The notes beneath the pieces are model-generated. The model had not been told where the DNA came from, searched no databases, and saw nothing but the letters and a program-made list of their open reading frames with translations. A stretch of 64,000 nt of DNA from Bacteroidales bacterium (GTDB lineage: Bacteria; Bacteroidota; Bacteroidia; Bacteroidales; P3), in contig JAGBJI010000009.1 in assembly GCA_017934545.1 (NCBI GenBank), positions 62,001 to 126,000 on the forward strand, given 5' to 3'. Below are positions 1 to 64,000 of this stretch, one piece after another. A program made the position numbers and the translations under genes. Within the stretch, counting starts at the first letter, position 1, and every line of letters starts with the position of its first letter.

Positions 1-48
1 AACTTTTTCTATATCTCCGTCTTCTTTATATGCCCATATCTTTTTCAT
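1..48 (-). CDS. recJ: Start of a gene, probably single-stranded-DNA exonuclease RecJ (partial)
   Basis: Sixteen codons, opening MKKIWAYKEDGDIEKV, run off the left edge of the window. The ATG lies only 9 bases after the mfd stop codon on the same strand, so it is probably translated from the mfd transcript. RecJ proteins of Bacteroidetes open with a similar short Lys/Trp/Tyr pattern followed by an acidic-lysine stretch, which suggests RecJ, a 5'-3' single-strand exonuclease of repair and recombination. Pairing with mfd would fit a DNA-repair operon. Sixteen residues cannot prove the family; the existence of a coding start is better supported than the name. Confidence 0.4.
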   Translation of the reverse strand, partial: MKKIWAYKEDGDIEKV

Positions 49-57
49 ATACCGTGT

Positions 58-3000
58 TTATTTTATCCCGTTTAAATAATTTAAAATTTTGCCTGCCTGT
101 TGTACCGTCTTAACATCCGAAACAATCAACTGCAAAACTTCGCCGTTTTCTTTCAGTTGGCATTTCTGCGGATATTGATTGACAAACAACAACACGTGAG
201 TGAAGTTTCCGCCGTCGGTAAAATCAATTTTGTCAGAATTAAAATTCAAAACCATCTTCCCTCTTTTCAATATCATCTTCTCAATATTCATTAACGACGC
301 CGTACCGCGTATTCTTACTATTTCAAAGAGGTCTTTGGTTTGTTGCGGAATCTCACCGAAACGGTCTGTGAGTTCATTTTGCAGGTTTGCAAGGTCTTCT
401 TCCTTGGTTGCACAGTCCAATTCTTTGTATATTTTCAGTCTTTGGGTGATGTTTGTTATGTAATAATCGGGTATAAGCACTTCCAAATCCGTTTCAATCA
501 CACATTCCTTGCGGCTTACCGCACTTTCCTGCGGCGTTACGCCCTCTTGGGAATACAAATCCTTGAATTCATCGTCTTTCAACTCCTGTATAGCCTCGTT
601 AAGTATCTTGTTATACATGTCGTATCCTATTTCGCTGATAAAACCGCTTTGTTCCGCTCCGAGAATGTTGCCTGCTCCGCGGATATCCAAGTCACGCATT
701 GCAATGACAAAGCCGCTTCCTATTGACGAAAACTCTTCTATGGCTTGCAAACGCTTATATGCTTGGTCTGTCAACAGATTTTCGCCCGGCACTAACAGAT
801 AACAAAATGCTTTTTTGTTGGTACGCCCCACTCTTCCCCGCAATTGATGCAAATCACTCAACCCGTAATTCTGTGCATCGTTGATTATAATGGTGTTGGC
901 ATTTGATATATCCAATCCGTTTTCTATTATTGTGGTTGAAACAAGCACATCAAACTGGCCGTTTATAAAATCCATCATTATGTTTTCCAACTCCGTGCCG
1001 TCCATCTGTCCGTGTCCTACGCATATACGGGCATCGGGTACAAGACTTTGCAGCAATGAAGCTATCTGATATATATTCTGCACCCTGTTGTTGACAAAAT
1101 AAACCTGTCCGCCGCGGCTTAATTCGTGCAGAACGGCATCCCGTATCAATGCTTTGTCAAAAACACTGACCTGTGTCGTCACAGGCTGGCGGTTGGCAGG
1201 CGGAGTGTTGATAACGGACAAATCCCTTGCTCCCATAAGAGAGAATTGCAATGTACGCGGAATAGGAGTTGCGGTCAAGGTCAGCGTGTCTATGTTGACT
1301 TTCATCTGCTTTATCTTTTCCTTTATACTTACCCCGAACTTCTGTTCTTCGTCTATGACAAGCAAACCCAAATCTTTAAAGTTCACATCTTTTCCTACCA
1401 ACTTGTGTGTACCGATTAATATATCTATTTTACCTTCTTTTAAATCTTTAAGTATTTTCGTCTTGTCTTTTGCCGTTCTGAATCGGTTTATATAGTCCAC
1501 CCTGCACGGCATGTCTTTAAGCCGTTCGGTGAAAGTCTGATAATGCTGGAACGCAAGTATGGTCGTGGGAACCAAAACCGCCACCTGCTTGCTGTCACAC
1601 ACCGCTTTGAACGCTGCTCGTATGGCTATCTCCGTTTTTCCGAAGCCCACGTCGCCGCATACTAACCTATCCATCGGATATGGTTTCTCCATATCACGCT
1701 TGACAGCGGCCGATGCTTTGTATTGGTCGGGAGTATCCTCGTACATAAACGATGCTTCCAACTCGTTTTGCAGATATGTGTCGGCTGAAAACTGAAAACC
1801 TTTTGCCGCTTTGCGTTGGGCATAAAGTGCAATCAAATCCCGTGCTATGTCTTTGACCCTTTTCTTGGTTTTTTGTTTAAGTTGCTGCCATGCGTTGCTG
1901 CCCAAACGGTTCAACTTCGGTTCTACGCCGTCTTTGCCTGCGTAACGGCTTATCTTGTGCAGCGAATGGATGGACACGTACAACATGTCGTCGTTTTTGT
2001 ATACCAACCGGATGGCTTCCTGCTGCCGTCCGTTGTTGTCAATCTTCTCCAAGCCGGCGAACCTTCCCACTCCGTAATCAATATGGGTCACATAATCGCC
2101 GGGCTTCAGCGTAACCAAATCTTCGATTGTCAACCGCTCGTTGTCCGACGACGAATCCTGCAAAAAATATCTGTGATAACGCTCGAAAAGTTGGTGGTCG
2201 GTAAAGCACGAATGCTTTAATTCGTGGTCAATAAATCCTCCCGATATATTGCAAAGTATATACTCTACCTTGATTATATAATCCTTTTTGGCGTATTCTT
2301 CTATTATATGTTCTATGCGTTGCTTTTGTTTGTCGTCTTTAACGAAAAAATAATTCGTATAACCCTCCGCCGTCAGTTCGGACAGAGTTCCTGCAAACAA
2401 ATCAAAGTTTTTGTTGAACGCAGGTTGCTCCGAAACGGAATATTCCGTCTTTGTATAACCGCCGCTTGTGTAAGTAAGCCCCACTTCTACGGTTCTGAAC
2501 GCAGACAATTGTTGTTTTAACAAATCCGAATACAAATACAAAGCGTCAACTTCCGCAGGTTTTACTATCGAATCCTTTTTTGCATAATTGGCTTGGGCAA
2601 GGGCGTAAAACTGTGCGGCATTCTCCGTTATCAAAGACAAATCCTTGGTCCATACGACAGTGTCTTTACCCAAATACGAAAAGAAACTCTCCAACCCGGT
2701 ATTCTCTTTTACGGCTTGGTTTTGCAAATCGGGGACTATAACAAACGAATCCACGGGATAAAGACTCATCTGCGACACCACGTCAAACACTCTCAAACTG
2801 CCCACATTCTCTCCCTGCATTTCTATACGGCAAGGTTTCTGCATGGAAAACGAAAACACGTCTATTATTCCGCCCCTTATGGCATACTCACCGCTGCGTG
2901 TGACAAAGTCAACCCTTTCAAAAGCATATTTGTCCAACACTTCAATCAAATCATCCACTATCAATCTGTCCGATTTGCATATTTTGGTTGAGCGGGTTTC

Positions 3001-3426
3001 TATCTGACGTTTGGCAGCCACCTTTTCGCATATTGCCTGAGGATAAGTCACAACTATAAGTTTCTCTTTGTTGTTGATACGGTTAAGGGTTTCCAACCTC
3101 AACACCGTATTGGCGTTTTGCAATGTGTCAGATGAATAAGGCGTTTTCGCTGATGAGGGAAAGAACAGGACTTTTTTCTGTGTATAATCCAAATCCCGCT
3201 CGCCGTAAAGCGTTTCCAAATCGTTGGCAAAATACGCCGCCTGCTGTTTGTCGGGCAATATTATAAGGTGGTTTAAGTCTTTATTCAAACTGCTTGCCGC
3301 CGCTACGATAAAAGCATACGAAGAACCCGCAAGGGAATTGATATTCACCCTTGCATTTTCACTTCTTATCAAACCGGACAATTCCCTGAGTTTGTCACTT
3401 TGTGCATATATGTTTGCAGCCTGCAT
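58..3426 (-). CDS. mfd: Transcription-repair coupling factor Mfd
   Basis: Mfd removes RNA polymerase stalled at DNA lesions and recruits UvrA for nucleotide excision repair. The 1122-residue product has the family layout: a UvrB-like N-terminal region, a CarD-like RNA-polymerase-interaction domain at about 441-462 (LKPGDYVTHIDYGVGRF), then the RecG-like translocase with Walker A GDVGFGKTEIA at about 591-601 and the DEEQ box near 692-695, and a C-terminal TRCF domain. The reading frame stays open 30 codons further upstream. That extension is hydrophobic, unlike Mfd, and overlaps a promoter -7 box at 3437-3445, so I place the start at the second of two adjacent ATGs (3426; the first is at 3429). 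Length is normal for the phylum. Confidence 0.95.
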   Translation of the reverse strand: MQAANIYAQSDKLRELSGLIRSENARVNINSLAGSSYAFIVAAASSLNKDLNHLIILPDKQQAAYFANDLETLYGERDLDYTQKKVLFFPSSAKTPYSSDTLQNANTVLRLETLNRINNKEKLIVVTYPQAICEKVAAKRQIETRSTKICKSDRLIVDDLIEVLDKYAFERVDFVTRSGEYAIRGGIIDVFSFSMQKPCRIEMQGENVGSLRVFDVVSQMSLYPVDSFVIVPDLQNQAVKENTGLESFFSYLGKDTVVWTKDLSLITENAAQFYALAQANYAKKDSIVKPAEVDALYLYSDLLKQQLSAFRTVEVGLTYTSGGYTKTEYSVSEQPAFNKNFDLFAGTLSELTAEGYTNYFFVKDDKQKQRIEHIIEEYAKKDYIIKVEYILCNISGGFIDHELKHSCFTDHQLFERYHRYFLQDSSSDNERLTIEDLVTLKPGDYVTHIDYGVGRFAGLEKIDNNGRQQEAIRLVYKNDDMLYVSIHSLHKISRYAGKDGVEPKLNRLGSNAWQQLKQKTKKRVKDIARDLIALYAQRKAAKGFQFSADTYLQNELEASFMYEDTPDQYKASAAVKRDMEKPYPMDRLVCGDVGFGKTEIAIRAAFKAVCDSKQVAVLVPTTILAFQHYQTFTERLKDMPCRVDYINRFRTAKDKTKILKDLKEGKIDILIGTHKLVGKDVNFKDLGLLVIDEEQKFGVSIKEKIKQMKVNIDTLTLTATPIPRTLQFSLMGARDLSVINTPPANRQPVTTQVSVFDKALIRDAVLHELSRGGQVYFVNNRVQNIYQIASLLQSLVPDARICVGHGQMDGTELENIMMDFINGQFDVLVSTTIIENGLDISNANTIIINDAQNYGLSDLHQLRGRVGRTNKKAFCYLLVPGENLLTDQAYKRLQAIEEFSSIGSGFVIAMRDLDIRGAGNILGAEQSGFISEIGYDMYNKILNEAIQELKDDEFKDLYSQEGVTPQESAVSRKECVIETDLEVLIPDYYITNITQRLKIYKELDCATKEEDLANLQNELTDRFGEIPQQTKDLFEIVRIRGTASLMNIEKMILKRGKMVLNFNSDKIDFTDGGNFTHVLLFVNQYPQKCQLKENGEVLQLIVSDVKTVQQAGKILNYLNGIK

Positions 3427-3436
3427 CATAGCAATT

Positions 3437-3445
3437 GCAAAATTA
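3437..3445 (-). promoter_or_regulatory. mfd promoter, -7 box
   Basis: On the minus strand this reads TAATTTTGC, the Bacteroidetes TAnnTTTG motif. Its downstream end is only 7-8 bases from the paired ATGs at 3429/3426, so the mRNA may be leaderless or nearly so. Confidence 0.6.
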
Positions 3446-3565
3446 CAAATAAAAAACGACAGTGCAAAACAAAATCCGACACGATTTCGCTTTACCGCAT
3501 TTTTATCCGTAAGCACCGGCGTTTTTTATCTTTTTATAGGTTTTTATCCAAAGAAATAAAAATCC

Positions 3566-3686
3566 TTTTCTGAATTGAATTAAAAAAAACATATGTTTTT
3601 GAAACGAAAAACATATGTTTTTTGATTAAAATTCATATGTTTTTTTGAAAAAATACATATGTTTTTTTTCTTTGCTTTCTGAAAAC
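3566..3686 (-). repeat. 22-bp phased palindrome array, CATATG type, copy A
   Basis: Six palindromes share one register. TTTTCTGAATT is centred at 3571. CATATG starts at 3590, 3612, 3634 and 3656 (steps of exactly 22). TTTCTGAAAAC is centred at 3680. Each CATATG is flanked by A-runs on the left and T-runs on the right. The slight asymmetry of the core (units differing in CATATGTATTTTTT, CATATGAATTTTAATC and so on) reads on the minus strand here, opposite to copies B-E. It lies between the divergent mfd and sufB genes, outside both promoters' -7 boxes. Confidence 0.9.
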
Positions 3687-3783
3687 AATGTTTTAATATA
3701 TAGTTATACAATATTGTAAACGGGGTTTCTGCCGCTCGGCCGTAATAAAGCGGTGTTTATTTGCGTGCATTAAAAAATCTTTG

Positions 3784-3791
3784 TATCTTTG
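3784..3791 (+). promoter_or_regulatory. sufB promoter, -7 box
   Basis: TATCTTTG followed by C, 26 bases before the sufB ATG, with TTG about 20 bases upstream as a -33 element. This is a textbook Bacteroidetes promoter. Confidence 0.7.
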
Positions 3792-3816
3792 CAAATTCAA
3801 AATTCTATGACAACAG

Positions 3817-5259
3817 ATGGCAAACGGGCAGAATATAATCAACGATGTAACTAACGGCCAATATAAATACGGATTTGTGACCGACATTGCAACCGACAAT
3901 ATAGGCAAAGGCATCAACGAAGATATTGTAAGGAAAATATCCGCTTTGAAAGGCGAACCTTCATGGCTGTTGGAATACCGCCTGAAAGCGTTCAAAACAT
4001 GGCAGACGATGAAAATGCCCGAATGGGCCCATCTGAAAATACCCAAAATAGATTTCCAAGACATAATCTATTACGCTGCACCCAAGCAAAACAAGAAAAA
4101 ATCCATGGACGAAGTTGACCCCGAGATATTGGACACGTTCAACAAACTCGGCATACCGCTGCACGAACAAAAAGTATTGGCGGGAGTAGCCGTAGATGCG
4201 GTAATGGATTCGGTAAGCGTTAAGACGACATTCCAACAGACTTTGCAAAAATACGGAATCATCTTCTGTTCAATGTCCGAAGCCATAAAACAACATCCCG
4301 ACTTGGTCAAAAAATATTTGGGAAGCGTAGTTCCTTATAACGACAACTTCTTTGCAGCACTCAACTGTGCGGTGTTTTCGGACGGAAGTTTTTGCTATAT
4401 ACCCAAAGGCGTTCAGTGTCCGGTGGATTTGTCAACATATTTCCGTATCAATGCCAAAGGTACGGGGCAGTTTGAGCGTACGCTTATCGTTGCCGACGAA
4501 GGTGCATCGGTGTCTTACATGGAGGGATGCACCGCTCCGCAAAGGGACGAGAACCAATTGCACGCCGCAATAGTGGAAATAGTGGTTATGAAAGACGCTT
4601 CGGTCAAATATTCCACGGTTCAGAATTGGTATCCGGGCGACAAAGACGGAAAAGGCGGTATATTCAACTTTGTAACCAAACGGGGTATTTGCAAAGGAAA
4701 TAATGCTAAACTGTCATGGACGCAGGTTGAAACGGGTTCGGCGTTGACGTGGAAATATCCGTCGTGCGTTTTGGCGGGCGACAACAGTATAGGCGAGTTT
4801 TATTCCGTTGCCGTGACCAACAATTATCAGATGGCGGACACGGGAACCAAGATGATACATTTGGGCAAAAACACCAAAAGCACCATAATGAGCAAAGGTA
4901 TCTCCGCAGGAAGAAGCGAAAATTCGTACAGAGGTCTGGTCAAAGTGGCAAAGAGTGCGGAAAACGCAAAAAATTTCTCACAGTGCGACTCTTTGTTGCT
5001 TACCGACAAATGCGGAGCCCACACCTTTCCTTATATAAGCGTGGACAATTCCACGGCAGTGGTGGAACACGAAGCCACGACCTCAAAAATATCGGAAGAA
5101 CAGTTGCTTTACTGCCGCCAAAGAGGCATAAGCGAAGAGAGTGCAATAGGATTGATTGTCAACGGTTACGCTAAAGACGTTTTGAACCGCTTGCCTATGG
5201 AGTTCGCAGTGGAAGCCCAAAGACTGTTGTCCATATCTTTGGAAAACAAAGTGGGATAA
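3817..5259 (+). CDS. sufB: Fe-S cluster assembly scaffold protein SufB
   Basis: SufB forms the SufBC2D scaffold that builds Fe-S clusters in the cytoplasm. The 480-residue product is full length and collinear with the family: helical N-terminal part, then the long right-handed beta-helix core, including [20 protein letters not shown] near 190, the [10 protein letters not shown] segment near 230, and the Cys-containing [14 protein letters not shown] block near 390. The C-terminal helical region ends shortly after the [14 protein letters not shown] segment. Unusually, sufC and sufD do not follow; the next gene is a glycosyltransferase 75 bases downstream with its own promoter. The partners must be encoded elsewhere or are lacking. 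SufB and SufD are paralogues, but length and motifs favour SufB. Confidence 0.93.
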
Positions 5260-5301
5260 AAATCCAAGTAAATGAAACATCGGTATTTAAAAATTTCTTT
5301 G

Positions 5302-5309
5302 TACTTTTG
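5302..5309 (+). promoter_or_regulatory. Promoter of the glycosyltransferase gene, -7 box
   Basis: TACTTTTG followed by C, 26 bases ahead of the ATG at 5335. It indicates transcription separate from sufB. Confidence 0.6.
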
Positions 5310-5334
5310 CAAAAAATTAATTTTGATTAAATAA

Positions 5335-6384
5335 ATGGAAGATTCAAACGGACAAACGGAAGACGACACACCCTTAAAGAAGATACTCATCATCAGATTT
5401 TCTTCAATAGGGGACATAGTTCTTACCACTCCTGTGGTACGGTGCTTAAAAAACAAATACAAAGACTGCGAAATACATTTCTTAACCAAGCAGCAAAATA
5501 TTTCCGTGTTGGAAAACAATCCCTATATAGACAAGATACATATATATAACAAAGGTATAGGATTGCACGCACTGATAAAAGATTTGAAAAAGGAAAACTT
5601 TGACTTTGTGGTTGACCTGCATAAAAATCTGCGTTCAAAACGTGTCTTGCTGGCATTAAGAAAACCTTACGGTACGTTCAACAAATTAAATTTCAAAAAA
5701 TGGTATTACGTCCGCACAAAGCACAACGTAATGCCCGACGTTCACATAGTGGACAGATATTTTGCGGCCGTAAAAAAATTGGACGTGCATAACGACGGTG
5801 CAGGACTGGATTTCTTCCTGCAGGACGAAGATTACATCTCGCCAGATGCCCTTCCGCTGTCATTCCAAGATGGATATATCGCCGTAGCAGTGGGAGCCAA
5901 ACACATAACCAAGCAAATCCCTACCGATATTATCATAGCCGTATGCGAGAAAACGGAAGGTAATATTCTTCTGTTGGGCGATGTGAACGACAAAGTGAAA
6001 GCCAACAAAATTGAGAACGCCGTCGGTTCGCGTGTTTTCAACGGTTGCGGGGCGTATTCCCTTACCCAAACGGCTGCACTTATAGACACATCAAAAGGAA
6101 TCATCACTTCGGACACGGGATTAATGCACATTGCTGCAGCAAGAAAGAAAAACATTGTAAGCGTATGGGGAAACACCGTGCCGCAATTCGGAATGTATCC
6201 TTATCTTCCGCAAAACAGCACAAGCGAAAACCATATCTTTGAAGTTAAAGACTTAAAATGCCGCCCGTGTTCCAAGCTCGGATACAAGAAATGTCCGCAT
6301 ACACATTTTAAATGTATGAAACAACAGGACACATTTGCCATTGCGGAGATTGCAAACCGTTGGTTGCATTCAACAGAGGGTTGA
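5335..6384 (+). CDS. Glycosyltransferase family 9 (heptosyltransferase-like)
   Basis: This 349-residue protein looks like an ADP-heptose:LPS heptosyltransferase (GT9), a cytoplasmic membrane-associated enzyme that adds sugars to the LPS core. Evidence: the N-terminal ILIIRFSSIGDIVLTTPVV nucleotide-sugar glycosyltransferase start after about 18 extra residues, DFVVDLHKNLRS near 95, and the GT9 signature DTGLMHIAAARK near 260 followed by a short VSVWGNT segment. A Cys-rich C-terminal stretch (CRPCSKLGYKKCPHTHFKC) is also typical of the Bacteroidetes members. It is preceded by its own promoter and followed, 74 bases on, by mazG. The sugar specificity cannot be read from sequence. Confidence 0.88.
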   Translation: MEDSNGQTEDDTPLKKILIIRFSSIGDIVLTTPVVRCLKNKYKDCEIHFLTKQQNISVLENNPYIDKIHIYNKGIGLHALIKDLKKENFDFVVDLHKNLRSKRVLLALRKPYGTFNKLNFKKWYYVRTKHNVMPDVHIVDRYFAAVKKLDVHNDGAGLDFFLQDEDYISPDALPLSFQDGYIAVAVGAKHITKQIPTDIIIAVCEKTEGNILLLGDVNDKVKANKIENAVGSRVFNGCGAYSLTQTAALIDTSKGIITSDTGLMHIAAARKKNIVSVWGNTVPQFGMYPYLPQNSTSENHIFEVKDLKCRPCSKLGYKKCPHTHFKCMKQQDTFAIAEIANRWLHSTEG

Positions 6385-6458
6385 TACTTCAAAACTAAAA
6401 TAAGGTTTTACAATAAATATATTCAGATTTAAAACTGTTTACAAGCCACAAACACACG

Positions 6459-7253
6459 ATGCAAACTACAGATATAAAACACAAAAAGGAAGTTCTTGCC
6501 TTTGACCGTATGCTTACGCTGATGGAAAAGGTAAGAAACGAATGTCCGTGGGACCATGCACAGACCAATTCTTCGCTTCGGACGCTTACAATTGAGGAAT
6601 TGTACGAATTATCGCAAGCCGTATTGGACGAAAACGACAACGAAATATGCAAAGAATTGGGTGACGTGATGATGCATGTAGTCTTTTACGCTTTGATTGG
6701 TAAAGAGAAAGGAGTGTTTGATATAACCGACGTACTGAACCTGCTTTGCGAAAAACTTATACGGCGTCACCCGCACGTGTTTAATAAAGATATGAACCTA
6801 ACTGCACAAGACGTTGAAAAGAATTGGGAAAGAATCAAACTAAAAGAAGGAAACCGCTCAACGTTCTCTGGAGTTCCCGACACCTTACCGTCTTTAATCA
6901 AAGCACACAGGCTTCAAGACAAAGCGAGCGGGATAGGTTTTGACTTCAACCGCATATCCGATGCGTGGGAAAAAGTAAAAGAAGAAATGGACGAACTGCA
7001 GAGCGAAGTAAAACTTGAAAACAATGCAGTAAAAGTCAACGAAGAGTTCGGCGATTTGCTTTTGGCGTTAATAAACTACGCACGTTTCATAAATATAAAC
7101 CCCGATACTGCGTTGGAAACGGCAAACAAAAAATTTAAACGCAGATTTGAATACATGGAAAACGCCGCTAAAGCCAAAGGTTCATTGCTTCAAAACATGT
7201 CAACCGACGAAATGGAAGAACTTTGGCAGGAATCAAAAAGACAAGGACTATGA
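6459..7253 (+). CDS. mazG: Nucleoside triphosphate pyrophosphohydrolase MazG
   Basis: MazG hydrolyses (d)NTPs to NMP and PPi, cleaning up abnormal nucleotides and modulating stress alarmones. The 264-residue product has the usual tandem MazG domains. The first is at about 15-120 with CPWD (about 30), EELYEL and the metal-binding ELGDVMMHV helix. The second, near 150-250, has EEMDELQSE and EEFGDLLLALINYARF. Length equals that of the E. coli enzyme. Its stop overlaps the start of the next gene by ATGA, so the two are translationally coupled. Confidence 0.95.
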   Translation: MQTTDIKHKKEVLAFDRMLTLMEKVRNECPWDHAQTNSSLRTLTIEELYELSQAVLDENDNEICKELGDVMMHVVFYALIGKEKGVFDITDVLNLLCEKLIRRHPHVFNKDMNLTAQDVEKNWERIKLKEGNRSTFSGVPDTLPSLIKAHRLQDKASGIGFDFNRISDAWEKVKEEMDELQSEVKLENNAVKVNEEFGDLLLALINYARFININPDTALETANKKFKRRFEYMENAAKAKGSLLQNMSTDEMEELWQESKRQGL

Positions 7254-7897
7254 TAAAACAATTTATATTCAATCATTTCCAAGAGAATACTTACGTTGTG
7301 TGGGACAAAGAGTCAAAACAATGCGTCATTATAGACCCCGGCTGCAACGAAAAGGAAGAAAAAGAAGAGTTGTTTGACTTTATAGAAAAAAACAATCTGA
7401 ATGTAAAACATTTGCTTCTCACCCACCCGCATATAGACCACTTTTGCGGAGCGGGGGATGCGGCTTTGCATTACAATGTTCCCATAACCATGCACCAAGA
7501 GGGCAGAAAAATTTTTGACATATTCGCCCTTCAGTCCGAAGGAATGAATTTCCGTCCTGTCAATATGGAAAATGTAAACATTGAATATATTGATTACAAC
7601 TGTCAAATAGCAATTGCTGACGGCTATACGTTGCAAACAATCAATGCAAGCGGACATTGCCCGGGCAGTATTGCGTATTATTCGCAACAAGACAACGCCG
7701 TATTTACGGGCGATGCCGTTTTCCGCCTTTCAATAGGCCGTACGGACTTGTACGGAGGTGATTTGGACGAATTGTTATTGAACATAAACAACAATATTAT
7801 GACTTTGCCGTTGGACACGGTCATTATGTGCGGACACGGCGAGCCTTCGGACGTGGAATTTGAGCGTTCCAACAATCCTTATATACAACAATATTAA
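7250..7897 (+). CDS. MBL-fold metallo-hydrolase (glyoxalase II-like)
   Basis: A 215-residue cytoplasmic hydrolase of the metallo-beta-lactamase superfamily, GloB-like subgroup. The metal-binding motif THPHIDH is near residue 59; further ligands are in SGHCPGS (near 135), FTGDAVF (near 155) and the C-terminal CGHGEPS. The frame is open slightly further upstream, but the ATG at 7250 gives the family's N-terminus and the typical 4-base ATGA overlap with mazG. Substrate is not certain: hydroxyacyl-glutathione or other thioesters are typical of the subgroup. Confidence 0.88.
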   Translation: MIKQFIFNHFQENTYVVWDKESKQCVIIDPGCNEKEEKEELFDFIEKNNLNVKHLLLTHPHIDHFCGAGDAALHYNVPITMHQEGRKIFDIFALQSEGMNFRPVNMENVNIEYIDYNCQIAIADGYTLQTINASGHCPGSIAYYSQQDNAVFTGDAVFRLSIGRTDLYGGDLDELLLNINNNIMTLPLDTVIMCGHGEPSDVEFERSNNPYIQQY

Positions 7898-7914
7898 ACC
7901 AATACCTTGTTTAT

Positions 7915-8532
7915 ATGAAAAGGATATGCGTTTTGCTGCTGTCGGTTTTAGTTCTTACCGCTGTAAAAGCACAGGAATTTCACGCAGGACTGACCTTGGG
8001 TGCTGCCGTTTCGCAGGTTGACGGCGACAAGATGAGCGGTTTTCACAAGATAGGGCTGCAAGGCGGAGTGTTTATCACACAACAATTGTCCAAACATTCG
8101 GCTTGGCAGGGTGAGATATTGTTTGTCAACAAGGGAAGCGGAATTGAAAGCAACCCAAACCCTGATTTCAGGGTGGAAATATCGTCTTATTACATTGATT
8201 TCGGATTGTATTACAAATATTTGTACAATCAAAACGTCAACTTCAAAATAGGATTGGTGCCTTCGGTGTTTATATCGTCCAAAGAAAGCGTTGCAGGCAT
8301 TGAACAACCCGAGATAGCACCGTACAGAAAGTTTAACCTGTTGTTTTCTGCGGGTTTGGAATATTATTTCAACGACCATTGGTTCGTATCAGCCGATTTC
8401 AACTACTCCATAATATCGTTCCGCAAGGGCAAAGCCATAATCAGCGATTACAACTCCGTATTTTTCCATTTCATATTTGAGAACGGACAATATTACAACT
8501 ACCTTAAATTTTCTTTAGGTTACAAATTCTGA
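7915..8532 (+). CDS. Small outer-membrane beta-barrel protein (PorT-like family)
   Basis: A 205-residue exported protein. A signal peptide covers about residues 1-20, cut after VKAQ. The mature part has alternating hydrophobic and aromatic beta strands with the FHAGLTLGAAVSQVDGD opening and ISSYYIDFGLYYKY, SAGLEYYF and YNYLKFSLGYKF strands typical of eight-stranded Bacteroidetes barrels. It ends in an aromatic residue, as expected for BAM-inserted proteins. It starts 17 bases after the hydrolase gene, so probably the third gene of the mazG unit. Role unknown. Confidence 0.8.
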   Translation: MKRICVLLLSVLVLTAVKAQEFHAGLTLGAAVSQVDGDKMSGFHKIGLQGGVFITQQLSKHSAWQGEILFVNKGSGIESNPNPDFRVEISSYYIDFGLYYKYLYNQNVNFKIGLVPSVFISSKESVAGIEQPEIAPYRKFNLLFSAGLEYYFNDHWFVSADFNYSIISFRKGKAIISDYNSVFFHFIFENGQYYNYLKFSLGYKF

Positions 8533-8599
8533 AAACCCTTTTCTTATTATAATATTGTATAACGCCTGTTCAGCAAAACAAAAACACAAATAAAAAAAG

Positions 8600-8634
8600 C
8601 GGAACGGATAAAAAAATCCGTTCCGTTTTTTTTT
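8600..8634. terminator. Bidirectional intrinsic terminator
   Basis: Ten-base perfect stem (CGGAACGGAT / ATCCGTTCCG) with a six-A loop, a T-run after it and an A-run before it. It lies between the convergent genes ending at 8532 and 8643 and can serve both. Confidence 0.9.
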
Positions 8635-8642
8635 AAGAAAAT

Positions 8643-9194
8643 TTATTCAGGTTTGACGTCCCATTGCACCGCAACGTTGTGCAAGTGATAGTAATCGCTG
8701 TCGCCGCCTATCTGAACACGCAGTTTCACATCCTCCAATTGCTTTACGCTTGTCGGAACATTCAACAACGGTCTTTTCTCCATATTGACCTCAACTGCAA
8801 TATTTTTCGCATATTCCACATCTACAGTGGAACAGTTACTTCCCGTGTTATACATCTTTCCCTTGGCTGTTGCCGCATTTTCGGTGTTGATATAAACTTT
8901 TATACGGTCTGTTTTCATCTTTGCAGTTACGACCATATAAACATCACCCGTTTTTGAATCGCCGTAACAACCTACAAAACCCAAATCAATTTTGTCGTTC
9001 AGACGTTTATTTTCCATTGTGATGTAAACCTCATCGGAAACATTCAATCCCGTAGAAGCTTCAACGGTTTTCTTCAAAAACGAACCTACTTTTGATGTTT
9101 TGCGTTCCTTTTTGCCGCTTTTGTCATCCGTCTGTGCATTGACCGCAGCAAAAGCAAACAATGCTGCTGCCAAGAGCAATAATCCTTTTTTCAT
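8643..9194 (-). CDS. Secreted protein of unknown function
   Basis: The product has 183 residues. A clear signal peptide (MKKGLLLLAAALFAFAAVNA, cut before QTDD) is followed by a Lys-rich stretch and then a mostly beta region with no motif I recognise (segments such as DRIKVYINTENAATA and DVKLRVQIGGDSDYY). Its ATG is 18 bases after the stop of the upstream lipoprotein gene, so the two form an operon and probably act together at the envelope. The beta-rich mature part and the pairing suggest an outer-membrane or periplasmic partner of that lipoprotein, but no function can be given. Confidence 0.75.
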   Translation of the reverse strand: MKKGLLLLAAALFAFAAVNAQTDDKSGKKERKTSKVGSFLKKTVEASTGLNVSDEVYITMENKRLNDKIDLGFVGCYGDSKTGDVYMVVTAKMKTDRIKVYINTENAATAKGKMYNTGSNCSTVDVEYAKNIAVEVNMEKRPLLNVPTSVKQLEDVKLRVQIGGDSDYYHLHNVAVQWDVKPE

Positions 9195-9212
9195 TTCTTA
9201 TGTTCCTTTCTT

Positions 9213-9851
9213 TTATTTTGCTTTAGGCGAGAACTCCAAAACTATTTTCTCAAAGTTCTGCCACTTGTCCAAATTCTTTTTGTTGATGACTATGTCAACT
9301 TCATGTTTGAATTTAGTTCCTGCAGGTATAACCTTGCCGAAGTCAATCTTGTAACCGCCGAACATACCTACAGGCGAGCTGGTCAAAACATTACCTTCAC
9401 TGTCAACAAACTCTATAAGAGTTAGGTATTTAAACGTGTCGGACGATTTTTCTACGGTTACGTCCTGCGTAAGTTCCAACTCCATTTCGCATTGAGGGCG
9501 TTTAAACGAGTTCATCTTCACTATAGTTGCAGGTTTTACCACTTTCAACGGCATGTCTTTCACTTCCGTAGGAATTTGCTTGCCTATCAAAGACTCTATT
9601 TCTTTCTTTAAATTTTCTTTATATGCCTCTTTGGCTTGTTTGTCTTTGTCAAGGATTTTGCCCAAACACTCTGCGTCTTTGCATCCTTTGGCTTTTTCTT
9701 CCAAGTCGTCCTGACGTTTTTGTTCGTCCTGCATGATTGAAACCACTTTGCCCAACGCTTTATTTTCTTTGCCCGTTGAACCGCTGCCGCACGAAACCGT
9801 TACAATGCCCATCGTTACTGCTGCAAGTAACACTAATACTGTCTTTTTCAT
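9213..9851 (-). CDS. Lipoprotein of unknown function
   Basis: The product has 212 residues when started at the ATG at 9851, which gives a proper lipoprotein signal (MKKTVLVLLAAVTMGIVTVS followed by Cys21). An upstream in-frame start would add seven residues ahead of the signal. Residues about 35-100 are highly charged and predicted helical (EQKRQDDLEEKAKGCKDAE, KQAKEAYKENLKKEIE), and the C-terminal half is beta-rich. Two extra cysteines flank the KDAE segment. It is the first gene of a two-gene operon with the secreted protein at 8643-9194. A promoter about 230 bases upstream implies a long leader. Family not recognised. Confidence 0.72.
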   Translation of the reverse strand: MKKTVLVLLAAVTMGIVTVSCGSGSTGKENKALGKVVSIMQDEQKRQDDLEEKAKGCKDAECLGKILDKDKQAKEAYKENLKKEIESLIGKQIPTEVKDMPLKVVKPATIVKMNSFKRPQCEMELELTQDVTVEKSSDTFKYLTLIEFVDSEGNVLTSSPVGMFGGYKIDFGKVIPAGTKFKHEVDIVINKKNLDKWQNFEKIVLEFSPKAK

Positions 9852-10078
9852 TTTGAAATTTTGTTTATACACGTTCCTTAAGCGTGTTTGTTAAATGATA
9901 AATTAATTAAAATATATCCTTGCCGCCCTTGTGCCGGCGGAAAAGATTTTATACGTAAAAAATTATCTGATTTATTAAAGAGAAAATCCCCCCCCCATAG
10001 ATATACTAAGGGTTGGTAATAAATGAGTTGCAATATGGTTATCAGTAATGTCCTGCATAATTTTCCGTTTCACAAATG

Positions 10079-10086
10079 CAAAGATA
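10079..10086 (-). promoter_or_regulatory. Promoter of the lipoprotein operon, -7 box
   Basis: Minus strand TATCTTTG followed by C. A TTG about 19 bases upstream, within CCTTGCAAGG, serves as -33. Predicted leader of about 220 bases to the ATG at 9851. Confidence 0.6.
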
Positions 10087-10097
10087 GGCAAATTTTC

Positions 10098-10113
10098 TTT
10101 CCTTGCAAGGAAA
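10098..10113. promoter_or_regulatory. Palindromic operator candidate
   Basis: Perfect palindrome TTTCCTTGCAAGGAAA overlapping the -33 element of the lipoprotein-operon promoter. The position is what one expects for a repressor site, but no regulator is identified. Confidence 0.4.
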
Positions 10114-10259
10114 ATAGTAAAGAAAATACAAAATAGTTGACAAAAATTTTCTTATTTGCCGCAAAAATATCTCTGTTTTCCCTTATACCGCAATGTATGC
10201 CGCAGGGTAAAAGAAAAATAATTTATTTCAAAAATTTTTCTTCCCGTTTAAAAACTCTG

Positions 10260-10380
10260 TTTTCAGAAAAGAAAAATAAAAAACATATGTATTTTTTCAA
10301 AAAAACATATGAATTTTAATCAAAAAACATATGTTTTTGAAAGAAAAAACATATGTTTTTTTTAATCGGTTTCTGAAAAC
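10260..10380 (+). repeat. 22-bp phased palindrome array, CATATG type, copy B
   Basis: TTTTCAGAAAA at 10260-10270, CATATG starts at 10284, 10306, 10328 and 10350 (exactly 22 apart), and TTTCTGAAAAC at 10370-10380. The end palindromes sit 21.5 bp from the nearest CATATG centre, so all six units are in register. It lies between the lipoprotein operon promoter and the 3' end of namZ. Confidence 0.92.
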
Positions 10381-10422
10381 GATGTCCTAAACGCTATATA
10401 TACAAGGGCGGGATAAAGGTTT

Positions 10423-11583
10423 TCAGTATAGTAAATATTTTTGACGTATTTGTTTATAGGCTTCCAAGCCGCTTTCCCACTGTTGTTTTATCTCTTGTGA
10501 GGTTTTGCCGTCAATGATTTGCTGTTTTATATTCTTATCACCCGAAAGCAAATCAAACATTCGGTTGAAAAATCCCTCTTTTTTTGGATACTGTCTGTAC
10601 ATATTGATAATCCAATCCAATTCTATGTCGTTTGATTGTATCACAATCTTCTCTCCCTTGCACAGACGGTCTTTGAACGGAGGATTTTCCGCAACGCCTT
10701 TTATTGAACGGGGCGTAAACTCCAAAGATTTGCCTTTATGCGTTTTTGAAACCGTTTTATATTCAGGAAAACCTATGATTTCAAACGGCATATCCGTACC
10801 TCTTCCCACCGAAACGGGAGTACCCTCAAACAAACACAACGTAGGATAATTTTTTATCGCCTGCATGCTCTGCAAATTGGGCGAAGGCCACACGTCAAGC
10901 GTATAAACGCTGTCGCGGTTGTAGTTTTGCATCCTAACAACGTGCAAACTGCACTGACGCAAACTGTCCGCAAGGTTTTCTTCATTAATCATAACGGCAT
11001 ACTCCCCTATTGTCAACCCGTAGCATATGGGTACGGACTGCATTCCTACAAAACTGCGGCAGTCGCTTCTCAACACAGGGCCTGCAACAAAGTTATTGGG
11101 GTTGGGACGGTCCAATACAATCAAAGGAGTATTGGTTTCAATGCAGGCTTTCATCACATATTCCAACGTAGATATATATGTATAGAACCTGCAGCCCACA
11201 TCCTGTAAGTCAAACAACACCGCATCCACGCCGCTCATCTGTTCGGCGGTAGGTTTTTTGTTTTTGCCGTAAAGGGAACAGATTTTAATGCTGTCTTTGT
11301 AGTAAAAAACTCCGTTGATTGATTTTCCGGCCTCTTCAGTTCCTTTCAGACCGTGTTCGGGCGTGAACAAAATCTTCACTTTTACGCCTAAACCAATAAG
11401 AGTGTCTGCAATATGTTTATTCTCTACCATACTTGTGTGGTTGCAAACTATTGCCACGTTTTTGTTTTCAACCATCGGCAGATATTCTTCCAAACGCTGA
11501 TTGCCTTTAATAAGTTGTGCCTTTGCAGTGCAGCACATCATTACCGCAAACAGTACTGTCAATATTTTCAAAATCCTTTCCAT
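10423..11583 (-). CDS. namZ: Exo-beta-N-acetylmuramidase NamZ (DUF1343 family)
   Basis: The family removes terminal MurNAc from peptidoglycan fragments in the periplasm. The 386-residue product has a signal peptide (about 1-22, cut after TAKAQ). It also has the family's conserved segments: VAIVCNHTSMV near 45, FTPEHGLKG near 73, FDLQDVGCRFYTYIST near 126, VLDRPNPN near 156, and the CLFEGTPVSVGRGTD block near 250 that marks this family. Length is typical. It follows the TPR/membrane gene by 28 bases and is probably the last gene of the envelope operon running from 14878 leftwards. Confidence 0.88.
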   Translation of the reverse strand: MERILKILTVLFAVMMCCTAKAQLIKGNQRLEEYLPMVENKNVAIVCNHTSMVENKHIADTLIGLGVKVKILFTPEHGLKGTEEAGKSINGVFYYKDSIKICSLYGKNKKPTAEQMSGVDAVLFDLQDVGCRFYTYISTLEYVMKACIETNTPLIVLDRPNPNNFVAGPVLRSDCRSFVGMQSVPICYGLTIGEYAVMINEENLADSLRQCSLHVVRMQNYNRDSVYTLDVWPSPNLQSMQAIKNYPTLCLFEGTPVSVGRGTDMPFEIIGFPEYKTVSKTHKGKSLEFTPRSIKGVAENPPFKDRLCKGEKIVIQSNDIELDWIINMYRQYPKKEGFFNRMFDLLSGDKNIKQQIIDGKTSQEIKQQWESGLEAYKQIRQKYLLY

Positions 11584-11611
11584 CTTTTTTCAATTATGAT
11601 ACAAGTAAATT

Positions 11612-12445
11612 TTATTCCGATATGTTTGACATCATTTCTATCAACCGCTTTTTGAACAAAGCGTTGAATGACGACGTTTTCTTATAGTTGGCTTTTTGCA
11701 CGCAGTAATTGCCGTTTTTAACGTTGCCCGGATAGGTTACACTCAACCCTCCCGCTCCGAACAAATAGGCTGTAACATAGCATTTGTCCAATATCTGACT
11801 TACGCCGAATGCTGCGGCGGCGGCATTGAGCAACACACTTGTTGCGGCTTGCGTATACTGTCCCGCATAAACCTGTGCCGCACCGGGAACAAAGGCAAGC
11901 ACACGCCCTGTTTTCTCATTCAGTAGTTTGGGTTTGTGGTTGTAAAGCGAATCAATGACCGATTGCACGTTGTCTACAGTCAATGTGTCAGTCAACGATG
12001 CCAATCTTACGGCACGGCTCTTGGCACTGTCGTACAGATTCATCTCATTCAACGCCAAGACCTGCACAAGCAAGACGTCTTTTGCCAAAGAATCAAAAAT
12101 CAATTCGCATTTCAACGCCGACAGGTTGGCTTTTTCAAAATCCGAAGCAAGATAATAACACAGCGATTGCTCAAAATAGTCTTCATATTCCGAGGCGAAT
12201 CTTTCCGAAGTGAGTGCCGCCTGTAAGAAACCGCCCGCTTGTTTTTGGCAACGGCATTTCTGCCGCAGTGCTTTGTTAACCGTGTCTTTGTTTGACGAAA
12301 GAAAAACTATTCTTTCGTATTCCGCCTGTGCCAAAGCGTAGTTTTGCTTTTTGTACAAACTGTCCGCCTTTGCAAACAACGACTGTGCGTTAATGCCTAA
12401 AGCCGTTACGGATAGGAATATGTATATTGTAAAGTATCTGAACAT
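11612..12445 (-). CDS. TPR-like membrane protein, downstream paralogue
   Basis: The product has 277 residues. A signal peptide (about 1-20) is followed by a helical, TPR-like half (SLFAKADSLYKKQNYALAQA...) and then a C-terminal membrane half opened by KPKLLNEKTGRVLAFVPGAA and QVYAGQY. It contains two or three hydrophobic segments and the YPGNVKN motif. The same layout (KPK..., VPGxxxVYAG, GN) occurs in the gene just upstream, so the two are paralogues. The membrane half resembles the DUF5683/TM2-like glycine-rich module that accompanies YidD in many genomes. It begins 56 bases inside the upstream gene. Function unknown; envelope assembly is inferred from context only. Confidence 0.7.
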   Translation of the reverse strand: MFRYFTIYIFLSVTALGINAQSLFAKADSLYKKQNYALAQAEYERIVFLSSNKDTVNKALRQKCRCQKQAGGFLQAALTSERFASEYEDYFEQSLCYYLASDFEKANLSALKCELIFDSLAKDVLLVQVLALNEMNLYDSAKSRAVRLASLTDTLTVDNVQSVIDSLYNHKPKLLNEKTGRVLAFVPGAAQVYAGQYTQAATSVLLNAAAAAFGVSQILDKCYVTAYLFGAGGLSVTYPGNVKNGNYCVQKANYKKTSSFNALFKKRLIEMMSNISE

Positions 12446-13262
12446 CTTTTTTGCCGTTGAAAATAACGTTACTCATCTTTGCGGCGGACACCGAGCCGTA
12501 TATATTGCCCGTATAAAACACCGCACTGAACGTTGCAAACAACAAAGTCTTCCAATTGTTAAATCCTTTTCTGTACCAATTTTCCGCAGTTGCCGCCATA
12601 AAAGAACCGGTCATCAAAAAAGCGGAAATGCCTTCGCCTAAATTTCCTGCATAAACCTTTCCCAAACCGGGAACTACTGAAGACAACGCACCGGCAAGCC
12701 ACAAGGATTTGGGCTTATGTGCATTTATCTCGTTACGCAGGCTTAACAGTTCGGCTTTTTCACTTTCAAAACGCATGTCATGCGTGTTTAACAATGCAAA
12801 GCATGAATCAAATTCCCCGATATTGCGTTCAAGCAACGCCAATGCACCTTGCGTGTAAGTTTTAAGTTGTAATATTCCGTTGTCTTCACTTTTCAATCCG
12901 TTCAATGCACTGCGTGCTTTGGCGTATTGCCCCCCCCAGTGTGCATAAGAAAGACAAGAAAACAGACGGGATTGTGCATGCAAGGGCGAAAAATCAGAAA
13001 CCAAATCCAGCATCAGCGACGCCGAGTCAAGTTTGTGACAACTGTAATAAGTCCAACCTGATATAAAGTGCATACTGTCTGCATACGGAGTATTTAAGCT
13101 TGGTTTTACGTCCTTGTTTCTTATAATTGCAAGGGCGTCTTCTTTAAAATCATTGCCTATAAGGTAATATATGAAATCAAAATCACCCTTTGCATATTGC
13201 GTATTCTGACCGCAAAGAGCAAAACCGGCAAAAAGAAAAATGCAAATAAGTATTTGTTTCAT
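12390..13262 (-). CDS. TPR-like membrane protein, upstream paralogue
   Basis: The product has 290 residues: a signal peptide (1-19), a helical repeat region at about 20-170, then KPKSLWLAGALSSVVPGLG and KVYAG, followed by hydrophobic segments GISAFLMTGSFMAA and TLLFATFSAVFYTGNIYG. It is related to the following gene. Its ATG overlaps the yidD stop by 4 bases and its 3' end overlaps the next gene by 56 bases, so the three are tightly coupled. An eight-G run in the coding strand (12930-12937), encoding Trp-Gly-Gly, is a possible slippage site. In this copy the VPGLGKVYAG motif is close to the DUF5683 consensus. Confidence 0.72.
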   Translation of the reverse strand: MKQILICIFLFAGFALCGQNTQYAKGDFDFIYYLIGNDFKEDALAIIRNKDVKPSLNTPYADSMHFISGWTYYSCHKLDSASLMLDLVSDFSPLHAQSRLFSCLSYAHWGGQYAKARSALNGLKSEDNGILQLKTYTQGALALLERNIGEFDSCFALLNTHDMRFESEKAELLSLRNEINAHKPKSLWLAGALSSVVPGLGKVYAGNLGEGISAFLMTGSFMAATAENWYRKGFNNWKTLLFATFSAVFYTGNIYGSVSAAKMSNVIFNGKKDVQILYNIHIPIRNGFRH

Positions 13263-13702
13263 TTTTCCGTGCGGTATCTGTCCGTAGATTCATATATGCG
13301 GCGTACGGAAGGGTTGATTAAAAACACGGATTGCCTGTCTGCAAGTGCTATTCGGTTGCACCGCATCAGTCTGTCCGCAGTACAAAAGATTCCTTTCACC
13401 GTTCCGAAATCTTTTATCAGATTCTTGCTGTATGCAGAGCAAGACGGTTCAAACGCACAGCTTCTTTGCAATGCCAAAGATATATTCTTTTGGTATACAT
13501 ACATTGCTGAACTCATCAGATGGTAGAACGGATTGAGCGTACGGTTGTTTTGAGAGAACCCGTATGTCACTTTACGGTCTTCAAACTTCGCTTCCCTGCG
13601 TTCAAACGACGACAAAAGCTGCAAATCCTGCGTTGTCTGGCTTTGAAGTGCAAAGGTAACGCAGCACAACGCCGCTGCAATAAAACAGAACAGGGCTTTC
13701 AT
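13259..13702 (-). CDS. yidD: YidD-family membrane protein insertion factor with signal peptide
   Basis: YidD is normally a small cytoplasmic-face protein of about 80 residues that helps YidC insert membrane proteins. Here the 147-residue product carries the YidD core at about 55-125: FYHLMSSAMYVYQKNISLAL, then FEPSCSAYSKNLIKDFG and the CNRIA segment. It is preceded by a cleavable-looking signal peptide (MKALFCFIAAALCCVTFALQ) and about 35 extra residues. That would place the core in the periplasm or anchored to the outer face, unlike canonical YidD. It sits between the LolA-like gene and the paralogue pair with 4-base overlaps on both sides. Confidence 0.82.
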   Translation of the reverse strand: MKALFCFIAAALCCVTFALQSQTTQDLQLLSSFERREAKFEDRKVTYGFSQNNRTLNPFYHLMSSAMYVYQKNISLALQRSCAFEPSCSAYSKNLIKDFGTVKGIFCTADRLMRCNRIALADRQSVFLINPSVRRIYESTDRYRTEK

Positions 13703-14472
13703 TGTTTGAAATTATAAGGTGACACACGTTTTGCAGAAACGGGTACGGTAAAATCAAAAAGCGTATCGGCAGAACAACCCTCGGTGCAAATATTTTTATA
13801 TTCCTCTTTGGTTATAACTGAATCGCCCTGATTGTTGTAAGTTATCTGCGTAACGCAACGCGGAAACGTCAGCCACGAATCAGAAATATAGTCCGTGAAA
13901 TATATTTTCTTCATTATGTTTTTATCTTTGTCCGCAAAATCACAGTATATCGGGCGGTCTTTTTCACAAACCACTTTGGCAAACATATAACCTGCGGAAG
14001 TTTTGTCCGAAGCGGAAAAAGTCTTTACTATCCTGCCCTCTTCCTTGTTTAGTTGCTGCAAAACAAAACCTTCGTCCATCAAATTCAATTCACTGTATCC
14101 GGGCGAAAGGAATAGAGTGAACATTTCGTTTTGCGGAGATTGTTCTTTGTTGTTAGAAAACATCACCTCGTTTTCCGACGGAAGATAGGTTGCATTCTCA
14201 CCTAAATTGTTAGTAACAAAGAAATATTCGTACGGATAAAGATAATGCACCGTCATTTTGCCGTCCGACTGAAAGGCTATGTGTTTTTCTATCCGCAGAA
14301 CTTTGTTGTTAGCCAACTGACGCAGGGTCACGTCGGCTGAAATGCGGTTCTGCCCATGCAAAGACAGGAATAGGCACAATATAAACAAAGGAAACAATTC
14401 TTTAAGAATTGTTTCCTTCAGTTCACGTGCCGTTTTATTAAAACCACATGAAGAATTTCGTATTATTCTCAT
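13699..14472 (-). CDS. LolA-like outer-membrane lipoprotein carrier-related protein
   Basis: An exported protein of 257 residues from the ATG at 14472. The frame opens further upstream (14523), but that would run 86 bases into the preceding gene. Even from 14472 the signal peptide has a long n-region before ILKELFPLFILCLFLSLHGQ. The mature part shows a LolA/LolB-like beta layout: VLRIEKHIAFQSDGKMTVHY, PYEYFFVTN, then LPSENEVMF, and a C-terminal YFTDYISDSWLTFPRCVTQI strand pair. I infer a periplasmic lipid- or lipoprotein-binding role. It overlaps yidD by 4 bases. A perfect 13-base inverted repeat lies over the signal-peptide codons. The start codon is uncertain. Confidence 0.6.
   Translation of the reverse strand: MRIIRNSSCGFNKTARELKETILKELFPLFILCLFLSLHGQNRISADVTLRQLANNKVLRIEKHIAFQSDGKMTVHYLYPYEYFFVTNNLGENATYLPSENEVMFSNNKEQSPQNEMFTLFLSPGYSELNLMDEGFVLQQLNKEEGRIVKTFSASDKTSAGYMFAKVVCEKDRPIYCDFADKDKNIMKKIYFTDYISDSWLTFPRCVTQITYNNQGDSVITKEEYKNICTEGCSADTLFDFTVPVSAKRVSPYNFKQ
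14388..14418 (-). promoter_or_regulatory. Strong hairpin over the start of the LolA-like gene
   Basis: Arms AAGGAAACAATTC (14388-14400) and GAATTGTTTCCTT (14406-14418) pair perfectly with a 5-base loop. It lies 20 bases past the TM2 gene's stop and within the signal-peptide codons of the LolA-like gene. There is no T-run, so it is more likely an mRNA stability or translation element than a terminator. Confidence 0.45.
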
Positions 14473-14878
14473 AATCTCTGATATCGCCTTGTATTGCTCC
14501 GACAAGCAAAACCACCCAGTCAACCAAAGGGACTATACCGAAAATACCGCAACATGTGAATGTGTAAGTAGCCCACATATAACGGGAAGTACCCATGTAG
14601 TGACGGTGAACGCCGAATTCGCCCAAAACCCAGCAAAGAGCCCACGAAACCCAAGGGTTTACAGAAGAGCGGTATGCTGCAGGCATTTGGGAAGAAGTAT
14701 TTGCAAACAAATCAAATGCTTGTTGGGAAAACAATCCGATATTGTCAACAGAAATTTCTTCAGCCTGTGCAAATGCGTTCTCTATTGCGGCGTTGTTCAA
14801 CACATATTTGCCGTCTTCAGCCATCAAAGCGGCGGAAAACGCCGTCAAGGCCGCGATAAGTAAAATTGCTTTTTTCAT
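14438..14878 (-). CDS. TM2-domain membrane protein
   Basis: The product has 146 residues: a signal peptide (about 1-20, ending LMAE), a helical spacer, then a TM2 domain at about 70-140. The domain shows the family pattern NPWVSWALCWVLGEFGVHRH YMG, then a second membrane segment (FGIVPLVDWVVLLVGAIQGD) with the conserved Asp before a hydrophobic run. TM2 proteins are small two-helix membrane proteins of unclear biochemical role. As the first gene of the run into the LolA-like gene and yidD, it probably acts with them at the envelope. The 53-base gap to the metallopeptidase gene leaves open whether transcription starts here or upstream. Confidence 0.82.
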   Translation of the reverse strand: MKKAILLIAALTAFSAALMAEDGKYVLNNAAIENAFAQAEEISVDNIGLFSQQAFDLFANTSSQMPAAYRSSVNPWVSWALCWVLGEFGVHRHYMGTSRYMWATYTFTCCGIFGIVPLVDWVVLLVGAIQGDIRDYENNTKFFMWF

Positions 14879-14931
14879 AAAAAACGTAACTGTTTATTGA
14901 TTATTAATTATTTGTTTAACATTTCTTAACT

Positions 14932-15801
14932 CTACAAGTCTTTGTCGGATAGTTCAAAGGTATTGCCCTTGGACATATCGCCCGTTGTCAAGCCGAGTTT
15001 CAACCATTTCATTCTCTGTGCAGAGGTTCCGTGCGTAAAACTCTCGGGTTGCGAATAGCCTCTTGCCTTTTCCTGCAAATAGTTGTCGCCTATCACTTGG
15101 GCGCAGTTTACGGCTTCCTGTATGTCGCCGTCGTCAAGGGAGTGGAACATCTTGTTTTCGTAATGCCCCCATATGCCTGCATAAAAATCAGCCAACAATT
15201 CCAACCGCACGCTTATCTTATTGGCTTGGGTTTTGTTGACCCTCTGCATCTGCGAATGTGCTTGCTCAAGCGTACCCAACAGATACTCAACGTGATGCCC
15301 TACTTCGTGGGCGATAACATACGCATAGGCAAAGTCCCCGTCGGCACCTAACTGCGATTTCATCTGCATGAAAAACGACAAATCTATATAAAGGCATTGG
15401 TCGGCCGAACAATAAAACGGTCCGACAGACGCATCGCCTTGTCCGCAAGAGGTTTGAACGCTGTTGGTGTACAAAACCATCTTGGGCGGAACGTATTTTC
15501 TGCCCATAGATTTAAAAACTTCAGTCCATATGTCTTCCGTTGAGGCAAGCACTTGCTTGGAAAATTTAGCCAACTGCTGTTCCTGCTCGGTAAATTGATG
15601 TTCACTCTGCGTTTGTTCTGTCTGCAACGAACTCAAACCGCCCGATTGCTGAATAACACTTAAAGGGTTGCCGCCCATAATCCATGTCAACAACGCCAAA
15701 ACTATAACTCCCACGCCGCCGCCTATTCCTGCTTTGGTTTTCGTAGACATTCCCCTGCGGTCGTCAACATTGCTGCTTTCTCTTCTGCCTGTTAAATCCA
15801 T
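14932..15801 (-). CDS. Neutral zinc metallopeptidase (YpfJ family)
   Basis: The 289-residue protein has one N-terminal membrane anchor (GIGGGVGVIVLALLTWIMGG, about 25-45) after a short basic cytoplasmic segment, then a periplasmic peptidase domain. The zinc motif is HEVGHHVEYLLG (HExxH, near 166), followed by the third-ligand region LELLADFYAGIWGH near 205 and the family's C-terminal FTHGTSAQRMKWLKLG segment. This matches the putative neutral zinc metallopeptidases of the YpfJ/KPN_00944 type, whose substrates are unknown. The protein is about the size of E. coli YpfJ. Repeat copy C separates it from the sigma-barrel gene. Confidence 0.9.
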   Translation of the reverse strand: MDLTGRRESSNVDDRRGMSTKTKAGIGGGVGVIVLALLTWIMGGNPLSVIQQSGGLSSLQTEQTQSEHQFTEQEQQLAKFSKQVLASTEDIWTEVFKSMGRKYVPPKMVLYTNSVQTSCGQGDASVGPFYCSADQCLYIDLSFFMQMKSQLGADGDFAYAYVIAHEVGHHVEYLLGTLEQAHSQMQRVNKTQANKISVRLELLADFYAGIWGHYENKMFHSLDDGDIQEAVNCAQVIGDNYLQEKARGYSQPESFTHGTSAQRMKWLKLGLTTGDMSKGNTFELSDKDL

Positions 15802-15931
15802 AATATTGTGAAAATTCTTTTTGCAAAGTTAAGAAAAAATCCCTTAACTCTGAAAAACATTTCAACTCTTTTGTGCGTTTACCGCCTTTTAATGCCTTTT
15901 ACTCCTTTTATATATACAATGCACGACATCC

Positions 15932-16053
15932 TTTTGAAGAAAGAAAAATAAAAAAACATATGTATTTTTTCAAAAAAACATATGAATTTTAATCAAAAAA
16001 CATATGTTTTTTCTTTCAAAAACATATGTTTTTTTGAATTGGTTTCTGAAAAG
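15932..16053 (+). repeat. 22-bp phased palindrome array, CATATG type, copy C
   Basis: CATATG starts at 15957, 15979, 16001 and 16023 (exactly 22 apart). The right end palindrome TTTCTGAAA is at 16043-16051. The left one is degenerate (TTTTGAAGAAA, about 15932-15942) but in register. It lies between the 3' end of the sigma-barrel gene and the start of the metallopeptidase gene. The GACATCC sequence just left of it matches the reverse complement of the right flank of copy B, so the core looks flipped relative to its flank. Confidence 0.9.
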
Positions 16054-16100
16054 AAATTTTTATAACGTAAAAAATGCGGCGGTTTTAGCTGTTTTTAAGT

Positions 16101-17615
16101 TTAAAATTTTATCCTTATACCGACGGGCAATTCCGCACAGAGTTTGTGTTGTTTGCGGTATGACTGCACTTTGTCGCCGTTGTCAAAGAAATAAACAACT
16201 TGCGGTTCAATGAATATGCCCGCTCTGTCGGTTATCCTGTACTCTATGCCAAGCGAAACGCCTAAAGACACTTGGTCTGCGGCGTTTAAGTCCGACTTTA
16301 CGCTTTTTCCCTCTGCATAAAGTTCGGCTTTATCATATACAGGCACCTCAAAACCAACGCCCGCAGATGTATAAACGTTAAAAAAACGGTTTGCCGTGCA
16401 GTGATACGCCACAGCAAGCCTGATGCCTGCGTATTGCAGGCGGTAAGTCAACAAAGCATCAGAGTAGGACATAAATTCCGTTTTCATATACGTGTAATTA
16501 AAACCGCACTGTGCCGAAAATTTTCCGTTAATAGGCTTTTCAAGCATAACCGACAGTGTTACAGGGCGGTGATATTTGGTTTTTGCAGCATAAAATCCGC
16601 TTTCACCGGGCATAAACCCCGGCATACGTCCCGCAAACGACGGAAAACCGCCTATATCTATAATATTGTCATAGTCCGTAGGCATATTGCCGTATGCATC
16701 TGTGTTAAAATCCGCCATCAACGCCCATCGGCTTTGTTTTTTTGTGCGTTCGGCATATGTTTTTTGCAATATATCTTCCGTTTTTTGCAGTGGTTTTATT
16801 TTGTTTTCCGATTTTATTAACGTGTCTTTTACTTTTTCTTCGGTGTTTGCATATTTTATTACAGTGTCTTGTAATTTTACATCTTGGTTTTGTGCATTAT
16901 CAACACTGTTTTGCGTAAATGCAGCAAAATTATAGCCTGATAAATTCTTTTGTTTATCGGTTGTTTTAAATTTTACAGGTATTTGTTTATGAGTAACGGC
17001 GGTTTGACCCGCTTGCTGCGGCGGTTTACTGACGTATGTATCCGTATTGCCGTGAAAAAATGAAAATACTGTTGCAGCAATCAGCACCACGCCCGCCGCA
17101 CACAACGTCCAATAGGAATGAATCATGGATTGCAACGCCTTTTTTGCACGGTGCAACTGCGACGAAGAGGTTTTGGCGGAGATATTCAGTTGCTTGGCTA
17201 TCTGATTATGCGACAATCCGTCAAAAGTATAGAGTTTAAACACTTTTTTGCTGCCCTCGGGCAAGCGTTCAACCATCTGCATTATGTCGTCATAGGCTAT
17301 CTGCGGCCTTTCATTGCCGTTTTCACTGTCAGAAAGCCCTGCATTGATTTCGTCTTTTACGGTTATACCCTCAAACAACTTCTTTTTCTCAACATATTTC
17401 AGACATGTATTCCGTGCAATTGAGAACATCCACTTCTCAAGTTTGCTTTTGTCCTTGAGAGTATCTATTTTGGTCAGAACCACTACGAACGAATCCTGTA
17501 CCAAATCTTCCGCTGCGGCTGCATCGGCAACGTATTTCATACATAAACCGAACATACGTTTGTAGTACATTCGGTAAATGTTTTCAAATTCCTGCCTGTC
17601 AAAACCGTCAGCCAT
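16101..17615 (-). CDS. ECF sigma factor - membrane helix - outer-membrane beta-barrel fusion
   Basis: One uninterrupted frame of 504 residues joins three modules. Residues about 10-76 are sigma region 2 (FENIYRMYYKRMFGLCMKYV, AEDLVQDSFVVVL, KWMFSIARNTCLKYV). Residues about 107-162 are sigma region 4 (YDDIMQMVERLPEGSKKVF, LSHNQIAKQLNISAKT, SSSQLHRAKKALQ). Right after this comes a transmembrane helix at 167-188 (SYWTLCAAGVVLIAATVFSF), then a polar linker of about 105 residues. Residues about 296-504 form a beta-barrel-like domain (LLTYRLQYAGIRLAVAY, FFNVYTSAGVGFEV, AGIFIEPQVVYFF) ending in Phe, as BAM substrates do. In this phylum ECF sigma factors are normally separate from the barrel or anti-sigma genes. 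No anti-sigma gene is visible nearby. It lies 4 bases after the lipoprotein gene. Confidence 0.88.
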   Translation of the reverse strand: MADGFDRQEFENIYRMYYKRMFGLCMKYVADAAAAEDLVQDSFVVVLTKIDTLKDKSKLEKWMFSIARNTCLKYVEKKKLFEGITVKDEINAGLSDSENGNERPQIAYDDIMQMVERLPEGSKKVFKLYTFDGLSHNQIAKQLNISAKTSSSQLHRAKKALQSMIHSYWTLCAAGVVLIAATVFSFFHGNTDTYVSKPPQQAGQTAVTHKQIPVKFKTTDKQKNLSGYNFAAFTQNSVDNAQNQDVKLQDTVIKYANTEEKVKDTLIKSENKIKPLQKTEDILQKTYAERTKKQSRWALMADFNTDAYGNMPTDYDNIIDIGGFPSFAGRMPGFMPGESGFYAAKTKYHRPVTLSVMLEKPINGKFSAQCGFNYTYMKTEFMSYSDALLTYRLQYAGIRLAVAYHCTANRFFNVYTSAGVGFEVPVYDKAELYAEGKSVKSDLNAADQVSLGVSLGIEYRITDRAGIFIEPQVVYFFDNGDKVQSYRKQHKLCAELPVGIRIKF

Positions 17616-17619
17616 ACAT

Positions 17620-18042
17620 CTACATCGGCATGTTTGCCTTTAACGGAAATATTTTTAGGATTTCCGCCGTAAACTCCGTTTCTCCGCCGCCTTCGTGCAA
17701 GTTGCAATAAATATCAGCGGTCAATGTATCGCCGTCAGACAACAATTTTTTCACTGCACTCGGGTTACATACGGGATATTTGTACGTATTGCGGCTCCAA
17801 CAACCGCTTTCTTCAATGTTTACAACATAGTTCTCACCGTCTTTAACCAATTGCACGCTGAACAAAACGGTAGATTCTGGGTTTTGGGGGTCGGTATTTT
17901 TCAGCCAGACATGCTTTTGAACCGTCGGAGTGGAACACTGCCCGCAGTTGTCCCAATATTCGTCATCGCAAGCAAGGAATAGAACCGCACATATTGCCGC
18001 TACGGTCGAAAACAACGCCGCTTTAATCTTTACATTTTTCAT
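17620..18042 (-). CDS. Lipoprotein of unknown function next to the sigma-barrel gene
   Basis: A 140-residue product with a lipoprotein signal ending ALFLAC (lipid Cys25). The mature part has a cysteine-rich start (DDEYWDNCGQC) and a compact beta-rich body with further cysteines (ESGCWSRNTYKYPVC), suggesting disulphides. The stop is 4 bases before the sigma-barrel ATG, so the two are co-transcribed and probably translationally coupled. I infer it may be a sensory or regulatory partner of the fusion protein; no family was recognised. Confidence 0.72.
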   Translation of the reverse strand: MKNVKIKAALFSTVAAICAVLFLACDDEYWDNCGQCSTPTVQKHVWLKNTDPQNPESTVLFSVQLVKDGENYVVNIEESGCWSRNTYKYPVCNPSAVKKLLSDGDTLTADIYCNLHEGGGETEFTAEILKIFPLKANMPM

Positions 18043-18089
18043 TTCAATACTGCTTTTTTAATTGTTAAACGCTTTAAATTAATGTTTTG

Positions 18090-18099
18090 TTACCGGTAA
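18090..18099. promoter_or_regulatory. Palindrome upstream of the lipoprotein/sigma-barrel operon
   Basis: Perfect palindrome TTACCGGTAA, 48 bases before the lipoprotein ATG and set in a near-palindromic context (GTTACCGGTAAGTAC). It is a candidate regulator site in the region where the operon promoter should lie. I see no clear TAnnTTTG box here, which would fit control by an alternative sigma factor. Confidence 0.35.
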
Positions 18100-18216
18100 G
18101 TACCCCAAAACCGTAAAATACTGCACCGTTTAATCAAAATTTTTGCGAAAAAGTTGTCACCCGACCGCAAAATAATATAAAAAACATCCGAATTACATAC
18201 CTTAATATATACATGT

Positions 18217-18256
18217 ACGCCGTTTAAACAAGAAAAAGATTTTGTTTAAACGGCGT
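18217..18256. repeat. Perfect 15-bp inverted repeat
   Basis: Arms ACGCCGTTTAAACAA (18217-18231) and TTGTTTAAACGGCGT (18242-18256) pair perfectly with a 10-base loop. It is 35 bases beyond the acyltransferase stop on that gene's downstream side. There is no T-run on either strand, so it is a poor Rho-independent terminator; it may be an mRNA end-stabilising hairpin or a protein site. Confidence 0.6.
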
Positions 18257-18290
18257 AAAAAATTTATCAAATGCTCGTTTTAGTGGGCTG

Positions 18291-19235
18291 TTACATATTC
18301 ATATAACGTTTTTTCTTGTCTTCGTAAATGTCGGCAATCGTTACCAAGATGCCAGTTTCCTCTACGTCGGAGAAATGTTTATTGATACTTGTTCCGAACG
18401 ATTTCATGGTGGACGACAAATTCATATATGCGTTGACCAACGGCGGAATATTCTCATTGCAACTGCGTACATTTTTCACCAAAATCTGATAATCTTCCTT
18501 GTAACTTCTGCCGTCAAAGAGTTTGTTCAACGCATTGTAATCGCCTTTTATCTTTACCTCTTCTTTAGGGAACACCAAGCCTTCGTTATCCGGGAAATGT
18601 TTTTTGTAAAAATACAAAATATAATCTTTAGCCTGTGAATCCATCTGCGGATACATAGTTATTTTGCCGAAAAAATACCTAACCTGCGACGCTAAACTCT
18701 GTGCCAAGCCGCCCAATCCGTCCCACAGATTGTCCAAAGAATACATCCCTTTTCGCAAATTGACCGTCGGCTGATATTCGGGGCGTACAAAACTGCGTCC
18801 CAATTCCATTGTATACGGCCAATAGCGTTCTTTGAACTCATCGGTAAAGTAAAACAAGTCGGCAGTGGCCGAAAGCAACTCGCCGTTAGCCTGCATAAAG
18901 ACGTCTTTTCCGACAATAAAGCGGTAACCTCCCACAATTTCTTCGTCCGAAGGGTCCCATACAAACAGTTGTTTGTAGCAATGCGGTTGCGGAGCCACAT
19001 CATATTGGTCTATATCGCACTCCGTACCGCTTCCGCCGCCTTGTACGCCGAAACTAATCTCTCTCAAACGGCCTATTTCCCGCATAATGTTAGGTGAAGT
19101 ATGGGCATCGGTCACATAAATCTCACGTCCGCCGTAATTGGTTCGGCGGAAAAAAATGTCTTTTGTAAGTTCTTCCTTAATAAAAGCCTTGTCTACGGGC
19201 GGAATGACATAGGAAGTATCCATTGTTTTTATCAT
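18291..19235 (-). CDS. GNAT-fold N-acyltransferase (OlsB/GlsB-like)
   Basis: The product has 314 residues from the ATG at 19235; a TTG three codons upstream and an ATG four codons inside (19223) are alternatives. Its sequence fits the Acetyltransf_5 family, often annotated as haemolysin. This family transfers acyl groups from acyl-ACP to amino acids and includes OlsB (ornithine lipids) and Bacteroides GlsB (glycine lipids). Visible features are the RLREISFG segment near 55, IVGGYRFIVG near 100 and the family hallmark ELGRSFVRPEY near 143. The second acyltransferase needed for such lipids (GlsA/OlsA) is not adjacent. Family assignment is good; substrate is inferred. Confidence 0.75.
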   Translation of the reverse strand: MIKTMDTSYVIPPVDKAFIKEELTKDIFFRRTNYGGREIYVTDAHTSPNIMREIGRLREISFGVQGGGSGTECDIDQYDVAPQPHCYKQLFVWDPSDEEIVGGYRFIVGKDVFMQANGELLSATADLFYFTDEFKERYWPYTMELGRSFVRPEYQPTVNLRKGMYSLDNLWDGLGGLAQSLASQVRYFFGKITMYPQMDSQAKDYILYFYKKHFPDNEGLVFPKEEVKIKGDYNALNKLFDGRSYKEDYQILVKNVRSCNENIPPLVNAYMNLSSTMKSFGTSINKHFSDVEETGILVTIADIYEDKKKRYMNM

Positions 19236-19261
19236 ATAGCACAAATTATGTATTGATTTTG

Positions 19262-19269
19262 CAAAATTA
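19262..19269 (-). promoter_or_regulatory. Acyltransferase promoter, -7 box
   Basis: Minus strand TAATTTTG followed by C, 27 bases before the ATG at 19235. It supports that start over the upstream TTG. Confidence 0.6.
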
Positions 19270-19361
19270 AATCATTTATTTCTATTTTCAAACCGCACAC
19301 TCCCCTTTTTAACAGCCTATTGAACACTTTTATATCCCGTATCTTGATATCATTTCATAAT

Positions 19362-19505
19362 CTTTTAATAAAAACTCTTCTATTTTTATAGAAAAAGACG
19401 GCTGATTTTTATAAAAAAACGTGAGGTTATTCTGATAAAAAAGACAGATAAAAGCAAAAGACTTATATTTTCACTGAGGAAAATATACGTCTTTTTCAAC
19501 GAAAA
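19362..19505. repeat. Loose 22-bp phased dyad array
   Basis: AT-rich dyads are centred near 19367.5 (TTTTAATAAAA), 19389.5 (TTTTTATAGAAAAA), 19411.5 (TTTTTATAAAAA), 19432.5 (TTATTCTGATAA), 19475 (the purH terminator stem) and 19499 (TTTTCAACGAAAA). The spacing is 22, 22, 21, 2 x 21 and 24. The unit is T-tract/A-tract rather than A-tract/T-tract. It is less regular than the CATATG copies, and the outer units could be chance in AT-rich DNA. Confidence 0.45.
19457..19495 (-). terminator. purH terminator
   Basis: Stem AAAGAC-TATATTTTC paired with GAAAATATA-GTCTTT (one mismatch each side) and a short loop, followed on the minus strand by TTTTGCTTTTA. It lies 30 bases past the purH stop. Confidence 0.65.
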
Positions 19506-19524
19506 TTATAAAAAATGTTTGTTA

Positions 19525-21048
19525 TCAGTGCTTAAAGTGACGGAATCCCGTCATCGCCATAGACATATTGTTCGCTTTGCAATATTCAACAGACTCTTCG
19601 TCACGGATGGAACCGCCGGGTTGTATGATTGCATCAATGCCTTCGCGGTGTGCAATGGTAACGCAGTCTTTGAAAGGGAAGAATGCATCGGATGCCATCA
19701 CCGCTCCGCGTAAGTCAAAATTAAAACTTTTGGCTTTTTCTATCGCATGCCTTAACGCATCTACGCGGCTGGTTTGTCCCGTTCCCGAACCTAACAGCTG
19801 CATATCCTTTGCCAAGACGATAGCATTTGATTTGGTATGTTTTACAATGATGTTTGCAAACTGCAAATCCTTTATCTCTTTGTCGGTAAAACGTCTGTCG
19901 GTAACGCTGATAATCTCCTGCGGCTGCTCAACCTTGGTGTCACGCTGCTGAACCAACACTCCGTTCAACGCACTTCTGAAAACGTAACTGCTTTTTTTAG
20001 TGTTTTTTCGCTTCAAAATGATACGGTTCTTCTTTGAAAACAATATTTCCAACGCTTCTTGGTCGTAATCAGGGGCGATACATACCTCCATAAAGATTTT
20101 ATTCATCTGTTCCGCAGTTTCTTTGTCCACTTTGCGGTTGCAAACGAACACTCCGCCGAACGCACTTACGGGGTCGCCTTCCAAAGCTTTTAAATATGCT
20201 TCTTTCAAAGTGCTTCTCACCGCCAAGCCGCAGGCATTGTTGTGTTTGATAATAGCAAATGCCGTGTCGGAAAAGTCATCTATCAAATTGCAAGCTGCAT
20301 CTATATCTCCTATATTGTTGTAAGAAATCTCTTTTCCGTGCAATTGCTCAAATTCATCATCAAAACGTCCGAAAAACCAGCCCTTTTGATGCGGATTCTC
20401 ACCGTAACGCAACTCCTCGGACGAAGAATAACTCTCTTTAAATACGTTTACAGGGTGGTCAGTCTTGGAATTGAAATATTTAAATATCATTGTATCGTAG
20501 TGCGACGACACCATAAAAGCATATGAAGCGAATTGCATACGGTCACTCAACTCCGTGCAGCCTTTTTTGTCGCAAATAAGATTATAGAACTCCTCATACT
20601 GTTCCACACTCGGCACTATAATGACGTCATTGTAGTTTTTAGCCGCCGCACGTATCAAAGAAATACCGCCGATGTCTATTTTTTCAATAACATCTGCGTG
20701 TCTAGCACCGCTTTGCACCGTTTTCTCAAAAGGATACAAGTCTACGATGACTGCATCGAACGGTATAATGCCGTATTGTGCCATCTGCTCGGTGTCGGTT
20801 GCGTTGTCCGTGCGTGCCAAAATACCTCCGAACACTTTAGGATGCAAAGTCTTTACTCTGCCTCCCAATATGGACGGATAGGATGTAAGACTTTCCACCG
20901 TTTTTGCATCAACTCCCAAACTTTTTATAAAGTCGTACGTTCCTCCGGTGGAATATATCTCCACTCCCAATTCGTCTAACTTCTTTACGATAACGTCTAT
21001 TCCCTCTTTAGAGAAGACTGAAATCAATGCTCTTTGAATTTGCTTCAT
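19525..21048 (-). CDS. purH: Bifunctional AICAR transformylase/IMP cyclohydrolase PurH
   Basis: PurH catalyses the last two steps of IMP synthesis. The product has 507 residues from the ATG at 21048; the frame is open 31 codons further but only into yihA. The N-terminal cyclohydrolase domain opens RALISVFSKEGIDVIVKKL with YSTGGTYDFIKS and VKTLHPKVFGGIL. The transformylase domain shows LRYGENPHQKGWFF, IIKHNNACGLAV, DPVSAFGGVFVCNR and the C-terminal GSIRDEESVEYC with MTGFRHFKH. Its ATG overlaps the yihA stop by ATGA, coupling the two genes. A terminator follows. Confidence 0.96.
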   Translation of the reverse strand: MKQIQRALISVFSKEGIDVIVKKLDELGVEIYSTGGTYDFIKSLGVDAKTVESLTSYPSILGGRVKTLHPKVFGGILARTDNATDTEQMAQYGIIPFDAVIVDLYPFEKTVQSGARHADVIEKIDIGGISLIRAAAKNYNDVIIVPSVEQYEEFYNLICDKKGCTELSDRMQFASYAFMVSSHYDTMIFKYFNSKTDHPVNVFKESYSSSEELRYGENPHQKGWFFGRFDDEFEQLHGKEISYNNIGDIDAACNLIDDFSDTAFAIIKHNNACGLAVRSTLKEAYLKALEGDPVSAFGGVFVCNRKVDKETAEQMNKIFMEVCIAPDYDQEALEILFSKKNRIILKRKNTKKSSYVFRSALNGVLVQQRDTKVEQPQEIISVTDRRFTDKEIKDLQFANIIVKHTKSNAIVLAKDMQLLGSGTGQTSRVDALRHAIEKAKSFNFDLRGAVMASDAFFPFKDCVTIAHREGIDAIIQPGGSIRDEESVEYCKANNMSMAMTGFRHFKH

Positions 21049-21638
21049 TGCTTTATTATATTTTCTATTTCGTTTAATATCTCGTCTTTGCCTGCCTTGG
21101 TTTCGCTCGAGGAAAGCATCATCTTGGGCATTTCTTCCCACGTTTGACTTAACGCCTGACGGAATTGCTCCGTATTATCATCAGTTTTCTTTTTGCTCTG
21201 TTTGTCGGTTTTGGTAAAAATAACTTCAAACGGAACTTCGTTTTCGCCCAAAAAATTAATGAAATCAATGTCTATTTTCTGCGGTTTGAGCCTTGAATCC
21301 ACCAAAACGAAGACACAATACAGACTTTTCCGCTTAAGAAGATAATCATCAATCATTTTTCTGAACTTCTCCCGCTGTGTTTTTGCAACTTGTGCATAGC
21401 CGTAACCCGGTAAATCAACTATATACCAATTGTCATTGATGATAAAATGGTTTATCAACTGGGTTTTGCCAGGAGTGGACGAAGTTTTGGCAAGTTTGTT
21501 ATGCCCCGTAAGCATATTAATCAGCGAAGATTTGCCTACATTGCTGCGTCCTATAAAAGCAATCTCGGGAAATTTATCGGGCGGACACTGACTTAATGCA
21601 GCGCTGCTTATTTCAAACTTTGCACTTCGTATTTCCAT
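21045..21638 (-). CDS. engB: Ribosome biogenesis GTPase YihA/EngB
   Basis: A 197-residue GTPase needed for 50S subunit assembly. GTP-binding motifs are all present: G1 GRSNVGKSS near 29, the switch region STPGKTQ, G3 DLPGYG near 75, G4 FTKTDK near 140 and G5 MLSSSETKAG near 172. Length is typical. It is the first gene of a two-gene unit with purH, with a -7 box 20 bases upstream of the ATG. Confidence 0.95.
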   Translation of the reverse strand: MEIRSAKFEISSAALSQCPPDKFPEIAFIGRSNVGKSSLINMLTGHNKLAKTSSTPGKTQLINHFIINDNWYIVDLPGYGYAQVAKTQREKFRKMIDDYLLKRKSLYCVFVLVDSRLKPQKIDIDFINFLGENEVPFEVIFTKTDKQSKKKTDDNTEQFRQALSQTWEEMPKMMLSSSETKAGKDEILNEIENIIKQ

Positions 21639-21951
21639 AGACTAAAGATTTCAGATTGCAAATTTACGAATATTTGTTGAATGACCAAAATTGTTATTTG
21701 ATTTATTTTTCTAAAGATTTTATTTAATTGAAATTTATTTTCACTGTAACAATACTACGGTTTATAACTATATCATTGACATTTCAATGGATTAAAAACG
21801 TAATACTAATTGTGAAAGACGAAGAAAAACAACAGTCAAAATGCAAAAATATTTACACTATATATTATATATAGGTATACAATAATTATATATAGGAGAT
21901 ATAAAACGCAAAAAAATAAGGCAGATGATTATTTTAACTTCATCTGCCTTG
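21639..21951. other. AT-rich intergenic region between yihA and tRNA-Leu
   Basis: About 310 bases without a gene. It holds the yihA promoter (minus strand TAAATTTG at 21659-21666), an alternating AT stretch with GGTATACA at 21861-21881 that recurs upstream of purL (27375-27395), and the tRNA terminator at its right end. Confidence 0.5.
21918..21950 (-). terminator. tRNA-Leu terminator
   Basis: Perfect 11-base stem (minus strand AAGGCAGATGA / TCATCTGCCTT) followed by a T-run (the A-run at 21910-21916 on the plus strand). It starts 2 bases after the tRNA 3' end. Confidence 0.85.
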
Positions 21952-22035
21952 TACTTCTGAAGGGACTTGAACCCTTAAGCCCTTGCGGACACCAGATTTT
22001 GAGTCTAGCGCGTCTACCAATTCCGCCACAGAAGC
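21952..22035 (-). tRNA. tRNA-Leu (CAA)
   Basis: An 84-base class II tRNA. The acceptor arms GCTTCTG/CAGAAGT close with a terminal G-U pair and discriminator A. The D-loop contains GGTAGACGC, and the anticodon arm CTAGA-CTCAAAA-TCTGG gives anticodon CAA. A long variable arm (TCCGCAAGGGC region) and the T-arm GGGTTCAAGTCCC complete the fold. The CCA end is not encoded. A -7 box (minus strand TAATTTTG, 22059-22066) lies 24 bases upstream. Confidence 0.95.
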
Positions 22036-22058
22036 CTCTCATTGTTGGTTTGCGTTTG

Positions 22059-22066
22059 CAAAATTA
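22059..22066 (-). promoter_or_regulatory. tRNA-Leu promoter, -7 box
   Basis: Minus strand TAATTTTG followed by C, 24 bases before the tRNA 5' end. Confidence 0.55.
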
Positions 22067-22128
22067 CAACTTTTTTTTAATATACAAGCATTTTTTGTGA
22101 TTTTTTTTTCAATTCCGTAAATTTTATG

Positions 22129-22136
22129 TAATTTTG
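22129..22136 (+). promoter_or_regulatory. prs promoter, -7 box
   Basis: TAATTTTG followed by C, 51 bases ahead of the prs ATG. Confidence 0.6.
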
Positions 22137-22186
22137 CAATCTGATTTTTACATAAACGTTTATATATAAAACATTCTAACAGTAAT

Positions 22187-23170
22187 ATGTCATCAGAACA
22201 AAAAGACACAACCGCTTTGTTTTCCTGCACCGCAAGCAGATATTTAGCCGAAAAAATTGCGGAAATCTATGAAAAACCTTTAGGACAAGCCGTTTGTTTG
22301 AAGTACGCCGACGGAGAATTTCAACCCTCTTATGAACAAAACATAAGGGGTTGCGATGTTTTTATCATTCAGTCAACATTTGCTCCTTGCGATAATATAA
22401 TGGAGTTATTGATGATGGTGGATGCAGCCAAAAGAGCTTCGGCACAACGCATTATTGCAGTGATTCCTTACTTCGGTTTTGCCCGTCAGGACAGAAAAGA
22501 TAAACCCAGAGTGCCGATAACCGCCAAATTGATGGCCGATTTGTTGCAGGCTGCGGGAGTAAACCGTGTAATAACAATGGATTTACACGCAGACCAAATC
22601 CAGGGATTCTTTAATATCCCCGTAGACCATCTGCTTTCTTCAAGTATATTCATTCCTTATTTAAGAGGATTGTACAGTGACGTGAGCAATGTATTGTTTG
22701 CTTCCCCTGATGCAGGCGGAGCAAAACGTGCATCGCAATACGCAAAAATTTTAGGCACGGGTTTCGTCATGTGCCACAAGCAACGTTCGCGTCCCAATGA
22801 GATTGCTTCCATGCAACTTATAGGAGATGTGACTGACAAAGACATAATCTTGGTTGACGATATCATAGATACTGGCGGTACGTTGTGCAATGCAGCCCAA
22901 CTTATCAAACAACAGGGTGCCAAAACCGTAAGAGCCATGATAACACATCCCGTTTTGTCGGGTCAGGCAGTGGAAAAGATAGAATCATCGGTGCTTGAAG
23001 AGTTGATAGTTACGGATACTATTCCTTTGCGTAAGGAAAGTAAAAAGATAAAAGTGCTTTCCGTTTCACCTATCTTCGCAGAAGCAATACGCAGGGTTGA
23101 GAACTCGGAAAGTATAGCCAATCTTTACGAAAAAGCTGTTCAACAAGTAGGGGTTCATACTAAATTCTGA
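22187..23170 (+). CDS. prs: Ribose-phosphate pyrophosphokinase
   Basis: Makes PRPP from ribose 5-phosphate and ATP, feeding purine, pyrimidine, His and Trp synthesis. The 327-residue product has the family's ordered motifs: KYADGEFQPSYEQNIRG near 40, IPYFGFARQDRKDKPR near 95, VITMDLHADQIQGFFNIPVD near 128, and the PRPP loop ILVDDIIDTGGTL near 222. Length and motifs are standard. It is transcribed alone from a clear promoter and precedes rplY, which has its own. Confidence 0.96.
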   Translation: MSSEQKDTTALFSCTASRYLAEKIAEIYEKPLGQAVCLKYADGEFQPSYEQNIRGCDVFIIQSTFAPCDNIMELLMMVDAAKRASAQRIIAVIPYFGFARQDRKDKPRVPITAKLMADLLQAAGVNRVITMDLHADQIQGFFNIPVDHLLSSSIFIPYLRGLYSDVSNVLFASPDAGGAKRASQYAKILGTGFVMCHKQRSRPNEIASMQLIGDVTDKDIILVDDIIDTGGTLCNAAQLIKQQGAKTVRAMITHPVLSGQAVEKIESSVLEELIVTDTIPLRKESKKIKVLSVSPIFAEAIRRVENSESIANLYEKAVQQVGVHTKF

Positions 23171-23212
23171 ACCAATGATTTGGTCATTAAAAAGAATAGT
23201 TGTAATTTTGCA

Positions 23213-23220
23213 AATCATTT
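23213..23220 (+). promoter_or_regulatory. rplY promoter, -7 box
   Basis: TAATTTTG followed by C, 29 bases before the rplY ATG, with TTTGG about 20 bases upstream as -33. Confidence 0.65.
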
Positions 23221-23248
23221 AATATTAACATAAAACAAATAAACAGAC

Positions 23249-23857
23249 ATGAAAACAGTATCAATGAGCGGTTCTGCACGTCAGAACGTAGGGAAAAAAG
23301 ATGCTAAAGCGTTGAGAAGAAACGGTATGGTGCCGTGCGTGCTTTACGGAGGAGAAGAACAACAAACGGTATTTGCAGTTCCTGCAAAAGAGTTTATACC
23401 TTTGCTTTTCACTCCTGACACACATTATGTAGAGTTAACCGTTGACGGAAAAAAGACGATGGCCATTTTACAGGACATACAATATCACCCTGTAAGCGAC
23501 GAAGTGCTTCACGCAGACTTTTTGAGAATATTTGACGACAAACCGTTGACAATTGCCGTTCCTGTAAAGACTACCGGTACTGCTCCGGGCGTATTGCAGG
23601 GAGGTAAACTGCAAATAAAAATCAGAAAAATCAAACTTCACGGCTTGCCTAACGCCATTCCGCAGGAAGTGGAATTGGATATAAGCAAATTGGGTATCAA
23701 CAACGGAATAAAAATATGCGACATCAACATCCCTGATGTTGAAATAATGGAAGTAAAATCTTCAGTTGTTGTAACGGTACGTGCAACCAGAAACGCTGTT
23801 GCCGCTGCTGACACGGATACTGCCGCTGCAGAAACCACCGAAGCTGCTGCTGAATAA
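23249..23857 (+). CDS. rplY: 50S ribosomal protein L25 (Ctc/TL5 form)
   Basis: Binds 5S rRNA in the large subunit. The 202-residue product is the long form: an N-terminal L25 domain (about 1-92, with ALRRNGMVPCVLYGG and HPVSDEVLHADFLRI) plus the C-terminal TL5/Ctc beta domain (IAVPVKTTGTAPGVLQGGKL onward). It ends in a low-complexity Ala/Thr/Asp/Glu tail (about 185-202), common in this phylum. It is followed by a terminator. Confidence 0.95.
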   Translation: MKTVSMSGSARQNVGKKDAKALRRNGMVPCVLYGGEEQQTVFAVPAKEFIPLLFTPDTHYVELTVDGKKTMAILQDIQYHPVSDEVLHADFLRIFDDKPLTIAVPVKTTGTAPGVLQGGKLQIKIRKIKLHGLPNAIPQEVELDISKLGINNGIKICDINIPDVEIMEVKSSVVVTVRATRNAVAAADTDTAAAETTEAAAE

Positions 23858-23905
23858 TCCCGAAAAGAAAAGAAATAAAAATATTTCAACAATTCTTTAC
23901 ATCAA

Positions 23906-23946
23906 AATAACAGGCTTCAATAACAAAAGAGCCTGTTATTTTTTTT
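23906..23946 (+). terminator. rplY terminator
   Basis: Perfect 11-base stem AATAACAGGCT / AGCCTGTTATT, a 13-base loop and an eight-T run. It lies between rplY and pth. Confidence 0.9.
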
Positions 23947-23960
23947 AAAATCATGTTCAT

Positions 23961-24545
23961 ATGGGCAAATATCTTATTGTAGGGTTGGGCAACCCCGACA
24001 AAGAATACGAAAACACGCGTCACAATATAGGCTATCTTATGGCCGATGCGTTGGTTAAGCAAATCAACTCTAAGCATAATGAAAATTTTGCATTCAAAAC
24101 AGACCGCTATGCTTTCAAGTGCGAAGCCAAACTGATGGGAAGAAGCCTTGTGATAATAAAACCCACCACTTACATGAATTTAAGCGGTAAGGCGGTGAGA
24201 TATTGGCTGGAAAAAGAAAACATACCCGTTGAAAACATGTTGGTTATAGTTGACGACATAGCCATTGATACGGGCAATATCCGGCTGCGTTACAAAGGCT
24301 CGGACGGAGGTCACAACGGGTTGAAAAATATAATAGAAACCATAGGTACTTCGGCTTTCAACAGAATGCGTGTAGGCATAGGCAACGATTTTTCAAAAGG
24401 CGGACAGATAGATTTCGTTCTCGGGCAGTTCACTCCGCAGGACGAAGAATTGTTGCGTCCCCAGACGGAAAAAATATACGACATAGTAAAAACTTTCGTC
24501 GTCTTGGGCATGGACCGAACCATGAATATGTTCAACAAAAAGTAA
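23961..24545 (+). CDS. pth: Peptidyl-tRNA hydrolase
   Basis: Releases tRNA from peptidyl-tRNA dropped by ribosomes. The 194-residue product shows the Pth signatures: YLIVGLGNPDKEYENTRHNI at the N-terminus with catalytic His, KPTTYMNLSGKAV near 67, VDDIAIDTGNIRLR near 95 and the GSDGGHNGLKNI block near 112, then RVGIG. Length is standard. The ATG is 15 bases after the rplY terminator T-run; no clear separate promoter is visible, so it may depend on read-through. Confidence 0.95.
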   Translation: MGKYLIVGLGNPDKEYENTRHNIGYLMADALVKQINSKHNENFAFKTDRYAFKCEAKLMGRSLVIIKPTTYMNLSGKAVRYWLEKENIPVENMLVIVDDIAIDTGNIRLRYKGSDGGHNGLKNIIETIGTSAFNRMRVGIGNDFSKGGQIDFVLGQFTPQDEELLRPQTEKIYDIVKTFVVLGMDRTMNMFNKK

Positions 24546-24558
24546 ATTTTGCAAATTG

Positions 24559-24680
24559 TTTTCAGAAAAGAAAAATAAAAACATATGTATTTTTATAAAA
24601 AAACATATGAATTTTAATCAAAAAACATATGTTTTTTTCTTTCAAAAACATATGTTTTTTTTTCTTTGTATTATGAAAAG
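24559..24680 (+). repeat. 22-bp phased palindrome array, CATATG type, copy D
   Basis: TTTTCAGAAAA at 24559-24569, CATATG starts at 24582, 24604, 24626 and 24649 (22, 22, 23), and a degenerate right end palindrome TTATGAAAA near 24671-24679. It lies between the convergent pth and YdeI-like genes. The right flank (GTCTTTAGAACGCTATTATACAA region) resembles that of copy B. Confidence 0.9.
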
Positions 24681-24759
24681 AAGTCTTTAGAACGCTATTA
24701 TACAAACACCGGACAAAGAAAAAAGTCCGGCGTTGCAAGAGTTAAAAAATTTATTTCTG

Positions 24760-25329
24760 TTAATAATCCAACAATCTGCCCTTATCGTTCCACTCTCCGT
24801 ACATCTTACCCTCACGGCTCATAAGGACAAGTTTTTCCAATCTGCGATTAAAAACTTCCGCACTGCGTTTGCGGTAAAAATCTATGCCTTGCACTCTGAT
24901 GCGTTGATACAACGGCGGAAACGAATTGAAATTCTGCCAAGCCGTCTTATCTTTTTTCAACACTTTTTTAATATCCTGCGGTATTTTGAAATGACTTTCG
25001 TTCATGTCAGGCAACACCTTGCGGCCGCTATCGGTCATCATACCCAATTTTTCCAACCTGCGGACACGTTCTTTGTTCAATTCCGTCCATTCGGATGTTT
25101 TCTTACGGGGCGAAAGCCGCTGGTAAAGTCCGTCTTCGTGCTTTTTCAAAGTGGAATCTATCCACCCGAAACACAGAGCCTGCTCCACTATCTCCAAATA
25201 CGGCAAACGCCCTTGCGGGCAAGGGTTGCTCCGTGAAGAGTTAACCCAACATTCCGTTTCTTTTCCGCCGTTTACTTCCAACCAATTGCGTAATTGCTGT
25301 ATGTCAGAGAAGTTTAAAATATTTTGCAT
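24760..25329 (-). CDS. YdeI/OmpD-associated family protein
   Basis: The product has 189 residues. The layout matches the YdeI family: an N-terminal WLEVNGGKETECWV segment, the YLEIVEQALCFGWIDSTLKK motif near 45, LSPRKKTSEWTELNKERV near 72 and a helical C-terminal KVLKKDKTAWQNFNSFPPL region. Members are cytoplasmic and poorly characterised; one has been linked to polymyxin tolerance and bacteriocin protection. It stands alone, with about 100 bases to the AraC-family gene on the same strand. Confidence 0.82.
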   Translation of the reverse strand: MQNILNFSDIQQLRNWLEVNGGKETECWVNSSRSNPCPQGRLPYLEIVEQALCFGWIDSTLKKHEDGLYQRLSPRKKTSEWTELNKERVRRLEKLGMMTDSGRKVLPDMNESHFKIPQDIKKVLKKDKTAWQNFNSFPPLYQRIRVQGIDFYRKRSAEVFNRRLEKLVLMSREGKMYGEWNDKGRLLDY

Positions 25330-25431
25330 TTATGCTTTATCTTCTTTTGTTTAGGTTTTTATTAATGTAAAGTTTTATTCCGTCTTTATATTTCAAGCCT
25401 TTAAACATTTATTCAGTCAAAGCAATGGTAC

Positions 25432-26253
25432 TTACTCTGCCCTGTATGCCGACGGATGACGTCCCAAATGCCGTTGAACATACCTTGAAAGATAGGCTGA
25501 CGACGAAAAGCAAAACTCTTCGGCTATTTGCGAAAGGGTAAACGAAGTATCCTTTAAATATCTTTGCAATTCCAGTACGGTAAATCTGTTTATCCAACTG
25601 CTTGCAGGCAATCCGCTGATTTTTTTTGACGTTGCTGACAAATATTTTGAAGAAACGCACAGTTTGTCTGCGTAATAGGATATATCCCTGTTTGTTTTAA
25701 ATCCGCCCTGTTCCAAAAGCGACAGATATTTAATCATTAAATCCGCCTGCGGAGAGCTGAAATATTTTTCCCCGCTGCAAACACGTGCATGGAAATCAAA
25801 GAAATCCAAAAACAAAGACCGCAACGCCGAACTCAAAGCCTCTTTGTAGAAGTTGTGATTTTTATCTTTCAAACGGTATTCCACGCATTGAAATCCGTTT
25901 CTGCACAATCGGGCGTCTTTGGAGTTAAGAGCGATGACCGGATTGTGATACAACGCCGTCACGCCGCGTACATAATAATTGCTGTCGGGCGAAGAAAACA
26001 GTGTAAATTCATTGGAAACGTATATAACCTCAACTTTAAAATCGCTGTCGGGGCGTATGTTGTACACAAGTTTGGTAACGGGGAAGATGGCACAGTCGTT
26101 TTGCTTTATCACAATGTCCCTGTCGTTAAACCCAATCACGCACGAACCTTGGCTGCAATACACATGGGCAACGTAATTGCTCATGCGGTCCGTACCCAAT
26201 GAGAACAAATCCTTTTCTATTATCACTCCGTCAAATTCCGAACTGTTTTGCAT
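25432..26253 (-). CDS. AraC-family transcriptional regulator
   Basis: The product has 273 residues. The N-terminal 150 residues form a cupin-like sensing region (VIKQNDCAIFPVTKLVYNIR near 50). The C-terminal 100 are an AraC DNA-binding domain with two helix-turn-helix units: ISYYADKLCVSSKYLSATSK near 192 and the canonical second helix LSQIAEEFCFSSSAYLSRYV near 242, ending HLGRHPSAYR. Target and ligand are unknown. The upstream region carries a phased A/T dyad array. Confidence 0.88.
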   Translation of the reverse strand: MQNSSEFDGVIIEKDLFSLGTDRMSNYVAHVYCSQGSCVIGFNDRDIVIKQNDCAIFPVTKLVYNIRPDSDFKVEVIYVSNEFTLFSSPDSNYYVRGVTALYHNPVIALNSKDARLCRNGFQCVEYRLKDKNHNFYKEALSSALRSLFLDFFDFHARVCSGEKYFSSPQADLMIKYLSLLEQGGFKTNRDISYYADKLCVSSKYLSATSKKISGLPASSWINRFTVLELQRYLKDTSFTLSQIAEEFCFSSSAYLSRYVQRHLGRHPSAYRAE

Positions 26254-26340
26254 ATTTATTTTTTTACAAAGATAATAACGGTTTTGATAATATGCGGTAT
26301 TTTAAACTGAATTTCTTTTCCCAAAGTACATAAAACCGTA

Positions 26341-26400
26341 AAAAAAACGCCGCTTTTTTATTGAAAAATGTGACTTTTTTGATAATGAATTCAGAAAACA
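26341..26400. repeat. Partial 22-bp phased dyad array
   Basis: A-tract/T-tract dyads around CGCCGC (centre 26350.5) and TGTGA (centre 26371) are followed by ATTCAGAAAA (centre 26393), spaced 20.5 and 22 bp. It looks like a three-unit relative of the arrays at 56328 and 63719. It lies between the divergent AraC gene and the gene at 26518. Confidence 0.5.
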
Positions 26401-26477
26401 ATTTTTTTAAACTTATCTGACTGTATTTTCATTAGAAAACAATTGCAGCAAAATGCCTCTGTTTTGCATTATTTTTA

Positions 26478-26485
26478 TAATTTTG
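26478..26485 (+). promoter_or_regulatory. Promoter of the small gene at 26518, -7 box
   Basis: TAATTTTG followed by C. It lies inside an upstream in-frame extension of that gene, which argues for the ATG at 26518. Confidence 0.55.
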
Positions 26486-26517
26486 CTTTTCTAAAAACAC
26501 AAAACAACGGCAATCAT

Positions 26518-26748
26518 ATGGCAGCAATCATCTATCCTTTGCCTGACGGCAAAGTCATACACGAAGAATTTGAGGAATATTTGCGTACATACAGAAATCT
26601 GTTTGCGGAAGATAAGGAGGGAATGTTTGATTACCTCAACTCTCTGTCGCAGGAAATAGAGCGTTACCGCCTAAAACTTATCTCGGAAACATCAACCCCA
26701 GACACCAAAACGGAAAACCGCTCCGCCAAAACCAAAAAACGCAGGTAA
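26518..26748 (+). CDS. Small charged protein of unknown function
   Basis: The product has 76 residues from the ATG at 26518; the frame is open for 25 more codons, but those cover the promoter. The N-terminal half is acidic (KVIHEEFEEYLRTYRNLFAE) and predicted helical, with a second helix SLSQEIERYRLKL; the tail is Lys/Arg/Thr-rich (TKTENRSAKTKKRR). No signal peptide or membrane segment. It is convergent with the toxin gene 13 bases away, with no terminator between. No family recognised. Confidence 0.6.
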   Translation: MAAIIYPLPDGKVIHEEFEEYLRTYRNLFAEDKEGMFDYLNSLSQEIERYRLKLISETSTPDTKTENRSAKTKKRR

Positions 26749-26761
26749 AAAAAAGAAGAGA

Positions 26762-27043
26762 TTATTTCCCGAAAATATCGGAATGTGTGCCTGTTTGAAG
26801 CATCAACAAGGTTAATTCATCATCGTCTTGCATCCAAACCAATAACCAATCGGGGTGAATGTGACATTCCCATTTGCCGGAGTAGTTGCCCGAAAGTTTA
26901 TGCGGCTTGTACTTGGGCGGAAGCGTGCCGTTTTCCTGCAAAACCGTCAATACCTCCGTCAACAACTGCATGTTGTAATGCCGTTTAACGCAACGTTTGT
27001 AAGCTTTCTTAAACTCTCCGGTATATTTCAGCTTATACCTCAT
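26762..27043 (-). CDS. YafQ/RelE-superfamily mRNA interferase toxin
   Basis: A 93-residue ribosome-dependent mRNA interferase of a type II toxin-antitoxin pair. The YafQ signature is clear: an N-terminal YTGEFKKAYKRCVKR helix, LSGNYSGKWECHIHPDWLLV in the middle with the active-site His/Asp, and LMLQTGTHSDIFG at the C-terminus. Length is typical. Its ATG overlaps the antitoxin stop by 4 bases. Confidence 0.88.
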   Translation of the reverse strand: MRYKLKYTGEFKKAYKRCVKRHYNMQLLTEVLTVLQENGTLPPKYKPHKLSGNYSGKWECHIHPDWLLVWMQDDDELTLLMLQTGTHSDIFGK

Positions 27044-27243
27044 TGCATTATCTGTTTTATCATATCCTCCACGCTTTCGGCTGAATATACTCTGCCGTTT
27101 TCCACGTCTTCAATGGCTCTGTCCAATCCGTTTTTCTGCGTTGTCATCACGGAAACTTCCGTTACACCGCGCAACATCTTTATTGCACGCTTTATATCGG
27201 CCAACAAAGAATAATCTTCTACAGAAACTACCAACTGTGTCAT
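27040..27243 (-). CDS. Antitoxin of the YafQ-type toxin
   Basis: A 67-residue protein placed just upstream of the toxin with a 4-base overlap, the usual antitoxin-first order. It has a short beta-start (QLVVSVEDYSLLADIKRAIK), then an acidic, Ser/Glu-rich C-terminal stretch suited to wrapping the toxin (VENGRVYSAESVEDMIKQI). No clear RHH motif can be assigned by eye. Identified by context and length rather than by strong family signature. Confidence 0.75.
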   Translation of the reverse strand: MTQLVVSVEDYSLLADIKRAIKMLRGVTEVSVMTTQKNGLDRAIEDVENGRVYSAESVEDMIKQIMQ

Positions 27244-27552
27244 AATTTTAACAATTTTTGAATCATATTACCTGTCTGCAAAAGTACAAAGAAATTTTGA
27301 ATCTGCAAAAAACACACGCTTTATTCACTCAATACGCATAACTTAACCGTGGTTTTGTTCTGATTTTTTATACATATATATTATATAGGTATACATAAAA
27401 AGAGGTTATTTACGCTTTTTAACCGAAATAAACGCAGGGATTAAAAACATGAAATATGATTTGAGTTTTTTTGTTTTTGCAATAAATTCAGTTTGTTTTT
27501 CACAAAAGTTTGTATCTTTGCATATCAAAACGAAAAAAAACGGAAAATACGT
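27244..27552. other. Intergenic region between the toxin-antitoxin pair and purL
   Basis: About 310 bases without a gene. It holds the purL promoter (TATCTTTG at 27513-27520) and the alternating AT/GGTATACA stretch at 27375-27395 shared with 21861-21881. No clear antitoxin operator palindrome was found. Confidence 0.5.
27513..27520 (+). promoter_or_regulatory. purL promoter, -7 box
   Basis: TATCTTTG followed by C, 33 bases before the ATG at 27553, with TTTG about 20 bases upstream. It overlaps the in-frame extension and so decides the start. Confidence 0.7.
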
Positions 27553-29790
27553 ATGATAAAGTCTGAAGAAGTTACGGTTGAAACCGCTCATAAATTAGGT
27601 TTACTTACCGAAGAATTTGAACAAATTAAAAAGTATTTAGGAGGAAGAACTCCGAATTTCACCGAGTTGAGCATATATTCTGTTATGTGGAGCGAACACG
27701 CTTCGTACAAAAACAGTATAAAATGGATAAAGAAACTTCCTAAAGAAGGCAAGCAAATGCTTGTGGCTCCGGGTGAAGAAAATGCAGGAATGGTTGACGT
27801 AGGCGACGGCAGGGCTTGTGTATTCAAAATAGAAAGTCACAACCACCCTTGTGCAGTTGAACCTTTCCAAGGTGCAGCAACGGGAGTGGGCGGTATAAAC
27901 AGAGATATTTTCACCATGGGTGCAAGACCTATTGCACAGATGAATGCTTTGAGGTTCGGCTCTTTGAACAGCGGACATTCAAGACGGTTGTTCAAAGGCA
28001 CGGTTGAGGGTATATCGCACTACGGTAACTCTTTCGGCGTTCCCGTTTTGGGAGGCGAAGTATTTTTTGACGAATGTTTTGAGAACAATCCGTTGGTCAA
28101 TGCAATGAGCGTTGGCATAATGAAAAAAGAAGACTTGATTTCGGCGGTTGCCAAAGGAGCGGGAAACCCCGTATACATAGTAGGCTCGTCCACAGGCAAA
28201 GACGGAATACACGGAGCAACGTTTGCAAGTGCCGACGTTACTGAAAACAGTGCCGACGACATACCGTCAATACAAGTAGGCGACCCGTTCCAAGAAAAAC
28301 TTCTTATGGAAGCTTCGTTGGAATTGGGACGCAGCGGAGCGATAGTAGGTATGCAGGACATGGGTGCTGCAGGTATTATCTGTTCTACAAGCGAGATGAG
28401 CGAAAAAGGCGGCAGCGGCATGCGTATATACTTGGACGAAGTGCCTTTGCGGCAAAAAAATATTGAAGCATGGGAGATACTTTTGAGCGAATCGCAGGAA
28501 AGAATGCTTGTAGTGGTAAAGAAAGGCAAAGAAGACATAGTTGAGAAGATTTTTGACAAGTGGGATTTGAACTGCAAGAAGATTGGCGAAGTGATAGACG
28601 AGGACATGCTTTATTTCCATTGGAAAGGTGAATTGGTGGCACAGGTTCCTGCGTCCACATTGGTACTCGGCGGCGGCGCACCTCAATATGACAGAGAATA
28701 CAAAGAGCCTGAATACTACGCCAAACGCAAAGATTTCAAAATTGAAAGCATAAAAGAACCTGACATCCAACAGGTCAAAGACATAGCAAAGGCTATGGTA
28801 AGCAATCCTAACCTTACAAGCAAACGTTGGGTTTATGAACAATACGACTCAATGGTAGGAACACGCAACATGACAACCAACCGTCCTGCAGACAGCGGCG
28901 TGGCTAACATCAAAGGATGCCGCAACGGCATAGCCATGACATGCGACTGCAATTCGCGTTACGTTTATTCCGACCCGTTTATCGGAACGGAGATAGCCGT
29001 AGCAGAGGCTGCACGCAACATAGTCTGCACCGGAGGCGAACCGTTGGCAGTTACAAACTGTTGTAACTTCGGCAACCCTTACAAACCCGAAACATATTGG
29101 CAGTTTGTCAATGCAGTCAAAGGTATGGGTGAGGCTTGCAAAAAATTCTCAACACCTGTCACCGGCGGCAATGTATCGTTCTACAATCAGGCAAGCATAA
29201 ACGGCGTGGTTGAAGCGGTGAAACCTTCACCAGTTATAGGCATGATAGGAACGGTAAACAAAGAAAACCAAACGGGTTTGGACTTTAAACAAGAAGGACT
29301 TACGGTTTATCTTTTGGGCGAAGTTAAAGACGACATCAATTCTTCAGAATATCTTTATTCTTATTGCGGAGTTAAACTCAGCGACGTGCCGTATTTTGAC
29401 ATGGACAAAGAGTTTGATTTGCAGCAAGCGGTAAAAGAATTAATCAAATCCAAGATATTGCAGTCCGCACACGACGTTTCGGACGGCGGATTGTTTATGA
29501 ATTTGTTGGAAAGCGGCATGGTACGCAATTTAGGCTTTGATATAAATTCAGACAAGAGCGTAAGACTGGATAGTTTTCTGTTCGGAGAAAGCCAATCACG
29601 CATCGTGGTTACAATAAACGAGGAAAGAAAAGCCGACTTTGAGAATATATTGCAGAAATATAACGTTCCGTGTCAGACAATAGGCAAGACAACAGACGGA
29701 AACATAAAAATCAACGGCGAAGATTTCGGAACAATTGCCCAATACAAGCAAACGTTTGACAACGTTATAGGTAACGCAATGGAGAAATAA
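27553..29790 (+). CDS. purL: Phosphoribosylformylglycinamidine synthase subunit PurL (small form)
   Basis: Converts FGAR to FGAM in purine synthesis. The product has 745 residues from the ATG at 27553. Signatures are LSIYSVMWSEHASYKNS near 38, VFKIESHNHPCAVEPFQGAA near 90, GMQDMGAAGIICSTSEM near 260 and a second half with VTGGNVSFYNQ and HDVSDGGLF. This is the small PurL of the PurLQS complex, without the fused glutaminase domain. PurQ and PurS must come from elsewhere. Many Bacteroidales instead carry a large single-chain PurL of about 1200 residues. A terminator follows. Confidence 0.95.
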   Translation: MIKSEEVTVETAHKLGLLTEEFEQIKKYLGGRTPNFTELSIYSVMWSEHASYKNSIKWIKKLPKEGKQMLVAPGEENAGMVDVGDGRACVFKIESHNHPCAVEPFQGAATGVGGINRDIFTMGARPIAQMNALRFGSLNSGHSRRLFKGTVEGISHYGNSFGVPVLGGEVFFDECFENNPLVNAMSVGIMKKEDLISAVAKGAGNPVYIVGSSTGKDGIHGATFASADVTENSADDIPSIQVGDPFQEKLLMEASLELGRSGAIVGMQDMGAAGIICSTSEMSEKGGSGMRIYLDEVPLRQKNIEAWEILLSESQERMLVVVKKGKEDIVEKIFDKWDLNCKKIGEVIDEDMLYFHWKGELVAQVPASTLVLGGGAPQYDREYKEPEYYAKRKDFKIESIKEPDIQQVKDIAKAMVSNPNLTSKRWVYEQYDSMVGTRNMTTNRPADSGVANIKGCRNGIAMTCDCNSRYVYSDPFIGTEIAVAEAARNIVCTGGEPLAVTNCCNFGNPYKPETYWQFVNAVKGMGEACKKFSTPVTGGNVSFYNQASINGVVEAVKPSPVIGMIGTVNKENQTGLDFKQEGLTVYLLGEVKDDINSSEYLYSYCGVKLSDVPYFDMDKEFDLQQAVKELIKSKILQSAHDVSDGGLFMNLLESGMVRNLGFDINSDKSVRLDSFLFGESQSRIVVTINEERKADFENILQKYNVPCQTIGKTTDGNIKINGEDFGTIAQYKQTFDNVIGNAMEK

Positions 29791-29848
29791 GATTTTAATC
29801 TTATCAAACAAATAAAGAAATTTCTTAATTCTGTACTTTATACTCATC

Positions 29849-29885
29849 AAGCGGACGGTTTAAATTGCCTCCGCTTGTTTTTATT
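29849..29885 (+). terminator. purL terminator
   Basis: Stem CAAGCGGA..GG paired with CC..TCCGCTTG, loop TTTAAATTG, followed by GTTTTTATTTT. It lies 58 bases past the purL stop. Confidence 0.85.
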
Positions 29886-29986
29886 TTACCTGAATGCAGA
29901 TTGCGCTAAACTCTTTTATCATAAAAGAAGTTTTTGTTCTGATTTTGCAAAAACTATACGCATTTTGCCTCTTACATATATAAGGT

Positions 29987-31531
29987 ATGTTTAAATATAT
30001 CGGCATATTGTTTTGGATATTACTTGCTTTCAATCTGTCGGCACGGCAGGATGATTGCAAGATAAAGATACTGCAACGGGATACGGTGATACTTGCTTCA
30101 AGCCAAATCACGCTTACCTTGACTACGGATGACAGTGCGGATTATTATCAGTGGTATCTGAACGGCGAACTGATAGATTCGTGCAGTAAAACCGTAGAAC
30201 TGACCCTCAATACCGACGCTACATATCAGATAACGGTCATTGCAGGATTTGAAACCGACACCAACTACATTCCCAATCCTCATTTTGACGACGGGTTTAC
30301 GGGTTTTACCACGGACAGTTCACTTTCGGTGTCCGACACTTTGCTTTACAACAGCGGACATTACAACATAGGCATATCAACTTCAGACTTTATCACCGAC
30401 ATTTGCCACTCCACATCAAGTGTTAATACTGTAACGGACAACGTAACCAACGGAACAAACGCCCTGATGGTAGCTCCGAAAAGCAAAGGTGCTATAGCCG
30501 ACACCATAACAATATACAAAACCAAGTTCAAAGTAAAACCCCAACGGGATTATGTGTTAAGGTATTGTTATTACAGTCCCGTCCGCAACTGCTATCAGCA
30601 AGTTTGGACTTCCACTATGCACAAACTGTTCATCAACGGTAAGGTTTACGGCGAAAATTATCAGAATCCGCATTTCAACAGTGACGGATTGGTGGATTAT
30701 TATTCGTGGGGATGCAATTATTATGTACATCCCAACTTGGTTGAAGGCGGGAAAAATTTTATACATTCACGTACCGAACGGTTTTTTGTACCTAACGATT
30801 CGTTGGAAATAGAATTGCAAGCCCGCCAAGCGTCATCACAGGGTTTTTCAACGGCGTTCTACATCTTGGATTCCTTACAAGTAAAAGAGATATGCTACGC
30901 TTACGATACTGTAAACATAAAACTGCAGAGTTCTTTCACCGTTTACGATTCGGCAGTCAACATACAGTTGTGCCAAAATATGTTTCCGATATATTTCAAC
31001 GAAGAAACAATCCGTCAGCAAGGCGTTTACGAATATCATATGTGCGACTCGGCAGCTTTGGTTGACACCGTAGTGTATTTAAACGTACAACAACTGCCGG
31101 TATATTCTGACACCGTGAAAGCGGAAATACTGAAAGGCAAAACATACAGCGATGAAAATTTCTCCGAAAGTGACAAGGGCATATACACTTTGGAATTGAT
31201 TTCGTCAGAGGGTTGCGACAGCGTAATAGTTTTGGATTTAAACGTAATCAATTTAGTTTTTCCCACAGTGATTACCCCGAACGGCGACGGCATCAACGAT
31301 ATTTTTGAAATATCCGGGCTTTTGAACCAAACCTATTATGAAAAAACACGCCTGATTGTATACAACAGATTCGGCAAATGTATTTTCAATGCCGAAAACA
31401 TAAGAACTAAAGATAATTTTTGGAATCCCGCCGTAACAAACTCTCCGTCGGGAACATATTTTTACAGATTTACCGCCAAAGGAAAGGAAAAAGATTTGGA
31501 TTTTACGGGTGCTGTTGAAGTGTTAAGATAG
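29987..31531 (+). CDS. Secreted protein with T9SS type B sorting domain
   Basis: A 514-residue type IX secretion cargo. A signal peptide (about 1-19) is followed by an Ig/PKD-like region near 25-90 (SQITLTLTTDDSADYYQWYL), a long beta-rich middle with several cysteines, and a C-terminal domain at about 425-514. That domain opens VFPTVITPNGDGINDIFEI, then LIVYNRFGKCIF and NSPSGTYFYRFTAKGKEKD. It is the gliding motility-associated (CHU_C) sorting domain, which directs export across the outer membrane and surface attachment. A binding or adhesin role is likely, but the ligand is unknown. Confidence 0.88.
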   Translation: MFKYIGILFWILLAFNLSARQDDCKIKILQRDTVILASSQITLTLTTDDSADYYQWYLNGELIDSCSKTVELTLNTDATYQITVIAGFETDTNYIPNPHFDDGFTGFTTDSSLSVSDTLLYNSGHYNIGISTSDFITDICHSTSSVNTVTDNVTNGTNALMVAPKSKGAIADTITIYKTKFKVKPQRDYVLRYCYYSPVRNCYQQVWTSTMHKLFINGKVYGENYQNPHFNSDGLVDYYSWGCNYYVHPNLVEGGKNFIHSRTERFFVPNDSLEIELQARQASSQGFSTAFYILDSLQVKEICYAYDTVNIKLQSSFTVYDSAVNIQLCQNMFPIYFNEETIRQQGVYEYHMCDSAALVDTVVYLNVQQLPVYSDTVKAEILKGKTYSDENFSESDKGIYTLELISSEGCDSVIVLDLNVINLVFPTVITPNGDGINDIFEISGLLNQTYYEKTRLIVYNRFGKCIFNAENIRTKDNFWNPAVTNSPSGTYFYRFTAKGKEKDLDFTGAVEVLR

Positions 31532-31578
31532 TTTCAACGGAATTTAATTTACACTTAAACACATTAAAGTATAGAAAC

Positions 31579-31612
31579 AAAAAAAAGCAGTCTGTTTATG
31601 GGACTGCTTAAT
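31579..31612 (-). terminator. Terminator of the small lipoprotein gene
   Basis: Stem AAGCAGTC / GACTGCTT with an eight-T run on the minus strand (A-run 31579-31586). It lies 28 bases beyond the lipoprotein stop and may also end the convergent T9SS-cargo transcript. Confidence 0.85.
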
Positions 31613-31636
31613 TTCGCTTTTGAAACAATTTTTTGA

Positions 31637-31798
31637 TTATTGAACTGGAGTTTCAGCTGGAGTTTCAGCTACAGTTTCAGTCATTGTTTCTTCTGTCATA
31701 GTTTCTTCTACTGCAGTTTCAGTAGCAGTTTCAGTAGCTTTGCTTCCGCAAGCTGCGAAGAAACCAGCGATTGCTAATACGAACAATACTTTTTTCAT
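31637..31798 (-). CDS. Very small Thr/Glu-rich lipoprotein
   Basis: A 53-residue product. The N-terminus is a clear lipoprotein signal (MKKVLFVLAIAGFFAAC, lipid Cys17) and the whole mature part is low complexity: GSKATETATETAVEET, then MTEETMTETVAETPAETPVQ, built from T/E, A/E and P/E repeats. It has a strong promoter (TAACTTTG at 31850-31857 on the minus strand), a short leader and a strong terminator, so it is a complete single-gene unit likely to be well expressed. Similar tiny acidic lipoproteins are common in Bacteroidetes and uncharacterised. The tail may be an extended surface or periplasmic spacer. Confidence 0.85.
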   Translation of the reverse strand: MKKVLFVLAIAGFFAACGSKATETATETAVEETMTEETMTETVAETPAETPVQ

Positions 31799-31849
31799 TT
31801 CTTTGTTGTGTTTTTAAAATAGTTTATAAATTCTTTTGTTTTAACTCGG

Positions 31850-31857
31850 CAAAGTTA
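31850..31857 (-). promoter_or_regulatory. Small lipoprotein promoter, -7 box
   Basis: Minus strand TAACTTTG followed by C, 52 bases before the ATG at 31798. Confidence 0.6.
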
Positions 31858-31970
31858 CAACAAGAATTGATACTTGCGTAATTTTTTTTCAAAAATTTTT
31901 ACTTTATCTCCGTATTTAACTGAAAATGAATTATAAAAATTTTAAGTTAAATTGTATTTTCACTTTAAAT

Positions 31971-33959
31971 TTACCTGTTTTCAACCTCTTTTAATGCCTC
32001 AATTTCGTGTTTTTTTGACAAAATAACCTGTTTTTCTCCGTTTTCAACCAAAGATTGTTTATAAATACTGTCAGCTTTATTGTAATCTTTCCGTTTTATA
32101 TACACATTCATCAAATCTATCCACGCACGTTCGTCTTTGGTTTCCCGCAAAAGATATTGTTCAATCAACTTTGTCTGCATGCAGGTATCGCCCATACGGG
32201 CATAAGTGTCCGCTTTGATTCTGACAGGGTCGTAACACAAAGGTTTTTTTTCAGAACATTTGTCCGCCCAATAGAATGCCGAGTCGGTCATATTGAGATG
32301 CGAATAGTACGAAGCCAATCTGTACTCTTTCAAAGCGTAGTACGGATTGGAATCATCGGCCAATATAATATTAACGGCTTGTCGGTAATCGCCCTCCAAA
32401 GCAAACATCATGGCATTGTTTATAGCAATCGGTTTGGTGCTTTCGTCAATATTCGGAAGCCAAGGTGCCGCATTGACCCAATAGGACGGCGGAACGCGGT
32501 TTTTGTTGTGTGAGTTATGGCACAATATCCTCTGTCTTTGAACCACGGACGAAAGAAAATGAGTGGTTTCTATATAAAACGTAGCCGCAGCTATCACACA
32601 TACAAAAGGCAAAAACGCTTTTATATGTTTAAACTTTAAACCAGAATGCAGCAAAGACGAAGTTTGAAACTTTGCAAACATCAACAACGCCGTGCTTAAC
32701 GCTAAATAAATCTGGGGTGTTGCCCTTTCCAACGGAAAATTAAACATTGCATCGTTCATATAACTCAACAACATAAGCATTGAACACAGGGCTATGATGC
32801 GGTATTGTTTTTTTGTCTTTTTGTTTACAATTATTCTTATTGCACAAACAAACATACTTAAATAGAAAACTACATACAACGCCTCCCCTACTACGCCGAG
32901 TTCGCTCTGCATCTCAAGAAAATCGTTGTGGGCGTGGTCGCTCACTATGTAGTTCATCTTTTTTGCCGCCTCAACCTGCATTATAGCCAATTTATGATTG
33001 CCCACACCGTAACCCAACCACGGATTGCGTTTGATTATCTCCGAAGTATTTTTCCAAATAACCAATCTGCCTTTGGAATTGCCCTCTTCTATGGTTTTGA
33101 CTCTCGCCCCTACGGTATAAAAATTCTCAACATCTTTGCTTGCATACTTATTGTAATTGTAGGAAATAAATTTGTTGCCCGCAAAAAATCCCGCCAAAAC
33201 TATGACAACCGTCAATCCGACTAAAGCAATATACTTCGTATCGGCTTTAAACCTTATTTTTTCCGTCAAAGCATACAATAACAGCACCGTCAAATGCATT
33301 CCCAAACCTATGAAAGTACTTCTTGTGGAAAGTATTATTAAACAAAAACAAACCGTAAAGGTCAAAAACAATGACGCAGCACGCACAAAACCTTTGTATC
33401 TGAATATTGCATAATACAAAAGCGGAAGTTTTAAAAGCAAACATACGGCAAAGATATTTTTATTGCCGTACCCGCCGTTAAGCATAAGGTTTCTGCGTTG
33501 CGATATATGCAGGTCAAAATAATAATAACCTATAATACATGTCAACACATTGACAAAGGTCACAACCATAGTGCAGTATATAAGCCAACGGAACAGTTTT
33601 TTGTCGTTGCAAAGCATAACTCCCGTTAAACACGAAGCAAAAAACACCAATATCCAACGGTTGATAACGGCAATGCTTTCCACTTTGTTCATTGCCCAAA
33701 TTATGCTTACAGCCATCCATACTATCAAAAGTCCCAACACCATTGCGGGTCTAAACTTTAATGGGTTACAAACTTTGATGTTTTGTCTGTAAACACCGCT
33801 GACAACTATGCCCAACGCCGAAACATTGAACAGAGCCAACAAAAAATGTCTTAAACTTGTCACATCCTGGACCCACAACGGAGGGAACAGTTGTATTAAC
33901 AACAAAAAACAAATCACAATCCTCGACAACAAACCGTTGAAATGCACTTTTTCAGTCAT
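31971..33959 (-). CDS. O-antigen ligase-like (Wzy_C) membrane protein with C-terminal TPR
   Basis: A 662-residue inner-membrane protein with about twelve hydrophobic segments in the first 440 residues. The periplasmic loop carrying the O-antigen ligase/polymerase signature is near 300 (IIKRNPWLGYGVGNHKLAI, then SDHAHNDFLEMQSELGVVG near 345). The last 170 residues are soluble and TPR-like (NAMMFALEGDYRQAVNIIL, ARMGDTCMQTKLIEQYLL, YIKRKDYNKADSIYKQSL). The family joins or polymerises surface glycans. With rfbD divergent and GT9 genes nearby it probably serves LPS or capsule. Ligase and polymerase cannot be told apart from sequence. Confidence 0.85.
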   Translation of the reverse strand: MTEKVHFNGLLSRIVICFLLLIQLFPPLWVQDVTSLRHFLLALFNVSALGIVVSGVYRQNIKVCNPLKFRPAMVLGLLIVWMAVSIIWAMNKVESIAVINRWILVFFASCLTGVMLCNDKKLFRWLIYCTMVVTFVNVLTCIIGYYYFDLHISQRRNLMLNGGYGNKNIFAVCLLLKLPLLYYAIFRYKGFVRAASLFLTFTVCFCLIILSTRSTFIGLGMHLTVLLLYALTEKIRFKADTKYIALVGLTVVIVLAGFFAGNKFISYNYNKYASKDVENFYTVGARVKTIEEGNSKGRLVIWKNTSEIIKRNPWLGYGVGNHKLAIMQVEAAKKMNYIVSDHAHNDFLEMQSELGVVGEALYVVFYLSMFVCAIRIIVNKKTKKQYRIIALCSMLMLLSYMNDAMFNFPLERATPQIYLALSTALLMFAKFQTSSLLHSGLKFKHIKAFLPFVCVIAAATFYIETTHFLSSVVQRQRILCHNSHNKNRVPPSYWVNAAPWLPNIDESTKPIAINNAMMFALEGDYRQAVNIILADDSNPYYALKEYRLASYYSHLNMTDSAFYWADKCSEKKPLCYDPVRIKADTYARMGDTCMQTKLIEQYLLRETKDERAWIDLMNVYIKRKDYNKADSIYKQSLVENGEKQVILSKKHEIEALKEVENR

Positions 33960-34002
33960 GTCTTAATACCTGTATTTTTATATTCATGCAAAAAATAATT
34001 TG

Positions 34003-34010
34003 CAAAGATA
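34003..34010 (-). promoter_or_regulatory. O-antigen ligase gene promoter, -7 box
   Basis: Minus strand TATCTTTG followed by C, 43 bases before the ATG at 33959. It is divergent from the rfbD promoter 22 bases to the right. Confidence 0.6.
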
Positions 34011-34032
34011 CGAACTAAGACAAAAAATTTAC

Positions 34033-34040
34033 TAATTTTG
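34033..34040 (+). promoter_or_regulatory. rfbD promoter, -7 box
   Basis: TAATTTTG followed by C, 29 bases before the ATG at 34070. Confidence 0.6.
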
Positions 34041-34069
34041 CCCGCAAAATATAAATAAATTTACTATAA

Positions 34070-34915
34070 ATGAAGATATTGATTACGGGAGCCGGCGGAC
34101 AGTTAGGCCAAAGTATTGAAAAGATTTCTCCTTTGTACAACCATGAATTCGTGTTTACCGACTTGGAACAGTTGGATATTACTGACGAAAACGCCGTTGA
34201 TTTGTTTTTAAAGGCGGGGAAATTTGATTTTCTTATAAATACGGCTGCATATACCGACGTTGAAAAAGCGGAAAACGACTACGACAATGCCTTTGCAGTC
34301 AACGCAACCGCCCCTTATCTGCTTGCAAAATATTCAAAGAAGTACAGGACAAGGTTTATCCATATCTCAACGGACTATGTCTTTGACGGAAAGAGTTGCA
34401 CTCCCTATACGCCAAAACACGCCACGAATCCTAAAAACGTCTACGGCATAACAAAATTGCAGGGTGAGAAAAAAATCCTGCGGTGCAACAAGGACGCAAA
34501 AATAATACGCACTTCGTGGCTTTACAGTGAATTCGGAAATAATTTCGTTAAGACCATACTGAAACTCGGACAGATGAAATCGTCGTTAAACGTGGTCTTT
34601 GACCAAGTAGGCACGCCTACCTATGCAACCGACTTGGCCCGGGCGGTTTTAAAAATGACGGAACATATGCCGATAGAGAGTGTGTTCCATTTTTCCGACG
34701 AAGGAGTTTGTTCGTGGTACGATTTTGCCAAAAAGATTGTAGAAATAAAAGGATTTAAATGCAAAGTCTTGCCCGTTTTAAGCAAAGAATTTCCTACCAT
34801 AGCACAACGCCCGTACTACAGCGTGCTGGATAAATCGGACATAAAGCTTAACCTCCGCATTGAAATACCGCATTGGGAAGACAGTCTTCGCCAATGCCTT
34901 GAAATATTGCAATAA
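34070..34915 (+). CDS. rfbD: dTDP-4-dehydrorhamnose reductase
   Basis: Last step of dTDP-L-rhamnose synthesis for surface glycans. The 281-residue product is an extended SDR: MKILITGAGGQLGQS nucleotide-binding loop, FDFLINTAAYTDVEKAE near 55, the catalytic STDYVFDGKSCTPY and YGITKLQGEKK (YxxxK) near 100-140, and TSWLYSEFGNNFVKT near 150. Length is standard. The other rhamnose genes are not next to it. NlpC/P60 follows 18 bases downstream. Confidence 0.92.
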   Translation: MKILITGAGGQLGQSIEKISPLYNHEFVFTDLEQLDITDENAVDLFLKAGKFDFLINTAAYTDVEKAENDYDNAFAVNATAPYLLAKYSKKYRTRFIHISTDYVFDGKSCTPYTPKHATNPKNVYGITKLQGEKKILRCNKDAKIIRTSWLYSEFGNNFVKTILKLGQMKSSLNVVFDQVGTPTYATDLARAVLKMTEHMPIESVFHFSDEGVCSWYDFAKKIVEIKGFKCKVLPVLSKEFPTIAQRPYYSVLDKSDIKLNLRIEIPHWEDSLRQCLEILQ

Positions 34916-34933
34916 CACAAAAACATCTTTAAC

Positions 34934-35599
34934 ATGAAAACAAAAAACTTTATAAAACACCTTACCTTGATTCTTTGTTTGGTTTTGTCTTTTTCCTCCT
35001 GTATGACGGTGCAGGACGCATTGCTTAACGACGCTGCGGCAAGAAAAGCCAAAAACCAACCCAAACCTACTGCAACAACACACAAAAAACCGTCATCTGC
35101 AAAACCATCCGACTCCAAAAACACTAAACCGCCTGCCCAAAACACAGGCAAACAAACTGCAAACACAACGCAAAGCACCGTTTACACGACCTCAAAAGAT
35201 TATCTGAAAAAGCATCCGTCCGTTTTGACCGAGTATTGCATGTCATGGGTCGGAACACCGCACGTACAAGGCGGCATGAGCAAAAACGGAGTGGACTGCT
35301 CGGGTTTTGTGTCCAATGTTTACAAGGACGTTTACGGCATTACACTTCCGCGTCGCAGTGCAGACATGGAAAAAGAGGTGGATTTGACCGTCAAACAATC
35401 GCAACTGAAAGAAGGCGATTTAGTCTTTTTCGGCAAAAACGGCGTAAACCATGTCGGTATATACTTACAGGACAACAATTTCATCCACACCTCAACGTCA
35501 AAAGGCGTCATAGTGTCGTCGTTGGAAGAGAAATATTGGAAAGAAAACTATCGTTCGTGCGGTCATCACCCCAAAGTAAACAACAAAAAACATAAATAA
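34934..35599 (+). CDS. NlpC/P60-family cell-wall hydrolase lipoprotein
   Basis: The product has 221 residues: a lipoprotein signal (LVLSFSSC, lipid Cys near 23), then a Lys/Pro/Thr/Asn-rich spacer of about 70 residues and a C-terminal NlpC/P60 peptidase domain at about 100-215. Catalytic Cys is in GVDCSGFVSNVYKDVYG, the His in NHVGIYL, and the third residue is the His of the FIHTSTSKGV strand. Such enzymes cut peptidoglycan stem peptides. It is co-transcribed with rfbD and ends in a strong terminator. Confidence 0.92.
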   Translation: MKTKNFIKHLTLILCLVLSFSSCMTVQDALLNDAAARKAKNQPKPTATTHKKPSSAKPSDSKNTKPPAQNTGKQTANTTQSTVYTTSKDYLKKHPSVLTEYCMSWVGTPHVQGGMSKNGVDCSGFVSNVYKDVYGITLPRRSADMEKEVDLTVKQSQLKEGDLVFFGKNGVNHVGIYLQDNNFIHTSTSKGVIVSSLEEKYWKENYRSCGHHPKVNNKKHK

Positions 35600-35643
35600 C
35601 CGCTTTTTATTCAAAACTTTATCTATAAACATCCTAATTTAAT

Positions 35644-35679
35644 AAAACACAGGCAACCTTTTACGGTTGCCTGTGTTTT
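35644..35679 (+). terminator. NlpC/P60 terminator
   Basis: Perfect 15-base stem AAAACACAGGCAACC / GGTTGCCTGTGTTTT with a 6-base loop; it can work in both directions. Confidence 0.92.
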
Positions 35680-35714
35680 ATATTATCAACCCATGAATTG
35701 ATTTCAATTTTTTG

Positions 35715-35836
35715 TTTTCAGAAAAGAAAAATAAAAAACATATGTATTTTTTCAAAAAAACATATGAATTTTAATCAAAAAACATATGTTCTTGAAATTA
35801 AAAACATATGTTTTTTATTTTTAATTTTTAAAGACA
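35715..35836 (+). repeat. 22-bp phased palindrome array, CATATG type, copy E
   Basis: TTTTCAGAAAA at 35715-35725, CATATG starts at 35739, 35761, 35783 and 35805 (exactly 22 apart), and a degenerate right end near 35829 (TTTTTAAAGA). It lies after the NlpC terminator and about 215 bases before the next gene on the plus strand. Confidence 0.9.
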
Positions 35837-35998
35837 ATATCTTCTTATTTTACTTTAGTACAATATAAATTCCGTTATTCTACTTTTAGGAGTTAAAAGT
35901 AAAATAAAAAATGACTAACCGTAACTGAAGAAAAGTAAAAAAAACGGAATTTAAAAGATATTTGGGGGTTTTGCGGGCGGTGAATAATTTTTTTATTG

Positions 35999-36006
35999 TA
36001 CCTTTG
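35999..36006 (+). promoter_or_regulatory. Promoter of the barrel gene at 36051, -7 box
   Basis: TACCTTTG followed by C, with TTTTG about 28 bases upstream. It lies 44 bases before the ATG. Confidence 0.6.
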
Positions 36007-36050
36007 CAAAGTTTACAAGTATAACAATAACAAAAAAAACTAACATCAAA

Positions 36051-36488
36051 ATGAAAAAAATTCTTGTATTAATGGCTGTAGCGTTTATGGCAATAAATGT
36101 CAACGCACAGAATTGGGGTATAGGTATTAAAGCCGGTTGGGATTATGGTTTGAACATCAAAAAATACAACGGCGGTACTAATTACGAAGGTGTTATTGAC
36201 ATCCACAACAGCGGATTCCGTGCATTGGGATTGTATGAATGGGACAAAGACTTGGGTTCCGGTTTCCATCTATACTACGGTCTTGGTGCCAATGTAGGTT
36301 TTTGGGACAATGACAAAGACGAAAGTTCTTTCGGATTGGGTATAAACGGAGTTATAGGTGTGGAATGGCATCTGCCTAACAATATTCCGTTGACTTTGGC
36401 TTTGGACTGGACTCCTTCATTTGAACTTATACCTGAAACAGGTTTTTGGTCCAAAGGTTTAGGTTTCTCTGTTAAATATGTTTGGTAA
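36051..36488 (+). CDS. Small outer-membrane beta-barrel protein
   Basis: The product has 145 residues: a signal peptide (about 1-19, cut after VNAQ), then glycine/aromatic beta strands (NWGIGIKAGWDYGLNIK, GFHLYYGLGANVGFW, SFGLGINGVIGVEWHL, LGFSVKYVW) ending in Trp. The protein is short, so it may be a six- to eight-stranded barrel. It is alone between a strong promoter and a strong terminator. Function unknown. Confidence 0.8.
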   Translation: MKKILVLMAVAFMAINVNAQNWGIGIKAGWDYGLNIKKYNGGTNYEGVIDIHNSGFRALGLYEWDKDLGSGFHLYYGLGANVGFWDNDKDESSFGLGINGVIGVEWHLPNNIPLTLALDWTPSFELIPETGFWSKGLGFSVKYVW

Positions 36489-36527
36489 CGGTTAAACCTT
36501 TCATTTTAGTCAATATTTTAATAACAA

Positions 36528-36576
36528 AAATAAGGAATTATCGTTCTGAACATTGAAGATAATTCCTTATTTTTTA
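36528..36576 (+). terminator. Terminator of the barrel gene
   Basis: Perfect 15-base stem AAATAAGGAATTATC / GATAATTCCTTATTT, a 15-base loop and a T-rich tail. Confidence 0.9.
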
Positions 36577-36608
36577 TTTTTTCCGTTTTATCAAGCACTT
36601 TTTATCAT

Positions 36609-37823
36609 ATGGGCAATAAACTGAAAATAATCAATGACCCCGTCTACGGGTTTATAAAGATTCCTTCCGAAAAAATATACCACCTTGTACAAAGCCAGCA
36701 AATGCAACGTTTACGCAGAATAAAACAACTCGGCTTAAGCAATTTGGTATATCCGGGTGCGGAACACACAAGGTTTTCCCATTCCATAGGGGCAATGTTT
36801 TTGATGACAAAAGCATTGGACGGATTACGTCAGAAAGGTTATAATATAACCGATGATGAGTACGAAGCAACCGTAGAGGCAATATTGTTGCACGACGTAG
36901 GGCATTCGCCGTTTTCGCATTGTTTGGAACATATCTTCTTCAACTGCCACCATGAAGACATATCCAAACTGATAATGAAAGAACTCGGTTGCAATGAAAA
37001 TGCGGTACAAATCTTTGACAATACTTACAAAAAGAAATTCTTGCATCAGTTGGTGTCTTCCCAAGTTGACATTGACCGTTTGGATTATCTGACAAGGGAC
37101 AGTTTTTTTACGGGAGTAAGCGAAGGGGTTATAGGAACGGACAGAATAATGAACATGTTCTCCATTCACAACGATGAATTGGTCATTGACCAAAAGGGTG
37201 TTTACAGCATAGAAAAGTTTATCATATCCCGCCGTCTTATGTATTGGCAGGTATATATGCACAAGACCGTTGTCGGAGCGGACTGTTTGTTGCGGAATAT
37301 TCTTTACCGTGCCAAAGAATTGGCACTAAACAATGATTTAAAAACAGAATTATTCCCAATCAGTCAGAACCTTTACTATTTTCTTGTCAACCCCGTACAA
37401 GATTTCCCTGACAAAGAATCACTTAACAAATTCTTATTGCTTGATGATACTGACATTTGGTCTGCGGTAAAGACTTGGTCTGTTCACAAAGACAGGATTC
37501 TTTCCTTTTTGTCGCAGTCACTGATTACCCGCAATGTAGGGCATATGCATGTAAAGAACGTAGAATATTCCGGTGAGGAGCTGCAGCAATATTTAAGCGT
37601 GTTAAAACAACGGCACCATGCGTTAGGGTTATCGGAAGACGAGTTGAAGAAATATTTTTTGACCACGGGACAGATGTTCAACCGTGCCTATTCGTTCAAC
37701 GACCAACAGATAAACATAATGTTCAAAGACAAAACGGTGAAAGGAATACACGAAGCGTCAGACCAATTGGACGAAAACTTTCTGAACAAAGAAATAAAAA
37801 AATATTACTTCCACGAAATTTAA
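36609..37823 (+). CDS. HD-domain phosphohydrolase (dGTPase-like)
   Basis: The product has 404 residues and belongs to the YwfO-like group of HD proteins. The metal ligands are visible: RFSHSIGAMFLM near 58, the HD pair in LLHDVGHSPFSHCLEHIFF near 92 and the SQVDIDRLDYLTRDS segment near 154. The N-terminal IINDPVYGFIKIPSE is also typical. Relatives hydrolyse dNTPs, but the exact substrate here is unknown. It starts 33 bases after the previous terminator and has its own terminator downstream. Confidence 0.9.
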   Translation: MGNKLKIINDPVYGFIKIPSEKIYHLVQSQQMQRLRRIKQLGLSNLVYPGAEHTRFSHSIGAMFLMTKALDGLRQKGYNITDDEYEATVEAILLHDVGHSPFSHCLEHIFFNCHHEDISKLIMKELGCNENAVQIFDNTYKKKFLHQLVSSQVDIDRLDYLTRDSFFTGVSEGVIGTDRIMNMFSIHNDELVIDQKGVYSIEKFIISRRLMYWQVYMHKTVVGADCLLRNILYRAKELALNNDLKTELFPISQNLYYFLVNPVQDFPDKESLNKFLLLDDTDIWSAVKTWSVHKDRILSFLSQSLITRNVGHMHVKNVEYSGEELQQYLSVLKQRHHALGLSEDELKKYFLTTGQMFNRAYSFNDQQINIMFKDKTVKGIHEASDQLDENFLNKEIKKYYFHEI

Positions 37824-37841
37824 TTTCAAATATCACAAACA

Positions 37842-37878
37842 AAAAAAGAAGAAGTCTTTTTAACTTCTCCTTTTTTCT
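37842..37878. terminator. Terminator between the HD gene and rplQ
   Basis: Stem AAAAAAGAAGAAGT / ACTTCTCCTTTTTT (one mismatch) with T- and A-runs on both sides. It can end the HD-hydrolase transcript and, from the other side, the ribosomal operon. Confidence 0.75.
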
Positions 37879-37943
37879 TTATGCAAGAGGATAACTTATG
37901 TTCTGCTATTGTATCCCCTCCCTTGCGATTATGTTTTGAAAAA

Positions 37944-38456
37944 TTATTCTGCTTTAGGAGCTTCTTCTGCAGTTGCTTCAGGCTGTTCGGTTTTTACTTC
38001 TTCAGCATTTTGAACAGGTGCTTTTTCTGCAGTTGCTTTCTTTCTTCCGCCTCTACGAGTGGATTTTGCTTTCTTTGCAGAATCTTTCAACATGTTTTCA
38101 TTGTAATCCACAAGTTCCATCATTGCCATCTCTGCTCCGTCACCCATACGGCGTCCCGTCTTAAGAATACGTGTGTATCCTCCGTTACGGTTTGCTATCT
38201 TTTGGGAAACTTCGCGGAACAATTCCGTAACCGCTTCCTTATCTCTCAAATAAGAAAAAACTATACGTCTTTGGTGCGTTGAATCTTCTTTGGATTTATT
38301 TATCAATGGCTCTACATATTTTCTCAACGCTTTAGCTTTAGCCAACGTTGTTTCTATTCTCTTTTCTTTTATCAAAGATACAGCCATATTGGAAAGCATT
38401 GCACTTCTGTGGGCTGCAGTTCTTGACAAATGATTTACTTTACAACCGTGTCTCAT
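37944..38456 (-). CDS. rplQ: 50S ribosomal protein L17
   Basis: The product has 170 residues. The L17 core covers about 1-120: [55 protein letters not shown]. It is followed by a Lys/Ala/Glu-rich tail of about 45 residues ([22 protein letters not shown]). Such tails are common in Bacteroidetes L17 and absent from E. coli (127 residues). It is the last gene of the ribosomal block, 4 bases after rpoA. Confidence 0.96.
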
Positions 38457-38460
38457 CTCT

Positions 38461-39468
38461 CTATTCTTTTTCTAATTTATATTTTGAAATATCCATACCG
38501 AAATCCAAGCCTTTTGATTTGACAAGGTTTTCCAATTCTGACAATGATTTTCTTCCGAAATTTCTAAACTTCAACAAATCTGCTTTTGAATAGCAAACCA
38601 AATCGCCCAATGTGTCAACCTCTGCGGATTTCAAACAATTAAGCGCTCTTACGGATAAATCCATATCCACAAGTTTTGACTTCAACAACTGACGGATGTG
38701 CAATGTTTCTTCATCAAAGTCATCTGCTTCGTTCTTAACGTCCGTTTGAATATCTATTTTATCATCGGAGAACAAAACGAAATGTTTTATAAGAATCATC
38801 GCTGCTTCTTTCAACGCATTCTTCGGCGTGATTGAACCGTCCGTTTCTATTTCAAAAGTTAACTTTTCGTAGTCGGTTTTCTGCTCCACACGGTAATTAT
38901 CTACATAGTAATTAACGTTCTTTATAGGAGTAAAAATTGAATCTATTGCTATTGTTCCGATAGGATCGTTCTGTTTAACATTTTCTTCTGACGGCACATA
39001 TCCTCTGCCCTTTTCAATCCTCATCGTAATCACCAAAGAAGGAAGTTCTTTGTTTTCATCGGGAGTCATGTGGCATATCTCAACATCTGTATTCAATACC
39101 TGAAAAGCATTAAGATATTTATTGATATCACCGGCTTTAAATACAGTTGATTTTTCTATTGTGAAAGATATTTCTTCGCTCTCTTGTGTTTCAATCTGAC
39201 GTTTAATACGAAGTCTTTTCAGATTAAGTATAATCTCGGTCATATCTTCCATTACGCCGTGAATTGTATCAAACTCATGGCTTACTCCGTCTATACGTAT
39301 AGATGTAACTGCAAAACCTTCCAACGATGACAAAAGAACTCTCCGCAACGAATTGCCGATTGTTATTCCGTAACCTCTCTCCAAAGGACGGAACTCAAAC
39401 TTTCCTCTGTAATCATCGGATTCTATCATTATAACCTTGTCAGGTTGTTGAAAAGCTAATATGGCCAT
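38461..39468 (-). CDS. rpoA: RNA polymerase alpha subunit
   Basis: The 335-residue product has the N-terminal assembly domain ([20 protein letters not shown] with the conserved [26 protein letters not shown]) and the C-terminal DNA- and activator-binding domain ([34 protein letters not shown]). It sits between rpsD and rplQ as in the standard alpha operon. Confidence 0.97.
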
Positions 39469-39492
39469 ATTATTATTTCTTATATTATTTTA

Positions 39493-40092
39493 TTATTTAG
39501 AATACAACTCAACGATAGCCTGCTCATTAATATTTTCCGGTATATCTGCTCTTTGAGGATAGTTATTGAATTTACCCTCCATTGTATCATTATTCCAATC
39601 CAACCAAGAGTAAGATGTTCTTGAAGCAACAGAATCAGTAATAATTTCAAGCGATTTTGACCTTTCTCTTACTCCTACGCTGTCACCTTCTCTCAAAAGA
39701 TAAGACGGAATGTTTACAACTTTACCGTTAACGATTATATGTTTGTGAGATACAAGTTGGCGTGCCTGTGCGCGTGTGCGTGCTATTCCCAAACGGTATA
39801 CAACATTATCCAATCTTGATTCTATCAATTGCAACAATACTTCACCCGTTACACCGCCTTTTCTTGACGCTTTGTCAAACAGATTTCTGAATTGTTTTTC
39901 CAATATACCGTAAGTATATTTTGCCTTTTGTTTTTCCATCAACTGAATACCGTATTCAGACTGTTTTCTTCTTCTTCCTGCTCCGTGTTGTCCCGGAGGA
40001 TAAGCTTTCTTATCGTAAGATTTATCTGCACCGAATATCGGTTCTCTGAATTTTCTTGCTATTCTTGTTTTTGGTCCTGTATATCTTGCCAT
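39493..40092 (-). CDS. rpsD: 30S ribosomal protein S4
   Basis: A 199-residue 16S rRNA-binding assembly protein. It has the S4 domain with [20 protein letters not shown] and the [20 protein letters not shown] loop. The N-terminal zinc-binding cysteines of some S4 forms are absent ([17 protein letters not shown]), the zinc-free type. Confidence 0.97.
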
Positions 40093-40128
40093 TTTATTTT
40101 TCCATTTAAATTGTTCTACACTCTGTCA

Positions 40129-40518
40129 TTAAACACGTCTTCTCTTTGGAGGACGGCAACCGTTATGAGGCAACGGCGTAACATCCGTTATCTCCATAAC
40201 CTCTATTCCGCAAGTATTTATAGCTCTTATCGCTGCTTCACGACCAGCTCCAGGACCTTTTACAAACACTTTTACTTTTCTCAAACCATAATCATATGCT
40301 GTTTTTGAACAATCTTCCGCTGCCATTTGTGAAGCATATGGTGTGTTTTTCTTTGAACCCTTGAAACCCATCTTTCCAGCCGAAGACCAAGATATTACTT
40401 GTCCTGCATTATTGGTCAAGGAAATAATGCAATTGTTGAAAGATGCAAAGATAAATGCTTTGCCCTGCGGTTCAACTTTTACTACTCTCTTTTTTGTCGG
40501 TTTTGAATTTTTTGCCAT
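40129..40518 (-). CDS. rpsK: 30S ribosomal protein S11
   Basis: The 129-residue product shows the S11 signatures: [37 protein letters not shown] and the C-terminal [18 protein letters not shown]. It lies between rpsM and rpsD in standard order. Confidence 0.97.
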
Positions 40519-40591
40519 TTTCTTACTCTTTATTCACAGAATACATCAAAATGATTTTAATATGCATCCGTATTCCTTATACAATTAACAA

Positions 40592-40969
40592 TTATTTAGT
40601 TGCTTTCTTCTTATTTGCAACCGTTTTCTTTCTGCCCTTGCGTGTTCTTGCATTATTCTTTGTGCTTTGTCCGCGGACAGGCAGTCCCATTCTGTGACGG
40701 ATACCTCTGTAACATCCAACATCCATCAATCGTTTTATATTCATCTGAACTTCACTTCTAAGGTCACCTTCTACCTTATACTTCTCACTGATGATGTTAC
40801 GGATAGCATTTTGTTCATCGTCACTCCACTCACTTACCTTTTTAGATTCTGCTATACCGGCTTCTGCCAATATTTTGGAGGCTGTACTACGTCCAATTCC
40901 GTAAATATAAGTCAATCCGATAACGCCGTGTTTACTCTTCGGTAAGTCTATACCTGCAATTCTTGCCAT
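40592..40969 (-). CDS. rpsM: 30S ribosomal protein S13
   Basis: The 125-residue product starts [20 protein letters not shown] and contains [12 protein letters not shown] and [20 protein letters not shown]; the basic tail [15 protein letters not shown] is typical. It contacts the 50S subunit and tRNA in the head of the 30S subunit. Confidence 0.97.
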
Positions 40970-41009
40970 AAATTATTAATCTGTTTTTTATTACTTATAA
41001 ATCAAATAA

Positions 41010-41126
41010 TCAACCTTGTCTTTGTTTAAATTTAGGATTTTTCTTGTTGATTACATACACCACTCCTTTTCTTCTTACAACTATACACTCAGGAGATCTC
41101 TTCTTTACTGATGTCTTTACTTTCAT
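41010..41126 (-). CDS. rpmJ: 50S ribosomal protein L36 (zinc-free form)
   Basis: A 38-residue protein encoded between infA and rps[21 protein letters not shown] then [18 protein letters not shown]. Position and sequence make it certain. Of the C-C-C-H zinc ligands of canonical L36 only one Cys (14) remains; the others are Ser, Asn and Phe, so this is the C-minus paralogue that works without zinc. No zinc-binding paralogue is present in the window. Confidence 0.97.
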
Positions 41127-41135
41127 CTTAATTTA

Positions 41136-41354
41136 CTATTTATGTCTATACGTTATTCTGCCTTTAGTTAAATCATACGGCGACATCTCTATCTGAACCT
41201 TATCTCCGGGAAGAATTTTTATATAGTGCATTCTCATTTTACCGGAAATAGAAGCCGTAATAACATGACCGCTTTCCAATTCAACTCTAAACATTGCATT
41301 TCCTAATGATTCCAATACTACCCCATCCAATTGTATAGGTTCTTGTTTTGCCAT
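41136..41354 (-). CDS. infA: Translation initiation factor IF-1
   Basis: A 72-residue OB-fold protein: [55 protein letters not shown]. It lies between map and rpmJ, as usual for this phylum. It blocks the ribosomal A site during initiation. Confidence 0.97.
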
Positions 41355-41365
41355 ATGATTTATTT

Positions 41366-42163
41366 TTAAATTATCTCCAAATTAGGATTAGTTCTTATAG
41401 CATTTTCTATCTCGTCAAAACTTGACAAAACCATCGGACCATTCTTCGTAATAGCAACATCATGTTCAAAATGTGCTGCAGTAGAACTGTCCACCGTTGT
41501 ACAAGTCCATCCGTCATTATGAAAAACTACCTCTTTATTGCCCAAAGTTACCATCGGTTCTATTGCTATGGTCATTCCTTCTCTCAATTTAGAGCCTGAA
41601 CCCTTACGTCCATAATTCATAACATTGGGGTCTTCATGCATAACATGTCCCAATCCATGACCGCATAATTCTCTAACTATGCCGTACCCGAAAGATTCAC
41701 AATAAGACTGAACGGCAAATCCAATATCGCCCAATCTATTTCCGATATGGCATACATCAATAGCTTTATACAAAGATTCTTTGGTAACTTTTAACAATTG
41801 TGCATCTTCTTGCTTTACTCCTTTAACAGCAAAAGTATATGCCGAATCGCCGACCCAGTTATCCAATGTGCAACCACAATCTATGGAAATAATATCTCCG
41901 TCTTTTATCTCTCTTTTACCAGGTATTCCGTGAACGACAACTTCATTAATAGATATGCAAAGCGATGCTGGAAATCCATTGTATCCCTTAAATGTCGGTT
42001 CTGCACTATGAGCATAAATAAACTCCATAGCAATTGTATCAAGTGTTTTAGTTGTAACACCAGGTTTTATATGCTTTGAAACCTCTGCCAAAGTTTTGCC
42101 GACTAACAACGCAGCCGGCTTCATTTGCTCAATTTCTTCTGGAGTTTTTACCCGTATCATCAC
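41366..42163 (-). CDS. map: Methionine aminopeptidase type I
   Basis: The 265-residue product removes the initiator Met. Metal-binding and substrate residues are visible: [20 protein letters not shown] near 65, [20 protein letters not shown] near 90, [19 protein letters not shown] near 168 and AIEPMVTLG near 200. Two adjacent ATGs make the start ambiguous by one codon. It lies in the ribosomal block after secY. Confidence 0.95.
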
Positions 42164-42176
42164 CGAACCAAATCTA

Positions 42177-43526
42177 TTAATATCCGCCTCTGCCTTTTAT
42201 TCTACCAGTTTTTGTCAAACCGTCATAATGACGCATCAACAATCTACTTTCTATTTGCTGCAATGTATCCAAAACTACTCCGACTAAAATAAGCAAAGAT
42301 GTTCCACCGTAGAATTGTGCAAATTGTGAGTTAACGTTAAACAACCTTACTATTGCAGGAAGTATTGCAACGATAGCTAAAAATATAGAACCCGGTAACG
42401 TTACCTTAGACAAGATATTATCGAAAAACTCTTCAGTTTTTTTACCTGGTTTTACACCTGGTATAAATCCACCGTTTTTCTTCATATCATCTGCCATTTG
42501 TTTTGGATTAACAGCAACTGCAGTATAAAAATATGTAAAGGCTATAACCATTACAAAAAATATAAAATTATACCAGAAACCGTCAAAATTAGTCAATGCA
42601 GCTCTAATGCCCTGCAAAGAGGTAGAGTCAGAAAATCCGAACAATGTAGCGGGAATAAACATTATTGCCTGTGCAAAAATTATAGGCATAACACCGGCTG
42701 CATTAACTTTAATCGGTATATATTGCCTTGCACCGCCGTATTGCTTATTTCCGACAATTCTCTTTGCATACTGCACAGGGATACGCCTTGTTCCCTGAAC
42801 TAACAATATACAAAGCATAATAACTATTAACAATCCCAATAATTCTACGAATACTATTACAAGTTGCCCTGCTTGGTCTTCCATTCTTGATGCAAATTCT
42901 GCAAATAATGCAAACGGCAGTCTTGCAATAATTCCTATCATTATCAATAATGAAATACCGTTACCGATACCTTTATCTGTAATTCTCTCTCCTAACCACA
43001 TTACAAACAATGTACCGCATGTCAGTAATATAGATATAGGAAGAACCCAATTAAAGAAAGTAAGGCTGTTTCCACCAAAAATATTATAAATTTCTGCACT
43101 GCCGATTTGAGTTCTGATGCTTGCCAAATATGCAAATGATTGGAAAATTGTAACAACAACTGTCAACCATCTCGTAATTTGGTTTATTTTATTTCTTCCG
43201 CTTTCACCTTCTCTCTGCATTTTTATAAAATAAGGTACAACCATTGTCAGTAACTGCATAACAATGGATGCAGTAATATATGGCATAATACCTAATGCAA
43301 ATATTGAAGCATGAGAAAATGCCCCACCGGAAAACATATTAAGCAAACCCAAAACACCATCTCTTGTTTGACTCTGCAGATTTCCTAAATCAGATGGATC
43401 TATACCAGGTATAACTACATATGACCCTATTCTATAAACTAAAACAAGTCCTAATGTGAATAGAATCCTATCTCTTAAATCCTTAATAGACCAAATATTT
43501 TTGATTGTATTGATAAATCGCTTCAT
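42177..43526 (-). CDS. secY: Preprotein translocase subunit SecY
   Basis: The 449-residue channel subunit of the Sec translocon has ten membrane segments. Signatures: YRIGSYVVIPGIDPSDL near 30, FALGIMPYITASIVMQLLTM near 75, QREGESGRNKINQITRWLTV near 104, GNGISLLIMIGI near 188 and GGFIPGVKPGKKTEEFFD near 365. It follows rplO by 9 bases, the usual spc order. Confidence 0.97.
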   Translation of the reverse strand: MKRFINTIKNIWSIKDLRDRILFTLGLVLVYRIGSYVVIPGIDPSDLGNLQSQTRDGVLGLLNMFSGGAFSHASIFALGIMPYITASIVMQLLTMVVPYFIKMQREGESGRNKINQITRWLTVVVTIFQSFAYLASIRTQIGSAEIYNIFGGNSLTFFNWVLPISILLTCGTLFVMWLGERITDKGIGNGISLLIMIGIIARLPFALFAEFASRMEDQAGQLVIVFVELLGLLIVIMLCILLVQGTRRIPVQYAKRIVGNKQYGGARQYIPIKVNAAGVMPIIFAQAIMFIPATLFGFSDSTSLQGIRAALTNFDGFWYNFIFFVMVIAFTYFYTAVAVNPKQMADDMKKNGGFIPGVKPGKKTEEFFDNILSKVTLPGSIFLAIVAILPAIVRLFNVNSQFAQFYGGTSLLILVGVVLDTLQQIESRLLMRHYDGLTKTGRIKGRGGY

Positions 43527-43535
43527 TTATTGGTT

Positions 43536-43982
43536 TTAAATTAAAGTTACAACTCCGCCTTTTTCCTCTATTATATTTTTAGCGTTTTCTGAAATTGCAT
43601 TAACTGTAACATTAACTGCACTTTTCAATTCTCCTCTTGCTAAAACTTTTACTTTTTCGTTCTTTGAAATTACTTTATATTGGATTAAAACATCACGGGT
43701 AATATCACGGGTATTACATTTTTCTGCTATCTTCTCAAGAGTGTCCAAATTGATACCCACATACTCTACTCTATTAATATTCTTAAAACCAAATTTCGGT
43801 AATAATCTATACAATGGCATCTGACCTCCTTCAAATCCTATCTTTCTATGATAACCTGAACGAGATTTTGCTCCTTTATGACCTCTTGTAGACGTTCCGC
43901 CGTATCCAGATCCCTGACCTCTTCCTATTCTTTTACGGCTTTTCGTAGAGCCTTCTGCTGGTTTTAAACTACCTAAATCCAT
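43536..43982 (-). CDS. rplO: 50S ribosomal protein L15
   Basis: The 148-residue product starts MDLGSLKPAEGSTKSRKRIG and has the glycine/arginine-rich GRGQGSGYGGTSTRGHKGAK and GGQMPLYRLLPKFGF segments of L15. It is located between rpmD and secY. Confidence 0.97.
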   Translation of the reverse strand: MDLGSLKPAEGSTKSRKRIGRGQGSGYGGTSTRGHKGAKSRSGYHRKIGFEGGQMPLYRLLPKFGFKNINRVEYVGINLDTLEKIAEKCNTRDITRDVLIQYKVISKNEKVKVLARGELKSAVNVTVNAISENAKNIIEEKGGVVTLI

Positions 43983-44004
43983 CTTTATAATATTTTATTT
44001 CTAT

Positions 44005-44187
44005 TTATTCAAACTCTTCAAATTTTACCAAATGCTTAACCTTCACTATCATTCCCATAATTTGAGGTGTTGCTTCATGCTCAACAGTTTGGTGCATTTT
44101 TCTTAATCCCAATGATTTCAATGTCATCTTTTCACGCATTGGATATCCTATACCACTCTTAACTTGAGTAATTCTAACCTTTTTCAT
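44005..44187 (-). CDS. rpmD: 50S ribosomal protein L30
   Basis: A 60-residue protein, KKVRITQVKSGIGYPMREKM then TLKSLGLRKMHQTVEHE, typical of L30. I start it at the ATG at 44187, which matches the family; the frame opens 3 codons further upstream into the spacer. Confidence 0.95.
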   Translation of the reverse strand: MKKVRITQVKSGIGYPMREKMTLKSLGLRKMHQTVEHEATPQIMGMIVKVKHLVKFEEFE

Positions 44188-44198
44188 TTCTATCACTT

Positions 44199-44717
44199 TT
44201 AACCATTAAACACTCTGTCCATTTCAATACCTCTCAATTTAGCAATTGTATACGGATCTTTCATCTTAAGCAAAGCCTCAATAGTTGCCTTTACCACGCT
44301 ATGCGGGTTAGATGAACCTTTTGATTTTGCTAGCACATCCTTTACTCCAACACTTTCCAGTACTGCACGCATTGCACCGCCGGCAATAACACCAGTACCA
44401 GGTGCTGCAGGTTTAAGAAATACTTGTGCTCCACTGTATTTAGCAGATTGTTCATGAGGTATAGTACCTTTCAAAATAGGAACTTTTATCAAATTCTTTT
44501 TTGCATCTTCAGTTCCCTTTGTAATTGCAGCAGTAACTTCTTTCGCTTTACCAAGTCCATAACCGACAATACCGTCGCCATTACCAACAACAACTATTGC
44601 AGAAAAACTAAATGTACGTCCACCTTTTGTAACTTTAGTGACTCTGTTTATGCTTACAAGTTTATCGTTAAATTCGATTTCACTTGATTTTACTCTTTTT
44701 ATATTTAATTCTGCCAT
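44199..44717 (-). CDS. rpsE: 30S ribosomal protein S5
   Basis: The 172-residue product has the S5 motifs [36 protein letters not shown] and [20 protein letters not shown]. It works in decoding fidelity and mRNA unwinding. It lies between rplR and rpmD. Confidence 0.97.
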
Positions 44718-44724
44718 ACTTCTA

Positions 44725-45078
44725 TTAGAATTTTAATCCGTTTTCTCTTGCAGCCTCTGCCAAAGATTTTACTCTACCATGATATAAATATCCGTTTCTA
44801 TCAAATACAACAGTTGTCACACCTTTAGCCAATGCTCTTTCAGCAATTAGTCTGCCTATAGTTGATGCAACTTCAGATTTTGTTCCTTTTTTTTCAAAAC
44901 CCTTTTCTCTTGATGATGCAGCAGCAATTGTCATTCTCTCTACATCATTAACAATTTGCGCATAAATTTCTTTATTACTTCTAAAAACTGTAAGACGAGG
45001 TTTTTCATTGGTACCGTTTACCTTTTTACGAATTCTCATCTTAATTTTTAAACGTCTTATATCTTTTGTCGTTGCCAT
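44725..45078 (-). CDS. rplR: 50S ribosomal protein L18
   Basis: The product has 117 residues from the ATG at 45078 ([20 protein letters not shown]). An upstream in-frame ATG would add nine non-conserved residues. The [16 protein letters not shown]-like segment and the C-terminal [20 protein letters not shown] are those of L18, a 5S rRNA binder. Confidence 0.96.
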
Positions 45079-45116
45079 AAATTTATCCTCAGATTTATTA
45101 TACAATATTCACCTTA

Positions 45117-45671
45117 TTATTTAGCTGCAGCTTTTCCAGCTTTCTTTCTGATAACTTCACCTTGGAATCTAATTCCCTTTCCTTTATAAGGTTCAGGTTT
45201 TCTTAATGAACGTATTTTAGATGCAACTTGACCCAACAATTGCTTATCACAGCACGTCATTTTTATTAATGGATTTTTTCCTTTTTCAGTAATCGTTTCT
45301 ACTTTTATTTCTTCAGGCAATTCAAAAAAGATACTGTGCGAATAACCCAATGACAACTCCAATACTTGTCCTTGAGCCTGTGCTTTATATCCGACACCTA
45401 TAACTTCCTGTGTAGTATGAAAACCTTCTGAAACTCCGACAACCATATTGTTTACTAATGATCTATACAACCCATGCAACGCCTTATCCCTTTTTGAATC
45501 CGTTTCCCTGGTCAAATGTAAAACACCATCAGTAATATCTAATTTTATTGAAGGGTCTATTTGCTGCTTCAATTCGCCCAATTTACCTTTTACGGTCACA
45601 AGATTGGAATCTGAAACTTTTATCTCAACTCCTTGTGGAAGACTAATCGGTAATTTTCCTATTCTTGACAT
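45117..45671 (-). CDS. rplF: 50S ribosomal protein L6
   Basis: The product has 184 residues from the ATG at 45671 (MSRIGKLPISLPQGVEIKVS). The frame opens 11 codons upstream but these overlap rpsH. It has the two L6 domains with LHGLYRSLVNNMVVGVSEGF and the C-terminal RKPEPYKGKGIRFQGEVIRK. Confidence 0.97.
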   Translation of the reverse strand: MSRIGKLPISLPQGVEIKVSDSNLVTVKGKLGELKQQIDPSIKLDITDGVLHLTRETDSKRDKALHGLYRSLVNNMVVGVSEGFHTTQEVIGVGYKAQAQGQVLELSLGYSHSIFFELPEEIKVETITEKGKNPLIKMTCCDKQLLGQVASKIRSLRKPEPYKGKGIRFQGEVIRKKAGKAAAK

Positions 45672-45688
45672 TTCTGTATATCTCCTTT

Positions 45689-46087
45689 TTAACTTATATA
45701 ACAAATTACTTCTCCACCAATATTCAAAACTCTTGCTTCCTTATCAGTCATAAGACCGCGTGAAGTAGAAATAATTGCAATACCCAAACCATTTAAAACT
45801 TTCGGTAAATGTTTGGCACCTACATACCTTCTCAATCCCGGTGTACTAACTCTTTTCAAACAAGAAATAGCTGACTCCTTTGTCTGTGGATGATATTTCA
45901 ATGCGATCTTAATAGTTTTCGGAAAAACATCTTCCTCAAATTTATAATTAAGTATATATCCTTTATCAAAAAGAATTTTTGTAATCTCTTTCTTCATTTT
46001 AGAAGATGGAATCTCTACGACTCTATGTTTTGCTAAAGAAGCATTTCTTATACGAGTCAAATAATCTGCAATTGGATCTGTTAACAT
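45689..46087 (-). CDS. rpsH: 30S ribosomal protein S8
   Basis: The 132-residue product has S8 motifs [40 protein letters not shown] and [15 protein letters not shown]. It binds 16S rRNA and, in other bacteria, represses its own operon. Standard position between rpsN and rplF. Confidence 0.97.
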
Positions 46088-46132
46088 TTCTCTATGTTTT
46101 TTATTCTATTAAATTTTTACTGGTGGTATTTT

Positions 46133-46402
46133 CTACCATGAAGCCTTCTTTACTCCTGGAATCAAACCTGCCAATGCCATTTCCCTGAAATTTATTCTAG
46201 AAATGCCGAATTGTCTCATATATCCTTTTGGACGACCGGTTAATTTACATCTATTATGCAAACGAACAGGAGATGCATTTTTAGGCAATTTTTGTAATCC
46301 TTCATAATCACCTGCATCTAAAAGAGTCTTACGTTTACTTGCATATTTAGCCACAAGTCTTTCTCTTTTTCTCTCTCTCGCTTTTATTGATTCTTTTGCC
46401 AT
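46133..46402 (-). CDS. rpsN: 30S ribosomal protein S14 (zinc-free form)
   Basis: The 89-residue long form without a zinc ribbon: [20 protein letters not shown], then [20 protein letters not shown] and the tail [20 protein letters not shown]. The absence of the CxxC pairs marks the C-minus type, matching the zinc-free L36 in the same operon. Confidence 0.97.
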
Positions 46403-46410
46403 ATCTTATT

Positions 46411-46968
46411 CTAATTATTATTCTTAAAAGGAAAACCAAAAGCCTTTAACAAAGATAAAGCTTCTTTGTCTGTTTTTGCGGAAGTGACAAACGTTATATC
46501 CATACCGTTCATATTATTGATTTTATCAATATCAATTTCTGGAAAAATTATTTGTTCCTGAATTCCGAATGTATAATTTCCTCTACCGTCAAATCCTTTT
46601 ACATCTATACCTCTGAAATCTCTTATTCTCGGAATTGCAGTTGCAATAAGTCTATCCAAAAATTCATACATTCTGTCGCCTCTCAACGTAACTCTAACAC
46701 CGACAGGCATTCCTTTTCTTAATTTAAAGTTAGATATATCTTTTCTCGAAATTGTAGCAACGGCTTTCTGTCCTGCTATAACAGACATTTCTTCAATTCC
46801 TTTATCTATAACTTTTCTGTCAGCCAAAGCCAATTTTCCCAATCCTTGATTCAAGGAAATTTTCAACAACTTTGGAACTTGCATAATAGTTTTATACTGA
46901 TATTCCGAAGTAAGAGCAGAAACTATCTCTTCCTTGTATTTTTTTCTCAATCTTGGAACATATTCCAT
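46411..46968 (-). CDS. rplE: 50S ribosomal protein L5
   Basis: The 185-residue product binds 5S rRNA and contacts P-site tRNA. Motifs: [59 protein letters not shown] and the C-terminal [20 protein letters not shown]. Confidence 0.97.
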
Positions 46969-46970
46969 AA

Positions 46971-47288
46971 TTATTTAATCACCTCCCCTGATTTTTTTGA
47001 ATAACGAACTAACTTGTTAGATTTCTCATCTAATCTTCTTCCGATTCTCGTTGCATTTCCTTTTGCATCAACAACCATAAGATTGGAAATATGAATCGGA
47101 GCCTCTTTCTCTATTATACCGCCTTGTGTATTTTTAGGATTAGGTTTAGTATGTTTCTTTATCTTATTTACACCCTCTACTATAGCACGATTCTTCAACG
47201 GATATACAACCAATACTTTTCCTGTACTTCCTTTTGAATTACCTGCAATAACTTTTACGGTATCTCCTTTTTTTACATGTAATTTCAT
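46971..47288 (-). CDS. rplX: 50S ribosomal protein L24
   Basis: The 105-residue protein has an N-terminal KOW motif ([20 protein letters not shown]) and the [20 protein letters not shown] segment typical of L24. It initiates 50S assembly. It is located between rplN and rplE. Confidence 0.97.
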
Positions 47289-47304
47289 CCTATATTCCTC
47301 CTTT

Positions 47305-47673
47305 TTACAGTACTTCTGGGGCTAAAGAAACTATCTTCATAAATTGTTTCTCACGCAATTCACGTGCAACAGGTCCAAAAATACGAGTTCCTCTCAATTC
47401 ATCCGTTGCTGTCAATAAAACACAGGCATTGTCATCAAAACGTATATAAGAACCATCTGCTCTTCTTATTTCTTTCTTTGTTCTTACGACCACAGCTTTT
47501 GAAACAGAACCTTTTTTTACATTACCTGAAGGCAATGCATCCTTAACAGCAATAACTATCTTATCACCGACAGAAGCATATCGTGCTTTTGTTCCTCCTA
47601 AAACACGGATACAAAGCGCACTTTTTGCTCCACTATTATCAGCAACAACTAATCTTGATTCTTGTTGTATCAT
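47305..47673 (-). CDS. rplN: 50S ribosomal protein L14
   Basis: The 122-residue product starts [20 protein letters not shown] and carries [28 protein letters not shown] and [20 protein letters not shown]. It is one of the most conserved 50S proteins. Confidence 0.97.
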
Positions 47674-47675
47674 TT

Positions 47676-47930
47676 CTATTTAGCTTTTTCTATTATTTCA
47701 ACCAAACGCCAACACTTATTCTTGCTCAAAGGTCTTGTTTCCATAATACGAACCGTATCACCTATTCCGGCAATTTCTTTCTCATCGTGAGCCATGAATT
47801 TTGTACTCTTCTTCAAAAATTTCCCGTATTTAGGATGCTTAACCTTTCTCTCTACCAAAACATTTATTGTCTTATTCATTTTATCGCTAACGACAATACC
47901 TATTTTTTCTTTTCTTAAATTTCTATCCAT
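47676..47930 (-). CDS. rpsQ: 30S ribosomal protein S17
   Basis: The 84-residue OB-fold protein reads [20 protein letters not shown], then [20 protein letters not shown] and the [20 protein letters not shown] signature. Position between rpmC and rplN is standard. Confidence 0.97.
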
Positions 47931-47942
47931 TACATACCAGAT

Positions 47943-48155
47943 TTAAGAATTATTTTTTTCTTTTAACAATTGTCGCATCCGCATTTCTGTATGAATACGA
48001 GCTATATTTTTTCGAGTTATATTTAAAATACTCGAATTCTCCAATGGAGAAACAGAATGATTAATCCTCAATTTCACCAATTGCATTTGTTCAACCTCTA
48101 ATCTCTCTGCCAATTCTTTATCAGACAACTCTTTTAATCCTAAATTGTTTTTCAT
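47943..48155 (-). CDS. rpmC: 50S ribosomal protein L29
   Basis: A 70-residue helical protein (LKELSDKELAERLEVEQMQL, LRINHSVSPLENSSILNITR, KNIARIHTEM) lying between rplP and rpsQ. It borders the exit tunnel. Confidence 0.95.
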   Translation of the reverse strand: MKNNLGLKELSDKELAERLEVEQMQLVKLRINHSVSPLENSSILNITRKNIARIHTEMRMRQLLKEKNNS

Positions 48156-48164
48156 AATATTACT

Positions 48165-48584
48165 CTATTCAATATAATCTCTGCGAACAATAAACTTCGT
48201 TATAACCGGTAATTTTTGCGAACCTAATCTCATAGCCTCTTTTGCTACAGCAACAGGTACACCTTCTGCCTCAAACAATATTGTCCCCGGTTTTACTCTT
48301 GCAACAAAATATTCAGGTGCTCCCTTTCCTTTACCCATACGAACCTCATTTGGTTTTTTCGTAATAGGTTTATCTGGGAAAATTCTTATCCACAACTGTC
48401 CCTCACGTTTCATGTATCTTGTGACAGCCTGTCTTGCAGCCTCTATTTGACGTCCTGTAATAAATGATGTATTCAAACTTTTTATTCCAAAACTACCGAA
48501 AGCCAGTTCATGTCCTCTGTTGGCCATGCCCTTCATTTTTCCCTTCTGTTGCTTTCTATATTTTGTTTTTTTGGGTTGTAACAT
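48165..48584 (-). CDS. rplP: 50S ribosomal protein L16
   Basis: The 139-residue product has the L16 features [59 protein letters not shown] and [12 protein letters not shown]. It binds near the tRNA A and P sites of the peptidyl transferase centre. Confidence 0.97.
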
Positions 48585-48609
48585 AATCTTATGATTTTTG
48601 CATTAAAAA

Positions 48610-49341
48610 TTATCTTTTTCCACTATTACGTCTTGGACGTACTATACCTAAATTACGCTGAAATCCTCTGCCGTCTTTTAATCCACCGCCAACAGTTGAT
48701 GGTACTATTTCCATTTTATTATACACAAGCCCCCTGCATATCCATACTTTAACTCCAATTCTACCATATGTAGTATGGGCTTCAGCCTGCGAATAATCAA
48801 TATCAGCTCTTAACGTGTGCAATGGTGTTCTGCCTTCTTTATAATGTTCAGTTCTCGCCATTTCTGCACCACCAATTCTACCAGATATTGTCACCTTTAT
48901 ACCGTCAGCACCAACTCTCATAGTTGAATTAATAGCCATCTTAATTGCTTTTCTGTAAGAAACTCTACCTTCAATCTGTCTTGCTATTCCCTGTGCAACT
49001 AAATTAGCTTCTAATTCCGGTCTTTTTATCTCCGATATATTAATTTGAACTTCCTTGTCCGTAAGTTTCTTTAATTCTTCTTTTATTTTATCAACTTCCG
49101 AACCACCTTTACCTATTATATAACCAGGTTTAGCTGAATTTATGGTAACTGTTATTCTCTTTAAAGTTCGTTCAATATATATTTTAGATATATCTGACTT
49201 GACTAAACGGGCATTCAAATATTTTCTTATTTTATCATCTTCTACTAGTTTGGAGTCAAATTTTCTTCCTCCGTACCAATTAGAATCCCAACCTCTGATT
49301 ATTCCAAGTCTATTGCCTATTGGATTTGTCTTTTGTCCCAT
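48610..49341 (-). CDS. rpsC: 30S ribosomal protein S3
   Basis: The 243-residue product has the N-terminal [20 protein letters not shown], the KH domain with [19 protein letters not shown], and the C-terminal [20 protein letters not shown] and [13 protein letters not shown] segments. It lies between rplV and rplP. Confidence 0.97.
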
Positions 49342-49355
49342 CTCTTTCTTTATTT

Positions 49356-49790
49356 CTAATTATTTATTTCTGCAACAGATGAATGGTCATTTTCTTCCAT
49401 TCTACTTGCAACCTCTAAAATAACATGGTTAGAACGTTTTCTTATTCTATATCCACGACCTTGAGGGGCTGTACGTAAACGCTTCAACTGTCTACCACCG
49501 TTTACACAAATCTGTTTTATATACAAATTGCTGTCTTCAACAGATTTACCCACATTTTTAACCTGCCAATTTGCAATAGCCGACAGTAATAATTTTCTCA
49601 ATTTCGGTGCAGATTCCCGTTTTGAAAACTGCAAAATACCTAAAGCCTTATCGACATCAAGCCCTCTAACAGCATTTGCCATCAAACGAGTTTTTCTCGG
49701 AGATGTTGGGTTATCATTCAATCTGGCAATATATCTGGTTTTTCTCGCTTCCTTATAACCTTCTGCACATTTATGTTTTCTTGCTCCCAT
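49356..49790 (-). CDS. rplV: 50S ribosomal protein L22
   Basis: The 144-residue product has L22 motifs [40 protein letters not shown] and [20 protein letters not shown]. Its long loop lines the exit tunnel. Confidence 0.97.
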
Positions 49791-49801
49791 TGTTCTCTAT
49801 T

Positions 49802-50080
49802 TTATTTTTTTGCCTTATCTTTTTGCCCTGCATGTCCTCTGAAAATTCTCGTAGGAGCAAATTCACCCAATTTATGTCCGACCATATTTTCCGTAACATA
49901 TACAGGGATAAATTTGTTTCCGTTATGAACAGCTATAGTAAGACCTACAAAATCCGGAGAAATCATAGATGCTCTAGACCATGTTTTAATAGTCATTTTG
50001 CTCTTTTTATTTTGGGCTTCCAAAACTTTTTTTTCTAACTTATAAAAAATATAAGGTCCTTTTTTTAATGAACGACTCAT
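49802..50080 (-). CDS. rpsS: 30S ribosomal protein S19
   Basis: The 92-residue product starts [19 protein letters not shown] and contains [40 protein letters not shown] and [16 protein letters not shown], the S19 signature. Confidence 0.97.
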
Positions 50081-50097
50081 GACTTTCTCTGATTTAA

Positions 50098-50922
50098 TTA
50101 TTTTTTACGTCTTTCTACTATAAACTTACTCGAAATTTTCTTCGGCGATCTTGTCTTATAACCTTTTGCAGGTATTCCCTTTCTGGTTCTTGGGTGACCT
50201 CCAGAGGCTCTTCCTTCACCACCGCCCATAGGGTGGTCAACCGGGTTCATTACAACACCTCTTACGCGAGGGCGTCTGCCTAACCAACGTGAACGACCTG
50301 CTTTTCCAGATTGTTCCAAATTATGTTCTGTGTTTGAAACAATACCTACGGTTGCTTTGCAAGCCTGTAAAATCATCCGGGTTTCGCCTGAAGGCATTTT
50401 GATTATAGCATATTTTCCGTCCCTTGACATCAATTGAGCATAAGTTCCAGCACTTCTCACCAATTTAGCACCTTCTCCCGGACGGAGTTCTATGTTATGA
50501 ATCATTGTTCCGAAAGGAATCTCACTCAAAAATAAAGTATTTCCTATTTCCGGTGCAACGCCTTTTCCTGACATAATTGTCTGTCCGACCGTCAATCCGC
50601 TAGGAGAAACAATATAACGCTTTTCACCGTCAGCATAACAAACCAATGCTATACGGGCAGAACGGTTAGGATCGTATTCTATGGTCTTTACAGTTGCAGG
50701 AATATTATCTTTATCTCTATAAAAATCTATAAAACGATACAATTTCTTATGACCACCGCCTATATATCGCATGGTCATCTTACCCTGGTTGTTTCTTCCT
50801 CCGCTCTTGCGGACACCGTATACAAGACTTTTTTCAGGTTTATTAGTCGTTATCTCCTCAAAAGTACTTGCTATCTTATGCCTTTGACCAGGTGTTGTCG
50901 GTTTTAATTTCTTTAATGCCAT
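50098..50922 (-). CDS. rplB: 50S ribosomal protein L2
   Basis: The 274-residue product has the L2 motifs [40 protein letters not shown], and the C-terminal [20 protein letters not shown] with the key His. It is needed for subunit joining and the peptidyl transferase centre. Confidence 0.97.
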
Positions 50923-50928
50923 ATCTCT

Positions 50929-51222
50929 TTAAATATTGCTAAAAAAGTCTATTACTTCTCCTTTGGCTAATGTAACCATAGCCTTTTTATAAGCATTTGT
51001 TCTGCCTTGTATAAAGCCTGCTTTTGTATATCTGGCTTTTCTTTTTCCGCTGTAATTGATGGTATTTACACTGTCAACGCGCACACTATACAAGTCTTCA
51101 ATTGCTTTTTTTATCTCAATCTTATTTGCCCTTCTATCAACAATAAACCCGCAACGAGTACTGTCTTTCTCGTTAATCTTGGTCATTTTCTCTGTAATAA
51201 TCGGCTTCAATATAATACTCAT
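50929..51222 (-). CDS. rplW: 50S ribosomal protein L23
   Basis: The 97-residue product, SIILKPIITEKMTKINEKD, CGFIVDRRANKIEIKKAIED and INYSGKRKARYTKAGFIQGR, is L23. It docks trigger factor and SRP at the tunnel exit. Confidence 0.97.
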   Translation of the reverse strand: MSIILKPIITEKMTKINEKDSTRCGFIVDRRANKIEIKKAIEDLYSVRVDSVNTINYSGKRKARYTKAGFIQGRTNAYKKAMVTLAKGEVIDFFSNI

Positions 51223-51255
51223 CTCTCTGTTCTTTTTAATTATCCGATTTACTTA

Positions 51256-51894
51256 TTAAGCATTTGCATTCGTATACGCAGCATTCATCTCATTCAATGC
51301 AGATTCTGTAAATACTACTGCATTGGAATACATCAACTCATACGTATTAATTGTCTGTACGTTCGTACATCTGACACTTTTAATGTTTCTTGCTGACAAT
51401 GTAACTTTTTGGTCAATTGCAGGCAAAACAAACAAAGATTTCTTATCAGCAAGTTGCAATGAATTCAAAACTTGAACCATACTCTTTGTCTTTGGTGCTT
51501 CAAATGTAAAATCTTCTACAACTTTTATCTGATTTTCTTTGTTCTTGTATGACAAAGCCGATAATCTTGCAAGTGTCTTAACTTTTTTATTCAATTTAAA
51601 TCTGTAATCTCTCGGTCTTGGTCCGAATACACGACCTCCGCCAATCATAACAGGGCTGTTGATATCACCTGCTCTTGCTCCGCCTGTACCTTTTTGTCTT
51701 TTTAATTTTCTTGTTGAACCAGAAACTTCGGAACGTTCTTTTGCCTTATGGGTTCCCTGTCGCTGGTCTGCCAAATATTGTTTTACTGCCAACCAAAGGA
51801 CATGGTCGTTCGGTTCTGTTTGCAGTAATGAATCACTGATAACGATTGTTCTACCAGTATCTTCTCCCTTTATGTTATAAATCTTTAGCTCCAT
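51256..51894 (-). CDS. rplD: 50S ribosomal protein L4
   Basis: The 212-residue product has the central basic loop [20 protein letters not shown] and [20 protein letters not shown], and a C-terminal [20 protein letters not shown]. Its 5' end overlaps rplC by 10 bases. In other bacteria L4 autoregulates the S10 operon; no such leader structure was identified here. Confidence 0.97.
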
Positions 51895-52514
51895 CTCTCA
51901 AGTTTTAAAATTGAACCCTTTGGACCCGGAACAGATCCTTTAACTAATATTAAATTCTTCTCTTCAAAAATCTTTAATATCTTAAGATTTTGAACTTTTA
52001 CTCTGTGGTTACCCATTTGTCCGGCCATTCTTGTTCCCGGAAATACTCTTGAAGGGTAAGATGATGCACCTACTGAACCCGGAGCTCTCAATCTGTCGCA
52101 CTGACCGTGAGTTTCATCACCTACACCACCGAAACCGTGTCTGCGGACAACGCCTTGAAAACCTTTACCCTTTGATACGCCGACAACGTCTACGAATTCT
52201 CCTTCCGAAAAAACATTACAAGTCAACACTTCTCCGAATGTTTTCTTTGAACCTTCTTCAAATCTGGAAAACTCTGCCAAATGTCTTTTAGGTGTAGTTG
52301 AAGATTTTGCAAAGTGTCCTTTCATCGGTTTTGTGCATTTGCTTTCTTTCATTTCTTCAAAAGCAAGCTGAATAGCACTGTAACCATCTTTTTCAGGTGT
52401 CTTGATTTGTGTTACTACACAAGGACCAGCTTCTATAACCGTGCATGGCTGTTGTTTACCAGAGGCATCAAAAATACTGGTCATTCCGATTTTTTTTCCA
52501 ATTAATCCTGACAT
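51885..52514 (-). CDS. rplC: 50S ribosomal protein L3
   Basis: The 209-residue product starts [20 protein letters not shown] and carries [20 protein letters not shown] and [20 protein letters not shown] of L3. It has 10 bases of overlap with rplD. Its upstream gap to rpsJ is about 90 bases, unusually wide for this block. Confidence 0.97.
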
Positions 52515-52606
52515 TTCTTACTTTTTTATTAATCAGCTTGTCTTCTTCACAGAACACAGAGGCTGAATGCTTAATTTACTCTATCAAATTGTTTTAAACA
52601 GTTCTA

Positions 52607-52921
52607 TCAAACTTTTATTTCAACTTCAACTCCCGAAGGCAACTCCAACTTCATAAGAGCATCAATTGTCTGTGTAGATGTGCTGGTTATATCAAGCAAA
52701 CGCTTGTATGAACTCAACTCAAACTGTTCTCTTGATTTCTTATTCACAAAAGTTGAACGGTTAACTGTAAAGATTTTCTTATTAGTCGGCAAAGGTATAG
52801 GTCCCTGTACATGCGCCCCTGTCAACTTAACGGTCTTGACAATCTTTTCAGCTGATTTATCAACTAAATTGTGGTCATAAGACTTCAATTTGATTCTGAT
52901 TTTTTGTTTTTCCTGGCTCAC
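52607..52921 (-). CDS. rpsJ: 30S ribosomal protein S10
   Basis: The 104-residue product, [40 protein letters not shown] and [20 protein letters not shown], is S10/NusE, also part of antitermination complexes. It ends in tandem stops (TGA TAG). Confidence 0.97.
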
Positions 52922-52958
52922 AATTTTTAATTTTTATGTGTTAAACCTATTTTATTTT

Positions 52959-55043
52959 TTAATTATTATCTTTTAAAACTTCGTCCGTAACATCTTTAGG
53001 TGCCTGTGCATAATGGGAAAATTCCATTGTAGAGTTTGCCCTTCCGGATGTTATCGTTCTCAATGCAGTCACATATCCGAACATTTGTCCCAGAGGAACT
53101 TTTGCTTTTACACTCTGAACTCCTATTTTTGCAGTTATATTTTCCAAGATAGCCCTTCTTCTGTTCAAGTCACCAGTAACATCACCCAAATAAGCATCAG
53201 GGGTATTGACTTCCACTGACATTATAGGTTCCAACAATACAGGTTTTGCTTTCTTGGCTGCAGTACGGAATGCCAACTTGGCACAAAGTTCAAATGACAA
53301 CGCATCAGAGTCAACAGGATGGAATGACCCGTCTTTTAACACGACTTTCATACTTTCCACAGGATAGCCTGCCAAAACTCCGTTATGCATAGCATCTTTG
53401 AAACCTTTTTCAACCGAAGGAATAAACTCTTTAGGAACATCTCCGCCCTTAACTTCGTTGACAAATTGCAATCCCTTAACGCCTTCGTCTGCAGGACCGA
53501 TGGAGAAGATAATATCAGCAAATTTTCCTCTACCGCCCGTCTGCTTTTTGTAAACTTCACGGTGCTCAACCTCTTCGGTGATTGCTTCTTTGTACGCAAC
53601 CTGCGGTCTTCCCTCATTTACTTCCACGTTAAACTCGCGTTTGATACGGTCGGTTACAATATCCAAATGCAACTCTCCCATACCTCTTAAGATAGTCTGA
53701 CCCGATGTTTCATCAGTTTCAACACACAACGTAGGGTCTTCTTCTGCAAGTTTTGTCAAAGCATTGTTAAACTTATCTATATCAGCCTGCTGTTTAGGTT
53801 CAATTGCAATTGAAATCACAGGGTCAGGGAATGTTATAGATTCCAAGATAATAGGATTAGCCTCATCGCAAAGAGTATGACCCGTCTTTATATCTTTGAA
53901 ACCTACTGCCGCTGCAATATCGCCCGCTTCTATCTTTTCAATAGGATTTTGACGGTTTGCATGCATCTGCATTATACGCGATATACGTTCTTTCTTTCCC
54001 GTATTTGCATTAAACACGTAAGAACCCGATTCCAATGAACCGCTGTAAACACGAAAGAAACACAAACGACCTACATAAGGGTCGGTTGCTATCTTAAACG
54101 CCAAAGCACTGAACGGTGCTTTTACGTTGACAGGGCGTTGTACAGGTTCGTCCGTTTTAGGATTTACACCCTCTATTTCAGGTACGTCTACTGGGCTAGG
54201 TAAGTATGCACAAACTGCATCTATAAGATTTTGTATTCCTTTGTTTTTAAATGCAGACCCGCACAAAACCGGACATATCCTCATTTCACAGGTTGCCTTG
54301 CGTACATAGTTGATTACTTCTTCTTCAGTAATGGAGTTTTCGTCTTCCATGTATCTTTCCAACAATGCGTCGTCTTCTTCGGCAACTCCTTCTATGAGTT
54401 GTTTTCTGTACTTGGCTGCAATCTCTTTCAAATCATCAGGCATAGGAACTTCGTAACATGTAGTTCCCTTTGACTCTTCGTCGTAAATAAATGCTTTATT
54501 TTTAACTAAATCTATAACGCCTTTAAACATATCTTCCTGTCCGATAGGTATCTCCAACGGAACAGGGTTTGCACCAAGTTTTTCTTTGATTTCAGAAAGT
54601 ACGTTGAAAAAGTCTGCACCCGCTCTGTCCATTTTGTTGACAAAACAAACACGGGGTACTTTGTACTTATCAGCCTGACGCCATACGGTTTCGCTTTGAG
54701 GTTCAACACCGCCCACTGCACAGAACAATGCTATCGCACCGTCCAAAACACGCAACGAACGCTCAACCTCGGCAGTGAAATCCACGTGGCCCGGAGTATC
54801 AATGATATTTATTTTATGGTCACGGTTCTTGTATTTCCAGAATACTGTAGTTGCAGCAGAAGTGATTGTTATTCCCCTCTCCTGCTCTTGGGCCATCCAG
54901 TCCATTGTTGCCGTACCGTCATGTGTTTCGCCTATCTTGTGATTTTTTCCGGTATAGAACAATATACGCTCGGTTGTTGTTGTTTTGCCGGCGTCTATAT
55001 GGGCCATTATACCAATATTCCTTATTAAACGTAAATCTGCCAT
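52959..55043 (-). CDS. fusA: Elongation factor G
   Basis: The 694-residue translocation GTPase. G domain: [54 protein letters not shown] and [13 protein letters not shown]. Domains II-V follow in order, with [20 protein letters not shown] near 460 and the domain [16 protein letters not shown] near 620. It lies between rpsG and rpsJ, the usual str arrangement. Confidence 0.97.
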
Positions 55044-55068
55044 TTATTTTTACAATCTTCTTACCTTT

Positions 55069-55536
55069 TTACATTCTGAAGTGTGAGAACGCCTTATTTG
55101 CTTCGGCCATTCTGTGTATGTCTTCTTTTCTCTTGAATGCAGCACCTTCTTCTTTTGAAGCGGCTATAATTTCCGAAGCCAAACGTGCTGCCATTGATTT
55201 TTCATTTCTTTTTCTTGCAAAACCTATAAGATTCTTCATGCCCATAGACTGCTTTCTTTCAGGACGTATTTCCGTAGGAATCTGAAACGTAGCACCGCCT
55301 ATTCTGCGTGAACGTACCTCTACATTAGGTGTTACATTAGCCAATCCTTTCTTCCAAACCTCAAGACCGTCTTCTTTCGTTCTTTCACTTACGATATCTA
55401 TTGCATCATAAAAAATTGCATATGCTATAGTTTTCTTTCCCTTCAACATGATGTTGTTTACAAACTTTGTAACCATAACATCATTATATTTAGGGTCCGG
55501 AAGAATTATTCTTTTTCTTGGTCTAGCTTTTCTCAT
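55069..55536 (-). CDS. rpsG: 30S ribosomal protein S7
   Basis: The 155-residue product, [39 protein letters not shown] and the YQIP-like [20 protein letters not shown], is S7, which organises the 30S head. It is located between rpsL and fusA. Confidence 0.97.
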
Positions 55537-55570
55537 TTTATCTCCAATGCCTGTTAAAAAATTCTACAAA

Positions 55571-55954
55571 TTATTTCTTTGCATCCTTCGGTCTTTTAGC
55601 GCCGTATTTTGAACGTCTTTGTTTTCTGCCGTCCACACCTGCTGTATCCAAAGCACCTCTTATTATATGATATCTTACGCCCGGAAGGTCTTTTACCCTG
55701 CCTCCGCGTATCATTACTATAGAGTGCTCCTGCAAATTGTGTCCTTCACCCGGAATATAAGCATTAACTTCTTTAGTGTTAGTCAATTTTACTCTGGCTA
55801 CTTTTCTCATTGCAGAATTAGGTTTTTTAGGAGTGGTGGTATAAACCCTCGTACATACACCTCTTCTCTGCGGACAAGAATCCAATGCCGGTGATTTACT
55901 CTTATATTCCATTTTCTGACGTCCCTTGCGGACTAACTGCTGAATTGTTGGCAT
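55571..55954 (-). CDS. rpsL: 30S ribosomal protein S12
   Basis: The product has 127 residues from the ATG at 55954 ([20 protein letters not shown]). The frame stays open 55 codons upstream, but that stretch is mRNA leader and has no S12 homology. The decoding-centre loop [20 protein letters not shown] and [20 protein letters not shown] carry the Lys residues tied to streptomycin response; both are wild type ([15 protein letters not shown]). It is the first gene of the ribosomal block. Confidence 0.97.
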
Positions 55955-56327
55955 ATCAAAAAATTTTCTTTTCTGTTTCTTTTGTTTTAAAATTTTCCTT
56001 TTTAAACCTTTAACAACCGTAAAACTTCGGGTTGCAATCAAGGTATTCTTATTATACGCCTGATAAATAAAAAATGTTACATTTTCCTCGCAAACACTTA
56101 ATATTATCAGCACTGTCACAGAAAATAATCACGTCATTTCAATTGCAGCCAACAATTTACTTTGAATTTCTCCCAAGTACGCAACCCTCATAGAATCAAA
56201 GACTTTGTCCTATTTTCTCATACTCATCAGAGAACGCTTTTATTTTCAATTTGCAAAATTACAACAATTTATAATACTGACCAAATATTTTTTAATTTTT
56301 TTTATAATTTTTTCTCCTTTAATTTCA
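55955..56327. other. rpsL leader and promoter region
   Basis: No gene. The -7 box on the minus strand (TAATTTTG, 56254-56261) implies a leader of about 290 bases before rpsL, long for a ribosomal operon, so it may hold attenuation or autoregulatory structure. No riboswitch or clear L/S-protein binding mimic could be recognised by eye. Confidence 0.5.
56254..56261 (-). promoter_or_regulatory. Ribosomal block promoter, -7 box
   Basis: Minus strand TAATTTTG followed by C. It is the only strong TAnnTTTG box I see upstream of rpsL. Confidence 0.6.
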
Positions 56328-56517
56328 GCCCTTTCGCAAAAAACCGCCGCCTTTTCGCATTTAATTTCCGCCCAATGCCGCTTTAATGTCAAAAAAAACT
56401 ATTTTTTTGATGCAAAAAATCTGATTTTTTCAGTCAAAAAACCTATTTTTTTCAGAATTACTTTCAGAAAGGGCGGCGTTTAAACATTAAAAGGCAAAAA
56501 TTAAACGTAATAAGGCA
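56328..56517. repeat. Large 21-22 bp phased dyad array, GCC/GGC-flanked, copy 1
   Basis: GCC occurs at 56328, 56349 and 56370 (21 apart). It is followed by A-tract/T-tract dyads centred at 56400 (AAAACTATTTT), 56422 (AAATCTGATTT), 56443.5 (AAACCTATTT) and 56466 (CTTTCAGAAAG). GGC then ends at 56474, 56495 and 56516 (21 apart). It therefore has GCC units on the left, GGC units on the right and palindromes in the centre. The reverse complement of its right end, CCGCCCTTTCTGAAAGTAAT, matches the left centre of copy 2 at 63804 with one mismatch. Confidence 0.85.
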
Positions 56518-56624
56518 CCGTTCAATTAATTACACATTGTCACAAGGCAAAGAAAAATTTTCCCCACACAATACATATATATAATTATATGTACGGGAAA
56601 AAATTAAAAAAAATGAATAAAAAA

Positions 56625-57539
56625 TCACGGATTAAACCTCAACCTTGCAAAAACGGGATAATGGTCGCTCGGCAAACGCCGCTTGGATTTTTTGAATTGA
56701 ATTTCTTTCGGAGCGTCCACTGCTTTTTCGCTATCATCCGCATATGATTTGTCCCAATATCCGTCTGTCAGCACGGCATAGCGGTCAACATAAAAATGTT
56801 TTGTAACAAAGATATGGTCTATTCGGCTGCTTGTGGTCACGTCGGAATTAAAATTGTTGAACGTTCCGTTAGTAATAAATTTCAAACGTGCCGAAGTATA
56901 ACAGTCCGACAACAATTGCGATTGTGTAAATATTGTATAAATGCCGTCAGTTTGGTCAACATTGAAATCACCCGTCAATACGGCGGGATTGTCTTTGGCT
57001 GTTTCCTTTATCTTTCTGACAACCAACTCCGAACTTTTTTGCCTTGCCTCCACTCCTACGTGGTCCATGTGCAGATTGAACATATAAAAAATCTTTCCGC
57101 TTTGTTTTTCCTTAAAACGTCCCCACGTACAGATTCTCACACATGCAGCATCCCAACCTTTAAGCGGAACGTCCGTCTGTTCATTCAACCAAAAATGACC
57201 GCTGTCTTCAAGTTCTATCCTGTCTTTTTTATAAAACACGGCGGCATATTCACCCGACTGTTTGCCGTCTTCTCGTCCTACGCCTATATAGCCGTAACCG
57301 TCCAAAGCATTCAGCATATCAATCAGTTGCGAGTGCAACACCTCCTGTGTACCCAATACATCGGGCTGTTCATAATTGATTTGCGAACACAGAACCGCGC
57401 AACGTTTTTGCCACTCATTGCCGTTAACGGAATCGCGGCTGTTCTTATTCCTTATATTATATGTTGCAACGCATAAATCCTGTGCAAATAAATTTTGCAA
57501 CATCAAAAAACAAATAAAAAGCAAAGAGATTTTTTTCAT
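56625..57539 (-). CDS. Exported endonuclease/exonuclease/phosphatase family protein
   Basis: The product has 304 residues: a signal peptide (1-19), then an EEP fold. Motifs: LCVATYNIRNKNSRD near 22, DVLGTQEVLHSQL near 60 (catalytic Glu), FNLHMDHVGVEARQKSSELV near 152, AVLTGDFNVD near 186 (Asp-Asn), SSRIDHIFV near 238 and RLPSDHYPVFARL near 288 (final Asp-His). This group includes DNases, sphingomyelinase-like and inositol-phosphate phosphatases; an extracytoplasmic substrate is implied. It stands alone, with phased array copy 1 on its downstream side. Confidence 0.88.
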   Translation of the reverse strand: MKKISLLFICFLMLQNLFAQDLCVATYNIRNKNSRDSVNGNEWQKRCAVLCSQINYEQPDVLGTQEVLHSQLIDMLNALDGYGYIGVGREDGKQSGEYAAVFYKKDRIELEDSGHFWLNEQTDVPLKGWDAACVRICTWGRFKEKQSGKIFYMFNLHMDHVGVEARQKSSELVVRKIKETAKDNPAVLTGDFNVDQTDGIYTIFTQSQLLSDCYTSARLKFITNGTFNNFNSDVTTSSRIDHIFVTKHFYVDRYAVLTDGYWDKSYADDSEKAVDAPKEIQFKKSKRRLPSDHYPVFARLRFNP

Positions 57540-57580
57540 CGGTTTTCAGAATTTAATTTTGTTCGAAACAGAATATTCAC

Positions 57581-57618
57581 AAAAAAGACCGCACCAAACT
57601 GTAATATGATGCGGTCTT
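57581..57618 (-). terminator. iorAB terminator
   Basis: Stem AAGACCGCA / TGCGGTCTT with a 16-base loop and, on the minus strand, a six-T run. It lies 30 bases past the iorB stop. Confidence 0.88.
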
Positions 57619-57647
57619 AAAATTTTGTTTACATTATTTTGTTGTAA

Positions 57648-58232
57648 TTACAACTGTTTGTCGGCTATTTCCCTGCCTGCCCGAAGGGCTTTAATGTTGG
57701 CTTCAACTATTTCTTCGCCCTTTCTTGCGAAGTTAGCACGCACTGCATCTTCCAATTTCTCAATATCAATCTTCAGATATTTGCTTGCAGCACCCAAAAC
57801 CACCATGTTAACGCCTTTAGGATTCTTTACCTCTTTGGCAACCGAGGTAAAATCGTGGAAGATATGGTTCGGAATATTGTTAATCTCCTTTTCAATGTCC
57901 GACATATCAGGGTAGTTAGGAATATTTACGAAAGGATTGGAGTCGGTTATAATCCAACCTGTTTTTTTGTTCAAAAAATTAACGTAACGCAATGCTTCCA
58001 TAGGTTCAACGGACAGGATAAGGTCGCATTGTCCTTCTGGGATAAGGTCGGAAGAAATAGGCTCGTCGCTCAAACGCAAATGTGATTGAACATCGCCTCC
58101 TCTTTGGCTCATACCGTGGGTTTCCGCCTGTTTCATGTACATACCCATTTCCAAAGCTGCTTTAGATATTATGGCAGCACTTGACAATGCTCCCATACCG
58201 CCTACTCCGCACAATATTATATCTATCTTCAT
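57648..58232 (-). CDS. iorB: Indolepyruvate:ferredoxin oxidoreductase, beta subunit
   Basis: A 194-residue subunit of the archaeal-type 2-oxoacid oxidoreductase that decarboxylates aryl pyruvates to aryl-acetyl-CoA. The gamma/beta-type domain shows IILCGVGGMGALSSAAIISK at the N-terminus, VGMQAET-like MKQAETHGMSQRGGDVQSHL near 35, and PEGQCDLILSVEPMEALRY near 63. It follows iorA by 14 bases and is translated with it; a terminator follows. Confidence 0.92.
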   Translation of the reverse strand: MKIDIILCGVGGMGALSSAAIISKAALEMGMYMKQAETHGMSQRGGDVQSHLRLSDEPISSDLIPEGQCDLILSVEPMEALRYVNFLNKKTGWIITDSNPFVNIPNYPDMSDIEKEINNIPNHIFHDFTSVAKEVKNPKGVNMVVLGAASKYLKIDIEKLEDAVRANFARKGEEIVEANIKALRAGREIADKQL

Positions 58233-58246
58233 TTTAACAGTCCTCC

Positions 58247-59848
58247 TTATTTCTTTAACATTTTACGTTTCTTGTTAGCCCAAACTATACAATCTCTTCT
58301 CGGAATTATGACGCTGACGCCCTTGTATGCTATTTCCTCTTTCATAATCTTCACATTCTCCTCGTGGTTCTTTGCCAAAGGAGAAAGAACTCTGATATGG
58401 GCAGGGTCAACTCCGATACCCGTACAGATACTCTCTATTCTGCCGGTTGCGGACGACTTTTGGGAACCCGTCATTGCGGTAATATCGTTGTCAAGTATGA
58501 TAACAGTCACAGGAATATTATCTACGCAACAGTCAAGCAAGCCTGTCATACCGCTGTGAGTGAAAGTAGAGTCACCGATTACGGCAACGGTAGGTTTTAA
58601 GTCGGCTTCGGCAGCACCTTTTGCCATTGTGATGGAAGCACCCATATCAACAGTGGAATAGATAGCGTTGAACGGAGGCAAAGCACCCAATGTATAACAA
58701 CCTATATCTGAAAATACTCTGCTGTCACCGAATTCTTTCATAGCCTCATTTAATGCCAAGTAAGAATCTCTGTGAGGGCATCCGTCACAAAGTTTAGGCG
58801 GACGCGGAGCAACTAAACTTGGTATTTCAAAGCCGCCCTCTACGTCAATGCCTACTGCTTTGGCTACGCTGTTAGGTGACAATTCTCCGTCCCTTTGTAT
58901 AGTTCCGTCCAAACGTCCGTGAATAGGTTTGGAGTTTTTCAACAATCCTTTGATTAATCTCTCATAAATAGGCTGTCCTTCCTCAACTACCAACAATTCT
59001 TCGCTTTCGTCGTAAAGTGTTTGCAGAAGATTTTCCGGCATAGGATACTGTGAAACTTTCAAAACGCTGTAAGGACATTTGCCGTCTTTGAAGTTTTCCA
59101 TCAAATAGTTGTATCCCAATCCGCAGGCTACTATACCTAATTTTTTGTTTTCACCTTTTACAAGTGTGTTAAAGCCTTTTGTTTCGCTTTCACGCATCAA
59201 ATCGTCCTGTTTGGCAATCAAACTCTTGTAATGACGTTTCGCATTAACGGGAAGCAATATGTATTGGCGTTTGTCAACAGGAAGAGTCAAATTGTTCTGT
59301 TCCCTTACGGCTGTCTTTCTTACAACGCCTGCACGTGAGTGAGCCAAACGCGTGGTAACTCTTATCATAACCGGAGTGTGATATTTCTCCGATATTTCAA
59401 AAGCGTAATGCACCATGTCGTAAGCCTCTTGTTGATTGGACGGTTCCAAGCAAGGAATCATTGCAAAATCTGCATATTGGCGTGAATCCTGCTCATCCTG
59501 CGAGGAGTGCATGCTCGGGTCGTCGGCTGCTATATAGACCAATCCTCCGTTTGCACCCGTGATTGCAGAGTTCATAAACGGGTCTGCAGCAACGTTCATG
59601 CCCACATGCTTGCAGCAAAACATGGCACGTTTGCCTGCGTACGACATTCCTATTGCGGCTTCCATAGCCGTTTTTTCATTACAAGCCCAATTGCTTCTTA
59701 TTCCCAATTCTTTTGCTTGTTTTGAATCCTGTATATATTCCGTTATCTCTGTGGACGGAGTGCCGGGATATGCAAAAACACCGGACAATCCCGCATCGAT
59801 AGCGGCTTGAGCGATTGCTTCGTCGCCCAATAAAAGTAATTTATCCAT
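58247..59848 (-). CDS. iorA: Indolepyruvate:ferredoxin oxidoreductase, alpha subunit (no ferredoxin domain)
   Basis: The 533-residue thiamine-diphosphate subunit opens with the pyrimidine-binding domain (GLSGVFAYPGTPSTEITEYI near 20, KHVGMNVAADPFMNSAITGA near 80). The PP-binding domain follows with PKLCDGCPHRDSYLALNEA near 350, DIGCYTLGALPPFNA near 377 and VAVIGDSTFTHSGMTGLLD near 415. It ends at KKRKMLKK, soon after IPRRDCIVWANKK. The archaeal enzyme continues with two [4Fe-4S] clusters of the CxxCxxC type; none are here, so electrons must leave by another route. It is the first gene of iorAB. Confidence 0.92.
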   Translation of the reverse strand: MDKLLLLGDEAIAQAAIDAGLSGVFAYPGTPSTEITEYIQDSKQAKELGIRSNWACNEKTAMEAAIGMSYAGKRAMFCCKHVGMNVAADPFMNSAITGANGGLVYIAADDPSMHSSQDEQDSRQYADFAMIPCLEPSNQQEAYDMVHYAFEISEKYHTPVMIRVTTRLAHSRAGVVRKTAVREQNNLTLPVDKRQYILLPVNAKRHYKSLIAKQDDLMRESETKGFNTLVKGENKKLGIVACGLGYNYLMENFKDGKCPYSVLKVSQYPMPENLLQTLYDESEELLVVEEGQPIYERLIKGLLKNSKPIHGRLDGTIQRDGELSPNSVAKAVGIDVEGGFEIPSLVAPRPPKLCDGCPHRDSYLALNEAMKEFGDSRVFSDIGCYTLGALPPFNAIYSTVDMGASITMAKGAAEADLKPTVAVIGDSTFTHSGMTGLLDCCVDNIPVTVIILDNDITAMTGSQKSSATGRIESICTGIGVDPAHIRVLSPLAKNHEENVKIMKEEIAYKGVSVIIPRRDCIVWANKKRKMLKK

Positions 59849-59908
59849 AATATCTGTTATTTATTTTTTAATTGTTCCCTTGCGGTCAATGTTTTTCAAA
59901 ATAAAACG

Positions 59909-59916
59909 CAAAGTTA
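59909..59916 (-). promoter_or_regulatory. iorAB promoter, -7 box
   Basis: Minus strand TAACTTTG followed by C, about 60 bases before the iorA ATG, with TTTTTGG about 20 bases upstream. Confidence 0.6.
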
Positions 59917-59958
59917 TAAACAAATTCCGAATTACCCAAAAATAATTTCAAAAAATTC

Positions 59959-60011
59959 TTTTCTGAAAAGAAAAAATTGTTTTCTGAAAAGGATTTTTTC
60001 TTTTCTGAAAA
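59959..60011. repeat. Three TTTTCTGAAAA palindromes at 21-bp steps
   Basis: TTTTCTGAAAA occurs at 59959-59969, 59980-59990 and 60001-60011, exactly 21 apart. This is the same end palindrome that caps the CATATG arrays. It lies between the divergent iorAB and ABC-F promoters, ending 23 bases before the ABC-F -7 box. Confidence 0.88.
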
Positions 60012-60033
60012 CAATTTTACAAAATATATATAT

Positions 60034-60041
60034 TACTTTTG
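60034..60041 (+). promoter_or_regulatory. ABC-F gene promoter, -7 box
   Basis: TACTTTTG followed by C, 25 bases before the ATG at 60067. The third TTTTCTGAAAA palindrome is centred about 28 bases upstream of it, near the -33 position. Confidence 0.6.
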
Positions 60042-60066
60042 CAAAAAGTAAAAAGGCTTTAAAATT

Positions 60067-61899
60067 ATGGAAGCAATACTGACGGCCGAACACCTTTACA
60101 AATCTTTCGGCGACAAAGTAATCTTTTCCGACCTGTCGTTCGGGGTGAACAAAGGCCAGAAAATAGCCCTTATAGGCCGCAACGGCGAAGGCAAATCTAC
60201 ATTGCTCAACATGTTGTTTGACCCTATGCAAAGGGACGGCGGAAACATCATCTTCAACTCTTCGGCCTACCCGTCCTATCTACCGCAAAACACATGGAAA
60301 AACGAATCCTGCTGCGTTATTGACGAACTTATGTCATGCCATGAGCCACATACGGAAGACAAAGATTCGTTTATAGCCCGTGCATCGCAGATGATGTCCG
60401 TTTTCGGCATAACCGACTTGCAAAAACCTCTCAATTTGCTGTCGGGAGGCGAACAAAAAAAGGTAGCCCTTGCCAAAGTATTGCTCAAAAATTCGCAGTT
60501 CTACGTATTAGACGAGCCTACCAACCATTTGGATATGGACATGATTGCATGGTTGGAGGGTTATCTGATAAAGAAAAACGTAACCCTTTTGATTGTAACG
60601 CACGACAGGGATTTTATAGACAAAGTCTGCACCGACATATACGAACTGTACAAAGGTCAAATAAGCCGTTACAACTGTTCAAAGCACGAAAACATACGTT
60701 TGTTTGACTGGTTTTTGGACAAAAAAGAAGAACGGGCGGCGTTGCTCAAGGCCGAAATAGACAAAGCCCGCAATCTGTATGCACGCGAGCTGGACTGGAT
60801 AAACCGCATGCCGCAGGCAAGGGGAACAAAAAGCAAAAAACGTATTGAAAACTTTGAATCCATAAAACAGAAAGCATTTCAAAAACAAGACAAAGAACAG
60901 GAAAAACTCTCCGTAATAGAAAACCGCATAGGCAAAAAGATATTGGAGATAAACGATATAAGCAAATCGTTTGACAAAGACCGCCCTTTGATAAAAAATT
61001 TCTCCTACACATTCAAAAAAGGCGACAAGATAGCGGTGATAGGACGCAACGGATGCGGCAAAAGCACGCTGTTGAACATCATCATGGGCAAAGAAAAACA
61101 AACGTCGGGGACAATCATCAAAGGCGAAACCGTAAGTTTCGGCTATTATCAGCAAAAAGGTCTTGAGGAAGAGCCTACCAAACGAGTTATAGACATAATC
61201 AAAGACATTGCGGAGTCAATAACCGTCAACAACGACGGAAAAAAATACGACATGTCCGCATCGTCGTTTTTGGAAAAGTTCGGCTTTAACAAGGACATGC
61301 AATTCCACCAGTACGGATTGTTGTCGGGCGGTGAAAAACGGCGGCTTTACTTGCTCAAAACCTTGATAGGCAACCCAAATTTTTTGATTTTGGACGAACC
61401 GACAAACGATTTGGATATTTATTCCCTGCTTACGCTGGAAGAGTTTCTGATTAACTACAAAGGATGTCTGCTCTTGGTTTCGCACGACAAACGGTTTATT
61501 GAAAACATTTCGCAAAACCATTCTTTTATCTTTGAATCCGACGGCAAAATAAAGGATTTTTATCTGCCTTATTCCGACTACGTAAAACAACAAAAGCAAA
61601 AACAAAACCCTCCGTCTGCCGCTTCGGACAATGCCAACGGCTACAAACTGCAAAAACAACAAAAAGCCATGCAACGCAAAGCCGTCAAACTGTCGTTCAA
61701 AGAACAAAAACTGTTGGAAGAAACCGAAACGCTTATTGCCGCATTGGAAAAAGAAAAAAAGGAACTGACCGAGCTTTTGTCTTCAGGTACGCTTTCAAGC
61801 ACGCAGATAGTGCAGACGGGACAACGTTTGCAGCAAATAATGGACGAAACCTCGCAGGCGGAAAACGTTTGGCTGGAATTAAACGAAAAAATATTATGA
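60067..61899 (+). CDS. ABC-F family ATPase (Uup-like)
   Basis: The 610-residue soluble protein has two ABC domains. Walker A motifs are GRNGEGKST near 38 and GRNGCGKST near 327. The ABC signatures are LSGGEQKKVALAKVLLKN near 128 and LSGGEKRRLYLLKTLIGN near 420, with Walker B DEPTNHLD and DEPTNDLD. Between them is a charged linker, and the C-terminus is a coiled coil (KQQKAMQRKAVKLSFKEQKL, IAALEKEKKELTELLS). This layout fits Uup, which acts on ribosomes or DNA rather than transport. It shares a divergent region with iorAB and overlaps aroB by ATGA. Confidence 0.93.
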   Translation: MEAILTAEHLYKSFGDKVIFSDLSFGVNKGQKIALIGRNGEGKSTLLNMLFDPMQRDGGNIIFNSSAYPSYLPQNTWKNESCCVIDELMSCHEPHTEDKDSFIARASQMMSVFGITDLQKPLNLLSGGEQKKVALAKVLLKNSQFYVLDEPTNHLDMDMIAWLEGYLIKKNVTLLIVTHDRDFIDKVCTDIYELYKGQISRYNCSKHENIRLFDWFLDKKEERAALLKAEIDKARNLYARELDWINRMPQARGTKSKKRIENFESIKQKAFQKQDKEQEKLSVIENRIGKKILEINDISKSFDKDRPLIKNFSYTFKKGDKIAVIGRNGCGKSTLLNIIMGKEKQTSGTIIKGETVSFGYYQQKGLEEEPTKRVIDIIKDIAESITVNNDGKKYDMSASSFLEKFGFNKDMQFHQYGLLSGGEKRRLYLLKTLIGNPNFLILDEPTNDLDIYSLLTLEEFLINYKGCLLLVSHDKRFIENISQNHSFIFESDGKIKDFYLPYSDYVKQQKQKQNPPSAASDNANGYKLQKQQKAMQRKAVKLSFKEQKLLEETETLIAALEKEKKELTELLSSGTLSSTQIVQTGQRLQQIMDETSQAENVWLELNEKIL

Positions 61900-62867
61900 A
61901 GCACATAGACGGATTGCAACAATACATCAAAGAAAACAATTTCTCGCAACTTTTTTTATTAACCGACACCAACACTTCCGTGCATTGCATGCCCTTGTTG
62001 CTGGAAAAAGCCGACATAATAGCCGACATGCAGGCCGTACTGTTGGAAATACCCGCAGGCGAAGAAAACAAAAACCTGCAAACTGCGGAAAACCTTATAT
62101 CTGCCTTGAGCGAAAGCCGTGCAGACCGCAACGCATGCCTTTTGTCCTTGGGCGGAGGATGTGTAACGGATATGGGAGGGTTTGTCGCTTCGGTTTACAA
62201 ACGCGGCATACAGAACATCAATCTGCCCACAACTCTTTTGGCAATGGTTGACGCCTCTGTCGGCGGCAAGACTGCGGTGAACCATTCGGGTATAAAAAAC
62301 CTTATCGGTACGTTCAACTTCAAAAGCGAAGTGTTTGTTGACACCGAATTTCTTTTTTCCCTGAACGAAGAACAAATACTTGAGGGTTCGACCGAAATGT
62401 TAAAGACTTTTCTTGTGTGCGATGCTCCCTCTGCGTTAAAATTTATTGACTGCCGACCCGTGCTTTCGGATATTACGCCTTTTATAAACCCTTGCATTAT
62501 GATGAAAGAACAAACCGTCAAGGCAGACCCGACGGATACGGGCATACGCCGCAAACTCAACTTCGGCCATACGCTCGGACATGCCGTTGAGATGTACTAT
62601 CACCTGCCGCACGGTGTGAGCGTAGCGGCGGGAATGCTCTACGCATTGGATTTAAGCGTGCGTCACTGCGGATTTGACCGTGTTAAAGCCGGAAAGATTG
62701 AGCAATATATCCGCAATAATTACACTGTACCCGACTATGAAAAAGACTTAAAAGAATTGTATTCCCTTATGCTTAACGACAAAAAGAACACCGACGGATG
62801 TATAAACTTCGTTTTGCTTGAAGACATTGCCCGTCCGTGTATGTTCAAAATGAATTCACTGCTGTAA
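61896..62867 (+). CDS. aroB: 3-dehydroquinate synthase
   Basis: Second step of the shikimate pathway. The product has 323 residues from the ATG that overlaps the previous stop (61896). Signatures: the NAD-binding LSLGGGCVTDMGGFVASVYK near 85, PTTLLAMVDASVGGKTAVNH near 113, LIGTFNFKSEVFVDTEFL near 136, and the zinc-binding LNFGHTLGHAVEMYYHLPHG near 220. Slightly shorter than the E. coli enzyme (about 360) mainly at the N-terminus. Convergent with the UpxY-like gene, 20 bases apart. Confidence 0.95.
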   Translation: MKHIDGLQQYIKENNFSQLFLLTDTNTSVHCMPLLLEKADIIADMQAVLLEIPAGEENKNLQTAENLISALSESRADRNACLLSLGGGCVTDMGGFVASVYKRGIQNINLPTTLLAMVDASVGGKTAVNHSGIKNLIGTFNFKSEVFVDTEFLFSLNEEQILEGSTEMLKTFLVCDAPSALKFIDCRPVLSDITPFINPCIMMKEQTVKADPTDTGIRRKLNFGHTLGHAVEMYYHLPHGVSVAAGMLYALDLSVRHCGFDRVKAGKIEQYIRNNYTVPDYEKDLKELYSLMLNDKKNTDGCINFVLLEDIARPCMFKMNSLL

Positions 62868-62887
62868 TTCCGCCGCAAAAACTTTTT

Positions 62888-63505
62888 TTATTCATCTATC
62901 GGGCGGACATCTTCAACAGGTATTTCGGTATAAACCAGATTGTTTTCGCCCATCTCCACCCTTATGACTATGTACGACGAGGCTGCGGTGCGGTAAAACC
63001 AACCCTCCATGCCTTCAAACGGTCCGCTTACAACTTTTACTTTTTGGTTCAACTTAAAGTTTTCGGCTGTAAAGAAAACAGGTTTTTCGGCTTTGTTTAA
63101 AATAAACTGCAACTGTTCCATCTGATTGTCAGGAACGAACGCAAAAGGTTTGCTGCCGTATTGGTTCTCCAATCCCGCCCGTTCTTTTTGAAAGCGGTAT
63201 ACCGAAGAAAACGTCTGCATTATATCCATCAGCTTTTCTTCTTCAACACAAACGAACAACTTTCCGGGAATAACTATCTTCTCCACCGTACGTCTGTTAC
63301 GGCTTTTGTATATATGCTCTTCGCTTTGAGCGGCAACATACACGTTGTAGCCTGCATTTTTCAGCATGGTTCTCACCGTCCGTTCCTTTGTCGGTTTGCA
63401 TTCGGCTATATACCACCGTGGTACGCTCTCCTTTTTTCCCGCTTTTTTCAACGGTCTTGCCGGGTTTTTGATGTCTTTAACGGATATGTTTTCGTTTTTC
63501 GTCAT
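62888..63505 (-). CDS. UpxY-family transcription antiterminator (NusG-like), orphan
   Basis: A 205-residue NusG paralogue. After about 27 Lys-rich residues comes the NGN domain (PRWYIAECKPTKERTVRTML, GYNVYVAAQSEEHIYKSR), and near 150-180 the KOW motif (KVKVVSGPFEGMEGWFYRTA). Such proteins normally sit first in a capsule or polysaccharide operon and prevent its early termination. Here the gene runs away from any such locus: downstream is the convergent aroB, upstream a non-coding array. It may therefore act in trans on distant operons or be a remnant. Name based on domain order. Confidence 0.8.
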   Translation of the reverse strand: MTKNENISVKDIKNPARPLKKAGKKESVPRWYIAECKPTKERTVRTMLKNAGYNVYVAAQSEEHIYKSRNRRTVEKIVIPGKLFVCVEEEKLMDIMQTFSSVYRFQKERAGLENQYGSKPFAFVPDNQMEQLQFILNKAEKPVFFTAENFKLNQKVKVVSGPFEGMEGWFYRTAASSYIVIRVEMGENNLVYTEIPVEDVRPIDE

Positions 63506-63718
63506 AATTATATTTATTTCCGTCCAATCTGATTAACAACGCCTTACATTCAATTTTCCTTTTCTTTGCAGTCCGTTACCGTTAATACATGATTAAAATC
63601 AATTTCCAAAAGTACAACTTTTTTTTCAATTACCGCCCGCAACCCCAAAAATATCCCCCAATCCACGCCCAATTCCCACACAACAGCCCTTTACCGCCTT
63701 TTTATCGTACCTTAATTT
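63506..63718. other. G-poor, C/T-rich intergenic stretch
   Basis: About 210 bases with no gene and marked strand bias (C and T runs, few G on the plus strand, such as CCCCCAATCCACGCCCAATT). It merges on the right into the GCC-phased arm of array copy 2. No promoter box for the UpxY-like gene is obvious here. Confidence 0.5.
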
Positions 63719-63955
63719 CCGCCAAACCGCACTCCATTCCCGCCTTTTCTCCCCTTTTTCCCCGCCTTTTCTTCCTTCACCGCTGCCCAACGGCATTACT
63801 TCGCCGCCCTTTCAGAAAGTAATCTCAAAAAAATCACATTTTTTCACCGAAAAAACCTATTTTTTTGAGGCAAAAAATCAGATTTTTTTGTGTTTACTTT
63901 CTCAAAGGGCAAAATTTTTATTGTATTGGGCAAAAATCAAATGAAAAAGGGCGGC
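63719..63955. repeat. Large 21-22 bp phased dyad array, GCC/GGC-flanked, copy 2
   Basis: GCC at 63721, 63742, 63764, 63785 and 63806 (21, 22, 21, 21) leads into dyads centred at 63814 (CTTTCAGAAAG), 63836 (AAATCACATTT), 63857.5 (AAACCTATTT), 63880 (AAATCAGATTT) and 63902 (CTTTCTCAAAG). GGG then begins at 63907, 63928 and 63949 (21 apart). The two end palindromes form a longer inverted repeat, GCCCTTTCAGAAAGTAA / TTACTTTCTCAAAGGGC. Same plan as copy 1 at 56328. Confidence 0.87.
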
Positions 63956-64000
63956 AAGTTATTGCCGTTATGTAAAAATTATGTGAGGTTGAACGGAAAT

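Follow-up and report, generated by a model that had tools for sequence, protein, structure and literature searches.

A Dma3-type fusion of an ECF sigma factor to a predicted outer-membrane barrel in a Bacteroidales bacterium, with a clade-specific promoter-like motif

The stretch of DNA analysed here, referred to below as the window, comprises 64,000 nucleotides of a Bacteroidales bacterium (assembly GCA_017934545.1, contig JAGBJI010000009.1) and carries on its minus strand, at 16101..17615, one gene for a protein of 504 residues in which an ECF sigma factor, a transmembrane (TM) helix, a disordered linker and a predicted eight-stranded beta-barrel follow one another. Pfam profiles place sigma region 2 (PF04542) at residues 13-79 (17379..17579, minus strand) and sigma region 4 (PF08281, r4_2) at residues 109-161 (17133..17291, minus strand), both above cut-off and together the two-region complement of the ECF (group 4) sigma factors. 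The best NCBIfam match, TIGR02985, falls under its cut-off, and the sigma part of a structure model yields fold matches to regions of sigmaE, SigW and SigR. In the model, a single continuous helix (residues 147-188) combines the DNA-recognition helix of region 4 with the TM helix (residues 169-187; 17055..17111, minus strand), such that the one would run directly into the other. A polar linker predicted to be disordered follows (residues 189-292, ~104 residues; 16740..17051, minus strand) and presumably crosses the periplasm. The last part of the protein (residues 298-504; 16104..16724, minus strand) is modelled as an eight-stranded barrel with matches to solved eight-stranded barrels over residues 291-504, suggesting an OmpA/OprF-like protein for which outer-membrane insertion is predicted. 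The model has a mean pLDDT of 69.9 and a pTM of 0.44, values at which the placing of domains relative to one another is not reliable. A first-pass annotation had proposed this order of domains within one frame and named structure prediction as a check; the Pfam matches and the model agree with it, and the C-terminal part is predicted to form a barrel rather than a soluble globular domain.

Only 4 nt separate the fused gene from a gene for a 140-aa Cys-rich lipoprotein (17620..18042, minus strand), presumably part of the same operon, and a promoter-like site, GCAGTATTTTACGGTTTTGGGGTACTTA, stands upstream of the two (18097..18124, minus strand). Residue Cys25 of the lipoprotein presumably bears the lipid and is followed by Asp-Asp-Glu; acidic residues after the lipidated Cys can mark surface export in Bacteroidota. 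The lipoprotein had no match over cut-off in Pfam or NCBIfam and none in a sequence search of the PDB, and kinship with NigD was considered and set aside, the model (pLDDT 66.8) yielding weak OB-fold-like matches with a best E of 0.059. Three of the genus's other 13 genomes have a homologue, which lies beside the fused gene in genomes G003 and G011 and is unlinked to it in G005. Downstream on the same strand lies a gene for a YpfJ-type neutral zinc metallopeptidase (14932-15801, minus strand); a conserved linkage was rejected, as this gene is absent beside the orthologues at loci L124-L126. A GNAT-type acetyltransferase is also encoded nearby, and none of these three neighbours has a sigma or anti-sigma match.

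The layout of the window protein aligns it with a family already described. The dual membrane-spanning anti-sigma (Dma) proteins Dma1 and Dma2 share with it, in the retrieved text of PMC13088901, a TM helix, a long disordered tether and a C-terminal beta-barrel, the barrel being model-based for the window protein; they differ in that their sigma factors, Das1 and Das2, are products of separate genes and in that an anti-sigma domain forms the N-terminus of the partner. As the segment presumed to be this domain was not found in the window protein, it is not a Dma anti-sigma factor in the strict sense. It does resemble Dma3 of Bacteroides thetaiotaomicron, described in the same source as a member of the family with the sigma factor at its N-terminus: both have an N-terminal sigma on a Dma-like protein and no adjacent cognate ECF21 sigma gene (definition from PMC13088901, as far as retrieved). 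One fused relative, at L033, has a weakly matching second ECF gene ~0.7 kb away. Judged by architecture, then, the window protein is probably a homologue of Dma3 and of a kind already in print, not a new class. The dma3 locus is bt_2778-2779 (Pardue et al. 2024, as cited in the retrieved text of PMC13088901), deleting it did not reverse the vesicle phenotype that dma1 or dma2 mutants show, and otherwise hardly anything has been reported about it (PMC13088901, 2026); unlike the system described here, Dma3 has little function and no promoter motif reported in that text.

Other precedents come from the remaining literature used for comparison (PMC8999054, PMC8103513 and PMC13114119, each retrieved in part). 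IutY of Pseudomonas putida (ECF243) likewise joins a sigma factor and a membrane domain in one protein, but its extension is an anti-sigma factor acting in iron-starvation surface signalling, and the retrieved text mentions no fused outer-membrane barrel. The actinobacterial groups ECF48, ECF52 and ECF53 have C-terminal extensions with TM helices from which proteolytic release is expected; theirs, in contrast, contain zinc-finger anti-sigma domains, again with no barrel mentioned in the retrieved text. The first-pass annotation implied that a membrane-tied ECF sigma was a novelty, and this does not survive the existence of Dma3 and of IutY, in which the sigma is freed by proteolysis; its anatomy and its idea of a single-protein trans-envelope switch stand. 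What appears to go beyond the literature, within the text retrieved, is the absence of an anti-sigma segment, the predicted fusion of recognition helix and membrane helix, and a motif specific to the clade. A search of the open-licence PMC literature by subject, not by motif letters, found neither the promoter motif, nor a small regulon, nor the missing segment.

Within the genus, re-reading of frames established a fused gene in 6 of 14 genomes. These include three full-length orthologues of the window gene (47% identical in G005, 41% in G003 and 37% in G011), a paralogue (L002) in the window's own genome with its counterpart in G007, and one further gene in G002; regions 2 and 4 of the window protein are 84% and 69% identical to those of G005. 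The full-length orthologues keep the same domain order in frames open from end to end, and neither of the outcomes that the first-pass annotation had named as fatal to its proposal (a stop or frameshift between residues 162 and 300, or a soluble C-terminal domain) was encountered. Wider searches scored 3 to 17 candidates per genome and so give lower bounds: a re-read fused gene in at least 15 of 190 genomes of the family; among 295 Bacteroidales genomes at E<=1e-50, an intact one in at least four and a frame-broken one in at least two; among 80 genomes of one related genus, at least two intact and at least one broken; and among 395 genomes of the phylum at least 120 with a match, of which the window's genome and G583 gave confirmed fused frames and G419 gave a broken one. 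Only re-read frames were counted as fused, and a long frame in G019 and a 607-aa frame in G536 stand outside these counts. Three further candidates were rejected on re-reading: a 591-aa frame in G536 contains an in-frame stop, after which a new start follows, and is thus a split pair, and the frames of 614 aa in G592 and G595 proved to be split as well. Named carriers include Segatella baroniae, Prevotella amnii, Prevotella conceptionensis and Alloprevotella rava. The fused gene at L025, on a contig filed under Roseburia, groups with Prevotella, and the contig is probably mis-binned. At L140 (2040-2400) and L182 the frame is broken in the linker, by natural variation or assembly error; the break at L140 lies near a run of seven A directly past the membrane helix.

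A script sorted 138 sigma ORFs into 39 fused, 80 split (a sigma gene followed directly by a TM-containing gene), 10 sigma-TM and 9 unclassed ORFs, the last mostly under the hydropathy threshold. When 136 distinct sigma domains were placed on a tree, a branch with an SH-aLRT support of 99 had all 39 fused sequences, the window's included, on the same side, together with the frame-broken L140, a grouping that fits a single origin for the joining of sigma and barrel. The tree is unrooted and compatible with either direction of the event, fusion or fission. Split Dma-type pairs were found across the phylum, and the barrel profile that matches the window protein also detects the barrels of many split partners in Bacteroidales. 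The sigma-TM proteins (L037, L047, L049, L050, L058, L064, L110, L113, L115 and L116) have 335-378 aa and hydrophobic stretches, most of them end in a 'DT[IV]Y'-like motif, and in five (L037, L047, L050, L058 and L064) a separate gene of ~300 aa follows directly. They were considered as a half-way form and discarded, their sigmas forming a separate branch of the tree.

Fused and split proteins differ just ahead of the membrane helix. Split partners open with a conserved stretch of ~45 residues, of a pattern like FxxKLxDxExxPPxxxWxxIxxxL, whose position and the published Dma layout suggest that it is the anti-sigma domain. A profile of this segment, built from 84 split partners, matches these and one more (85 of 85), and also all 24 of the split partners fetched later (E<=0.01). 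In fused proteins the profile search found no such segment between region 4 and the membrane: none of 25 was matched at E<=1e-3 (best E 5.1 over this set, which includes the window protein), nor were any of 9 further fused loci, of which two are frame-broken. Nine of the 10 sigma-TM proteins gave weak matches only, with a best E of 0.012. As the fused proteins lack the segment, the sigma factor stands where Dma proteins have their anti-sigma domain.

The fused genes also share a promoter-like motif, GCAGTCTTT-N12/13-CT[T/A]T, which stands either ahead of the fused gene itself or ahead of an abutting lipoprotein gene. The motif was first noticed by eye upstream of four close orthologues, as GCAGT[A/G]TTTT followed after ~12 bases by GTACTTA or a variant; six more loci were viewed by eye, and the motif was then cut by one T to GCAGT.TTT before testing. 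On the same strand and within 350 nt upstream, GCAGT.TTT occurs at 29 of 48 fused genes, several of which are near-copies, and all 29 sites fall at -44 to -70; the count is 28/44 without the four discovery loci and 25/41 when the three viewed fused loci are also left out. Corresponding values are 0/48 on the opposite strand, 4/75 upstream of split pairs (2 of 77 being left out for short flanks) and 3/154 before other ORFs of the fused loci, none of the last with a good second element by eye, against a background of 0.026 per 380 nt that includes the motif sites themselves. A second copy directly past the fused stop, as if driving the next gene, was found in 21/48; the 0/75 after the sigma stop of split pairs is an unfair control, because that stretch lies within the partner gene. 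Ten of the 19 fused genes without a nearby motif (the window, L125, L126, L014, L017, L018, L020, L021, L022 and L036) have one 509-1412 nt upstream, where ~3 would be expected by chance as estimated from the background rate, and all ten distant sites precede one or two lipoprotein-like genes abutting the fused gene. Of the other nine, seven have near variants judged by eye, and at L016 and L055 (2/48) no motif was recognisable.

The spacer is 12 or 13 in 41 of the 47 sites fitting a loose two-part pattern. A fuller pattern matches the window's whole genome twice, against no match for a reversed control, once at the window operon and once 3' of the paralogue, ahead of a methyltransferase-like ORF. 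Over six genomes of the genus the pattern is not clean everywhere (9 matches versus 6 for the reversed control), and its strict form has no match in the G003 and G011 genomes. Of the four matches in G005, one stands before the fused gene and two stand before unlinked genes whose Cys-rich lipoprotein products resemble the window's; the second of these two lipoproteins was not recovered by sequence search at E<=0.001.

Domain order, conservation, grouping on one branch, absence of the presumed anti-sigma segment and the clade-specific motif can all be read from sequence or model, and the reading that we favour, and hold to be rather likely, is of an autoregulated trans-envelope switch of the Dma3 type in which the sigma is tethered in place of an anti-sigma domain and would be activated by proteolytic release. 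The sigma would be held, via the inner-membrane helix and periplasmic linker, to an OmpA/OprF-like eight-stranded barrel in the outer membrane, and its silence would follow from the position of region 4, directly at the membrane without a spacer. A trigger at the barrel, which could be a ligand, damage, failed assembly or contact with the co-encoded lipoprotein, would change the barrel and expose the linker to a site-1 protease, whereupon an RseP-type site-2 protease would free the sigma. The freed sigma would then bring RNA polymerase to GCAGT[C/A]TTT-N12/13-CT[T/A]T promoters and induce its own operon and a few lipoprotein or other neighbouring genes. A precedent is offered by IutY, in which, according to the retrieved text, Prc and RseP release the fused sigma. 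The window's genome has M50 (RseP-type), Trypsin_2 (HtrA-type) and S41 (Prc-type) proteases, whose presence counts for little because the same families match in 14, 12 and 10 of 14 control genomes.

Alternatively, the intact protein may transcribe at the membrane, with movement of the barrel or tension on the linker freeing region 4 without cleavage. Membrane-bound regulators such as ToxR and CadC act from the membrane without being cut, and the retention of the fused layout over the whole clade may mean that the link is needed during activity and not for restraint alone. Region 4 is, however, joined to the membrane helix without a flexible spacer: the most hydrophobic 19-residue stretch starts 1-6 residues past the sigma profile match in 39 of 39 fused ORFs, although a few of these stretches are weakly hydrophobic (a hydropathy of 0.92 at L103, for example), and helix 147-188 is continuous in the model. 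This alternative appears unlikely. The first-pass annotation had listed proteolytic release, barrel movement and transcription at the membrane without choosing; on the present evidence the first of these is favoured over the third, short of proof.

A second alternative makes the protein a gauge of export or outer-membrane assembly, its sigma active in the cytoplasm while the rest awaits Sec or BAM and silenced once the barrel inserts. The sigma precedes the membrane helix and hence is made before export, and self-reporting of this kind would fit autoregulation. The genes seen beside fused genes or behind the motif are, however, not assembly factors but lipoproteins, a serpin (L023), radical-SAM proteins and methyltransferases, and we regard a gauge as quite improbable.

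Across the clade the neighbours of fused genes include other lipoproteins, serpins (L016 and L023) and a radical-SAM protein or methyltransferase. The serpin genes (L016:5510-8095 and L023:5645-6919) lie 6 and 60 nt downstream of their fused genes; at L023 a GCAGTCTTT site stands between the two, and at L016 no site was found. These neighbours hint that the barrels of some fused proteins may sense proteases. Radical-SAM/SPASM genes lie downstream at L025 (tested with Pfam) and, by eye, at L027, L028, L029, L127, L133 and L137, methyltransferase genes at L128 (tested with Pfam) and, by eye, at L055 and G000:C5 near 182048, and many of these genes stand behind a second GCAGTCTTT site.

Silencing of the fused sigma by a separate anti-sigma factor in trans, for example a split Dma partner, seems very unlikely. 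Split Dma-type pairs do occur over the phylum, and the dma3 locus is induced in B. thetaiotaomicron dma1 and dma2 mutants (retrieved text of PMC13088901), but the genes adjacent to the window gene encode no recognisable anti-sigma candidate. Finally, an assembly contamination value of 8.1, contigs that share matches at a constant offset and frame-broken copies in two relatives might point to gene decay or to an error of sequencing or assembly, an explanation to which we give hardly any credence, as the same full-length frame recurs in independent genomes, regions 2 and 4 are conserved in G005 to the extent given above, and the open frames of the orthologues rule out an artefactual or frameshift fusion. 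The contigs in question, C4 and C7 of G000, carry the same protease matches; the assembly probably holds a duplicated stretch, which may explain the contamination value.

The favoured reading, a tethered sigma activated by proteolytic release, can be taken a step further, to a view that we put forward tentatively and rate at slightly under an even chance: the sigma of this clade would have no anti-sigma factor of any kind, would be silenced solely by the weld of its recognition helix to the anchor and, once released, would drive a minimal regulon through GCAGTCTTT-type promoters, namely its own operon and a few genes for surface lipoproteins or modifying enzymes. With a cognate promoter and targets predicted, and with the claim that it lacks an anti-sigma domain, a Dma3-type system becomes testable with a reporter. 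If the sigma is indeed freed by cutting of its tether, a single protein would connect the cell surface with RNA polymerase.
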